A stretch of 42,043 nt of DNA from Bacteroidaceae bacterium. Its GTDB lineage: Bacteria > Bacteroidota > Bacteroidia > Bacteroidales > Bacteroidaceae. Location of the stretch: contig JAFUHF010000061.1 of NCBI GenBank assembly GCA_017468985.1, positions 1 through 42,043 on the forward strand. Direction: 5' to 3'. Below are positions 1 through 42,043 of this stretch, one piece after another. A model generated the notes under the pieces. The model had not been told where the DNA came from and did no database searches. It saw only the letters and a list, made by a program, of their open reading frames with translations. The stretch's first letter is position 1, and the number at the start of each line of letters is the position of its first letter. A program made the translations under genes and the position numbers.

Positions 1-160
1 CCAGGTGGAAATCGTTGCTCCCACAGCGCGGTAATTTCTACCAGGTGGAAATCGTTGCTCCCTCAGCGCGGTAATTTCTACCAGGTGGAAATCGTTGCTC
101 CCACAGCGCGGTAATTTCTACCTGGTGGAAATCGTCCCTCCCACAGCGCAGCTATTTCTA
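1..160. repeat. Four tandem 40-bp repeats at the left edge
   Basis: Four head-to-tail units lie at 1-40, 41-80, 81-120 and 121-160. Units 1 and 3 are identical, unit 2 differs by one base, and unit 4 carries several changes. There are no spacers, so this is not a CRISPR array. Each unit starts near GGTGGAAAT and ends near ATTTCTACC, which can pair with one G-U wobble, both within a unit and across the unit junctions (34-52, 74-92, 114-132). The array may extend beyond the window. Its function is unknown. Confidence 0.9.
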
Positions 161-496
161 CCTGTCTTTCGTCATTGTGCACAGCGGCGACCTTCATCCG
201 CATGCTGCGCCAGCTCGCAGCCGCCACTGCTCTTCAGGGAAGGATTTTTCGTGCTCTCGTCCAGCGAACAGGCAACTGCTCCTCTATGCGTAGGGGAGTT
301 CCGCGTAGCGGTGAGGGGTATGACCCTGCGAAAGGAAATAAGAATAAAGCCGAGGCCGCGAGGCAGATGTGTATGCGAAATGTAATAAATTTGCATCATA
401 AAAACATTCACAGAAAGTAAAGAGAGCGCATAAATGCAAATGGTGCCAAGACGGAGGCCTGATGGAGGAATACCACGATAAGCATCGAGGCATACG
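161..496. other. Intergenic stretch without a convincing gene
   Basis: I see no protein with a recognisable family, signal peptide or start context here. The short open frames on both strands overlap each other and run into the adjacent repeats. A TAAATTTG box near 384-391 resembles a -7 element on the + strand but lacks a -33 partner. The stretch lies downstream of the rRNA methyltransferase gene, which is read leftwards. Confidence 0.5.
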
Positions 497-1675
497 CTAT
501 TCCACAAAGAGCACGAGGCCCTTGAGGTATTCGCCTTCGGGGTGATAGATGCTTACGGGATGGTCGGCCGGTTGATGGAGCTGGTGCAGAATGCGCACAA
601 AGCGATGGCTTTGGGCGGCTGCCGTGAACACGGCCAGACGGAACTGCTCTTTGCTGACGGCCTGAGAGCAGCTGAAGGTAAACAGGATGCCCCCTGGGCG
701 TATCTTCTCGAAGGCTTTCTGATTGAGTCGCGTGTAGCCCTTTAGGGCATTGTGGAGCGCGGCATTGTGTTTGGCGAAAGCCGGAGGGTCGAGAATGATC
801 AGATCGTAGGCATCGGCCGGCATGTCGGCCAGGAAACGGAAAGCGTCGGTGGCGAAGGAACGGTGGCGCGTTTCGTCGGGAAAGTTGAGTTTCACGTTCT
901 GCTCCGTGAGGTCGATGGCACGCGAGGAGCTGTCGACGGAATGCACTGTGCGCGCTCCTCCGCGCAGGGCGTAGACGGAAAAGCCTCCCGTATAGCAAAA
1001 CATGTTGAGTACGTCGCGGCCGTCTGCATAGGTTTCCAGCAGATGACGGTTTTCGCGCTGGTCGATGAAGAAGCCCGTTTTTTGACCCTTCAGCCAGTCT
1101 ATGCCGAAGCGCAGGCCGTATTCCAACGATTCGGAGAGGGTATGGTCGCCGTAGAGGTAGCCCGACTCGGGTTCTACGTCGGCCTTGTAGGGCAGGGTGG
1201 TGTCGCTCTTGTAGTAGATGCCCCTCAGCCTTTCGCCCATCAACCGCACCAATGCCGAGGCGATGAGGTGGCGCACGTTGTGCATACCTACGCTGTGGGC
1301 CTGCATCACGGCCGTTTCGCCATAGAGGTCTATGATGAGGCCGGGCAGCTGGTCGCCCTCGCCATGAACGAGGCGGAACGTGTCGTTGTCGGTGCGCTGC
1401 AGGCCCAGTGCCTGTCGGAGTTGCAAGGCCTGACGGAGCCGGTTGAAGAAGAATTCCTCGTTGATGGCTTCGTCGCGAAAGGTAATGAGCCTCACGGCAA
1501 TGGAGCCGTAGCCGAGGTGGCCGATGCCAAGGCATTCGCCCTTGGCGGAAAGCACCCTGACGAGGTCGCCTTCCTCCAAGCCGGTGTCGGCACGCTGAAT
1601 GGCACCGGAGAAAATCCAGGGGTGCATGCGCTGAATGCTGGCTTCCTTGCCTGGTTTGAGGTAAAGGGATTTCAT
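497..1675 (-). CDS. Class I SAM-dependent rRNA methyltransferase (RlmI/YccW family)
   Basis: Probable 23S rRNA cytosine-C5 methyltransferase, using S-adenosylmethionine, acting on ribosomal RNA in the cytoplasm. The 392-residue protein has the family layout. A PUA-like RNA-binding domain comes first (about 1-75, with HPWIFSGAI at 18-26). A central segment contains TGFFIDQREN (200-209). The Rossmann methyltransferase domain has motif I around DVLNMFCYTGG (221-231) and motif IV DPPAF (296-300). Length matches the E. coli enzyme (396 aa). I start at MKSLYLKPGK because that is where family similarity begins. An ATG nine codons upstream (1700-1702) overlaps the exonuclease stop as ATGA, so a 401-residue form with translational coupling is possible. 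Last gene of a three-gene minus-strand set. Confidence 0.88.
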   Translation of the reverse strand: MKSLYLKPGKEASIQRMHPWIFSGAIQRADTGLEEGDLVRVLSAKGECLGIGHLGYGSIAVRLITFRDEAINEEFFFNRLRQALQLRQALGLQRTDNDTFRLVHGEGDQLPGLIIDLYGETAVMQAHSVGMHNVRHLIASALVRLMGERLRGIYYKSDTTLPYKADVEPESGYLYGDHTLSESLEYGLRFGIDWLKGQKTGFFIDQRENRHLLETYADGRDVLNMFCYTGGFSVYALRGGARTVHSVDSSSRAIDLTEQNVKLNFPDETRHRSFATDAFRFLADMPADAYDLIILDPPAFAKHNAALHNALKGYTRLNQKAFEKIRPGGILFTFSCSQAVSKEQFRLAVFTAAAQSHRFVRILHQLHQPADHPVSIYHPEGEYLKGLVLFVE

Positions 1676-1698
1676 TTCTTCGTGATGAGAGGTGGGGG

Positions 1699-2382
1699 TC
1701 ATGGTAATGGGGTATGTAGGACTGAGAGGCGTAGTTCCTTGGCTACGTCTTCGGCCAGTCGGTTCTGATCGATGAGGGGAACGAAGTGGTAGTCTTCGGT
1801 TTGGCGAAGCGTTTCGAGGGTTTCGTATATGCGCAGGCATGCCCAGGCGTCGGTGGCGGCGTAGCGCTGCTGTGCGGCCGTGAGCTTGGGGGCCTCCCAG
1901 TTGGTGAGCTGCTGGCTCTTAGAAATGCGGCCTCCCATGACGTTGGCATAAAGCTTTTGCAGGCTCTGATCGGTGATGCCAAAGCGGCTGACGTAGGTCT
2001 GAAGATCCAGAAAATTTCCGACCCCGTAGCGGCCGCGCCTGTTGAGCGCATGGATGTCGTCCTTGAGCGAAAGGCCTACCTTGAGCTGACGCTCGTCGGA
2101 GAGCAACTGCTTGAGGCAGTCGGGCAGACCCATTTTGCAGAGGCGGAACAGGAAGCACACTTCGTGGGTGGACACTTGGAGGAGGGCCACCTTGTGGAGC
2201 TCGCCCTTCTTGAAGGAAGGCTTTGTTTCGGTGTCGATGCCCAGGAGAGGTTCTTGCTGAAGGTAGGCTATGGATTGGCGTGCGCTCGGCTCGGTTTCCA
2301 CCACCACGATTTGCCCTTCAAACTGCGCTTGGGGCAGCAGGGGGATCTGTTTCTTGTCGAAGGTGGCGTAGAGGGTTTTCAT
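1699..2382 (-). CDS. 3'-5' exonuclease, RNase D/WRN-like (DEDDy)
   Basis: A 227-residue DnaQ-fold 3'-5' exonuclease that would remove nucleotides from the 3' end of RNA or DNA using two metal ions. The acidic residues are visible: motif I IDTET (D50, E52), motif II in SLKDDIHAL (D109) and motif III with YAATDAW (Y174, D178), the spacing of the DEDDy subclass. There is no HRDC domain, so it is shorter than RNase D and closer to the stand-alone WRN-type domain common in Bacteroidetes. Its stop overlaps a possible start of the methyltransferase gene by ATGA. Together with the DUF5063 gene it probably forms one operon. Substrate is unknown. Confidence 0.88.
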   Translation of the reverse strand: MKTLYATFDKKQIPLLPQAQFEGQIVVVETEPSARQSIAYLQQEPLLGIDTETKPSFKKGELHKVALLQVSTHEVCFLFRLCKMGLPDCLKQLLSDERQLKVGLSLKDDIHALNRRGRYGVGNFLDLQTYVSRFGITDQSLQKLYANVMGGRISKSQQLTNWEAPKLTAAQQRYAATDAWACLRIYETLETLRQTEDYHFVPLIDQNRLAEDVAKELRLSVLHTPLP

Positions 2383-2436
2383 CCTAAATGGTTCTGAACG
2401 GATGGGGAAAAGGAGTGAAAAAAGGGCATGGCAGGA

Positions 2437-2970
2437 CTATTCGGGAAAGGAGTCTTCTTCAATTTCTTGCTGAAACATGACGTCGTGAAGGGCGCGCTGC
2501 GTGCTCACGATGCGCTGGCCCCAGTAGTGGGGAAATTGTTCCATCAGGTTGCCCAGAGCGATGGTCATCGTCTCGTCGTAGCCCTGACGGAACACGGCTA
2601 CGAAGTTCCTCAAGTCTTGATAGATGTCGGCGAGGTCTTCCGAAATGGTTTTGCGTATCGGACGGTCGCTGTATTTCATGTCTTCCATGAACACGTCTAA
2701 GTAGTCGTCGTGGCTGCCCAGAAGGGCGGCAATGTTGGAACGCACGAAGTCGTAGTCGGCCTCCGTAACGAGCTGTTCCGCTTCCTCGTCGGCAGGGGAA
2801 ACGCTGTCCATCAGTATCATGGCCTTGAGGTAGAGTAGGGGCAGAATCTTGAGCATGGCAGGCACAAAGTCCTGCAACTGGCTTTCGGAAACTTGTTCTG
2901 CCCTTACGCAGAACTCCGTGGCTACGGTGACGAATTCGATGACGTCTTTGCTATAGATTTCTTCGTTCAT
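2437..2970 (-). CDS. DUF5063 domain-containing protein
   Basis: A 177-residue acidic, largely helical protein that I recognise as the DUF5063 family of Bacteroidetes. It has no signal peptide or membrane segment. Recognisable stretches are the N-terminal VIEFVTVATEFC, the leucine-rich VPAMLKILPLLYLKA, and a C-terminal part where QDLRNFVAVFRQG leads into a HYWGQR motif. It lies 54 bp upstream of the exonuclease gene in the same direction and is probably first in a DUF5063-exonuclease-RlmI operon. The function is not known; its neighbours suggest a link to RNA metabolism, which is inference only. Confidence 0.8.
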   Translation of the reverse strand: MNEEIYSKDVIEFVTVATEFCVRAEQVSESQLQDFVPAMLKILPLLYLKAMILMDSVSPADEEAEQLVTEADYDFVRSNIAALLGSHDDYLDVFMEDMKYSDRPIRKTISEDLADIYQDLRNFVAVFRQGYDETMTIALGNLMEQFPHYWGQRIVSTQRALHDVMFQQEIEEDSFPE

Positions 2971-2996
2971 GGTGGCATTTGTAGTCTATCAGAGTG

Positions 2997-3004
2997 CAAA
3001 AGTA
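2997..3004 (-). promoter_or_regulatory. Partial Bacteroidetes promoter (-7 box) for the DUF5063 operon
   Basis: Read on the minus strand this is TACTTTTG, a match to TAnnTTTG, 27 bp before the ATG. No TTG or TTTG sits at the expected distance upstream, so only half of the promoter is supported. Confidence 0.35.
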
Positions 3005-3158
3005 CAACATTTGGCTCATAGAAAGGGCGATGGGCCATTGAAAATCGCCAAGCTATGGCCGTGGGCGGCCCGAACTGAGGGGACGGGCGAAAGGCGTGAC
3101 AAGGCTGCGGCGAGGCAGAAAACGAGGCGGAGGAGGGGCATAATCGGAGGGAAATGCC

Positions 3159-3166
3159 TAACTTTG
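3159..3166 (+). promoter_or_regulatory. Partial Bacteroidetes promoter (-7 box) for the GH43 gene
   Basis: TAACTTTG matches TAnnTTTG and lies 27 bp before the GH43 start codon. The -33 element is not obvious in the purine-rich sequence upstream. Confidence 0.4.
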
Positions 3167-3193
3167 TAGACGGAGTATCAATATCACACCACC

Positions 3194-4183
3194 ATGAAAT
3201 CAGTCAGAATGCTATTGCCCCTGTTGGCCATGCTGTATGGATGCAGCACTACGCACAGAGTGAGTAACCCTGCGGAAATGAGCGGAAACCCCTTGTTCCC
3301 AGGCTGGTATGCCGACCCTGAGGGCGCCGTGTTTGAGAAACAATACTGGATATATCCCACCTCGTCGCGACCCTTCAAGGAACAGACCTACATGGATGCC
3401 TTTTCGTCACCCGACCTGGTGCACTGGACCAAGCATCCGCGCGTATTGACACAAGATAGCATCAGCTGGCTCCAGCTCGCCCTTTGGGCACCCTCTGTGG
3501 TGCATGCACGGGGAAAGTACTACTTCTTTTTCGGGGCTAACGACCTGCCCCACTACGGCGAGGTGGGTGGCATCGGTGTGGCGGTGAGCGACCGGCCTGA
3601 AGGCCCCTTCAGCGACGCTTTGGGCAAGCCGCTGATAGGCGAGATCGTAAACGGTGCCCAGCCCATCGATCAGTTTGTTTTTCGTGACGACGACGGCTCA
3701 TATTACATGTACTACGGCGGATGGCGTCATTGTAATATCGTAAAGCTCGCCTCTGACCTGCTGAGTCTGGTGCCCTTTGAGGACGGGACCTTATATAAAG
3801 AAGTAACGCCCGAAAACTATGTAGAAGGCCCCTTCATGTTGAAGCGTAAGGGAAAGTATTACTTTATGTGGTCAGAAGGCGGCTGGACGGGCCCCGATTA
3901 TTGCGTGGCGTACGCCATCAGCGACAGTCCGTTTGGCCCGTTTAAGCGTATCGGAAAAATTTTGGAACAGGATCCGGCCGTGGCCACGGGCGCCGGCCAT
4001 CATTCCGTCATTAAAGGCCCCGGCAAGGACAATTACTACATCATCTATCACCGACGTCCGCTCACCGAGACCAGCGGCCACAGCCGCGAAACGTGCATTG
4101 AGCACTTGAAGTTCGACAAGAACGGCTACATCCTCCCCGTGAAACTCACCAAGGAAGGCGTGGCCGCCTGTCCGCTGAAGTAG
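3194..4183 (+). CDS. Glycoside hydrolase family 43 lipoprotein
   Basis: Predicted surface or periplasmic five-bladed beta-propeller glycosidase acting on arabinose- or xylose-containing glycans. The N-terminus is a lipoprotein signal with lipobox LYGC (C17). The three GH43 acids fit well: catalytic base D41 in GWYADPEG, pKa modulator D159 in PIDQF, and general acid E211 in YVEGPF. Blade repeats end in aromatic motifs such as KYYFFFG, SYYMYYGG and KYYFMWSEGG. The 329-residue length is that of a single catalytic domain with no carbohydrate-binding module. It stands alone, with a PF07944 (GH127-like) arabinofuranosidase candidate elsewhere in the window. The exact subfamily and substrate cannot be read from the sequence. 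Confidence 0.88.
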   Translation: MKSVRMLLPLLAMLYGCSTTHRVSNPAEMSGNPLFPGWYADPEGAVFEKQYWIYPTSSRPFKEQTYMDAFSSPDLVHWTKHPRVLTQDSISWLQLALWAPSVVHARGKYYFFFGANDLPHYGEVGGIGVAVSDRPEGPFSDALGKPLIGEIVNGAQPIDQFVFRDDDGSYYMYYGGWRHCNIVKLASDLLSLVPFEDGTLYKEVTPENYVEGPFMLKRKGKYYFMWSEGGWTGPDYCVAYAISDSPFGPFKRIGKILEQDPAVATGAGHHSVIKGPGKDNYYIIYHRRPLTETSGHSRETCIEHLKFDKNGYILPVKLTKEGVAACPLK

Positions 4184-4277
4184 CAGAAGGTTCTTAATTA
4201 TCCGTAATTATTATTCTTCAATGCGTTGACTAAGAGGAAGGTTATTATTGTTTACCTATGTCGTTTCGGGTAACTTG

Positions 4278-4308
4278 TTGTATAAGCGACGAAATTTGTT
4301 TATCTTTG
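4278..4308 (+). promoter_or_regulatory. Bacteroidetes promoter of the ACGX peptide operon
   Basis: TTG at 4278-4280, a 20-nt spacer, then TATCTTTG at 4301-4308. This is a full match to the phylum's -33/-7 consensus. Transcription would start near 4315, about 40 nt before the peptide start codon. Confidence 0.75.
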
Positions 4309-4354
4309 CCGTTAAAAATAGTAATTCTGTATTCACATAATAAATAGTAGGAAA

Positions 4355-4570
4355 ATGAAAAGAGTAGACTTTGGCTTTCAGTACACGGCTCAGAACATAC
4401 TGAAGCAGTCAGCTGCAGCAAGTGCTGCATGCGGAAGTGCCTGTGGAGCAGCAGACAAACCTGCAGAAGAAAAGCCCTCAGCATGCGGAAGTGCCTGTGG
4501 AGCAGCAGACAAACCTGCAGAAGAAAAGCCCTCAGCATGTGGAAGTGCGTGTGGCGCAGGTGACAAATAA
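4355..4570 (+). CDS. ACGX-repeat peptide, substrate of the adjacent radical SAM enzyme
   Basis: A 71-residue precursor peptide. Residues 1-24 form a cysteine-free leader (MKRVDFGFQYTAQNILKQ, then an Ala/Ser stretch). Residues 25-71 are a core of three units of ACGSACGA, separated by ADKPAEEKPS linkers, with period 18. The six cysteines (26, 30, 44, 48, 62, 66) alternate 4 and 14 residues apart. There is no hydrophobic signal sequence. This matches what I recall of the family described as target peptides of the ACGX radical SAM system. The radical SAM gene starts 18 nt downstream. The expected modification falls on or beside the ACGX motifs, but its chemistry and the mature role are unknown. 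It could alternatively be a metal-binding thiol peptide. Confidence 0.9.
   Translation: MKRVDFGFQYTAQNILKQSAAASAACGSACGAADKPAEEKPSACGSACGAADKPAEEKPSACGSACGAGDK
4427..4567 (+). repeat. 54-bp in-gene tandem repeat encoding the ACGX core
   Basis: Units 4427-4480 and 4481-4534 are identical over all 54 bases. The third, partial unit (4535-4567) encodes the same ACGSACGA but uses different codons (TGT for TGC, GCG for GCC, GGC for GGA). The first two therefore look like a recent duplication, while the third is older and protein-conserved. Confidence 0.95.
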
Positions 4571-4588
4571 GTTCCGCAGTCCATTTTG

Positions 4589-5620
4589 ATGGATTTCTTT
4601 GCATTTCAGTGGCATATCACTGACGAATGCGATCAGCGTTGTAAGCACTGTTACATTTTTTCGGAAGGACATCCGCGATTGATAGAGATGTCATGGGAAA
4701 GGATGATGGCAGTGCTTACAAACATAGAGTATATGTGCAAGCGTATGCAACGCTTACCATATTTATATATCACCGGAGGAGACCCTATTCTTCACCCACG
4801 CTTCTGGAACTTACTGGAAGAGGTCGGCAGACGGCGCATTCCCTTTACCATCATGGGGAATCCCTTTCACCTTACCGTCAAGGTGGGGCAACGATTGAAA
4901 TCACTTGGATGTCGTAAATATCAGTTGAGTTTAGACGGACTGAGGCAAACGCATGATGCCTTCAGGAAGGAGGGTTCTTTTGAAAGTACGCTGAGGGCTA
5001 TATCCATCCTGCATCAGGCAGGACTGCATGTAGCCGTGATGACCACGGTATCGCAAGCTAACATTGATGAAATAAAGGAACTGATAGACGTGGTGGTAGA
5101 AAACGAGGTGGATATCTTTGCCTTTAGCCGGTATTGTCCAACCAGTGAGGATAAGGCTATGAAGTCTGATTGGCATATTTCGCCCCTTCGTTACAGAAGA
5201 CTGCTTGATGACTGCTGGAAAAAATACCAACAATATAAAGACAGTAATACCGTCTTTAATCTCAAGGATCATCTGTGGACGCTATATCTGTATGAAGAAG
5301 GACTCTTCAAGATTCCTGAAGGTCTGCGCGACGATGTTGTATATAATGGTTGTAATTGCGGCAATTGTCATTTTACGATTACAGCCGATGGGCGTTTGAT
5401 GGCGTGCAGGCGTTTTGAAAGCTACGTGGGCGACGTAAGCGAGGACATGTACGATGTTTTCCACGGAAAGCGTATGGAGAACTACCGGAGACATGAAGCT
5501 TTCGATAAGTGTAAACGATGCGAACTGCTGCGCTTTTGCAGAGGATGCCCTGCCGTAGCCTATGGCTATACACACCGTTTCTATGCTCCTGATCCGCAGT
5601 GCTGGAAAGAAGTAGAATAA
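4589..5620 (+). CDS. Radical SAM/SPASM enzyme of the ACGX system
   Basis: A 343-residue peptide-modifying radical SAM enzyme. The SAM-binding [4Fe-4S] motif is C14-x3-C18-x2-C21. It is followed by a TIM-barrel segment with the SAM-contacting YITGGDP and YQLSLDG. The C-terminal SPASM region would hold auxiliary clusters, with cysteines at 255, 257, 260, 273, 308, 311, 317, 320 and 338, including a CKRC-x5-CRGC pattern. SPASM enzymes typically form thioether, C-C or related crosslinks on ribosomal peptides. No separate RiPP recognition domain is obvious. The ATG at 4589 is preferred over the TTG directly before it. Placement right after the ACGX peptide gene defines the likely substrate. The actual reaction cannot be told from sequence. 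Confidence 0.92.
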   Translation: MDFFAFQWHITDECDQRCKHCYIFSEGHPRLIEMSWERMMAVLTNIEYMCKRMQRLPYLYITGGDPILHPRFWNLLEEVGRRRIPFTIMGNPFHLTVKVGQRLKSLGCRKYQLSLDGLRQTHDAFRKEGSFESTLRAISILHQAGLHVAVMTTVSQANIDEIKELIDVVVENEVDIFAFSRYCPTSEDKAMKSDWHISPLRYRRLLDDCWKKYQQYKDSNTVFNLKDHLWTLYLYEEGLFKIPEGLRDDVVYNGCNCGNCHFTITADGRLMACRRFESYVGDVSEDMYDVFHGKRMENYRRHEAFDKCKRCELLRFCRGCPAVAYGYTHRFYAPDPQCWKEVE

Positions 5621-5654
5621 AACAAACAGAATAATCATACGATTTAAAAATCCG

Positions 5655-6269
5655 ATGGATGTAGAGACTTGTATCAAAAAGTTAGGGTATGTAGGTGTGC
5701 TAACATTTTCCACGGTGGACGAAGAGGGACATCCTCAGGTGCGCAGCATCAGTGCAATCCATTATGAGCCCGATGCCATATATTTTTTTACGGCCAGAGG
5801 AAAGAATTTCTGTCGTCAACTGCATGCCGATGGTCATGTGCAGATACATGCTCTTACCAAATTCAAAGAAATGATAAGGCTTTCGTCTATAGCCCGTCCC
5901 GTAAGCGACGGGGAACAAGAAAAGTGGCGCGACGTGATTTTTTCAGAACAGCCGTATCTAAGCAACGTTTATCCTGGAGATACACGTTCCATAGGAATCA
6001 TCTTCAAGATCAGTAATGCTCAGATAGAGTATTTCAATTTGGGCTCATGGCCCATAGAAAGAAAATACTTTTCGTGGGGTATGGCAGAGCAGGAGAAGAA
6101 GGGCTACCAGATCACAACAGAGTGTATAGCATGTGGCACATGTGCATCGGTTTGTCCGCAGAATGCCATTACGGAAGGTGACCCATACATGATCAATCCC
6201 TCTCACTGCCTGCATTGTGGAAATTGTTATGAGCATTGTCCTGCCGATGCCATTGAGCGAATAGGCTGA
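5655..6269 (+). CDS. FMN-binding split-barrel protein fused to a two-cluster ferredoxin domain
   Basis: A 204-residue cytoplasmic redox protein. Residues 1 to about 140 resemble the pyridoxamine 5'-phosphate oxidase-like split barrel, which normally binds FMN (VGVLTFSTVDEEGHPQVRSI, then FFTARGKNF). Residues 157-195 hold two classical [4Fe-4S] motifs: C157-x2-C160-x2-C163-x3-C167-P and C185-x2-C188-x2-C191-x3-C195-P. It lies 34 nt after the radical SAM gene in the same operon. Inference: flavin plus two clusters could deliver single electrons to the radical SAM enzyme or its auxiliary clusters. Alternatively it may act in general oxidoreduction with the downstream reductase. Confidence 0.85.
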   Translation: MDVETCIKKLGYVGVLTFSTVDEEGHPQVRSISAIHYEPDAIYFFTARGKNFCRQLHADGHVQIHALTKFKEMIRLSSIARPVSDGEQEKWRDVIFSEQPYLSNVYPGDTRSIGIIFKISNAQIEYFNLGSWPIERKYFSWGMAEQEKKGYQITTECIACGTCASVCPQNAITEGDPYMINPSHCLHCGNCYEHCPADAIERIG

Positions 6270-6301
6270 CCTATGGAATAATCACAAAAACATCATGGCA
6301 T

Positions 6302-7264
6302 ATGAAAGCAGTGCTTATATCGAAAAGCTGTAGGGCTGATGAGCTGACCGTTAGTGAAATTCCGATACCCGAAGTGAAATCCGGATGGGTATTGGTGAGA
6401 GTACGGGCGGCTGGACTGAACCATTCTGAAGCCCTTCTGCGTGGTCGTGAAATAGAGGAGGATTATATTCATAAGCCCATAGTTCCTGGAATAGAATGTG
6501 TGGGAGAAGTTGCCGATCCGTCGGATACCTCATTCAGGATAGGAGAAAGGGTGGTATGTCTGATGGGAGGCATGGGACGTTCTTTTAATGGAAGTTATGC
6601 AGAGTATGCACTGCTTCCTCAGCACAATGTGTTCAAGGTGACGATACCGTTGGATTGGGTTTCACTTGCAGCAGTGCCAGAAACCTATTTTACCGCATAT
6701 GGTTCTCTGAAGGAATGTCTATTGTTATGCAATGATGATGTGCTCCTCGTCAGAGGGGCCACAAGTACGGTGGGGCAGGCGGCAATACAACTTGGAAAGG
6801 CCATGGGAGCAACGGTTGTAGCTGCATGTAGGCGTGAAACGTCTTTCCCTCTCCTTAAATCCATTGGAGCCGATGCATGCGTGATTGACGATGGGGCCAT
6901 CAGCAAAAGAGAACTGCCCTACAAGCCCAATAAGGTGCTTGAGCTCATCGGGCCAAAGACTTTGCAGGATAGTCTGAACGCTGTTGTGGGACGGCCTGGC
7001 TACGTGTGTTGTACCGGCGTGCTGGGCAATGTTTTTTATGTTTCTCATTTCGAGCCCATTCGTTACATCCCAAATGGGGTGTTTCTCTCCAGCTTTTACA
7101 GCAACTATCCTACTCAGGAGGTAATGGATGAGATATTTGCACTCATGCATCTTCATCAGCTTCGACCGCTGTATACCAAGGTTTTTCCCCTTGACCACAT
7201 AGCCGATGCGCACACGTTGCTTGACCAAGGTGGTGCAGGAGGAAAGATTGTGCTGACGATGTAG
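6302..7264 (+). CDS. Zinc-independent quinone oxidoreductase-like protein (MDR superfamily)
   Basis: A 320-residue NADPH-dependent oxidoreductase-like protein. The GroES-like catalytic domain is N-terminal (RVRAAGLNHSEALLRGR, then VPGIECVGEV). The Rossmann nucleotide domain has VRGATSTVGQAAIQLGKAMGATV. Where zinc alcohol dehydrogenases have a zinc ligand cysteine, this protein has NHSE, and the structural-zinc cysteine loop is absent, so it belongs with quinone oxidoreductase-like enzymes. It lies 32 nt after the ferredoxin-type gene and 42 nt before an HxlR regulator. Such reductases often act on quinones or reactive carbonyl compounds. Whether it modifies the ACGX peptide or simply shares its regulation is unknown. 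Confidence 0.85.
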   Translation: MKAVLISKSCRADELTVSEIPIPEVKSGWVLVRVRAAGLNHSEALLRGREIEEDYIHKPIVPGIECVGEVADPSDTSFRIGERVVCLMGGMGRSFNGSYAEYALLPQHNVFKVTIPLDWVSLAAVPETYFTAYGSLKECLLLCNDDVLLVRGATSTVGQAAIQLGKAMGATVVAACRRETSFPLLKSIGADACVIDDGAISKRELPYKPNKVLELIGPKTLQDSLNAVVGRPGYVCCTGVLGNVFYVSHFEPIRYIPNGVFLSSFYSNYPTQEVMDEIFALMHLHQLRPLYTKVFPLDHIADAHTLLDQGGAGGKIVLTM

Positions 7265-7306
7265 AAAGTTGTTATATAATAGGAAAATGATTAATGCGTA
7301 ACGTTT

Positions 7307-7672
7307 ATGGTTATTAGTCAGATAGTAGATCCCTTTTTTCCTGAATGTCCAATAAGAAACATTCTGGCTCGTGTGCTTGACAAATGGTCGTTTTTGCTTC
7401 TTATGGTGCTTGACGGATATGAGCAGCGAAGATTCAATCAGTTATTAAAAGACATTCCCGATATCTCTCGCCGTATGCTTACGCAAACCCTTCGCCAACT
7501 CGAAGCCGATGGATTGGTCGAGCGTCAGGTGTTTGCAGAAGTTCCTCTTCGTGTTGAATATCGTCTTACGCCAATTGCCCGTACGCTTACTCCCCTGCTA
7601 AAGCCTCTGACTTCATGGGCTCTGACTAATTATGCTGCAATAATGGAGAACCGCAGGAAGTATCTTCAGTAG
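7307..7672 (+). CDS. HxlR-family winged-helix regulator
   Basis: A 121-residue DNA-binding protein of the HxlR family. It shows the family signature CPIRNILARVLDKWSFLLLMVL near the N-terminus, a recognition helix around ISRRMLTQTLRQLEADGLV, and the wing with VEYRLTPIA. C14 sits at the conserved cysteine position, which in relatives such as YodB and HypR senses quinones, aldehydes or disulfide stress. It is the last gene of the operon, directly before a terminator, so autoregulation is plausible. A Cys-dependent signal fits the neighbouring quinone oxidoreductase, but that link is inference. Confidence 0.88.
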   Translation: MVISQIVDPFFPECPIRNILARVLDKWSFLLLMVLDGYEQRRFNQLLKDIPDISRRMLTQTLRQLEADGLVERQVFAEVPLRVEYRLTPIARTLTPLLKPLTSWALTNYAAIMENRRKYLQ

Positions 7673-7688
7673 CATCGGCTGCGAAAGC

Positions 7689-7722
7689 ATCCTTCCATGA
7701 AGGATATGGGTGTTTTTTCTTT
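7689..7722 (+). terminator. Rho-independent terminator of the ACGX operon
   Basis: A perfect 7-bp stem ATCCTTC/GAAGGAT with a 3-nt loop (7689-7705) is followed within 8 nt by a T-rich run (TTTTTTCTTT). It separates the five-gene operon from ftsK. Confidence 0.75.
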
Positions 7723-7753
7723 GCAATGCCTGTTTCCTCTTGAGATTATTTGC

Positions 7754-7761
7754 TAATTTTG
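7754..7761 (+). promoter_or_regulatory. Partial Bacteroidetes promoter (-7 box) for ftsK
   Basis: TAATTTTG fits TAnnTTTG and lies 21 bp before the ftsK ATG, just after the upstream terminator. A -33 element at the expected distance is not clear. Confidence 0.45.
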
Positions 7762-7782
7762 CAGTTCTTTGATGTATCAGCT

Positions 7783-10263
7783 ATGCCAAGAAAGAAAGGA
7801 AGGGAGTCGGCGGTGAAGAAACAGAAACTGCCGGCTGCCAAAACAACGAAAGAAAGCAGGATTAAAAATGCACTGAACGTATTGGGACTGAAGGACGGCA
7901 TGCGTGCAGAGACCATTACCTTCTTAGTGGGGTTGGTGATACTGCTCGTAGCAGTGTTTATGATCCTTTCCTTCACGTCGTATGTGCTGACCGGTTCGGC
8001 CGACCAGAGCATGCTGGAGGCCTTGGCCGCAGGCAAGGATTTCGCCGGCGACACGGAGGTCAACAATATGGGAGGCTATCTTGGCGCCAAGCTGGCCTAC
8101 TTCTTTATGGACGGATGTTTTGGTATCGCTTCATTTTTTATCCCCCTGTTTCTCATTTTTGTAGCCATGAGGCTGATGGGCACCTATAAAGTGAAGCTGT
8201 GGCGCAAGTTCGTCAACTACGCCTTTCTGATGATATGGCTTTCGGTGGCACTCACATTCCTGCTTCCCGATGCCATTTTGCAATATTTTGCCTTTCCTCC
8301 CGGAGGTGCGCATGGGCGTAACATTTGTCGCTACATCACCGAGAAGGTGGGCACGCCAGGTCTCTTTATCCTGATATTGGCGTCGGCTATTTTCTATCTG
8401 ATTTATCTGAGTCACCGCACGATTCTTATTATTCGCAAGTTGTTGCGGCCCAAGGATCTGTTCCAGAAGAAAAACCTCAAGGCTCCTGAGCCCTCTGAGC
8501 CTGAGGACAAGCCGGAGGAGCCGCAGGAGGCACCCACGTATCGCGAGGAAAAACCTATAGAAATAGACCTGACGGAGACGGAGGGACAGGAGGAAATCGT
8601 TGTGTCCGGACCCGAAAAGAAGCAGTCCAAGGAAAAACCCGTTGAACAGAAAGACGACGACGGGGCGGCTATGTTCATCGTGGAAAAGGCGGAAGAAGAA
8701 ACCAAAGCCGACCAGAAAACCCTTAACGATCCCTACGACCCCAAGTTGGACCTGGAGTTCTATAAGTATCCGCTGCTCAGTCTGCTCAAGAAGTATGATG
8801 ACCAGAATACTTCCATTGACATGGCGGAGCAAACGGAGAATAAAAATCGGATTACCACCGTGCTGCACAACTTCGGCGTAGAGATTTCCAGCATTAAGGC
8901 CACCGTGGGCCCCACCATCACGCTTTACGAAATCACGCCTGCGGCCGGAGTGCGCATTTCCAAGATTAAGAACCTGGAGGATGACATTGCCCTGAGCTTA
9001 AGCGCGCTGGGCATCCGTATCATAGCGCCCATTCCCGGAAAGGGTACGATAGGAATTGAAGTGCCCAACAAGAAACCCCAGATTGTCTCCATTGAGAGCA
9101 TCATAAACAGCAAGAAATTTCAGGAAAGCGAGTTTGAGCTCCCCATCGCGCTCGGAAAAACCATTACCAACGAGGTCTACATGTTAGACCTTGCCAAGGC
9201 GCCTCACCTGCTCGTGGCCGGTGCTACGGGTCAAGGTAAGTCGGTAGGCCTTAACGCCATCATCACCTCGCTGCTCTACAAGAAACATCCGTCGGAGCTC
9301 AAGATGGTGCTGGTAGATCCCAAGAAGGTGGAGTTCAGCATTTATTCGCCCTTGGCCAACCACTTCCTCGCAAAGGTGCCCGACGAGGACAGCGACCCAA
9401 TTATCACCGACGTTACCAAGGTGGTAAAGACGCTCAAGAGCCTTTGCAAGGAGATGGACGACCGCTATTTGTTGCTCAAAAAGGCTGCGTGCCGCAACAT
9501 CAAGGAGTATAATGCGAAATTCAAGGCTCGCCAGCTCAATCCGGAACATGGCCACCGCTTCCTGCCTTATTTCGTCATCATCATCGACGAGTTTGGCGAC
9601 CTCATCATGACGGCCGGCAAGGAAGTAGAGCTGCCCATTGCGCGCATAGCGCAATTGGCGCGCGCCGTGGGCATGCACATGGTGATTGCTACGCAGCGCC
9701 CCACCACGAATATCATTACCGGTACCATTAAAGCCAACTTCCCTGCACGCATGGCCTTCAAGGTGACTTCCATGATAGATTCGCGCACCATCCTTGACCA
9801 GAGTGGAGCCAATCAACTGGTGGGTAAGGGCGACATGCTCATACTGGCAGGCACCACCTTGCCCATACGCGTGCAGTGCGCCTTCATTGATACTCCTGAA
9901 GTGCAGCAAATCAATCAGTACATCAGTGAGCAGCAGGGTTACTTAGCTCCTTACGAATTACCCGAAGTGATTGACGAGGCTGCCGATGGCGGAAGCTCGC
10001 GGAGTGGTTTGGACGACGGCGAACGTCTTGACCCCTTGTTCGAAGAGGCTGCCCGACTTATAGTGGTCCACCAGTCAGGGTCCACCTCGTTGATACAGCG
10101 CAAGTTTGCTATAGGCTATAACCGCGCTGGCAGACTGATGGACCAGTTGGAGCGCATGGGAATTGTAGGTCCCATTAATGGTGCCAAGCCCCGTGACGTG
10201 CTTTGTGCAGATGAATCTATGCTGCAAGCAAAGCTCGACAGCTTTCAGTTAGAAAATGAATAA
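7783..10263 (+). CDS. ftsK: DNA translocase FtsK/SpoIIIE family
   Basis: An 826-residue septal DNA pump that moves chromosome ends and dimers during division. Four membrane segments lie in the first 210 residues, among them FLVGLVILLVAVFMIL and GLFILILASAIFYLIYL. An acidic, proline-rich linker follows (about 225-310). The motor domain carries Walker A GATGQGKS (480-487) and Walker B VIIIDEFGDL. A C-terminal gamma winged helix (after DDGERLDPLFEEAARLIV) would read orienting DNA motifs. I start at the ATG encoding MPRKKGRES; an upstream TTG would fall inside the -7 promoter box. The LolA-like and trxB genes follow in the same direction, an order I associate with Bacteroidales. Confidence 0.96.
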   Translation: MPRKKGRESAVKKQKLPAAKTTKESRIKNALNVLGLKDGMRAETITFLVGLVILLVAVFMILSFTSYVLTGSADQSMLEALAAGKDFAGDTEVNNMGGYLGAKLAYFFMDGCFGIASFFIPLFLIFVAMRLMGTYKVKLWRKFVNYAFLMIWLSVALTFLLPDAILQYFAFPPGGAHGRNICRYITEKVGTPGLFILILASAIFYLIYLSHRTILIIRKLLRPKDLFQKKNLKAPEPSEPEDKPEEPQEAPTYREEKPIEIDLTETEGQEEIVVSGPEKKQSKEKPVEQKDDDGAAMFIVEKAEEETKADQKTLNDPYDPKLDLEFYKYPLLSLLKKYDDQNTSIDMAEQTENKNRITTVLHNFGVEISSIKATVGPTITLYEITPAAGVRISKIKNLEDDIALSLSALGIRIIAPIPGKGTIGIEVPNKKPQIVSIESIINSKKFQESEFELPIALGKTITNEVYMLDLAKAPHLLVAGATGQGKSVGLNAIITSLLYKKHPSELKMVLVDPKKVEFSIYSPLANHFLAKVPDEDSDPIITDVTKVVKTLKSLCKEMDDRYLLLKKAACRNIKEYNAKFKARQLNPEHGHRFLPYFVIIIDEFGDLIMTAGKEVELPIARIAQLARAVGMHMVIATQRPTTNIITGTIKANFPARMAFKVTSMIDSRTILDQSGANQLVGKGDMLILAGTTLPIRVQCAFIDTPEVQQINQYISEQQGYLAPYELPEVIDEAADGGSSRSGLDDGERLDPLFEEAARLIVVHQSGSTSLIQRKFAIGYNRAGRLMDQLERMGIVGPINGAKPRDVLCADESMLQAKLDSFQLENE

Positions 10264-10275
10264 AGAATCATAATC

Positions 10276-10917
10276 ATGACAGCTAAATTATTGTTAAGCA
10301 TGATGCTGGTCTGTTGTTGTATCATAGCTCCGGCCAAGACGGACAAGCAAGCTAAAGCTATTTTGGACAAAACGGCGAATACCGTAAAAAAAGCCGGTGA
10401 CTTCGAAGCCCAGTTTACGGCTACGAGTTTCAAGGGTACACTTGAGCAGGCCCGTATGAATGGCGTCATTTACGTTCACGGAACGGCCTACCAGATGGAG
10501 TCCGAGAATATGGTGTATTGGTACGACGGCAATACGCTTTGGAACTACGTAAAGGCGAACAATGAAGTAAACATCAGTCTTCCTCCCTTCTACGAGCAGC
10601 AGGCCATGAATCCTTATACCTTCATTAGCCTTTATCGAAAGGGCTATGAATACGACTACGGCGAGAGCGAACTGCGTGGTAAGGCTTGTTACTGCATTCA
10701 CCTGCGCTGTGTGGAAAAGACGCAGAAGATTCGTGAGATGTACCTCGACATTGACAAGAGCACCATGCTCCCTCTGTGTATTCGTTTCCGCCGCGGTGCC
10801 GACGGATGGACGCGTATCAGCGTTCGCGACTATAAAACCAATCAGAAATATCCAGATTCCAAGTTTACCTTTAACAAGGAAGACTATCCCACGGCTGAAA
10901 TCATTGACCTCAGATAG
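10276..10917 (+). CDS. LolA-like outer-membrane lipoprotein carrier protein
   Basis: A 213-residue periplasmic protein. A signal peptide covers about residues 1-20 (LLLSMMLVCCCIIAPAKT). The rest resembles the LolA/LolB half-barrel, with the FEAQFTATSFKGTLEQ strand, then GVIYVHGTAYQMES and VYWYDGNTLWNYV, which correspond to LolA's early strands. It would carry lipoproteins from the inner to the outer membrane. It follows ftsK by 12 nt and is probably co-transcribed with it, as in E. coli, where lolA is also next to ftsK. Sequence identity to proteobacterial LolA is low, so the fold assignment rests on motif order and neighbours. Confidence 0.85.
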   Translation: MTAKLLLSMMLVCCCIIAPAKTDKQAKAILDKTANTVKKAGDFEAQFTATSFKGTLEQARMNGVIYVHGTAYQMESENMVYWYDGNTLWNYVKANNEVNISLPPFYEQQAMNPYTFISLYRKGYEYDYGESELRGKACYCIHLRCVEKTQKIREMYLDIDKSTMLPLCIRFRRGADGWTRISVRDYKTNQKYPDSKFTFNKEDYPTAEIIDLR

Positions 10918-10977
10918 TTCCTGCTACGGGTAAATTTCCCTTTCCTCAATTCTTACAACCCTTATTCAGATTTATTT

Positions 10978-11910
10978 ATGGAAAAGCTAAAGAGCGTTAT
11001 TCTCGGTTCAGGGCCTGCCGGCTATACGGCAGCCATCTACATTGGCCGTGCAGGGTTCAAGCCCGTGATTTATGAGGGGCTTCAGCCCGGAGGCCAGCTT
11101 ACCACCACCACTATTGTGGAAAACTTCCCGGGTTTCCCCGAGGGCATTGATGCCAATGAGCTGATGGAAGCCATGCGCAAGCAGGCTGAAACCTTTGGTG
11201 CAGAGATTCGTCCCCATATTGCCGTAAAGGCCGATCTTTCGGTAGCGCCTTACCGTCTTACGTTCGACGACGGATCAGAGGTGGAGACACAGAGCGTGGT
11301 GATTGCCACGGGGGCTACGGCTAAATACCTGGGTCTGCCCGATGAGGAGAAGTATAAGGGCGAGGGAGTGAGTGCCTGCGCCACGTGCGACGGATTTTTC
11401 TATCGCAAAAAGGTGGTAGCCGTGGTGGGCGGCGGCGATACGGCCTGCGAAGAGGCGGAATATCTCTCTACGCTGGCCAATAAGGTGTATCTCATTGTGC
11501 GCAAGCCCTTCCTCCGTGCATCAGAGATCATGCAGGCTCGGGTGAAGCAAAATCCCAAGATTGAAATCCTCTTTGAAACCAATACGCTTGGCCTCTTTGG
11601 CGAGAATGGTGTAGAAGGCGTGAGGTTGGTTTACCGCAAGGGCGAAACCGATGAACGTCGCTACGAGCTTGCCATCGACGGCTTCTTTCTCGCCATTGGC
11701 CATCAGCCCAATAGTGCCATTTTCAAGCCCTGGGTGAAGACGGACGAAACGGGCTATATCATTACCGAGGGCCACACGCCGCGCACAGGCGTACCCGGCG
11801 TGTTTGCAGCAGGCGATGTGGCTGACCCCAACTATCGTCAGGCCATTACGGCTGCGGCTTCCGGATGTCAGGCCGGCATAGAGGTGAGCCACTATCTGCA
11901 AAACCTATAG
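10978..11910 (+). CDS. trxB: Thioredoxin-disulfide reductase
   Basis: A 310-residue cytoplasmic flavoenzyme that reduces thioredoxin with NADPH. Visible motifs are the FAD-binding GSGPAG (10-15), the redox-active CATC (C134, C137) inside SACATCDGFFY, the NADPH-binding GGGDTA, and the C-terminal GVFAAGDVAD for FAD. Length is typical for low-molecular-weight bacterial TrxB. It lies 60 bp after the LolA-like gene and 29 bp before the SGNH hydrolase gene. Function is secure. Confidence 0.97.
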   Translation: MEKLKSVILGSGPAGYTAAIYIGRAGFKPVIYEGLQPGGQLTTTTIVENFPGFPEGIDANELMEAMRKQAETFGAEIRPHIAVKADLSVAPYRLTFDDGSEVETQSVVIATGATAKYLGLPDEEKYKGEGVSACATCDGFFYRKKVVAVVGGGDTACEEAEYLSTLANKVYLIVRKPFLRASEIMQARVKQNPKIEILFETNTLGLFGENGVEGVRLVYRKGETDERRYELAIDGFFLAIGHQPNSAIFKPWVKTDETGYIITEGHTPRTGVPGVFAAGDVADPNYRQAITAAASGCQAGIEVSHYLQNL

Positions 11911-11939
11911 TCAGCAACAGTTCCTTACTTTCACAAGCG

Positions 11940-12770
11940 ATGAAAATCAGATGTTCCCTTTTTCTTTTGCTATTACTCTGTGCACCATTTGCTTCGGCTG
12001 AAGAGCATAGCAGCGACAACATGAATCCCATTGCTACGATCAGCCATGATCCCGGTTTTTGTTCCATTTTTCACCATTGGGGCTTTATTGGCGATTCTTT
12101 GTGCAGTGGAGAGTTGGAGTCTAACTATACGAACGGCGAAAAGCGCAAGGGCTGGAACGACATGTACGAATATTCCTGGGGCCAGCGCATGTGTGCCCAG
12201 ATGGGGGTAGAGGGTGAAAACTATTCTCAGGGCGGCGAAACTACCCACGGATGGATAGAGCATTTCTGGAACAATCCTCAAAACCGCAATAGTAATATTG
12301 ATGCCAAGGCTCGTCCCAAGCAGGCCTACATTATGGCCCTCGGAGAGAACGATGAGCACCAGAAGTTTGCCATTGGCAATACGGCCACTGATATTAACAA
12401 GGAGGACTTTACCCAGAATGCCAATACCTATGCCGGATGCTACGCCGGCATCATACAGCGCGTGAAGAGCATACAGCCCGATGCCGTGATCTTTGTGGTC
12501 ACCATGCCTAAGGGTAGTGATCCTTACAATAAGGTGATCCGGCAAATGCCTGAACTCTTTCCCAATGTTTACCTGATTGACCTGGAAAAGCATGCCCCCA
12601 ACTATTGGGGTAAGGATTTCAGGAAGCGTTACTTCCTTGGCGGCCACATGAATGCTGCCGGTTACCAGTGGACAGCCTATATGTTCCTGACTTACATCAA
12701 CTGGATCATAGAGCAGCATTGGCAGGACTTTGTGCAGGCCGGATTCATAGGTACTCCCCATAAGTTTTAA
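11940..12770 (+). CDS. Secreted SGNH/GDSL-family hydrolase
   Basis: A 276-residue exported protein. A signal peptide runs to about residue 20 (LFLLLLLCAPFASA). Family blocks are visible: block I GFIGDSLCSG with nucleophile S53, a block II-like glycine (G98/G99), block III GEND (135-138) and block V with H236 in GGHMNAAGY. The usual DxxH aspartate is replaced by leucine (L233), so the catalytic Asp may be elsewhere or missing. Substrate is probably an ester on a glycan or lipid. I chose the ATG giving a clean signal peptide. Its stop overlaps the next gene's start as TAATG, indicating translational coupling. Confidence 0.8.
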   Translation: MKIRCSLFLLLLLCAPFASAEEHSSDNMNPIATISHDPGFCSIFHHWGFIGDSLCSGELESNYTNGEKRKGWNDMYEYSWGQRMCAQMGVEGENYSQGGETTHGWIEHFWNNPQNRNSNIDAKARPKQAYIMALGENDEHQKFAIGNTATDINKEDFTQNANTYAGCYAGIIQRVKSIQPDAVIFVVTMPKGSDPYNKVIRQMPELFPNVYLIDLEKHAPNYWGKDFRKRYFLGGHMNAAGYQWTAYMFLTYINWIIEQHWQDFVQAGFIGTPHKF

Positions 12771-13843
12771 TGACTTTTCGCCCGTATGGTCGCACGTGGA
12801 GGCGGCTCGTAGACCTTTTGTGCTGCTCATGGCTCTGTTGTCATGCCGTGGCGCAGGAAAAGTCGTTTGTCATAGCCGAACTCAATGCTGAGAATCTCTT
12901 TGATTGCGCTCACGATGAGGGGTATAACGACCATGACTTCCTGCCCGACAGTGGGCGCCGCTGGCATCAAGGCCGTCTTTGGCATAAGTTGCAGCATCTG
13001 AGTAAGGAAATCATGTCGCTCAATGGCCTTTTGCCGCCCGACCTTGTGGCTCTTACCGAGGTGGAAAACGATTCCGTGCTGCATGGACTCACGCGCCGTG
13101 CCATATTGCGCCGGGCAGGCTATCACTACGTGATGACCCACAGTCACGACGAGCGCGGACTCGACGTGGCCTTGCTCTATCAGCCCCTGACCTTCAGGGT
13201 GATTGGCCACGAAAGCATCACGCCCCACCTGAACGGCACTCCCATCCTGACGCGCGACATCCTGCACATTGTGGGGTGCGTAGTGACGGGCGATACGCTC
13301 CATGTGTACGTATGTCACTTTTCGAGCAAGATAGGTGGACGCAAGGCGCAGCGCTATCGCATGGCCGAGGCCAGGACCTTATGGAACTCTGTAAACGACG
13401 TGCTACGCCATGGAAGGGAGGCTAAGATCGTGATAGTGGGTGACTTCAACGATGCTCCTTCGTCAAAGGCCCTCACCGTTGGGCTGAAAGTGCAGATGGC
13501 GGCCGAGGCAGGGAGCTACCTGCCCCAGAGGCTCTACAATCTCTCGCAAAGTTTACCATCAGACTCCATACGCGGCACATATAAGTATGACGGCCGTTGG
13601 GAACTGCTGGACCAATGCATCGTTTCGGGTAGTTTGCTGAGTGAGGAAGAGGCGTTTTCGGTCATTCCGGGGAGCTTTCGCGTATGTTCGCCATCCTTCT
13701 TGCTGGAAAGGGATGATGAAGGCCTTGGTCTTAAGCCCCGACGCACTTATAATGGCTTTCGTTACAATGGAGGCTTCAGTGACCATCTGCCCATTCTGGT
13801 GAAGTTCAGTCAGCGTTTCTCTTCACCCTCCACTGGCCGTTGA
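12770..13843 (+). CDS. Secreted endonuclease/exonuclease/phosphatase-family protein
   Basis: A 357-residue metal-dependent hydrolase of the DNase I-like superfamily, apparently exported (hydrophobic, Cys-rich segment LVDLLCCSWLCCHAVAQ at about 13-29). The conserved residues are present: N39 in AELNAENLF, metal ligand E97 in LTEVEN, the VCHFSS histidine, the VGDFNDAP pair and the terminal GGFSDHLPILV histidine. Substrate may be DNA, a phosphodiester or a phospholipid; an export signal favours an extracytoplasmic nuclease or phosphatase. The start ATG overlaps the stop of the SGNH hydrolase gene. It converges on rlmH. Confidence 0.85.
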   Translation: MTFRPYGRTWRRLVDLLCCSWLCCHAVAQEKSFVIAELNAENLFDCAHDEGYNDHDFLPDSGRRWHQGRLWHKLQHLSKEIMSLNGLLPPDLVALTEVENDSVLHGLTRRAILRRAGYHYVMTHSHDERGLDVALLYQPLTFRVIGHESITPHLNGTPILTRDILHIVGCVVTGDTLHVYVCHFSSKIGGRKAQRYRMAEARTLWNSVNDVLRHGREAKIVIVGDFNDAPSSKALTVGLKVQMAAEAGSYLPQRLYNLSQSLPSDSIRGTYKYDGRWELLDQCIVSGSLLSEEEAFSVIPGSFRVCSPSFLLERDDEGLGLKPRRTYNGFRYNGGFSDHLPILVKFSQRFSSPSTGR

Positions 13844-13969
13844 CCTTTTGGCCGATTGTAGAGTGGGTGGGGATCCGTTTTGGGGGAATAATCAGAAAAA
13901 TTGATCCATTTTTCAAAAGGTTTTCAGGCAGGGCGTACTGCAAGATGGAAATGGCGTGGGGAAGATGCA

Positions 13970-14443
13970 CTATTCGTGATGGTAAGGCTCGCCGTGCAAA
14001 ATGGTTTGCGCCCTATAGACCTGTTCCAGAAAGAGCAGGCGAATCATTTGATGGGAAAAAGTCATTTGTGAGAGTGAAATGAGCTGATCGGCCTTCTGAT
14101 AGACCTCATCAGAGAATCCATAGGGGCCTCCCACCACGAATACCAGCCTTTTACAACCAGAGTTCAGCTGTTTTTCAAGGTATGTGGCAAACTCCACGGA
14201 GCGCCGCTCCTTGCCATGCTCGTCGAGCAGGATGAGTCGGTCGCCGCCTTGCAGGCGTTGCAGCAGTTCCTTGCCTTCGCGCTCCTTTTGCTGGGCAAAG
14301 GAGAGGCCGCGCGTGTTTTTGAGCTCGGGGATGATTTCCATACTGAAGGGCAGATAGTGGGAAATGCGCGCTGCATAGTCGTCCATCATAGCTGACAGAT
14401 GGGCATTCTGCGTCTTACCAATCACGATGAGCAGGGTCTTCAT
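13970..14443 (-). CDS. rlmH: 23S rRNA (pseudouridine1915-N3)-methyltransferase
   Basis: A 157-residue SPOUT-class methyltransferase, matching the standard RlmH length (about 155-159). It methylates pseudouridine 1915 in helix 69 of 23S rRNA on assembled 70S ribosomes. Diagnostic parts are the N-terminal LLIVIGKT, the knot region VFVVGGPYGFSDEVY, and the C-terminal SLSQMTFSHQMIRL and EQVYRAQTILHGEPYHHE. It is divergent from the downstream TonB-dependent receptor gene, with 87 bp between the two starts. Confidence 0.97.
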   Translation of the reverse strand: MKTLLIVIGKTQNAHLSAMMDDYAARISHYLPFSMEIIPELKNTRGLSFAQQKEREGKELLQRLQGGDRLILLDEHGKERRSVEFATYLEKQLNSGCKRLVFVVGGPYGFSDEVYQKADQLISLSQMTFSHQMIRLLFLEQVYRAQTILHGEPYHHE

Positions 14444-14530
14444 GCTGCGAAATTACTTATTTTTCCTGATAGCGAGAAAATATGGAGCAGAAGATATACT
14501 TTTTGCCCTGTTTTCGCGTTAAACAATTGT

Positions 14531-16933
14531 ATGAAAACCTTGAAGAGTTGCTTAGGCGTCTGTATGATGGTGCTTCTTTGTGCACTCGTCCTTCCGGCTC
14601 AGGCTCAGAAGGTGAGAGTGCATGGTGTTGTTTCTGACGAATACAGCAAACCCGTAGAAATGGCCATGGTGCGCGCCGAAGGGCAAACGGGCATTGCCAT
14701 TTGCAACATGAAGGGCCGCTATTCGCTCATGTGCGAAGTGCCAAAGGACAGCCTGGTGCTGGTTTATTCCATGATAGGCCACCGAACGAAGAAGCACGTA
14801 CTGAATGGAGTGGCAGGCGATTCCATACTGGTGAACATCACGCTGTCTTCCACTGGCGTGCAACTGAGCAATGCCACGGTAAAAGCCTATAGAAGGCAGA
14901 CGGATCAGATGCAGAAACTCAGTGCTAAGGGAGCAAAACTGATGCCTTCCACCACGGGCAATGCCGTAGAGGAACTAGTGGCTACGCAAATGGGGGTAAG
15001 CTCCCGAAACGAGATGAGTTCACAGTACAACGTCCGCGGTGGCAGCTTCGACGAAAACGTAGTCTACATCAACGGACAGGAAATCTATCGTCCCATGCTC
15101 GTTCGCTCAGGACAACAGGAGGGTCTGAGCATCATCAATAGCAATATGGTGAGCGACATCAGCTTTTCGGCAGGAGGATTTCCGGCAAAGTATGGTGACA
15201 AAATGTCGTCTGTGCTCGACATTACCTATAAGCAGCCCGAAAAAACGGAGGGCTCGGTGGCCCTCAGCCTGCTGGGTGGCGATGCCTACTTGGGTTTTGG
15301 CAACAAGAAGTTTTCCATGCTGAACGGACTGCGTTACAAAACCACGCGCCATCTCTTGGGCAGCACCGACACGCAGGGGGAATATAAGCCCAACTTCTTT
15401 GACTATCAGAATTTCATCACCTGGAAGCCCAACGATCGGTGGTCGCTCGACTTTATAGGATATCTCTCCACCAACCATTACAACTTCCGCCCCAAGAACC
15501 GCGAAACGAAGTTTGGAACCATGAACGATGCCAAGCAGTTTCTCGTATACTTCGACGGACAGGAAAAGGACCTCTTTCGAACGCGCTATGCGTCGCTGCG
15601 CCTGACCCATCACTTCAACGAAAAGACACAATTGGCCTTGCTCACCTCCTTCTATGCTACGAAAGAGCAGGAAACCTACGACATACAGGGCGAATACTGG
15701 CTCAATGAAGCCACTACGCAGGAACAGCTGGGCGTAGGCACCTATATGGAACATGCGCGCAACTACCTGACAGCACAGGTGATGAACGTAGGCATGCAGT
15801 TTCACAGACAGTGGGGGCAGCACAACGTGGAAACGGCCTGGATGTACAAGAATGAAAAGGTGAAAGAGAATGCCACAGAATGGGAAATGCGCGATTCATC
15901 CGACTATTCCATGCCTCACAGACTCGATCGCCTCAATCTGATCTACAGTTTGAGGGCCAAAACAGAGCTGAGCACCAACCGATTCGAGTATTATCTGCAA
16001 GATACTTACCGATGGCAGTCCCCCCAAGGTCGCTTTACTCTGAATTATGGTCTGCGCATTACTCATTGGAGTTGGAACAAGGAGACACTGTTCAGTCCCA
16101 GGGTGTCATTAGGCTGGATTCCCACCTTCAATGAAAATTTCACCTTCCGTGCAGCCACGGGCGTGTACTATCAGTCGCCGTTCTACAAAGAACTGCGCGA
16201 TACGGTTACCGTTGACGGCAATACGCACGTAGAGTTGAACAAGGACATCAAGTCGCAACGCTCCATCCACCTGGTGATAGGTGGTGACTATCAGTTCAGA
16301 ATGATAGACCGTCCATTCCGCTTCTCGTCAGAAGTCTACTACAAGTCGCTCAGCCAGCTGATTCCCTATAATGTAAACAACATCAGAGTAGTCTATTGCG
16401 GCGAAAATCTTGGAAAAGGCTACGTGGCCGGCATAGATTTCAAGCTGTTTGGCGAATTTGTGCCCGGGGCTGACTCATGGGTCACCCTCTCGCTCATGTC
16501 GACCAAAGAAACCATTCTGGGCCACACCATACCGCGCCCCACCGGCCAGCGTTACAACCTGTCCCTCTTCTTCACCGACTTCTTCCCGGGCACAACGCGA
16601 TGGAAGATGACCCTGAAAGCCGCACTGGCCGACGGATTTCCCTTTGGCGTACCCCACGGAAAAATGGATGAGCGTCCCTTCAGGGCACCGGCCTACCGGC
16701 GTGTAGATATTGGTATGAGCTATCGCCTTCTGAACAATGAAGACCATCACATAAAGCAAGGATTGGGAAAAGCCGTGAAGAACGCATGGCTTGGAGTGGA
16801 CGCGTTCAACATTCTGGGCATCAATAACGTCAACTCCTACTATTGGGTAACCGACATCACCAACCATCGCTTTGCCATTCCCAACTATCTCACCGGACGT
16901 TTGCTGAACGCACGTTTGCTGCTTGAGTTCTGA
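14531..16933 (+). CDS. TonB-dependent outer-membrane receptor with carboxypeptidase-like domain
   Basis: An 800-residue outer-membrane transporter powered by TonB. After a signal peptide (about 1-24, ending LPAQAQ) comes a carboxypeptidase-D regulatory-like domain (KVRVHGVVSDEYSKPVEMA). Next is a plug domain with YNVRGGSFDENVVYING and FSAGGFPAKYGDKMSSVLDI. A long 22-strand-type beta-barrel ends in RLLLEF. It is shorter than SusC and has no SusD gene beside it, so it is not a classical glycan-utilisation pair. The ligand is unknown. I start at MKTLKSCLG, which gives the signal peptide. Further ATG/TTG codons upstream extend into the rlmH promoter region. Confidence 0.9.
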   Translation: MKTLKSCLGVCMMVLLCALVLPAQAQKVRVHGVVSDEYSKPVEMAMVRAEGQTGIAICNMKGRYSLMCEVPKDSLVLVYSMIGHRTKKHVLNGVAGDSILVNITLSSTGVQLSNATVKAYRRQTDQMQKLSAKGAKLMPSTTGNAVEELVATQMGVSSRNEMSSQYNVRGGSFDENVVYINGQEIYRPMLVRSGQQEGLSIINSNMVSDISFSAGGFPAKYGDKMSSVLDITYKQPEKTEGSVALSLLGGDAYLGFGNKKFSMLNGLRYKTTRHLLGSTDTQGEYKPNFFDYQNFITWKPNDRWSLDFIGYLSTNHYNFRPKNRETKFGTMNDAKQFLVYFDGQEKDLFRTRYASLRLTHHFNEKTQLALLTSFYATKEQETYDIQGEYWLNEATTQEQLGVGTYMEHARNYLTAQVMNVGMQFHRQWGQHNVETAWMYKNEKVKENATEWEMRDSSDYSMPHRLDRLNLIYSLRAKTELSTNRFEYYLQDTYRWQSPQGRFTLNYGLRITHWSWNKETLFSPRVSLGWIPTFNENFTFRAATGVYYQSPFYKELRDTVTVDGNTHVELNKDIKSQRSIHLVIGGDYQFRMIDRPFRFSSEVYYKSLSQLIPYNVNNIRVVYCGENLGKGYVAGIDFKLFGEFVPGADSWVTLSLMSTKETILGHTIPRPTGQRYNLSLFFTDFFPGTTRWKMTLKAALADGFPFGVPHGKMDERPFRAPAYRRVDIGMSYRLLNNEDHHIKQGLGKAVKNAWLGVDAFNILGINNVNSYYWVTDITNHRFAIPNYLTGRLLNARLLLEF

Positions 16934-16957
16934 TTTTGCACTGTGCAGAAAAAGGAA

Positions 16958-16991
16958 CAAAAAATTAGGGATGCCTCCCGGCAGCCCTAAT
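16958..16991 (-). terminator. Rho-independent terminator of a minus-strand mini-gene
   Basis: On the minus strand a stem ATTAGGG/CCCTAAT, an internal mismatch, an inner stem TGCC/GGCA and a 4-nt loop are followed directly by a T-tract. The plus strand has an A-tract before the hairpin and no T-run after it. The terminator is therefore oriented for leftward transcription, not for the upstream receptor gene. Confidence 0.75.
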
Positions 16992-17042
16992 CTAGAACTA
17001 ATTACCTAACTTTATGATTACTATGAAAAAAATTTTTCGACT

Positions 17043-17165
17043 TTAATTTTGCTCTTCCAATTCCGAAATCAATCTCTGAATCATTTGACTTTTAATTCCG
17101 CGATGTTGGATGCAATTCATTCTGAACTGATAAAGCAGTTCTCTTTTCTGATCTTTATTATTCAT
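17043..17165 (-). CDS. Small 40-residue protein of unknown function
   Basis: ATG to TAA gives 40 residues, beginning MNNKDQKRELLYQFRMNC and ending LISELEEQN. It is highly charged, predicted helical, and has no membrane segment or signal peptide. I do not recognise the family. The case for a gene is its context: a full consensus promoter ends about 64 bp upstream, an in-frame stop lies between promoter and start, and a strong minus-strand terminator lies about 50 bp downstream, all inside a gap between plus-strand genes. The leader (17166-17222) can form a GGAGG/CCTCC hairpin. The alternative is that the roughly 260-nt transcript is a structured RNA and the frame is incidental. Confidence 0.5.
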   Translation of the reverse strand: MNNKDQKRELLYQFRMNCIQHRGIKSQMIQRLISELEEQN

Positions 17166-17228
17166 CTTTTTAAGTTTTGTGGAGGCTTTCCGCTTTGTGA
17201 CCTCCGATTTATATTCTTTATTTCAGTG

Positions 17229-17259
17229 CAAAATTACGAACATTTTCTTTATCATACAA
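17229..17259 (-). promoter_or_regulatory. Bacteroidetes promoter for the minus-strand mini-gene
   Basis: Read on the minus strand: TTG (17259-17257), a 20-nt spacer and TAATTTTG (17236-17229). This is a perfect consensus. Transcription would begin near 17222 and run left through the 40-codon frame to the terminator at 16991-16958. Confidence 0.75.
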
Positions 17260-17427
17260 GTTTCAGGGGAGTTTTTTTGATTATGTTGTGTTTTTCACGA
17301 TTACAGATTACAATTTATGATGTGTGAAGAAGGCAATAAACGGATTACGGGCGATTTCGAGGTGAAAAGATAATGTATCTCAATTTTTTGTAGTAATTTT
17401 ACTCGCACAATACAAAAAACGACCAAA

Positions 17428-18033
17428 ATGGAAAAACCTTGCATGGCAGTGATAGGCAAGAATGCCTTAGTCAACATAGGATTGAAGTCAATACTGGAGA
17501 AGATGTTTTCTTTTCTTGAAATCAAGACGTTTACTTCAGTAGAAGAATTACTTCAGGATGAAGGTATTTACTACCATTACTTCGTGACAGCCGAATTGTT
17601 GCTGGCCAATCCGGCCTTTTTTGTGAAGAACCACAGAAAAACCATCGTTCTGGCAGAAGAGGATAGTCTGGCTATTCCTGAAGATTTCCATCGCATATAT
17701 ATAAATGTAACGGAATCACGCTTTTTGAAGCAGGTGTTGGAGCTGGAACAGAGATTCCATCACAATTTGGAGCGATTCCCTCAGGACTTGGCTAATATGA
17801 TGCGTGCTAAAGCGCGCGATTCTGTGCTGACACCAAGGGAGATAGAGGTATTGCGATGTGTGGCTAAGGGAATGTCGAGTAAGGAAATCTCAAATGAGTT
17901 GAAGATAAGTTTCTCTACGGTGCTCACTCATCGTAAGAACATCATGGACAAGCTTGATGCCCATTCGGCTACCAAGCTGGTGATCTACGCAGTGCATAAC
18001 GGATATGTAGACGTGGGCGAAATCAGAGGATAG
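17428..18033 (+). CDS. LuxR-type regulator with degenerate receiver domain
   Basis: A 201-residue two-domain transcription factor. The N-terminal 115 residues resemble a response-regulator receiver but lack a convincing phospho-acceptor: where the aspartate is expected the sequence reads HYFVTAELLLANP. The C-terminal LuxR helix-turn-helix is intact (LTPREIEVLRCVAKGMSSKEIS, then VLTHRKNIMDKLDAHS). No histidine kinase gene is adjacent. The gene converges on the second TonB-dependent receptor gene. Control of that receptor or of iron or cofactor uptake is possible but not shown by the sequence. Phosphorylation-independent activity is inferred. Confidence 0.82.
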   Translation: MEKPCMAVIGKNALVNIGLKSILEKMFSFLEIKTFTSVEELLQDEGIYYHYFVTAELLLANPAFFVKNHRKTIVLAEEDSLAIPEDFHRIYINVTESRFLKQVLELEQRFHHNLERFPQDLANMMRAKARDSVLTPREIEVLRCVAKGMSSKEISNELKISFSTVLTHRKNIMDKLDAHSATKLVIYAVHNGYVDVGEIRG

Positions 18034-18066
18034 CGTGACGAGGGAAATCAAGTCCCAGTCTTATGC

Positions 18067-18104
18067 CACATCGCCCAGACTGTTGCAACAGTCTGGGCGA
18101 TGTG
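18067..18104. terminator. 38-bp perfect palindrome between convergent genes
   Basis: A 19-bp arm beginning CACATCGCCCAGACTG is followed, with no spacer, by its exact reverse complement. The palindrome sits between the LuxR-type gene and the 3' end of the TonB-dependent receptor gene. A bidirectional terminator hairpin is the simplest reading, although neither side has a clear T-run. A protein-binding site is also possible. Confidence 0.6.
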
Positions 18105-18124
18105 CTTGTGGTGGAGGAGACGGA

Positions 18125-20569
18125 TCAGAACTTAAAGCTCAGATCGAACCCTATCTGCGTGGGGTAACCCTTCTGATAGTACCCACGATTCATCGTTTCA
18201 AAATAGAAACTCTTGTATTTTGTTTGGGTGATGTTCTTGGCCCAGAGGTTCAGTGCGACCTTCCCGAAGTCGAACTGCACGTGGCTTCCCAGCGTGGCAT
18301 AGAAGTTCTGATAGGCATTATTGGCTTCGGTCCAGTAGATCCGTCCGAACCCATTGGTGTTGACACCAATGGTGACATTTTTCAGGAGCGTATGGTTGAC
18401 GGGCTGCTTGTAGTCTGCGAAAAGCCCCATGTTGTGCTCCGGAATGAATGGCACGCGGTTGTCGGTATAGTCATTGCCATTGCCTTCATCGTACTTGTGG
18501 AAGATGGCGTGAGTATAGCCATAGTTCAGCGTCAATGTTATGCGGTCATTAAAGAGGTGGCTGTTGACCGATGCCTCAAGTCCGCAGCTGTGACTTTCTC
18601 CTGCATTGACCATGATGCGCCCCATTCCGCTGTCGGTAAAGCGCGAAATCTGCTGGTTACGCGTATCAATGAAAAAAGCAGAGAGGTCAACGGTCAGACT
18701 GCGGTCGAAGATATTCAGATGTGTGCCTGCCTCGTAGTTCCAGCAGTATTCAGGTTTATAGGTAAGGGTGGTGCCTACGTCGGGCAAGTGGGTCTCGGGA
18801 ATGCTGGTGTTGATGATATTGATAATGTTATAGAACATGTCACTCATTGCCGGCATGCTTTGGGCATGTTGCGTGAGGACATCAGTAACGTATTGCTTCG
18901 TTACTTTTGTCATATCGGCTTGCAGTGCCGTGCGCATCACGTCAGAGAACATTTGTATGTTATATCCGCCGGAGCGATGCCCTTGTGCTACGCAGGCATA
19001 GAGATTTCCCTTATTGTCGTTCAGGTTATAGGTGATGGCCATCTTGGGAAGCAGACGGGTATATTTGTTGCTCACTTTTCCTCCGAGCGTTGGAGTGGCT
19101 GTGAGGTCGGAAGCTTCGTGTCGTCCCATGTTATAATCATAGCTGTAGTTTACGGGCAGGCCTCCACCCATGTAGTTCATAGTTTGATGTTCATGGTCCA
19201 GACGCATCCCGAGGGTGAGCGAGGTTTGCGGCAGGATGTCGTGAAGGGTGCCTTGTGCAAAAAGGGCTCCGTTCAGAACGGGAGTGCGAAAGCGGCTGTA
19301 GATGGGAAGGGTGGGGTCGGTCAATACCAGGCTTTGAGTCATCGTGCTCGATATGCTCCTTCCGCCTACATTCATGGTGTAGTTAACGTCGGGCAGAACA
19401 CGGGCAAATATGCCGTTTAGCATGCTGATGCCGTCATCGTAGAAGGTGACCGGAGCTTCGGTGCGCAGATTTTGCCACATTCCAAAGGCTCCGCCTGCCC
19501 ATTCCAAGCGTTTTCCGGGCTTGCTTTTCAGCACGATTTCTTCTGTCAAGGCATGCGACTTCTGTTTCTGTTCCAGCGTGTAGAAATCCTGATAGATAAA
19601 GTCCTGATCCATCAGCAGCCGGTCGTTCAGGTATTGATAGCTCGTGATGGACGATACGGTAAAGTGCTTGGCACCATATTCTGCCAGAAATCCAGAGCTG
19701 AGATTGCTGCGGCGATACTTGCTTTCTCGGTTGGCCGTAATGTGGTCAACGATCTGGGGCATGCTTTCCGTGCCGGTCAGGCTGCCACTATAGAAATAGG
19801 GGTAGGTGTTTTGGTCAGTGTAGTCGAAGGTTGTGCTGAAATCAAACTTCCAAGGGCCTTCCGGTTGGTAAACCAGTCGCAGTTTTCCACCGATATCATT
19901 GCCTCCGCCCACTTTCTTGCCCAGAGTGTCGTTGCGATATATACCATTATTATATTTATAGTATCCTCCGGCCGAAATGCCCAGAGTGTTTGCTATCTTC
20001 TGATGGGTAAATGCTGAGAGGTATGCACCGTCATCGCGCGACGATGCCCCGGTTCTGATTTCGGTGCCCTGTTTTAGGAGGGGGTTGTCCGTATAGATCC
20101 TCACAATACCGCCCATGGCGTTGCGTCCATAGAGCGTGCCTTGCGGACCACGCAGTACATCAATGCGGTTGATGCCAAAGAGGGGGGTGTTGTAGGTGCT
20201 CTTGTCTGCTACGGGAATGTTGTCTACGTAGAGTGCCACGGCCGGAGTGTTGATTCTCGATCCTACGCCGCGAATGTAGATGGCCGACGTTTGGGCCGAA
20301 CCATAGTTGGGCATGAAGAAGTTTGGTGCATAGCCCGACAGATTACTCATGCCCGTTGTGCCCTCGCTCTGCAGGATTTGCTCTGAGAACAGTGACACCG
20401 AGGTGGCCGTCTGCCTGAGATGCAAGTTCTCCTTTAGCGGTGCCACCACCACTACTTCTTCTATGTCTACCGTATGCGAGGAGTCCGCCGGCATAATGAC
20501 ACTTTTGGTTTCTGCTTTTGCTTGCATGCTAATGGTCGCCAGGAGTGTGGCGAAAGCTAAGATCTTCAT
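18125..20569 (-). CDS. TonB-dependent receptor (siderophore/cobalamin-type layout)
   Basis: An 814-residue outer-membrane transporter. A signal peptide (ILAFATLLATISMQAKA) is followed by a TonB-box-like stretch DIEEVVVVAPL. The plug includes AIYIRGVGSRINTPAVALYV and the hallmark RIDVLRGPQGTLYGRNAMGG. The beta-barrel ends in GFDLSFKF with a terminal phenylalanine. It lacks the carboxypeptidase-like N-terminal domain of the first receptor and resembles proteobacterial siderophore or micronutrient receptors. The ligand cannot be read. I start at MKILAF, directly downstream of a consensus promoter; the longer frame would run through that promoter. Its 3' end faces the LuxR-type gene across a perfect palindrome. 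Confidence 0.92.
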   Translation of the reverse strand: MKILAFATLLATISMQAKAETKSVIMPADSSHTVDIEEVVVVAPLKENLHLRQTATSVSLFSEQILQSEGTTGMSNLSGYAPNFFMPNYGSAQTSAIYIRGVGSRINTPAVALYVDNIPVADKSTYNTPLFGINRIDVLRGPQGTLYGRNAMGGIVRIYTDNPLLKQGTEIRTGASSRDDGAYLSAFTHQKIANTLGISAGGYYKYNNGIYRNDTLGKKVGGGNDIGGKLRLVYQPEGPWKFDFSTTFDYTDQNTYPYFYSGSLTGTESMPQIVDHITANRESKYRRSNLSSGFLAEYGAKHFTVSSITSYQYLNDRLLMDQDFIYQDFYTLEQKQKSHALTEEIVLKSKPGKRLEWAGGAFGMWQNLRTEAPVTFYDDGISMLNGIFARVLPDVNYTMNVGGRSISSTMTQSLVLTDPTLPIYSRFRTPVLNGALFAQGTLHDILPQTSLTLGMRLDHEHQTMNYMGGGLPVNYSYDYNMGRHEASDLTATPTLGGKVSNKYTRLLPKMAITYNLNDNKGNLYACVAQGHRSGGYNIQMFSDVMRTALQADMTKVTKQYVTDVLTQHAQSMPAMSDMFYNIINIINTSIPETHLPDVGTTLTYKPEYCWNYEAGTHLNIFDRSLTVDLSAFFIDTRNQQISRFTDSGMGRIMVNAGESHSCGLEASVNSHLFNDRITLTLNYGYTHAIFHKYDEGNGNDYTDNRVPFIPEHNMGLFADYKQPVNHTLLKNVTIGVNTNGFGRIYWTEANNAYQNFYATLGSHVQFDFGKVALNLWAKNITQTKYKSFYFETMNRGYYQKGYPTQIGFDLSFKF

Positions 20570-20607
20570 TTTTTTCGGATTGTTATTTTGTTGATTTTTG
20601 TTGCTTG

Positions 20608-20638
20608 CAAAATTACGCCTTTTGCCGATTCCCCACAA
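20608..20638 (-). promoter_or_regulatory. Bacteroidetes promoter of the second TonB-dependent receptor
   Basis: On the minus strand: TTG (20638-20636), a 20-nt spacer and TAATTTTG (20615-20608). It is a full consensus match, with the start codon 39 bp downstream. Confidence 0.75.
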
Positions 20639-20844
20639 TCCCTATTATCTATGAAATTTCTAATGGCTTGGTACAGAGTATTCTTATGTTAAGTTAATTC
20701 TCCCATCTTTCCTACCTAACTTTTGGGGGAAGCCTGAATTCTCTGCTATTGAAAGGTGCAATAATGAAGATGGAGCAGTGATTTGCTAAAAACGATTGCG
20801 GAATGGCCTGCGGTCGGTTTAAAATGGTTAACTTTGCTGAGATT

Positions 20845-22689
20845 ATGGACAGAAAACTTTTGCTTGATGCGCTGAAAAGGTATTTCGGTTTCGACAGCTT
20901 CCGTCGTGGACAGGAAGGCATCATATCCCATGTGCTTTCCGGTCAGGATTGCTTGGTGTTGATGCCCACCGGCGGAGGCAAGAGCTTGTGCTATCAGCTT
21001 CCGGCCATTCTGATGGACGGGCTTACGGTGGTGGTTTCGCCCTTGATTTCGCTCATGAAGGACCAAGTAGATGCTTTGCGTGCATCGGGCATTCCGGCTG
21101 CGTCGCTCAACAGCTCCCTTTCCGACAATGAGCAACTCTCCGTGGTGCGCGATTGCGTTTCGGGTAGGGTGAAGTTGCTCTATATGTCACCAGAAAGCGT
21201 ACTGGCGCGCATGGCCTACTTGCTCCATGACGTTAAGCTGAGCCTTTTTGCCATTGATGAGGCGCACTGTGTGAGTCAGTGGGGCCACGACTTTAGGCCT
21301 GAGTATACTCAACTAAGTCGTTTGCGCGAGGAGTTTCCGGAGGTGCCAATGATGGCACTCACTGCTACTGCCGACAAGGTGACCCGTATCGACATGCTCC
21401 AGCACTTGGGGCTTCGTTCTCCCAAGGTGTTCATTTCCAGTTTCGATCGCCCTAATCTCAGTCTGGCCGTGGTGCAGGGCCTGCCTAAGAAGGCGAAAGA
21501 CAAAATGATGCTGGCATTCATTAAGGAACATCAGGGTCAGAGCGGCATCGTTTATTGCCTGAGTCGCAAAACGGCAGAGAGCGTCACCCATACGCTTGCG
21601 GCCTATGGCATTGCCGCGCTGGCCTACCATGCCGGCTTGGCTCCTGAGGTGAGAAACAGCGTGCAGGAGGCTTTTGTTCACGACCGTGTGCAGGTGGTCT
21701 GTGCCACAATCGCTTTCGGTATGGGCATTGACAAGAGCAACATCCGCTGGGTTCTGCATTACAATATGCCCAAGAGTATCGAAAACTTCTATCAGGAAAT
21801 AGGCAGGGCTGGACGCGACGGATTGCCGGCCAATACGCTCATGTTCTATAGTTATGCCGACGTGGTGCAGCTCAGCAGTTTTGCGCAGCAGAGCGGTCAG
21901 CGCGATATTAATAAGGAGAAACTCAAGCGCATGCAGGAATATGCCGAGGCCACGGTGTGTCGCCGACGCATTTTGCTCAACTATTTTGGCGAATCATCCG
22001 ACAGGAGCTGCCATAACTGCGATGTGTGCCATCATCCACCCCGGGTTTTTGATGGTACGATTGAGGTGCAAAAGGCACTTAGTGCCCTCATGAGGGCAAG
22101 GGAAACCGTGGGATTCAGGACGCTGGCCGATATTTTGCGTGGCACCTATTCGGCAGAAGTTAAACTGCGGCATTACGATCAGCTCAAGACTTTCGGTGCA
22201 GGACGCGCCATTCCTCCGCGTGTATGGAACGCTTATCTGTTGCAGATGTTGCAAATGGGCCTTGTAGAAATTGCTTATAATGAAGAAAATCATCTGAAGA
22301 TTACGCACCAGGGGCGCGAAGTGCTCTTTGGAGCACGAACGGTTTTGCTCACCGTGGTAGACGATGAGCAGGAATGGCCCATGGCAAATTCTCAGCCCAA
22401 ACAGCGGCGTTCGCGCTCGCGAGAATTGTTTGCCATCTTGGACGAAACTAACGAAGGTGCTGAGGATAAGGAATTGTTCGAAGAACTGCGGATGCTTCGC
22501 CATAAGGTGGCCGATAGGCAGGGCTTTCCTCCCTACATTGTGTTTTCAGACAAGGCTCTGCACGAAATGGCCCGTATCAAACCCCTCTCCGTTGAGGCTT
22601 TTGGCAATGTGCCCGGCGTGGGAGAATTCAAAAAGCAGCAGTATGGTATGGAGTTTGTGGCCACCATACGCCGTTTCTATAAGAAATAA
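20845..22689 (+). CDS. recQ: ATP-dependent DNA helicase RecQ
   Basis: A 614-residue 3'-5' DNA helicase for recombination and fork repair. Motifs run in order: Walker A PTGGGKS (41-47), LISLMKDQV, DEAH (138-141) in FAIDEAHCVSQWGHDFRPEY, motif V/VI around ATIAFGMGID and QEIGRAGRDG. A zinc-binding part follows with CHNCDVC, then the RQC winged helix, then an HRDC domain near the end (HKVADRQGFPPYIVFSDKAL). I start at MDRKLLLDALKRYFGFDSFR, where family similarity begins. A TAACTTTG box at 20829-20836 would place a transcription start almost at the ATG. Function is secure. Confidence 0.95.
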   Translation: MDRKLLLDALKRYFGFDSFRRGQEGIISHVLSGQDCLVLMPTGGGKSLCYQLPAILMDGLTVVVSPLISLMKDQVDALRASGIPAASLNSSLSDNEQLSVVRDCVSGRVKLLYMSPESVLARMAYLLHDVKLSLFAIDEAHCVSQWGHDFRPEYTQLSRLREEFPEVPMMALTATADKVTRIDMLQHLGLRSPKVFISSFDRPNLSLAVVQGLPKKAKDKMMLAFIKEHQGQSGIVYCLSRKTAESVTHTLAAYGIAALAYHAGLAPEVRNSVQEAFVHDRVQVVCATIAFGMGIDKSNIRWVLHYNMPKSIENFYQEIGRAGRDGLPANTLMFYSYADVVQLSSFAQQSGQRDINKEKLKRMQEYAEATVCRRRILLNYFGESSDRSCHNCDVCHHPPRVFDGTIEVQKALSALMRARETVGFRTLADILRGTYSAEVKLRHYDQLKTFGAGRAIPPRVWNAYLLQMLQMGLVEIAYNEENHLKITHQGREVLFGARTVLLTVVDDEQEWPMANSQPKQRRSRSRELFAILDETNEGAEDKELFEELRMLRHKVADRQGFPPYIVFSDKALHEMARIKPLSVEAFGNVPGVGEFKKQQYGMEFVATIRRFYKK

Positions 22690-22911
22690 GTTTTACTCCA
22701 GAGTAATTGTTCCCATCTGGGTTTAAAGCATAGAAAATCGTCTAACCTTAGTCAAGGTGTTCTTTGGCAAGGCATTCATAATGAACGAAAAGCATATAGA
22801 AGGATGGAGACATTTCAGCATCAGAATGATTACTCCTTTCCATAGTGATAATGCAGGCTTCCTCTACATGGCATTATGCAGAAAGCATGAGGGGACAATG
22901 GACTGTTGAAG

Positions 22912-23664
22912 TTATGCCTTCTTAGAACTTAGCCAGTTAAATAAGAGCAGAATCAGATTGTTGCGGCCTCTGTCCGAAACTTTATGCGTGGGGAAGTTCA
23001 TACGCAGGCCGCCAGAAATGGCCGTGCGGCGCGAATGGTCCTGAATGGTGTAGGTGGAACCTTGGTGTGGGCCGCTGAGCAGGGTGAGCGTGGCAGTTTG
23101 TTTGCCGTAAAGCCCCCATCGGTAATCGGCAGAGATGTTGAGCGAAAGGCTGCTGATCAGGCGGATGTCTATTCCAATGGCTGGAGAAAGGGTAAGGGCC
23201 GGACAGTGGAATTCGTAGTCAACGGTACTCATGGCGGTGACGCCTTCGCTCAGCATGCATTGTTTCTTTCCCTGAGAATGACCCCAATGGAGCACGTTGG
23301 TAAGCAAGGAGGCTTCAACGTAGGGTTGAATCACCCATTTTCGGGGACACAGGTAGTACTTTGCGCCGCCTTGCAGTCCTGTCATGTTGTAGCGAATCAG
23401 GCCTATGCCGCTGTCGTAGTTGGTAAAAAGGCCGTTCTGTTCTAAATATCCTCCACCGCTCAGTGCCAGATGGGAGGTGAGGAAGTAGTCGCCTTTCAGT
23501 GAGAAGAGGTTGCCTTCATTGTTGCTGACTTCGTAGCTTCCACCACTTTCCATTGACGTTTGACCAATGTTGGCCTGAACGGCCCAGCGGCTTTCTGACT
23601 GCGCACTTAAGGTGAGGGCAAGAAGGGATAGTAAAGATAGGCTGATGTAACGTAACAATTTCAT
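22912..23664 (-). CDS. Predicted outer-membrane beta-barrel protein
   Basis: A 250-residue exported protein of unknown function. The signal peptide is clear (LLRYISLSLLSLLALTLSAQ). The mature part alternates short amphipathic strands rich in Gly, Tyr and Ser (LFSLKGDYFLTSHLALSGGGYL, then NISADYRWGLYG), typical of small OmpA/OmpW-like barrels. Two short segments, SEGVTAMSTVDYEFH and SGPHQGSTYTIQDH, could be extracellular loops. It is downstream of trpB2 in the same direction with 96 bp between. I start at MKLLRY to give the signal peptide. Confidence 0.65.
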   Translation of the reverse strand: MKLLRYISLSLLSLLALTLSAQSESRWAVQANIGQTSMESGGSYEVSNNEGNLFSLKGDYFLTSHLALSGGGYLEQNGLFTNYDSGIGLIRYNMTGLQGGAKYYLCPRKWVIQPYVEASLLTNVLHWGHSQGKKQCMLSEGVTAMSTVDYEFHCPALTLSPAIGIDIRLISSLSLNISADYRWGLYGKQTATLTLLSGPHQGSTYTIQDHSRRTAISGGLRMNFPTHKVSDRGRNNLILLLFNWLSSKKA

Positions 23665-23760
23665 AAGAGGAGGGGGAGGAAAAATCTGGCTCCGGCTAAC
23701 GTCTGTCCGGAATGGTTCAGCATTCGGGCAGCAATTGGTCGGAGCCAAAGTGATGGTTTT

Positions 23761-25131
23761 TTATGGCTGCAAGGGTTCTACCTGAGCCAGATACTTTTCG
23801 AGTTCAGCATTGCTTGGAACGTAGTCCTGCAAGTCGTTGGACAGATAGCGATCATAGCTGGCTAAGTCAATGAGGCCGTGACCGCTAAGGTTGAAGAGCA
23901 GTACCTGCTGCTTCCCTTCGGCCTTACACTTCAGGGCTTCATGAATGGTGGCGGCAATGGCATGGCAGCTCTCGGGAGCAGGAATGATGCCTTCGCTCTT
24001 AGCGAAAAGCACACCGGCCTTGAAGGATTCCGTCTGGTCAATGTCTACTCCTTTCAGGTAACCATCCTTCAGCAGCTGGCTGAGGATTACGCCTGCACCA
24101 TGATAGCGCAGACCTCCTGCATGGATGCTGGCCGGCTGGAAGTTGTGGCCCAGTGTATACATGGGCAGCAGTGGGGTGTAGCCGGTTTCGTCGCCAAAGT
24201 CGTATTCAAACTTTCCGCGTGTGAGCTTGGGGCATGAGCTGGGCTCTGCGGCAATGAACTCTGTGTTCTTTCCTTCCAGAATGTTATGACGCATGAAGGG
24301 GAAGGCAATGCCGCCAAAGTTGGAGCCTCCGCCAAAGCAGGCAATCACCTTGTCGGGATATTCGCCGGTCATCTCCATTTGCTTCTCAGCTTCCAAACCT
24401 ATTACGGTCTGGTGAAGGCTCACGTGATTCAATACGGAACCTAACGTGTAGCGGCAGTTCTTGGTCTGTGTAGCCAGTTCTATGGCTTCGCTGATGGCGG
24501 TACCGAGTGAGCCGTTGTTGCTGGGGTCGGCCGTAAGGATGTCCTTTCCTGCGCGTGTGCTCATTGAGGGACTTGGCGTTACCTGCGCACCGAACACATG
24601 CATCATGGAGCGTCGGTAAGGCTTTTGCTCGTAGCTGATCTTTACCATGTAGACGGCGGCATCAATGCCAAACTGGCTGCAAGCATAGCTCAGGGCTGTA
24701 CCCCACTGGCCTGCGCCGGTTTCGGTGGTAATGTTTGTGATGCCCTGTTCCTTGCAGTAGTACACCTGTGCCATTGCGCTGTTCAGTTTGTGGCTGCCTA
24801 CGGGGCTCACGCTTTCGTTCTTGAAGTAGATGTGGGCAGGAGTGTCGAGGGCTTTCTCTAAACCGTAGGCACGCACCAGTGGTGTGCAGCGCCAGTTCTT
24901 GTAGCGTTCGCGCACGGGCTCAGGAATGTCAATCCAGGCATCCGTCTGGTTGAGCTCCTGTTTGGAACACTCTTCGCAGAAGATGGGGAAAAGATCTTCA
25001 GCCTTCAGTGGCTGCTTTGTGGCAGGATGCAGGAAGGGAAGAGGTTTGTTTACCATGTCGGCCTGGATGTTGTACCACTGTGTGGGGACTTTACTGTCAG
25101 GCAGAACGTACTTTTTGATTTTTTCGCTCAT
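23761..25131 (-). CDS. TrpB2-type tryptophan synthase beta subunit
   Basis: A 456-residue PLP enzyme that joins indole and serine to make tryptophan, and in relatives works without TrpA. The PLP lysine is K115 in SVSPVGSHKLNSA. The catalytic region TETGAGQWGTALSYA and the phosphate-binding CFGGGSNFGG are present, and the terminal domain has FNLSGHGLIDL. The N-terminal extension and length of about 450 residues mark the TrpB2 group rather than TrpB1 (about 400). No other trp genes are adjacent, so it may salvage indole. Confidence 0.93.
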   Translation of the reverse strand: MSEKIKKYVLPDSKVPTQWYNIQADMVNKPLPFLHPATKQPLKAEDLFPIFCEECSKQELNQTDAWIDIPEPVRERYKNWRCTPLVRAYGLEKALDTPAHIYFKNESVSPVGSHKLNSAMAQVYYCKEQGITNITTETGAGQWGTALSYACSQFGIDAAVYMVKISYEQKPYRRSMMHVFGAQVTPSPSMSTRAGKDILTADPSNNGSLGTAISEAIELATQTKNCRYTLGSVLNHVSLHQTVIGLEAEKQMEMTGEYPDKVIACFGGGSNFGGIAFPFMRHNILEGKNTEFIAAEPSSCPKLTRGKFEYDFGDETGYTPLLPMYTLGHNFQPASIHAGGLRYHGAGVILSQLLKDGYLKGVDIDQTESFKAGVLFAKSEGIIPAPESCHAIAATIHEALKCKAEGKQQVLLFNLSGHGLIDLASYDRYLSNDLQDYVPSNAELEKYLAQVEPLQP

Positions 25132-25257
25132 AGGGCAATGATGTTTAAAAGTGTTGATAAGAATACTTTCATTTGCGAAGTTATGAAAAAATAGTCAATC
25201 GTTCTTCTTCTTTCCTGAAATCTTTGTCACTTTGCCGGAGTTTCACGTCTTTTTTCT

Positions 25258-25265
25258 TAATTTTG
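25258..25265 (+). promoter_or_regulatory. Partial Bacteroidetes promoter before the small envelope gene
   Basis: TAATTTTG fits the -7 box, 20 bp before the ATG. TTTG at 25231-25234 is a candidate -33 element, but with a 23-nt spacer, slightly long. Confidence 0.4.
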
Positions 25266-25285
25266 TAGCGAATATTGCTGAGAAT

Positions 25286-25675
25286 ATGTCGAAACGCAAA
25301 GGAAAAGGTCCTGTTGCAGTTGCTGCTGTGCTAATGATCATTGTTGGTTTTGCACTGGCTTATTGGTGTTCTTCGTGGAAAGAACGTGCCCAAAGCCACG
25401 GCACAGAGATTGTGCGGAAAATTGAGGCTTACTCGGTTCAGCATGGCGAACTGCCCTCGGATCTTTCAGCGATAGGGCTAAAACGGTCAGGAGGTGAAGG
25501 CGAGGCTTATCGCTACAAAGGACGGAATTATGTTTATACGCCTTACCTGAGCGGACGTTTCCTTTTGGAATTCTCACTGGGCAATGATAAGAAAATGGGC
25601 TATGTTTCCCAATATCAGACGTGGACCACACAATACTACGTTGATGCCAAAACGGGAGCGACACTGCCGTGGTAA
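25286..25675 (+). CDS. Small membrane-anchored protein of unknown function
   Basis: A 129-residue protein with a positively charged N-terminus (MSKRKGKG) and one membrane segment at about 9-27. The rest lies outside, with KIEAYSVQHGELPSDLSAIG followed by an aromatic, strand-rich part ending TGATLPW. The order of an N-terminal helix, then IEAY-x5-GELP-x2-L, recalls the layout of pseudopilin-type proteins. There is no prepilin peptidase motif, so this is only a resemblance. The next gene starts about 20 bp downstream and may be co-transcribed. I do not recognise a named family. Confidence 0.65.
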   Translation: MSKRKGKGPVAVAAVLMIIVGFALAYWCSSWKERAQSHGTEIVRKIEAYSVQHGELPSDLSAIGLKRSGGEGEAYRYKGRNYVYTPYLSGRFLLEFSLGNDKKMGYVSQYQTWTTQYYVDAKTGATLPW

Positions 25676-25695
25676 TAATGATAAAATGTAGCAAG

Positions 25696-26310
25696 ATGAA
25701 TAAAGTTGGGAAGATGACAATGAAACTAATGGTATGGGGCATGGTGATGCTTGCCCTTTCTTGCGGATCAAACAAAAAGCCAAGCGCGGAAGCTCCAGTG
25801 GAAATGGCGAAGAGTCCAGTAGATTCCATTGCCGGAGTAGACGCACATTTGTCGCTTTTGGACATTTCGTTAGGAGAGAAGTTTAACAAGGAGGAATATT
25901 CTCGCACGCATTCCCTAACCTGTTCAGACGAAGGGGCACCCGAACATCGTGCCTTCTTTCGGTTGTATAAGTTCTATTATCGTCCCTGTTTATCAACAGT
26001 GGAAGTGCGCACCAATGGGAATAACGAGGTCTACGAGATAGAACTCTACCGAATCAATGGCTATGTGAAGTCCTTCTGGGATTCTTGTTATAATGCGCTG
26101 GATCCGCGCTGTTCTTCGCGAATGAGCGTGGGCGAGGTTTTTGCAAATGCCAGAAAGTGGAAATACAGAAACCAGACGGCCATCATGTCGATCAGTACGG
26201 CTTATGGCGAAGAATCGATGAGCATAAAGTTTACGGATAAGAATTTGAGAGAGGCCGTATTGGCAGAGTACCAGGAGGCAAAGAACAAAACGAACCAGAC
26301 CAAGAAGTAA
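25696..26310 (+). CDS. Lipoprotein of unknown function
   Basis: A predicted lipoprotein of 204 residues, with the signal ending in the lipobox LALSC (C23). The mature part is hydrophilic and strand-rich (FFRLYKFYYRPCLSTVEVRTNGNNEVYEIEL). It contains four further cysteines that may pair in the periplasm. The C-terminus is lysine- and asparagine-rich. Several ATG codons could serve as start; I use MNKVGKMTMK, which leaves a normal lipoprotein signal. The gene follows the small membrane protein closely and converges on the anti-sigma gene. No family recognised. Confidence 0.62.
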   Translation: MNKVGKMTMKLMVWGMVMLALSCGSNKKPSAEAPVEMAKSPVDSIAGVDAHLSLLDISLGEKFNKEEYSRTHSLTCSDEGAPEHRAFFRLYKFYYRPCLSTVEVRTNGNNEVYEIELYRINGYVKSFWDSCYNALDPRCSSRMSVGEVFANARKWKYRNQTAIMSISTAYGEESMSIKFTDKNLREAVLAEYQEAKNKTNQTKK

Positions 26311-26369
26311 GGAAGCCTGAGGTGTAATGGCCGGACTGTTGCCCAGCATACTTTTTCTGAGCAAAATAT

Positions 26370-26406
26370 CATTGCTGTCCATCCTGCATCTGGGTGGACA
26401 GCAATG
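26370..26406. terminator. Hairpin between convergent genes (candidate bidirectional terminator)
   Basis: A perfect 12-bp stem CATTGCTGTCCA/TGGACAGCAATG encloses a 13-nt loop. It sits between the 3' ends of the lipoprotein gene and the anti-sigma gene. Neither side has a strong T-run, so terminator function is inferred from placement. Confidence 0.5.
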
Positions 26407-26439
26407 TTGGTGGGAGGTGAGGAACAGTGGATGTGAATG

Positions 26440-27696
26440 TCAGATGCCTCCATCAAGCACCCAAAGTTGTTGCTTGTTGTCCTTGCGAAGGGCGAGGCGT
26501 TTGTTGGTGACCTTGCCGTCGGGAGTGGCGAGCTTGAACCGTACAAACACACCTGCATAGTCGTCTTCAATGATGGGTGTTGAGAACTGGCTTGCGCTGC
26601 AACCCTTGAACATCTCTACGAGTTTCGGCATCAGGCCTTGATAGTAGTAGAGGGCTTCGCTGGCTTTTTCAGGTTTTCCGGAGATGAGAGCGTTCATTAT
26701 GCGCTGGGCTGCATGGGTGGCTGTTTCCTGTTGCAGTCGGTCAAGCCGCTTGCCGAAATTGAGCGTAGGACCTTGGGCCGAGTTCCAACGGCTGTCGTCG
26801 GAAGGAAAGGGGAGAGCAAGGAGCTGGGCCTTGTCAATGGAAACGTTGTAGTCCATGATGACGGATTCGAGCACTGTGGTCTTCTGGCCATCTTCCTCAT
26901 GCCAAACCTTGATACTGCGAAGTAGCTCGTCGTTCTTGGAAAAGACCATTTCGAGTCCGTACTGGTTTTCAGCCTTGTTTATGGTGATGATGTTTTCGGT
27001 CTCTGTTTGCGTGAGCACGGTCCGCTTATCGTTGATGAAATGCTTCTTTTGCAGGTAGTATATGTGTTCGTGGGGCATGAGCAGGAGAAGGGCAAACTGG
27101 TCGAGGAATCCTGTATTTACGCTACCTACGAGGGGCGTGATGCCATCGCCGAAGAGATATTGGTGCTGGCCGTCGCATACTACAGTGCGTCCACCGTCTT
27201 TCTCTATTCGCCACAGGGCATCGCCGTCGAGGCTGACTTTCTTGATGTCGATGTTGATGAAGTTCAGTTCCGGATAGAAGTCCGCGAAGTTGTCATTGGG
27301 CTTCATGCGAGCCTTGAGCACATAGTGGATGCTGCCTACATTGCGCACATTGTCGATGGCCTGACTGAGTGTGAAGGCAGCATGGTCAGTGGCGCGCGCA
27401 TTCTGGGAAAAGAAGTTGCTGATGCCTACGCCTACACCGAGCAGGAAGATGGCCACGGATGCAGCAACGCGGAGCAGTCGGTGACCCAGTCCGTTGGTGG
27501 AATGCTTTGGAGACATGGATTCCCATACGGGTGAATGCTTAGGTTGAAGCATGTCAACGTATTTCAGCATGGACTCGTATTCAGCGCGGCAAGAGGCGCA
27601 TTCGTCCATGTGGGTGATGAGACGGGCCTTGACGTCGGGGGAACATTCTTTATCGAAAAGGTTGACCATTTGGTCTTGGAATTCTTTGCAGTTCAT
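26440..27696 (-). CDS. Anti-sigma factor with zinc-finger and large periplasmic domain
   Basis: A 418-residue membrane protein predicted to hold the neighbouring ECF sigma factor. A ZAS zinc motif is visible (C3, then H29-x3-C33-x2-C36). One membrane helix follows (about 74-93, LLRVAASVAIFLLGVGVGI). Then comes an unusually large periplasmic part of about 320 residues with strand motifs such as DGDALWRIEKDGGRTVVCDG and QHQYLFGDG. These recall the LolA/RseB-type half-barrel, a resemblance by eye only. The sigma gene ends 14 bp upstream, so the pair is co-transcribed. The periplasmic part may sense envelope state or lipid. Confidence 0.82.
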   Translation of the reverse strand: MNCKEFQDQMVNLFDKECSPDVKARLITHMDECASCRAEYESMLKYVDMLQPKHSPVWESMSPKHSTNGLGHRLLRVAASVAIFLLGVGVGISNFFSQNARATDHAAFTLSQAIDNVRNVGSIHYVLKARMKPNDNFADFYPELNFINIDIKKVSLDGDALWRIEKDGGRTVVCDGQHQYLFGDGITPLVGSVNTGFLDQFALLLLMPHEHIYYLQKKHFINDKRTVLTQTETENIITINKAENQYGLEMVFSKNDELLRSIKVWHEEDGQKTTVLESVIMDYNVSIDKAQLLALPFPSDDSRWNSAQGPTLNFGKRLDRLQQETATHAAQRIMNALISGKPEKASEALYYYQGLMPKLVEMFKGCSASQFSTPIIEDDYAGVFVRFKLATPDGKVTNKRLALRKDNKQQLWVLDGGI

Positions 27697-27710
27697 GATG
27701 GGAAAAGTTT

Positions 27711-28253
27711 TTAGAAGTTGAACGAAGGGGTGGACGTTGCAAGCATGTGGCTGCGGATTTTCTGGATGCCATAGAGGAAGCGCGACTTCACGGTGGGAAG
27801 TGGCAGCGACAGCGTGTCGGCAATTTCGGCGAAGCTGAGGTCTGCATAAATGCGCAATCGGATGACTTCGGCCTGTTCTTCCGGTATTTGTGAGAGAAGC
27901 CTACTGGCGCGTTGGTATTCCTCTTCAAACGTTTGTGGTTCTTGGTCGAATTGTGCCTTCGCCTCGTCGATGGCTACAAATATGGTTCGTTTTTGCTTTC
28001 GGAGTTGGCTGATGCAGAGATTGCCCAGACAGCGGAAAAGGTAGGCTTTGGGGTTGGAAGGAAGGTACGACTGAGGACGAACGCGGTACTCGTGGAGTTG
28101 TACGTAGACGTCTTGTACGGCATCTTCAGCGTCTTCCAAGTTGCCTAACAGATAGCAGGCGTATTGCAGTAGTGCAGGGCGATGTTGCTCAATGAGCTTG
28201 TCAATGGGAATCTTGTCCTGAACTGATGATGTGATATTGAACAGTTGTTTCAT
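27711..28253 (-). CDS. ECF-type RNA polymerase sigma factor
   Basis: A 180-residue sigma-70 family factor containing only regions 2 and 4. Region 2 spans ALLQYACYLLGNLEDAEDAVQDVYVQLHEY; region 4 has QIPEEQAEVIRLRIYADLSFAEIA followed by the recognition helix around LPLPTVKSRFLYGIQKIR. Such factors redirect polymerase to stress or uptake genes and are held by a membrane anti-sigma, here encoded directly downstream. No consensus housekeeping promoter is visible in the 84 bp upstream, so autoregulation by its own factor is plausible. Confidence 0.92.
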   Translation of the reverse strand: MKQLFNITSSVQDKIPIDKLIEQHRPALLQYACYLLGNLEDAEDAVQDVYVQLHEYRVRPQSYLPSNPKAYLFRCLGNLCISQLRKQKRTIFVAIDEAKAQFDQEPQTFEEEYQRASRLLSQIPEEQAEVIRLRIYADLSFAEIADTLSLPLPTVKSRFLYGIQKIRSHMLATSTPSFNF

Positions 28254-28337
28254 TTTGTCTAATAATTATCGGTTGGTTGCAATCAACAATTGTATAGACG
28301 CAATGGGGACAGATAAGATTTAAGATGGACTGGATTT

Positions 28338-29366
28338 TTAGAGTTTGAAAGGAATTTTCCGGCGAATGTCCTTATTGATTTGCTTGATTCCCTCACTGAT
28401 AGCGTTATTGCTGGTAGATACAAAGAAATTGAAAGATTCAGAGATGCTCTGCAAAATGTTGCCCGGGCGTGCTGCTTTATCGCTTGAAACGATAGCCCGA
28501 AGTTGCTTGGGCACTATTTCTACCGTAACGCTTTTTCCTGCCATGAAAGGGTCGCCGTCGCAATGAATCACGCCTTCGTGCTCACGGTTGATGGTAAGTT
28601 TGCGTGACTTGAACATCTTGATTCTTCCCTTGTTGGTGAGCGTTCCGTTGAATAGCTGCAAGGCCAGCTGTGGTGCCTCAAGGGCAGTAAACGGCTCAAT
28701 GAGCGTAATGTCCATTAATCCGTCACTCATGGAAGCTTCAGGGGCGATGTAGGCATTGTTTCCATATTGCGAAGCGTTGGCACAGGTGATGAGAAAGGCT
28801 TTGTGAGTGAACTTCTCCGTTTCGTCTTCTAAGGTATAGGTCTCGGGCTTGTAGCGCGTTATTTCCTTCAGTGTATTTTCCAAATAGGTGAGCATGCCAC
28901 GGCGTATGGAAGCTGCAAACTGATAGCTGATGGTGGCATCGAACCCCATGCCGCAGGTGCAGAAGAAAGGGCGGTTATTGATTAAGCCATAGTCTAATTC
29001 ATGGATGATGCATTCGTTAATCATGCGGATAGCTTTCGTATATTCCATAGGAATCTGGAGATGCCGAGCTAGGCCGTTTCCTGATCCGCAGGGAATGATA
29101 CCTAACGCCGTATGGGTGTGGACAAGCGAACGTGCGATTTCGTTGACAGTGCCATCGCCTCCGATGGCTACCACAATGTCTACTCCATTTTCAGCCGCAG
29201 TAGTGGCCAGTACGGCACCGTGTCCGCCATAGGCGGTACAAGCGATGTCATAAGTGAATTGCTCCCGATCAATCAGGTTGTCAATATCTTTTAGGATGAG
29301 ATCCTTGTTGCCGGTTCCTGAGATAGGGTTTACGATAAATAATATTGACTTTTTCCTTTTCATCAT
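28338..29366 (-). CDS. Diacylglycerol/lipid kinase family protein (YegS-like)
   Basis: A 342-residue member of the diacylglycerol kinase catalytic family, which phosphorylates lipid hydroxyls using ATP. Key motifs are NPISGTGNK (13-21), the nucleotide loop GGDGTVNE (69-76) and IPCGSGNGLARHL (91-103). The C-terminal beta-sandwich contains GLMDITLIEPF. About 40 residues after the domain (SISESFNFFVSTSNNAISEG...) form an extra tail of unknown role. It lies divergent from the metallo-beta-lactamase gene. A full consensus promoter lies just upstream. The lipid substrate is not known. Confidence 0.88.
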   Translation of the reverse strand: MMKRKKSILFIVNPISGTGNKDLILKDIDNLIDREQFTYDIACTAYGGHGAVLATTAAENGVDIVVAIGGDGTVNEIARSLVHTHTALGIIPCGSGNGLARHLQIPMEYTKAIRMINECIIHELDYGLINNRPFFCTCGMGFDATISYQFAASIRRGMLTYLENTLKEITRYKPETYTLEDETEKFTHKAFLITCANASQYGNNAYIAPEASMSDGLMDITLIEPFTALEAPQLALQLFNGTLTNKGRIKMFKSRKLTINREHEGVIHCDGDPFMAGKSVTVEIVPKQLRAIVSSDKAARPGNILQSISESFNFFVSTSNNAISEGIKQINKDIRRKIPFKL

Positions 29367-29382
29367 GTATTGCTTTCGAGTG

Positions 29383-29413
29383 CAAATTTACGATTAACTG
29401 TAAAATAGGCCAA
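29383..29413 (-). promoter_or_regulatory. Bacteroidetes promoter of the lipid kinase gene
   Basis: On the minus strand: TTG (29413-29411), a 20-nt spacer and TAAATTTG (29390-29383). It is a full match, 17 bp before the start codon. Confidence 0.75.
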
Positions 29414-29505
29414 GGGGCGGCGTCATGTTTTTTACCTCTCCTTGATAGGGCATACAATAAGGATGAAGGGTAAGCGTTATAATATAATGAAGCAAGAATT
29501 GATGC

Positions 29506-30318
29506 ATGTTGCAGTTTAGATGTATTGGTAGCAGCAGTAAGGGCAATTGCTATCTGATCAGAAATAGTGAAGGATGCATTCTGGTGGATGCCGGAGTGGG
29601 GATCAGGAGAATCAGGAAATACCTGTATGAATCAGGAGTGGCATTAGAATCACTGAAGGCCATCTTTTTGACGCACGACCATGTGGATCATGCCAAAAAT
29701 GTGGGTACCATTCAGCACATGGCAGCCAGAAAGGGGCAGTTCATTAAGTTGTACGCCACAGAGAAGGTGCTGGCTAGTGTCCATAGCAATCCGGCCATCA
29801 AAGTGAAGCCTTCAAGCGAAGGTATGCAACTGATAAGTTATGACGAGATGGTCAGATGCTGTGGTTGTGAGATTACTCCCTTCTCTGTTCCACACGACAG
29901 TGCCGATAATGTGGGCTACTTCATATCGGAAGGTGAGCATACACTGTGCTTGGTGACCGATGTGGGACAGATGACGGACACCATACATCAATACATAGAC
30001 CGGACTGATCAACTGATTCTAGAGTCTAACTACGATGAAAAGATGTTGAGAGACGGACCATATCCCTATCATCTAAAGAAAAGAATAAGCGGTGGCAATG
30101 GTCACTTGAGTAACGTTGAGGCGGCCACCGTGATATGGCAGCACCGTGAGAAGTTGCAAAGAGTTTGGCTGTGTCACCTGAGCGAAAACAACAACACTCC
30201 CGAATCGGCAATGGGTACAGTTGAAGAACAATTTCTGGAGAACGGGTTGTTATTGAGAGACTTTGTAGATGTGAAGGTGCTCCATCGTACATTGCCATCT
30301 CCCTTATTCTTTCTCTGA
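29506..30318 (+). CDS. Metallo-beta-lactamase-fold hydrolase, YycJ/WalJ-like
   Basis: A 270-residue metal-dependent hydrolase. The metal motif is THDHVDH (56-62); further ligands are likely the histidine of VPHDS, the aspartate of LVTDVG and the late histidine of WLCHLSENNN. The start CIGSSSKGNCYLI is characteristic of the YycJ (WalJ) group, whose members are thought to act as nucleases in DNA repair and cell division control. It has no signal peptide, so it is cytoplasmic. The tRNA pair follows in the same direction with its own promoter. Confidence 0.88.
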   Translation: MLQFRCIGSSSKGNCYLIRNSEGCILVDAGVGIRRIRKYLYESGVALESLKAIFLTHDHVDHAKNVGTIQHMAARKGQFIKLYATEKVLASVHSNPAIKVKPSSEGMQLISYDEMVRCCGCEITPFSVPHDSADNVGYFISEGEHTLCLVTDVGQMTDTIHQYIDRTDQLILESNYDEKMLRDGPYPYHLKKRISGGNGHLSNVEAATVIWQHREKLQRVWLCHLSENNNTPESAMGTVEEQFLENGLLLRDFVDVKVLHRTLPSPLFFL

Positions 30319-30374
30319 AGAATCTGCCATGAGAAAGAAAAATGAAAGTGGAATGGAAAAAAGTTTCTCTTTTG

Positions 30375-30406
30375 TTTGGCGGTAATCAAAGAAAGATTTA
30401 ACTTTG
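30375..30406 (+). promoter_or_regulatory. Bacteroidetes promoter of the tRNA pair
   Basis: TTTG at 30375-30378, a 20-nt spacer and TAACTTTG at 30399-30406. Full consensus; transcription would start near 30413, about 13 nt before tRNA-Lys. Confidence 0.8.
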
Positions 30407-30425
30407 CACTCGCAAAATTAAAGGA

Positions 30426-30498
30426 GCGTCCTTAGCTCAGTTGGTAGAGCAATTGACTCTTAATCAATGGGTCCAGGGTTCGAATCCCTGAGGGCGTA
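30426..30498 (+). tRNA. tRNA-Lys (anticodon CTT)
   Basis: A complete 73-nt cloverleaf. The acceptor stem GCGTCCT/AGGGCGT has two G-U wobbles. The D arm, the ATTGA/TCAAT anticodon stem with loop CTCTTAA, and the T arm CAGGG-TTCGAAT-CCCTG are all regular. CCA is not encoded. It is followed 6 nt later by tRNA-Arg, in one transcript. Confidence 0.95.
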
Positions 30499-30504
30499 CT
30501 TTAA

Positions 30505-30578
30505 GGCTCCGTAGCTCAACTGAATAGAGCATCTGACTACGGATCAGAAGGTTCCGGGTTTGAATCCCAGCGGAGTCA
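30505..30578 (+). tRNA. tRNA-Arg (anticodon ACG)
   Basis: A complete 74-nt cloverleaf. The acceptor stem is GGCTCCG/CGGAGTC and the anticodon stem TCTGA/TCAGA carries loop CTACGGA. ACG, normally edited to inosine, reads CGN arginine codons. Two oddities: the D loop reads AACTGAATA, giving A19 instead of G19, and the T loop reads TTTGAAT, giving U56 instead of C56. The usual G19-C56 contact is thus replaced by A19-U56. The T stem has a C50-A64 mismatch. CCA is not encoded. Confidence 0.95.
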
Positions 30579-30584
30579 CAAAAG

Positions 30585-30617
30585 AAAGACAGTCATTATT
30601 TGACTGTCTTTTTGTTT
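30585..30617 (+). terminator. Rho-independent terminator of the tRNA pair
   Basis: An 11-bp perfect stem AAAGACAGTCA/TGACTGTCTTT with loop TTATT is followed by T-rich sequence. It lies 7 nt after tRNA-Arg and just before the convergent purA gene ends. Confidence 0.85.
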
Positions 30618-30641
30618 TACGATATGCTTAACTATGGATGC

Positions 30642-31910
30642 TCAGTTTCGGATGATCGTGGCATTACGATCAGGGCCCACGGAAATAATCTTGATGGGAA
30701 CCTTTACAAAATCTTCGATAAACTTGATATAGTTGCTCAAAGCTTCAGGGAACTGCGCTTCAGTTGTGATCAGGGTGAGGTCCTGTTGCCATCCGGGCAA
30801 CTCTTCGTAGATGGCTTCGCAGCCTTCAGTGTCATATGGTAGATACTCCAACGTTTGGCCATTTTGCTTGTATGCAGTGCATACCTTTATGGAAGCGAAA
30901 TCGTCTAATACATCGCTTTTCATCATAATGAGCTGGGTTACACCATTGATCATGATGGCATATTTCAGGGCAACCAGGTCCAGCCATCCGCAACGGCGAT
31001 TACGTCCGGTAACGGCTCCAAACTCGTTGCCTATGCGACGAATGGTGTCGCCCGTTTCGTCGAAAAGTTCTACGGGGAATGGTCCTGAACCTACGCGAGT
31101 ACTGTAGGCTTTGAAAATGCCAAACACATCGTTAATGCTTGACGGAGCGATTCCCAGTCCTGTACATACACCGCCACATGTGGTGCTTGATGATGATACG
31201 AAAGGATAAGTACCATGGTCCAGATCGAGCATGGTGCCCTGAGCTCCTTCGGCTAATACGCTTTTTCCTTCACTCAGATAACGATTGATTTCCACTTCGC
31301 TGTCGGTGAGTTGGAACTGGCGCATGTATGCAACACCTTCCATCCATTTCTGCTCTTCTTCTTCAATATCATATTCGTATTTGAGATTGTGGAGCAACGT
31401 TTCGTGACGGAGTTTCAGTGCTTGATACTTTTCTTCGAAGTTTTCGAGAATATCACCTACGCGAAGGCCCACTCTTGCCGCTTTGTCGCTATAGGTGGGT
31501 CCTATGCCTTTTCCGGTGGTACCTATTTTGTTTTTTCCTTTTAGGCTCTCGTAGGCGTGGTCTAAGCAGCGATGGGTGGGGAGGATGAGTTGTGCCCTTT
31601 TACTGATGTGAAGGCGTTGGCGGATGTCGTAGCCGGCTGTTTCCAGCTCCTTGGCTTCGGCCATGAAGAGGTCGGGAGCCAGAACGCATCCGTTGCCGAT
31701 GATGTTGATTTTGTCGGGGCAGAAGATGCCGGAGGGAATGGATCGCAGTACGAATTTCTTTCCGTCGAAGATGATGGTATGGCCTGCATTAGGTCCACCG
31801 GCAAATCGGGCTACTACATCATATTGTGGGGTGAAATAGTCTACAACTTTACCTTTTCCTTCATCTCCAAAAACAATGCCCAAAAGGGCATCGACTTTTC
31901 CTGGTTTCAT
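30642..31910 (-). CDS. purA: Adenylosuccinate synthetase
   Basis: A 422-residue GTP-dependent enzyme that converts IMP and aspartate to adenylosuccinate, the first committed step to AMP. Motifs are GDEGKGK (14-20), GGPNAGHTI, the IGTTGKGIGPTYSDKAAR segment and EGAQGTMLDLDHGTYPFVSSS. Length and motifs are standard, so the assignment is secure. It lies downstream of the AlkD-like gene in the same direction, with an 84-bp gap that contains its own -7 promoter box. Confidence 0.97.
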   Translation of the reverse strand: MKPGKVDALLGIVFGDEGKGKVVDYFTPQYDVVARFAGGPNAGHTIIFDGKKFVLRSIPSGIFCPDKINIIGNGCVLAPDLFMAEAKELETAGYDIRQRLHISKRAQLILPTHRCLDHAYESLKGKNKIGTTGKGIGPTYSDKAARVGLRVGDILENFEEKYQALKLRHETLLHNLKYEYDIEEEEQKWMEGVAYMRQFQLTDSEVEINRYLSEGKSVLAEGAQGTMLDLDHGTYPFVSSSSTTCGGVCTGLGIAPSSINDVFGIFKAYSTRVGSGPFPVELFDETGDTIRRIGNEFGAVTGRNRRCGWLDLVALKYAIMINGVTQLIMMKSDVLDDFASIKVCTAYKQNGQTLEYLPYDTEGCEAIYEELPGWQQDLTLITTEAQFPEALSNYIKFIEDFVKVPIKIISVGPDRNATIIRN

Positions 31911-31952
31911 ATGGGTTTGTTTATAATATCTTCAATGATTTGTTTCAAAGAA

Positions 31953-31960
31953 CAAAATTA
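31953..31960 (-). promoter_or_regulatory. Partial Bacteroidetes promoter (-7 box) for purA
   Basis: On the minus strand this reads TAATTTTG, 43 bp before the purA ATG. No TTG occurs at the expected distance upstream. Confidence 0.4.
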
Positions 31961-31993
31961 GGATTTTCTTGAGATATGGCGCTTTGTCAGAGC

Positions 31994-32605
31994 TTAAAAT
32001 TGGCATTGTTGCAACAATTTGTTGACGCGGAGTTCCTCGCGTGAACCAATCTGGGCATATTTTATCACTGCGTTGCGCACTGCAACTGCAATATGCAGGT
32101 TGGAACTATGGAGTGCAACTTCAGCCTGGTCTACAAATTCATCTTCTGAACGGAAGTTGAGCGGTGCTCCCCTCATGAGCAGTCGAGAGAGGAGCAACCA
32201 GCCGCAGAGTTGAAACATTTCCCGTTCATCGGCAATCCACAAGAAAGCTTGCGTTGAGGCCTCGGGCATGCGCTGAAAGATGGACATGGTGGTGTATTGC
32301 GCTTCTTCCGGATAGTGCATTGAGTCAATCCATATGTCGGCTATTTCTGGCAGAAATGTTTTGGCTGGCTGAACGAGTCCGGCAAGCAAACGACATTCGC
32401 GGATATCTTCTTTCCAAAGTGCCTGTGCCAATTCATGGTTGAAACCTGTCTGTGAAGCAATGTCTACGAGCCGTTGCCATTCTATGCCGTAGATGACGCT
32501 ATAATTCAAGCCCTTCTCCCTAAGCGATGCACTTACCGGGCCATTCATCATGGTTCGGAAGTCTTGCTTAAGGAGACGGACTTGTTCTTTTATGCTTTCT
32601 GACAT
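31994..32605 (-). CDS. AlkD-like DNA alkylation repair HEAT-repeat protein (tentative)
   Basis: A 203-residue, all-helical cytoplasmic protein. Segments such as NHELAQALWKEDIRECRLLAG and EIADIWIDSMHYPEEAQYTTM follow the pattern of the HEAT-like helices of AlkD-type DNA glycosylases, in which an LW...E.R motif is typical. I therefore call it a DNA alkylation repair-like protein with moderate confidence. It is shorter than classical AlkD (about 230 aa) and I cannot identify the catalytic residues firmly. It lies 4 nt after the DPP III gene, so the two are probably co-transcribed. Confidence 0.5.
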   Translation of the reverse strand: MSESIKEQVRLLKQDFRTMMNGPVSASLREKGLNYSVIYGIEWQRLVDIASQTGFNHELAQALWKEDIRECRLLAGLVQPAKTFLPEIADIWIDSMHYPEEAQYTTMSIFQRMPEASTQAFLWIADEREMFQLCGWLLLSRLLMRGAPLNFRSEDEFVDQAEVALHSSNLHIAVAVRNAVIKYAQIGSREELRVNKLLQQCQF

Positions 32606-32609
32606 TCGG

Positions 32610-34658
32610 TTAGTTGATCAGGGGAAGTGTAGCGTAGTCGCGGCTGTAGCGGAGCATCTGTGCATCATATTTCTCGTCGTAGGAAATCTTTACGTCGGTG
32701 ATGTTGCCGTCAGTATCCTTTTCTAAGCTATATACGGGGTTGATAAATCCCTTATACGGACTGATGTTGAGTGTAGCATAGCGAGCCAGTACTTCCTCAT
32801 GCAGTTCGGGATCAACTTTTACGCCATATTTTTCTACCAGTTCACGGGCTGCTTGGAAGTCGCCTTCGCTCTTGATGCGCTGCACCTCGGCCAGTAATTG
32901 TCCAAGCAATGAGCGCAGAGCCTCATAGTCATTGATCTTAACGTAGGTCTTTCCATTGTTCTTCACAAGTTCTATGACATTGGCTTCCTTTCCGTTTTCG
33001 TATGTCCAGTGGGCAATCCATGAGCGGTTGCGCATGTGGGCCTCCTCAATGTTGTGACCTGGTTTAATGCGAACAAGCTGAGTCATCAGTCCGTTCATCA
33101 TGTAAGTATAATAGTTGGACTTATAGGCTTCCTGATCGGGCACTAAGCCAAGCTCTACCATTTTGGGATCGGCTAAATAATAGAGGGCAAAAAGGTCTGC
33201 ACGTCCTTCTTCAATCGTGGAGCCATAAGCGCGTAGAGAGTCATCGCTCACACCAGGAAGCAGTCGGCCGCTACCGTGACCCAAACATTCATGCAGGTCG
33301 GTATGTAAGTCGTCGCATGCATCGCCATATTTTTCTATCAAGTCGCGTGTCTTCTGATCAATAATGAATTCTTTTCCGAATCCACTTCCGCGTGCGGCCT
33401 TGTTATAAGCATCAGTCAGGTTCCCAATGGTTACGCTTTTCGAACCATACTCCTTGCGAATCCAGTTGGAGTTGGGCAGATTGATGCCGATGGCGGTGGA
33501 GGGATAGAGATCGCCTGCCAATATGGCGGCTGTGATTACCTTTGCGCTGATGCCTTTACATTCTTCTTTCTTGAAACGGGGATCAACGGGAGAGTTGTCT
33601 TCAAACCATTGTGCATTCGCACTGAGCTTCTTGGTGCGTTCAGTGGCTTTAAGGTCCTTGAAGTTGACAATGGCTTCCCAGCTGGCTTTGAGTCCTAATG
33701 GATCTCCATAGACTTCCGTAAAACCATTGGTGAAGTCTACGAGGCCCTCTGTATCTTTCACCCATTCGATGCAGTATTCGTCGAACGTTTTGAGGTTACC
33801 CGTCTGGTAATATTCAATCAGTTTGTCAATCACAATCTTTTGCTGGTCAGTGTCGGCGTAGGGTTTGGCTTGTTCTAACCAGTAAACGATCTTCTGCAAC
33901 GCAGGTCCATACAGTCCGTCGGTAGTCCATTTCTTTTCTACTAATTTTCCTCCTTCTTTAACGAGTCGGCTGTTTAAGCCGTACATTATGGGTTCCGAAT
34001 CTTTGGGATCGCGCATATTCTCATAGAATTCTTCGGCTTCAGACTGCGTTACGTCTACGCCATAGTAATTGCTGGCAGAGGTCAGGATAAGGTCGTCACC
34101 GTCTTTTTGATTCACGCGCATGGGCAGTATTTCAGGATTGAATATCACTGGCATCAGTTCTTCCCATGTCTCGGAGGCTTTCTCCAATATTGCAGTTCCC
34201 TCTGGCAGTTCTTCCTTATAATCAATGGCATCCAGTTGTTCGCGCAACCATTCTTCGGTGAATTGAGGCTGAAACTTGGTGCTTCCGTAGTGATGGTGAA
34301 TGCCGTTTGAAAACCATACTTGCTTGGTATATTCCTCGAAGGCCTTGCGGTTGTCGCTGTTTTTATCAGTCAGAACGTCCGAGGTATAGACACTTTCCAA
34401 TAGTTTGCGAATTCGAAGGTTGTATCGACCGTTCTGATCCCAAAGAATGTCTCGTCCTACCAGTGCTGCTTCGTGCAGGTAGTAGATGAGTTTCTTTTGA
34501 TCAAGAGTCAGCTGATCAAAACCGGCTACCTTATAGCGCAACATCTGAATATCGGCAAACTTCTCGTCAGCATAGTTGAAGTTGTCTGCTGACTGCTGTT
34601 GGCATGAAATGGCAAGAGATCCTCCAATCATCATGAGTGACAATAATTTAAATTTCAT
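32610..34658 (-). CDS. Dipeptidyl-peptidase III (peptidase family M49), lipoprotein
   Basis: A 682-residue zinc metallopeptidase that removes dipeptides from the N-terminus of short peptides. The zinc site is HECLGH (456-461), the shorter hexapeptide form, with the second motif EEGRAD (483-488) supplying the third ligand. The N-terminus is a lipoprotein signal ending in LAISC, so the enzyme is probably anchored in the periplasm or outer membrane and processes imported peptides. It lies 4 nt after the IMPase-AraC fusion gene and 4 nt before the AlkD-like gene. Family and motifs are clear; the natural substrate is not. Confidence 0.92.
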   Translation of the reverse strand: MKFKLLSLMMIGGSLAISCQQQSADNFNYADEKFADIQMLRYKVAGFDQLTLDQKKLIYYLHEAALVGRDILWDQNGRYNLRIRKLLESVYTSDVLTDKNSDNRKAFEEYTKQVWFSNGIHHHYGSTKFQPQFTEEWLREQLDAIDYKEELPEGTAILEKASETWEELMPVIFNPEILPMRVNQKDGDDLILTSASNYYGVDVTQSEAEEFYENMRDPKDSEPIMYGLNSRLVKEGGKLVEKKWTTDGLYGPALQKIVYWLEQAKPYADTDQQKIVIDKLIEYYQTGNLKTFDEYCIEWVKDTEGLVDFTNGFTEVYGDPLGLKASWEAIVNFKDLKATERTKKLSANAQWFEDNSPVDPRFKKEECKGISAKVITAAILAGDLYPSTAIGINLPNSNWIRKEYGSKSVTIGNLTDAYNKAARGSGFGKEFIIDQKTRDLIEKYGDACDDLHTDLHECLGHGSGRLLPGVSDDSLRAYGSTIEEGRADLFALYYLADPKMVELGLVPDQEAYKSNYYTYMMNGLMTQLVRIKPGHNIEEAHMRNRSWIAHWTYENGKEANVIELVKNNGKTYVKINDYEALRSLLGQLLAEVQRIKSEGDFQAARELVEKYGVKVDPELHEEVLARYATLNISPYKGFINPVYSLEKDTDGNITDVKISYDEKYDAQMLRYSRDYATLPLIN

Positions 34659-34662
34659 AGGG

Positions 34663-35874
34663 TTATTTACTTTGTGTTTTTATGTTTTTTCTGTAATTGG
34701 CCGGCGTCGTTCCAACGTATTCGGAAAATGCCGTGTAGTATGTTTGCTTGTTGGCAAAGCCGCACATCATTCCGATGGTGGCAGTGGGTATCTCATTGTA
34801 ACGCTTGTCCTTCAGCATATAGAGCACTCGTTGAATGCGTAGCTTGTTGACGAAAGTGTTGAATGAGGCATGGTATCGAAGCGACATAATCGCCGATATG
34901 TACTTGCTCGTTATCTTTAAGTCCTTAGCTAATAGCGTTGCCGTGAAGTGGGGATCCAGATACCGCTCTTTTATCACGATTTCCTGGTTGATCATCGTGT
35001 AGATGTGTTCGGCTTTCTTTGGACTTAGCCGAGTGATGTAGCTTGGTGAAGAAAGGCTCTTGTTCAGACGATGTATGCCTGTTGGCAATGCCTTTTGGAG
35101 CTCAGTCAGTATCGTGGAATGCAGGTGGCCGTTTGTGGCTACGATGTGATGAGTGTCGGGCTGTATGGGATTGCCCAAAAAGTCAGTTACCATACCTCCG
35201 GCTTGCTCTACGATCAGTGCTGCTGCCGAGAAGTCCCACTGCTTGATGAAGGCTTCAAACCAGATGTCGAATCGTCCTGCAGCCACGTAGCACATGTCGG
35301 CGGCAGCTGAACCCATCATACGGATGCATGCTACGTTGTGATACATCACGTCGTACATGTGGCCACCTGTATGATAGTAGTCCAATACATTATAAGGTAG
35401 TTCCAACTGTGCGTAGGCATGTTGCATAGTTTCAACCTGGCTCACTTCGATGGGGTGTCCGTTCAGCATGGCTGGGGCTCCCTTATATGCGCTGAAACAT
35501 TCGTCGCGGCACACTTCATACACAACGCCGATTAAAATCTCCTTCTCTGTCCTTAACGCTATGCTGATGCAGTAAGGAGCAATGTTGCGAATGAAGTTGG
35601 TTGTTCCATCAAGGGGATCGATCACCCATGTGTAGGAGGAATGTCCCGTTGGAGTAGGGGTGGCTTCTTCCGTTATAAATCCTGCTTCAGGCAGCAATTG
35701 GTGCAACTCTTTCACCAAAAATTGTTCGCACTCGCGGTCAACACGGCTTACATAGTCATGGGAATGTTTCTCTTCCACCCACGAAGCATCAAAGGAACAA
35801 CTGGCTTCACGCAGCAGTTTGCCTCCCTTTTTGGCAATGGCGATGGTTTGCAGGCTGAGGAAAGAGAGATCCAT
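34663..35874 (-). CDS. Inositol-monophosphatase-like domain fused to AraC-type DNA-binding domain
   Basis: A single 403-residue frame with two unrelated domains. Residues 1 to about 265 are an inositol monophosphatase-type enzyme: E69/E70, IDPLDGTTN (85-93) with metal ligands D86 and D89, and WDFSAAALIVEQAGG (213-227) with D214. Residues 300-398 are an AraC helix-turn-helix pair: LAKDLKITSKYISAIM as the first helix unit, and TIGMMCGFANKQTYYTAFSEYVGTTPANYRK as the second. No stop or frameshift separates them. Such a protein could sense a sugar or nucleotide phosphate (or hydrolyse it) and control genes. The gene starts 3 nt after the PF07944 glycosidase stop and ends 4 nt before the DPP III start. 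Target genes are unknown. Confidence 0.85.
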   Translation of the reverse strand: MDLSFLSLQTIAIAKKGGKLLREASCSFDASWVEEKHSHDYVSRVDRECEQFLVKELHQLLPEAGFITEEATPTPTGHSSYTWVIDPLDGTTNFIRNIAPYCISIALRTEKEILIGVVYEVCRDECFSAYKGAPAMLNGHPIEVSQVETMQHAYAQLELPYNVLDYYHTGGHMYDVMYHNVACIRMMGSAAADMCYVAAGRFDIWFEAFIKQWDFSAAALIVEQAGGMVTDFLGNPIQPDTHHIVATNGHLHSTILTELQKALPTGIHRLNKSLSSPSYITRLSPKKAEHIYTMINQEIVIKERYLDPHFTATLLAKDLKITSKYISAIMSLRYHASFNTFVNKLRIQRVLYMLKDKRYNEIPTATIGMMCGFANKQTYYTAFSEYVGTTPANYRKNIKTQSK

Positions 35875-35877
35875 TTA

Positions 35878-37944
35878 TTATCGAATAGGAAATTCTGCAA
35901 TGCGCAGGGTGGTGCAACCATAAGGAATGAGTTCAATGTCTACGCCCGGATTGTTGGTTCGGATCATCTGGTTGCTGTAGTTGATTGGCCCTACGCTGCC
36001 GTTGCAGGCTTGCCATTCTTCTACCGGATACCCTTTTGTGTGAATGATGATGGGGGCATTGTCTGTATTCCATGGATAAGCGTTGCCCACGACCTTTTTC
36101 TCAACGGTCATGTACTTGGGCAGCTTTTCATTACTGAGTTCGCTGCCCTTTAAACTGTAGTTCCATGGGGACGTAGATGTAACGGAGTAGTACCATTCAC
36201 CGTATTGTTTTACTTCGGAAGGTTCAAATGAATGTTTCTCCCAGTTTTCCTGCATTTTCAGTGCGTAGACCAATGGACCGCGTTCTACTACGGCTGCTCC
36301 GTCAAACCATCTGGTGATGTGCACGTCAGCATTAAATTTCAGAGTAAGAATGTCACCATTCTTCCATGTACGTGTGATTTGGGGCATTGTTCCGGCTTTG
36401 GTCTCTATGTTTAGTGCTTCTCCGTTCAGTTCTACTTCGGTTTGCTTGCTCCATGTAGGTATGCGGAATGTGAAGGCAAAATCTGTCTCTTTTACCTTTT
36501 TGTCCATCGTAATGGTGAAGCTCACGGTTTCGTCAAAGGGATAAGCCGTATCCTCTTTGATGTTGACGAGGGTGCCATTGCCTAATGTTGTGCTCACTTG
36601 TGATGGAGCATATACGGGAGCAGCAATGCCTCCGTCGGGAGTCTGGAACCATAGGTGTTGCACCAGTTTGGGCCAGCCTTGATGCATGTTGGAAGTACAG
36701 CAGGGGTAACCGTTCAGTTGTCCAAACAGATTGTCGGTCGTTCCGTGAGGAGTCGTAAAGGGGCGCATCTCCCTGATGCAGGCTATTTGGTTGGTTTGCT
36801 GAAAGTATTGACGACCCATATAGTCATCGGATGCTTGAGTGGGCAGTGCATTGTAGGCCACGCGCTCCAACTGCTCAGCCCATTTTGCATCGCCCAGTAT
36901 GCCTAATATGCTTTCTAAGGAGAACATCATTTCTACTGCGGTGCAGAGTTCCGATCCGAAGATGGGATTGCCATAGCGCAGCAGTTCGTCGCCAGCCCAT
37001 AGTCCGGTGGGAAGTCCTATCGTGGTACGAATGGTAGCCATGGCCTTATCCAAAGCCTCCTTATATTGTGCTTCGGGAGCGTATTGATAGTAGATGGCCG
37101 GCTCCTTGAATCCCTGAGCCAGGTTCACGCAGTGCAGACTGAGCTGACGATACAGGTTGTCTTGCTTCAGCAGGAAGATGTCCGTCCAGTTATGCGTTTG
37201 CTGGTGGATGAGCTTGCCCAGTTCGAGTAGGAAATTGTCGCCTGTGATGTTGTACAGCCAGTATACTACTTGTAAGTTGTCACCGCCTCTGCGCTGTCCC
37301 CAGAAGGTCCAGTGACCCAGTGGTGTTTTGGGCAGTTCTTGAAGTTGATAGCGGAAGTAGTTGGTCATGAGCTTTATGACGCGCTCATCGCCAGTGGCGG
37401 TATAATATTGCTGAAGAACTTTTAGCATCACCATCTTGGGCCACCAGTCGTGGGCATTGTCGCGCTGCAATCCAAACTCATATTCTCTGTCCTCTTTTGG
37501 ACCGAAATATCCGCTTTCGTCTTGCGATGCAATGGTCCACTCTACCCAAGGCTTGGTTTTCTCAATCAGTTCCTTGTCGTTAAGGATATAAGCTAATGGC
37601 AGCAATCCGTCTATCCAATATGGACCACGCTCCCATACGTCGCCGTCACCGCCTAACCATCCGTTACGAGGCCCCATTACAGCTGGATAGATTTCATCCA
37701 AATGGCCGGTGAGACCATTTTTCATTCTTTCTAATTGGTCTTTGAGCCACCCTTCGGCCTTAATTTCACCGAGGTTGAGCTCAATAAAGGGTTTTGCAGT
37801 CAATGGTGCACGGTTGGCGTAATGAGGAATTGTTTTCGCTTCTTCCTTTTTAGCCTTCTTTGCCGCTATCGTCACGGTGGAGATCAGCAGCATGCAGCAG
37901 GCCATGCATAGCGTTCTGCACTTGAGAGAAAATGGATTATACAT
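35878..37944 (-). CDS. PF07944 (GH127-like) beta-L-arabinofuranosidase-family protein
   Basis: A 688-residue exported glycosidase. A signal peptide is present (TLCMACCMLLISTVTIAA). An (alpha/alpha)6-barrel of the former DUF1680 family follows, then a beta-sandwich. The zinc-thiolate active site known from GH127 beta-L-arabinofuranosidase seems to be conserved: E332-x-C334 in GSELCTAVEMM and C415-C416 in GYPCCTSN. In those enzymes a cysteine is the nucleophile. I choose the ATG encoding MYNPFSLK. It overlaps the carB stop by 8 nt (ATGTATAA), so translation may be coupled. An internal ATG (residue 14) would shorten the signal. The natural substrate is likely an arabinose-containing glycan. Confidence 0.85.
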   Translation of the reverse strand: MYNPFSLKCRTLCMACCMLLISTVTIAAKKAKKEEAKTIPHYANRAPLTAKPFIELNLGEIKAEGWLKDQLERMKNGLTGHLDEIYPAVMGPRNGWLGGDGDVWERGPYWIDGLLPLAYILNDKELIEKTKPWVEWTIASQDESGYFGPKEDREYEFGLQRDNAHDWWPKMVMLKVLQQYYTATGDERVIKLMTNYFRYQLQELPKTPLGHWTFWGQRRGGDNLQVVYWLYNITGDNFLLELGKLIHQQTHNWTDIFLLKQDNLYRQLSLHCVNLAQGFKEPAIYYQYAPEAQYKEALDKAMATIRTTIGLPTGLWAGDELLRYGNPIFGSELCTAVEMMFSLESILGILGDAKWAEQLERVAYNALPTQASDDYMGRQYFQQTNQIACIREMRPFTTPHGTTDNLFGQLNGYPCCTSNMHQGWPKLVQHLWFQTPDGGIAAPVYAPSQVSTTLGNGTLVNIKEDTAYPFDETVSFTITMDKKVKETDFAFTFRIPTWSKQTEVELNGEALNIETKAGTMPQITRTWKNGDILTLKFNADVHITRWFDGAAVVERGPLVYALKMQENWEKHSFEPSEVKQYGEWYYSVTSTSPWNYSLKGSELSNEKLPKYMTVEKKVVGNAYPWNTDNAPIIIHTKGYPVEEWQACNGSVGPINYSNQMIRTNNPGVDIELIPYGCTTLRIAEFPIR

Positions 37945-40900
37945 ATTCTTGCCAGCTTTTAATTTGTAGTTCTTGTTCCGTGAGTGCGCAGAAGGCGTCA
38001 ATGAAGGCCTTTGCTAAGCGGATGTTAGTCATCAGTGGAATGTTGTGGTCAATGGCTCCTCTGCGGATTTTGTAGCCATTGGTCAACTCCCGTTTGGTGT
38101 GATTCTTGGGTACATTGACTATGAGGTCAAAACAATGACGGCTAATCATGCTGATTACGTTGTTCTCGCCCGATTCGTCAGGCCATGCCACGGCTTTGGC
38201 CTGTATACCGTTTTCATTGAGGAAATGGGCTGTTCCTTTTGTTCCATAGATGGTGAAGCCCTTTTCTTGCAGTCGGCGTGCCGGCTCCAAAAGGGCCACT
38301 TTCCCCTTTGCTTCTCCTGAAGAAATGAGTACCGTCTTTTGGGGTATGCGATAGCCTGTGGCTATCAAGGCGTTCAGAAGGGCTTCGTTGAAGTCATCAC
38401 CCAAGCAGCCCACTTCTCCCGTTGACGACATGTCTACGCCCAGAACGGGGTCGGCATTCTGCAATCGGGCAAACGAAAATTGACTGGCTTTTACGCCTAT
38501 GCGGTCAATGTCGAATTCGCCCTTACCGGCACGGGTGTAAGGGGCATCCAGCATGATGCGCGTGGCTGTTTCTATGAGGTTGCGTTTCAGTATTTTGCTT
38601 ACGAAGGGGAATGAGCGTGATGCTCGGAGGTTACACTCTATTACCTTCACCTGACGGTCTTTGGCCAAGTACTGAATGTTGAACGGACCGGATATGTTCA
38701 GCTCTTTGGAAATCTTGGCTGAGATCTTCTTGATCTGGCGAATGGTGGAGAAATAGATTTCCTGAGCAGGGAATACCATCGTAGCATCGCCCGAATGCAC
38801 TCCGGCATACTCTATGTGTTCGCTGATGGCGTATTCTACGATTTCTCCGTGGTCGGCTACGGCATCAAATTCTATTTCTTTCGTGTCCTGCATGAATTTC
38901 GATACCACTACGGGATAGTCCTTGCTGACTTCTGTGGCCATGGTGAGGAACCGGCCTAATTCCTCGTCGTTGTAGCATACGTTCATGGCAGCACCTGACA
39001 GTACGTAGCTCGGACGAACCAATACGGGATAGCCCACCTCGTGGATGAACTCCTTGATGTCGTCCATGGAGGTCAGGGCGCGCCATGCTGGTTGGTCGAT
39101 GCCCAGCTTGTCAAGCATAGCTGAGAACTTGTCGCGGTTTTCGGCGCGGTCAATGTCTACGGGTGAGGTTCCCAGTACGGGCACTCCCTGACGGTGGAGT
39201 TTCATGGCCAGATTGTTCGGTATCTGTCCGCCTACGCTCACTATGATACCGCGTGGTTGCTCCAGGTCAATGATGTCGAGTACGCGTTCCAGTGTGAGCT
39301 CGTCAAAATAGAGACGGTCGCACATGTCGTAGTCTGTCGATACAGTTTCTGGATTATAGTTGATCATGATGCTCTTGTAGCCCAGTTTGCGTGCGGTGCT
39401 CGTGGCGTTCACTGAACACCAGTCAAACTCTACGCTCGAACCGATGCGGTAAGCTCCCGAACCCAGTACAACGACCGATTTCTCATTATTATAATAGTTA
39501 ATATCGTGACCCTCTGCGGCGTAGGTCACGTACAGATAGTTGGTCAGTTCCGGATGTTCGCTCGCTACGGTGTTGATTCTCTTTACAGCAGGAAGAATGC
39601 CCAACTGCTTGCGGTATCTTCTTACTTCGAGGTTGGCTTTCTCCATGTTGCCTTCGGGCTTCAGGACGAAACGGGCTATCTGGAAGTCGCTGAACCCAGC
39701 CTCTTTCACCTGACGTAGGAGCGGTTCGCTGATTTCTTCCAGATTATTCAGGCTTTGCAACTGGTACTTCAGGTCAACGATGTGTTTCAGCCGGTCTAAG
39801 AACCAACGGTCAATCTTGGTGAGCTCCTCTATACGCTCCACGCTGATGCCCTCTTCTAAAGCCTGGGCTATAGCAAAGATGCGCAGGTCGGTGGGGTTGC
39901 GTAGTTCTTCTTCCACGTTGTCGAAGTGAGTATGGTCGTTGCCCACGAATCCGTGCATGCCTTGACCAATCATGCGCAGTCCCTTTTGAATCATTTCTTC
40001 AAAGCTGCGGCCAATGCTCATGATTTCACCCACTGACTTCATGCTCGATCCGATGAGTCGGCTCACTCCGGCAAACTTCGTGAGGTCCCAGCGAGGTATT
40101 TTGCAAATCATGTAATCCAGCGACGGAGCCACATAGGCTGAGTTTGGCGTTCCCATTTCGCCAATCTGGTCCAAGGTGTAGCCTAGGGCTATCTTGGCAG
40201 CCACGAAAGCCAGCGGATAGCCAGTGGCTTTTGATGCCAAAGCCGAGGAGCGGCTCAGTCGGGCGTTTACCTCAATGATGCGGTAGTCGTTGGTCTGTGC
40301 ATTGAAGGCAAACTGAATGTTACATTCGCCAACGATGCCGAGATGGCGTACGCATTTTATGCTGAGTTCCTGAAGCATCTTTACTTGCTCTTCGGAGAGT
40401 GAGCAAGTCGGTGCGACCACAATTGACTCGCCGGTGTGTATGCCCAGAGGGTCGAAGTTTTCCATTGAGGCCACCGTAAAGCAATGGTCATTGGCGTCGC
40501 GTATTACTTCAAATTCTATTTCCTTCCATCCCTTCAAGGATTCTTCCACCAGAATTTGCGGAGCAAACGTAAAGGCGCTTTCGGCAATTTCGCGGAATGT
40601 TGTCTCATCGGGACATATTCCGCTGCCTAGACCGCCCAGCGCGTATGCCGAACGAATCATTACGGGGTAGCCCAGCGAAGTTGCAGCTGCCAGAGCGTCA
40701 TCCATCGTTTCTACGGCGTGGCTGCGTGGGGTTTTCAGTTCTGCCTGGTCCATCTTCTTGACGAACAGGTCGCGGTCCTCCGTGTCCATGATGGCCTCCA
40801 CACTCGTTCCCAATACTTTCACACCATATTCCTTGAGAATCCCCTCCTTGTAGAGCTCCGTACCGCAGTTTAGGGCCGTTTGTCCTCCAAAGGCCAGCAA

Positions 40901-41152
40901 AATGCCGTCGGGGCGTTCTTTTTTGATGATTTCTGTAACAAAACGTGTGGTTACAGGCAGGAAGTATACGGTGTCGGCTATGCCCTCACTGGTCTGAATG
41001 GTGGCAATATTGGGGTTTACCAGAACGGATCTGATACCCTCCTCACGCAGGGCCTTGAGAGCCTGCGAGCCAGAGTAGTCGAATTCGCCGGCTTGGCCTA
41101 TCTTCAGTGCGCCAGATCCCAAGACGATTACTTTCTTCATTTTCTTGCTCAT
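37937..41152 (-). CDS. carB: Carbamoyl-phosphate synthase large subunit
   Basis: A 1071-residue enzyme making carbamoyl phosphate from glutamine-derived ammonia, bicarbonate and two ATP, for arginine and pyrimidine synthesis. Two ATP-grasp halves are visible, each opening with a GSG motif (VIVLGSGALKIGQAGEFDYSG, and later VVLGSGAYRIGSSVEFDWC). The C-terminal methylglyoxal synthase-like allosteric domain follows (about 940-1071). Length is that of the complete large subunit. The small subunit gene is not in this window. The stop codon lies inside the start of the PF07944 glycosidase gene. Confidence 0.97.
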   Translation of the reverse strand: MSKKMKKVIVLGSGALKIGQAGEFDYSGSQALKALREEGIRSVLVNPNIATIQTSEGIADTVYFLPVTTRFVTEIIKKERPDGILLAFGGQTALNCGTELYKEGILKEYGVKVLGTSVEAIMDTEDRDLFVKKMDQAELKTPRSHAVETMDDALAAATSLGYPVMIRSAYALGGLGSGICPDETTFREIAESAFTFAPQILVEESLKGWKEIEFEVIRDANDHCFTVASMENFDPLGIHTGESIVVAPTCSLSEEQVKMLQELSIKCVRHLGIVGECNIQFAFNAQTNDYRIIEVNARLSRSSALASKATGYPLAFVAAKIALGYTLDQIGEMGTPNSAYVAPSLDYMICKIPRWDLTKFAGVSRLIGSSMKSVGEIMSIGRSFEEMIQKGLRMIGQGMHGFVGNDHTHFDNVEEELRNPTDLRIFAIAQALEEGISVERIEELTKIDRWFLDRLKHIVDLKYQLQSLNNLEEISEPLLRQVKEAGFSDFQIARFVLKPEGNMEKANLEVRRYRKQLGILPAVKRINTVASEHPELTNYLYVTYAAEGHDINYYNNEKSVVVLGSGAYRIGSSVEFDWCSVNATSTARKLGYKSIMINYNPETVSTDYDMCDRLYFDELTLERVLDIIDLEQPRGIIVSVGGQIPNNLAMKLHRQGVPVLGTSPVDIDRAENRDKFSAMLDKLGIDQPAWRALTSMDDIKEFIHEVGYPVLVRPSYVLSGAAMNVCYNDEELGRFLTMATEVSKDYPVVVSKFMQDTKEIEFDAVADHGEIVEYAISEHIEYAGVHSGDATMVFPAQEIYFSTIRQIKKISAKISKELNISGPFNIQYLAKDRQVKVIECNLRASRSFPFVSKILKRNLIETATRIMLDAPYTRAGKGEFDIDRIGVKASQFSFARLQNADPVLGVDMSSTGEVGCLGDDFNEALLNALIATGYRIPQKTVLISSGEAKGKVALLEPARRLQEKGFTIYGTKGTAHFLNENGIQAKAVAWPDESGENNVISMISRHCFDLIVNVPKNHTKRELTNGYKIRRGAIDHNIPLMTNIRLAKAFIDAFCALTEQELQIKSWQEYV

Positions 41153-41535
41153 GATGAATCGGAGATATAAATGTTTTTGTTGTTTTTGACTATCTATATT
41201 TTGGAACAGGAGCCGTCAGAGCTCTATGATAGTTCCAAAGGTGCAAATTTAGACAAAATTTCTCAGACATAAGCAGCGGTTGTGGCTATTTTCTTTGAGC
41301 CGATAGTTTTGGAGGTAATTAGTTCATTGTTGTAAGAACAAATGGGATGTTTTAGGCAAAAGAAATCAGTTGCATTTTGACGTATGGATGATTTTGATTA
41401 TTTGTGCTTGAAAAATTTCATAGTATTATACTTTTTGGAGAATTTGTGCATGTATTTTGATGCGATGATATTGTTTTTTGAGAAAATATATAGGAGATTT
41501 TAGTGTTTTATTGCGTTCCTTGTTGTTTTGTGACT
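41153..41535. other. AT-rich upstream region of carB without a gene
   Basis: The stretch is AT-rich and I see no convincing coding frame. The -7 box TAAATTTG for carB lies at 41244-41251 on the minus strand, 92 bp before the carB ATG; no clear -33 partner is visible. A leader of about 85 nt may contain regulation, but no recognisable riboswitch was found. Confidence 0.4.
41244..41251 (-). promoter_or_regulatory. Partial Bacteroidetes promoter (-7 box) for carB
   Basis: On the minus strand this reads TAAATTTG, a match to TAnnTTTG. The expected TTG about 20 nt upstream is absent. Confidence 0.4.
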
Positions 41536-41981
41536 AAAGATTTGCTCCATTCCGAACGGTTTTGGCCAAAACTGTCGAGGGAAAAGTTCCACGCCGTTCG
41601 GGATGGTCCAAACCATCGAGGAATTTTAACGAAAAATAACTTGCAAGTTCAAAAGTATCGAGGGAAATTAACGATTCCGTTCGGTATGGGCCAAAACCTT
41701 CGAGGGAAAAACCTCGTGCCGTTCGGGAAAGTGCAATTCCTTCGACGGATTTTCTCGAAACGTCATGTGGCGGAGCAAAAGTTATAAAGGAAAAGACCAA
41801 AACAGTGCGTTGCGATGCGATTCCCTTGAGAGAAAAGTTCGAAACAGGATGTGGCAGGGCAAATCCTTTGAGAGAAATGCCCGAAACGAGGCGTTGCAGA
41901 GCAAATCGTTCGAAGGAAGAGTTTGAAACGGACTGTGACGAGGCTAAAGGTTGGACGGAAATGTGCTGGGATGTAACTTTT
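41536..41981. repeat. Degenerate tandem array of ten 42-bp units
   Basis: Units begin at 41536, 41578 (41 bp), 41619, 41661, 41703, 41745, 41787, 41829, 41871 and 41913, with a partial eleventh after 41954. Each begins AGGGAAAA-like, carries a CCGTTCGG- or ACNNNNTGTGG-like centre and ends GCAAA-CCTTCG-like. Copies are clearly diverged, so the array is old. There are no spacers. Because 42 is a multiple of three, reading frames stay open, but no frame looks like a protein family. Confidence 0.85.
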
Positions 41982-42043
41982 TTAAGAAATTGTTCTGTCA
42001 GATGGTTTGATTCGGAATTTATAGCACTGAAACTTAGCTTATA
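41982..42043. other. AT-rich right edge with no feature
   Basis: Sequence after the repeat array, without a recognisable gene, promoter or repeat unit. It may be the start of a further intergenic region beyond the window. Confidence 0.4.

Follow-up and report, generated by a model that had tools for sequence, protein, structure and literature searches.

The window analysed here is a 42,043-nt stretch of the genome of a gut-type Bacteroidaceae bacterium (contig JAFUHF010000061.1, positions 1 to 42,043), in which five genes and a promoter form a single operon encoding an ACGX-repeat peptide, a radical SAM/SPASM enzyme, an FMN-barrel/2[4Fe-4S] protein, a zinc-less quinone reductase and an HxlR regulator. 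The features of the locus are as follows.

4252..4273, no strand: TTACC-N12-GGTAA inverted repeat upstream of the promoter, candidate regulator site
4278..4308, + strand: Bacteroidetes-type promoter, TTG-N20-TATCTTTG, exact pattern match
4311..4325, no strand: GTTAA-N5-GTAAT directly after the -7 element, read by eye
4355..4570, + strand: AcgA precursor peptide, 71 aa, ending 18 nt before acgM; TIGR04341 over cut-off
4589..5620, + strand: AcgM radical SAM/SPASM enzyme, 343 aa counted from ATG; TIGR04340 over cut-off
5655..6269, + strand: FMN split-barrel (PNPOx_N) fused to a 2[4Fe-4S] ferredoxin, 204 aa; Pfam
6302..7264, + strand: NAD(P)H quinone-reductase-like MDR protein, 320 aa; Pfam and structure-chain match
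7307..7672, + strand: HxlR/DUF24 regulator with N-terminal Cys14, 121 aa; PF01638
7673..7730, + strand: weak hairpin followed by a T run, candidate terminator

The open reading frames, NCBIfam and Pfam confirm this gene content, which an earlier sequence-only reading had proposed, and the intergenic gaps, given there as 18-42 nt, measure 18, 34, 32 and 42 nt in gene order. The start of acgM was taken as the ATG at 4589, while the automatic ORF list begins at a TTG at 4586. The promoter, described in the same reading as consensus, matches exactly TTG-N20-TAnnTTTG, which we take to be the Bacteroidetes-type -33/-7 motif; this pattern occurs five times in the window (both strands), against 0.49 matches expected from shuffling. 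The proposed terminator, in contrast, is weaker than had been stated: a hairpin and a T run are present, but the fold has a z of -2.03, 8 of 200 shuffles fold equally well and the hairpin is absent from the hairpin-scan list of the window.

AcgM scores 546.2 bits against TIGR04340 (cut-off 400) and AcgA 51.5 bits against TIGR04341 (cut-off 28), so that both proteins, adjacent and with the peptide first, exceed the curated cut-offs of the NCBIfam ACGX system (acgM/acgA), as the sequence-only reading had anticipated. Beyond this ACGX pair, the operon in the window has genes for the FMN/Fe-S, MDR and HxlR proteins, and the model names are silent on product or role. That reading had also called the chemistry and function of the family unresolved, and a search of the open-licence literature by name and family identifiers found no paper on either product or role. 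AcgA has six cysteines, every one within ACG[SA], and its gene contains two 54-nt units that are 100% identical (4427-4534). Across 76 distinct precursors, which share a leader-plus-core architecture with a variable number of repeats, 468 of 480 cysteines are followed by Gly; Ala precedes 451 of these 468, and the residue at +2 of Cys-Gly is Ala, Ser or Thr in 465. Each precursor has 4 to 8 Cys-Gly units, with 207 adjacent pairs at CxxxC spacing, and past residue 25 they consist of A, G, C, K, P, E, S, D and T, with others in traces.

The operon behaves as a movable cassette: it spans about 3.6 kb in the window, and the congener whose ftsK is most similar lacks it at that site. The G+C content in 1-kb windows is 45-48% in the cassette, 54-59% upstream and mostly 51-55% (one window at 47%) downstream. 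The acgM neighbourhood recurs in Bacteroidota, Bacillota, one spirochaete and one archaeal plasmid, and its spread is patchy, with acgM in 1 of 19 genomes of the genus and 11 of 399 of the family. Carriage by phages was rejected as an explanation: among 50,697 phage records, no acgM match was found at 1e-20, and two acgM loci sit in viral contigs. The earlier reading had named, as findings that would speak against it, enzyme genes consistently lacking the peptide or related loci all lacking the three downstream genes, and we found neither: the peptide gene is present at 84 of 90 related enzyme loci, including all 44 with long flanks (at least 1.5 kb upstream and 3 kb downstream), and the exact order peptide, radical SAM, FeS, MDR and HxlR occurs in four of the 90 (L042, L052, L067 and L071). 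At one locus, L095, acgM is accompanied by both redox genes, yet a same-strand ACG peptide is absent from its 10.7 kb. The peptide next to the archaeal acgM keeps ACG but not the charged spacers and was rejected as a TIGR04341 member (12.9 bits against the cut-off of 28). A Na+/solute symporter-like cluster neighbours acgM in four loci.

AcgM contains Radical_SAM and SPASM domains, both over the Pfam cut-offs, and its three radical SAM and eight SPASM-region cysteines are invariant in 88 of 88 proteins. The nearest characterised family is SbtM, which was the second-best NCBIfam family for all nine AcgM proteins scored singly and whose profile matches 38 of 38 AcgM members. As proposed for AcgM, SbtM acts on Cys or Sec residues of a RiPP precursor; the presumed AcgM substrate differs in being a multi-repeat Cys peptide. 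AcgM is nevertheless not an SbtM, because the window protein scores 196.2 bits against TIGR04082, below the cut-off of 350, and covers only positions 198-504 of 516, so that the first ~197 profile positions are missing. An SbtM over its cut-off, sought for a tree, was found in 0 of 5 genomes and in 0 of 249. SbtM is reported to convert Cys to a thiooxazole with the loss of four hydrogens (PMC11002830), and 5-thiooxazoles are described as formed in stress responses, with the remark that they 'readily undergo alkylation' (PMC12668002). AcgM probably alters the cysteines of the peptide; based on the homology to SbtM and the Ala-Cys-Gly motif, it may convert Cys to thiooxazole, a suggestion we hold with slightly more doubt than confidence.

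The main chemical alternative is that AcgM makes thioether crosslinks of the sactipeptide or ranthipeptide type, joining the Cys sulfur to the carbon of a nearby residue to give small rings with no free thiols. Thioethers are a frequent product of SPASM enzymes that act on Cys-rich peptides, the best of the four PDB matches listed for AcgM is SkfB (47.7 bits; the radical SAM enzyme 5v1q follows with 37.5 bits), and the ranthipeptide maturase PapB is among its NCBIfam matches (74.9 bits). However, SbtM beats PapB by ~120 bits, PapB passes 1e-20 in just two of 38 AcgM members, and the near-constant part of the repeat is Ala-Cys-Gly itself, whereas the +2 residues form a weak acceptor set. We consider thioether formation unlikely.

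The HxlR domain of the regulator scores 89.9 bits against PF01638, over cut-off, and the best structure chain is 4a5m (YybR), with Cys14 aligned. An HxlR gene lies within 3.3 kb of acgM in 70 of 90 loci (37 of the 44 with long flanks). Genomes carry 0-5 HxlR genes each (12 genomes); in eight of nine acgM-bearing genomes a copy lies ~2.5 kb or less from acgM, and in three it is the sole HxlR found. The Cys14 column is retained in 67 of 71 acgM-linked HxlR proteins; four Bacilli regulators have Asp at this position. In HypR, Cys14 is described as redox-sensing (PMC6943732). As in the HypR/YodB electrophile regulons, an HxlR/DUF24 regulator with an N-terminal Cys stands beside quinone reductase or nitroreductase genes; unlike those regulons, the set in the window also encodes a radical SAM enzyme together with its peptide. 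The N-terminal Cys was rejected as a special mark of acgM-linked regulators, as 12 of 16 HxlR proteins away from acgM share it.

A palindrome that resembles an operator, picked after inspection of the upstream sequences, precedes the peptide gene in many relatives: GTNAC-N9-GTNAC occurs in 15 of 54 Bacteroidota upstream regions (shuffle mean 0.11), and the same palindrome with N6 spacing in 11 of 23 non-Bacteroidota regions (shuffle mean 0.05). The canonical palindrome was not found upstream of the peptide gene of the window, where GTTAA-N5-GTAAT occupies the position of GTNAC-N9-GTNAC and is possibly a decayed operator. Four exact 5-base inverted repeats are listed for the upstream 260 bases, among them TTACC-N12-GGTAA, whose spacing differs from that of the palindrome of the relatives.

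The companion enzymes are also recurrent. The MDR reductase is over the Pfam cut-offs for ADH_N and ADH_zinc_N and has a quinone oxidoreductase, 4dup, as its best structure chain; it scores 154.9 bits against quinone_pig3, below the cut-off of 296.8. A quinone reductase (MDR) or nitroreductase (NTR) is encoded on the acgM strand in 41 of 44 long-flank loci. Here and wherever the two counts differ, reductases and relatives of the FMN/Fe-S protein (PNPFd) are counted strictly, on the acgM strand from -1.5 to +3.5 kb, rather than loosely, on either strand from -4 to +6.5 kb. The accessory genes, which the sequence-only reading had called unusual, are thus only half so, since HxlR, the FMN/Fe-S protein and the reductase are recurrent companions. 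Its suggestion of a thiol-rich product made under electrophile stress gains from the recurrent HxlR, the operator-like palindrome in relatives and the recurrent quinone/nitro reductases.

In summary, the link of the operon to stress is fairly well supported, and the operon is probably an HxlR-controlled thiol/electrophile-stress cassette, an estimate that we lowered slightly, together with that for the reading as a whole, because the N-terminal Cys is also common in HxlR proteins away from acgM. HxlR genes frequently accompany reductases, so a generic HxlR-reductase regulon could be carrying the ACGX peptide as a passenger. The best overall explanation, which we put forward tentatively, is a peptide that is made under stress, remains in the cytosol and captures electrophiles or soft metals with thiooxazole thiols formed from its Ala-Cys-Gly cysteines. 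The HxlR protein would sense quinones, disulfide stress or similar electrophiles through the N-terminal Cys seen here and would switch the promoter before acgA, as the operator-like palindrome in relatives suggests. AcgM would recognise the AcgA leader and, using its radical SAM and SPASM clusters, may oxidise each Ala-Cys-Gly Cys by four electrons; the carbonyl oxygen of the preceding Ala would close onto the Cys beta-carbon to give a 5-thiooxazole thiol, in the manner of SbtM. With up to six such thiols, the mature product would stay in the cytosol as a trap for electrophiles or soft metal ions, and the same toxicants may be reduced by the FMN/2[4Fe-4S] protein and by the quinone reductase or nitroreductase. 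That trapping is the main role of the peptide is plausible, though not quite probable. A cytosolic product is probable, because neither a signal peptide nor an exporter or protease partner is evident.

Such a product would be an oxygen-independent counterpart of the MNIO-made thiooxazole peptides (captophorins, bufferins and oxazolin), which are likewise made under stress and of which the oxazolin precursors also repeat a Cys-Gly unit (EGKCG). Thiooxazoles are reported for the MNIO peptides and only proposed for ACGX; moreover, MNIO is an iron-dependent oxidase, its precursors have signal peptides, and oxazolins are mostly from Pseudomonadota. No MNIO enzyme was among the listed family matches of the five operon proteins. 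The product could instead serve chiefly to buffer soft metals such as Cu, Zn and Hg, as an anaerobic bufferin/captophorin counterpart, with the stress genes answering metal-induced thiol stress. MNIO-made thiooxazole peptides are reported to bind copper and to occur under metal and oxidative stress, and the number of Cys-Gly units and their CxxxC spacing would suit such a role. However, the neighbour clusters of at least four loci (most named by eye) included no recognised metal exporter, metalloregulator or metal chaperone, and an evident signal peptide is lacking, unlike in bufferins, which makes a mainly metal-buffering role doubtful.

The redox-driven maturation also suggested by the sequence-only reading, in which AcgM would receive electrons from the FMN/2[4Fe-4S] protein and the quinone reductase, or these two would oxidise the peptide further, fits the shared operon of the two redox genes. 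A flavin-ferredoxin protein, here over the Pfam cut-offs for PNPOx_N and Fer4, is a plausible radical SAM reductant, and a PNPFd relative lies on the same strand near acgM in 27 of 90 loci, with a 44.7% relative adjoining the archaeal acgM. Yet none is nearby in 27 of the 44 long-flank loci, and on an AcgM tree made by a quick method (these 44 loci, the window and L200, 46 rows) the fewest changes are 15 for PNPFd, eight for NTR and seven for MDR. Neither protein looks required, because both are missing, or swapped for a non-homologous enzyme, beside close AcgM relatives; this counts against such a maturation and leaves it improbable. That the peptide is secreted as an antibiotic or signal RiPP, its redox neighbours being incidental, would suit the leader-plus-core precursor and the patchy, mobile spread, but is very improbable, as the neighbour clusters of at least four loci (most named by eye) included no recognised peptide exporter, processing protease or immunity gene and no hydrophobic signal sequence was seen by eye in AcgA or related precursors.

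Some acgM loci pair SirTM with oxidoreductases and a small thiol-peptide candidate, as in the SirTM/Zn-macrodomain lipoyl-GcvH-L operon. SirTM lies near acgM on the same strand in 22 of 90 loci (24 on either strand), and Roseburia sp. 831b, a named isolate, has a SirTM-type operon, locus L200, on a plasmid. Unlike the SirTM/GcvH-L operon, the window genome yielded no SirTM match (78.65% complete), AcgA is in the GcvH-L position, and GcvH and LplA are not recurrent neighbours of SirTM in acgM loci: neither was among the matches listed (25 of 90 families; families with at least two of the 90 unlabelled neighbours), although 12 of 102 ORFs fell outside the alignment and single matches may be hidden. 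GCV_H was not found in four of the 11 genomes where SirTM joins acgM. SirTM as an obligatory partner is counted against by the family of the window, where SirTM occurs in 21 and acgM in 11 of 399 genomes and both only in G323, on different contigs. A 2024 Zn-macrodomain paper calls SirTM targets besides GcvH-L elusive. A bolder and rather improbable extension is that the ACGX peptide serves anaerobes as an inducible cellular thiol of ribosomal origin, whose oxygen-independent thiooxazole (5-mercapto-oxazole) units buffer electrophiles and soft metals in the cytosol and which takes the place of lipoyl-GcvH-L in the staphylococcal SirTM operon, and that where the operon ends in SirTM/Zn-macrodomain the peptide, not GcvH-L, would be reversibly ADP-ribosylated. 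This makes the peptide a candidate target for SirTM; if it is the substrate, a target would be supplied for SirTM/Zn-Macro pairs without GcvH-L.

If the proposed thiooxazole product is correct, radical SAM and MNIO enzymes would have converged, by unrelated chemistries, on the same Cys-Gly repeat product. For the ACGX family, comparative anatomy narrows the matter to a testable claim, namely that its members may be stress-induced, Cys-derived thiooxazole peptides that anaerobes of the gut and rumen make without oxygen.

The window locus truly belongs to the ACGX family. Inspection of the ORFs bore out the sequence-only reading as to gene number (five), gene order and intergenic gaps (18-42 nt), and NCBIfam profiles recognized both the precursor peptide AcgA (TIGR04341, 51.5 bits against a cut-off of 28) and the radical SAM/SPASM enzyme AcgM (TIGR04340, 546.2 bits against 400). 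The third gene product carries PNPOx_N and Fer4 motifs (Pfam; hereafter FMN/Fe-S protein), the fourth is an MDR protein resembling quinone reductases and the fifth is an HxlR regulator. The promoter claimed from the sequence is present at 4278-4308 and is of the Bacteroidetes type (five pattern matches in the window versus 0.49 expected); the claimed terminator is weakly supported. All six cysteines of the window AcgA lie in ACG, and its gene contains two perfect 54-nt repeats.

We compared 90 acgM loci, consisting of the best 80 of 234 contig stretches encoding relatives and 10 from genomes of the window's family (the enzyme sequence being identical within each of two pairs). In 84 of them, the acgM strand also encodes a peptide containing two or more ACG units. 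Four of the other six (L038, L050, L091, L092) begin at or close to the edge of a contig, L062 opens with panB, which in L047 stands between peptide and enzyme, and L095 has no peptide on the acgM strand across its 10.7 kb. The AcgA leaders vary with lineage, most Bacteroidota having MKR... and many Clostridia MALSN..., while the repeats stay the same: glycine follows 468 of the 480 cysteines in 76 distinct precursors, and alanine stands before 451 of those 468. The exact gene order of the window recurs in L042, L052, L067 and L071.

Neighbouring genes were assigned to BLAST clusters named from one to three representatives each, with the remaining members joined by BLAST. The loose count covered -4 to +6.5 kb of acgM on either strand. 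The strict count took reductases and FMN/Fe-S genes on the acgM strand from -1.5 to +3.5 kb, SirTM and macrodomain (ADP-ribosylation) genes on that strand from -3 to +6.5 kb, and HxlR on either strand from -2.5 to +3.5 kb. By the loose count (strict in brackets), the 90 loci had HxlR in 70 (69), MDR in 44 (43), nitroreductase in 39 (34), FMN/Fe-S in 29 (27), SirTM in 24 (22), Zn-macrodomain in 13 (11) and an ABM-type monooxygenase in 11. Forty-four loci have flanks of no less than 1.5 kb upstream and 3 kb downstream; by record title, 26 are from Bacteroidota, 15 from Clostridia or other Bacillota and 3 from Bacilli. In these, strict counting gave the peptide in 44, MDR or nitroreductase in 41, HxlR in 37, SirTM in 18 and FMN/Fe-S in 17.

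A redox-driven maturation pathway, as suggested from the sequence, is not supported by these neighbourhoods. On a 46-row AcgM tree built by a quick method, the fewest changes under strict counts were 15 for FMN/Fe-S, 8 for nitroreductase, 8 for SirTM, 7 for MDR and 5 for HxlR (15, 9, 8, 7 and 5 with looser counts). Since reductase and FMN/Fe-S genes are gained, lost and swapped beside near-identical maturases (L100 and L106 are examples), they are unlikely maturation partners. What unites them is plausibly that they reduce electrophiles such as quinones and nitro compounds, the class of compound that regulators of the HxlR kind also sense. In the Bacilli locus L119 (10198-11088), a nitroreductase encoded close to acgM includes, by Pfam, a fused 4Fe-4S dicluster ferredoxin, paralleling the window's FMN-barrel/ferredoxin protein; Bacilli locus L114 has a similar gene (12885-13775).

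Few HxlR genes were present in any of 12 genomes searched at 1e-10 (0 to 5 each). Nine of these genomes carry acgM, and in eight of the nine (all but G400) an HxlR gene is located no more than about 2.5 kb away from it; in three, no other was found. The nearest solved relative of the window regulator is YybR (chain 4a5m), which we take to be HypR. Cys14 of HypR is described as redox-sensing (excerpts of PMC6943732). The N-terminal cysteine is retained in 67 of 71 regulators, with aspartate in four from Bacilli; it is no system-specific mark, as 12 of 16 HxlR proteins of the searched genomes that lie away from acgM also have it (two others show an alignment gap there). A motif picked after the sequences had been read precedes the peptide gene: 15 of the 54 upstream regions from Bacteroidota have GTNAC-N9-GTNAC (shuffles gave a mean of 0.11 and at most 2), and 11 of the 23 others have GTNAC-N6-GTNAC (mean 0.05, at most 2). 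In 13 of the 15, the N9 copy lies 49-59 bases 5' of the start codon, right after the -7 element, a candidate operator from which a bound regulator could prevent transcription. At this position the window has only a possibly decayed copy.

The three radical SAM and eight SPASM-region cysteines of AcgM are invariant in 88/88 sequences. After AcgM's own model, the best NCBIfam model for 9/9 enzymes scored singly was SbtM, the thio(seleno)oxazole maturase family (TIGR04082), which 38/38 AcgM sequences matched. Past residue 25, the 76 precursors contain only traces of aromatic residues, which argues against cyclophane chemistry. According to excerpts of a review, SbtM acts on a Cys or Sec peptide with loss of four hydrogens, and the Cys is turned into a thiooxazole (PMC11002830). 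Excerpts of other papers describe 5-thiooxazole thiols as readily alkylated and such peptides as arising under metal and oxidative stress (PMC12668002), and oxazolin precursors as likewise repeating a Cys-Gly unit, in their case EGKCG (PMC12452194). Based on the proximity to SbtM, these thiooxazole properties and the shared repeats, we propose that AcgM would give the same thiooxazole product by an oxygen-independent route. AcgM scored below the SbtM cut-off, with the N-terminal part missing, and therefore we propose no more than that it may work like SbtM.

Bacteroidota, Clostridia and Bacilli all have loci with SirTM and Zn-macrodomain genes near acgM; a Treponemataceae contig has SirTM near acgM and stops at that point. 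The L098 SirTM best matched chain 5a3a, a SirTM (221.9 bits), and the L107 macrodomain matched NF003163 (375.3 bits). Lipoyl-GcvH-L is what SirTM modifies in the known extended operon, where two oxidoreductases are also encoded, and the targets of other SirTM/Zn-Macro systems are termed elusive (excerpts of PMC11490716, PMC4518038). Since GCV_H had no match in 4 of 11 acgM genomes with SirTM, whose assemblies may be incomplete, AcgA is a candidate target. Against this, SirTM and acgM occur together in 1 of 399 family genomes, on different contigs, and no SirTM was seen in the window's genome. In three ACGX operons, a DUF1848 protein follows SirTM (L100 11904-12863; L106 11256-12215, with CxxxCxxC at its end; L200, the Roseburia plasmid, 9998-10939); its cluster occurs in 5/90 loci, some away from SirTM.

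The genes act as a single cassette, which is sporadically distributed. AcgM above cut-off, the FMN/Fe-S protein and the MDR protein were each found in 1 of 19 genus genomes searched, always the window's own, and the enzyme in 11/399 family genomes. In G017, the congener with the most similar ftsK N-terminus, the equivalent of the window gene at 3194-4183 (78% identical) stops 9 nt before ftsK, where the window holds the ~3.6 kb cassette; this reflects either a gain in the window's genome or a loss in G017. In 1-kb windows, G+C is 45-48% in the cassette, 54-59% upstream and mostly 51-55% downstream (one 47%).

Plasmids widen the known spread of the cassette: among 72,556 plasmid records, four matched at 1e-30, two being versions of one. 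The Roseburia sp. 831b plasmid, whose record itself uses the names acgA and acgM, carries HxlR, acgA (73.8 bits, over the TIGR04341 cut-off), acgM, nitroreductase, FMN/Fe-S, Zn-macrodomain and SirTM genes, all of which are also present on a Subdoligranulum plasmid. Plasmid pNP174 (L199) of the archaeon Methanosphaera sp. ISO3-F5 encodes FMN/Fe-S (44.7% to the window's), MDR (48.8%) and HxlR-like (25%) proteins, a repeat peptide and acgM annotated as two ORFs. As this peptide scored below the TIGR04341 cut-off (12.9 bits), it was assigned by motif and place; six of its seven Cys-Gly units are ACG and the spacers differ, pointing to Ala-Cys-Gly as the unit on which selection acts. On this plasmid, the cassette (11281-13016) lies about 3 kb from the BREX defence genes brxL and pglZ. 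The L198 contig (IMGVR_UViG_3300028886_000026, 504279 bases), listed as viral and of a size that would fit a jumbo phage, encodes an AcgM-like radical SAM/SPASM enzyme (4941-6026, 49% to the window's); the 11 kb around it hold no ACG peptide or known accessory gene, and four nearby ORFs of 109-141 aa ending in GL or GM might be its targets.

In summary, the cassette is recurrent and mobile and appears stress-related; the ACGX family was already named, and the novelty lies in the functional frame.
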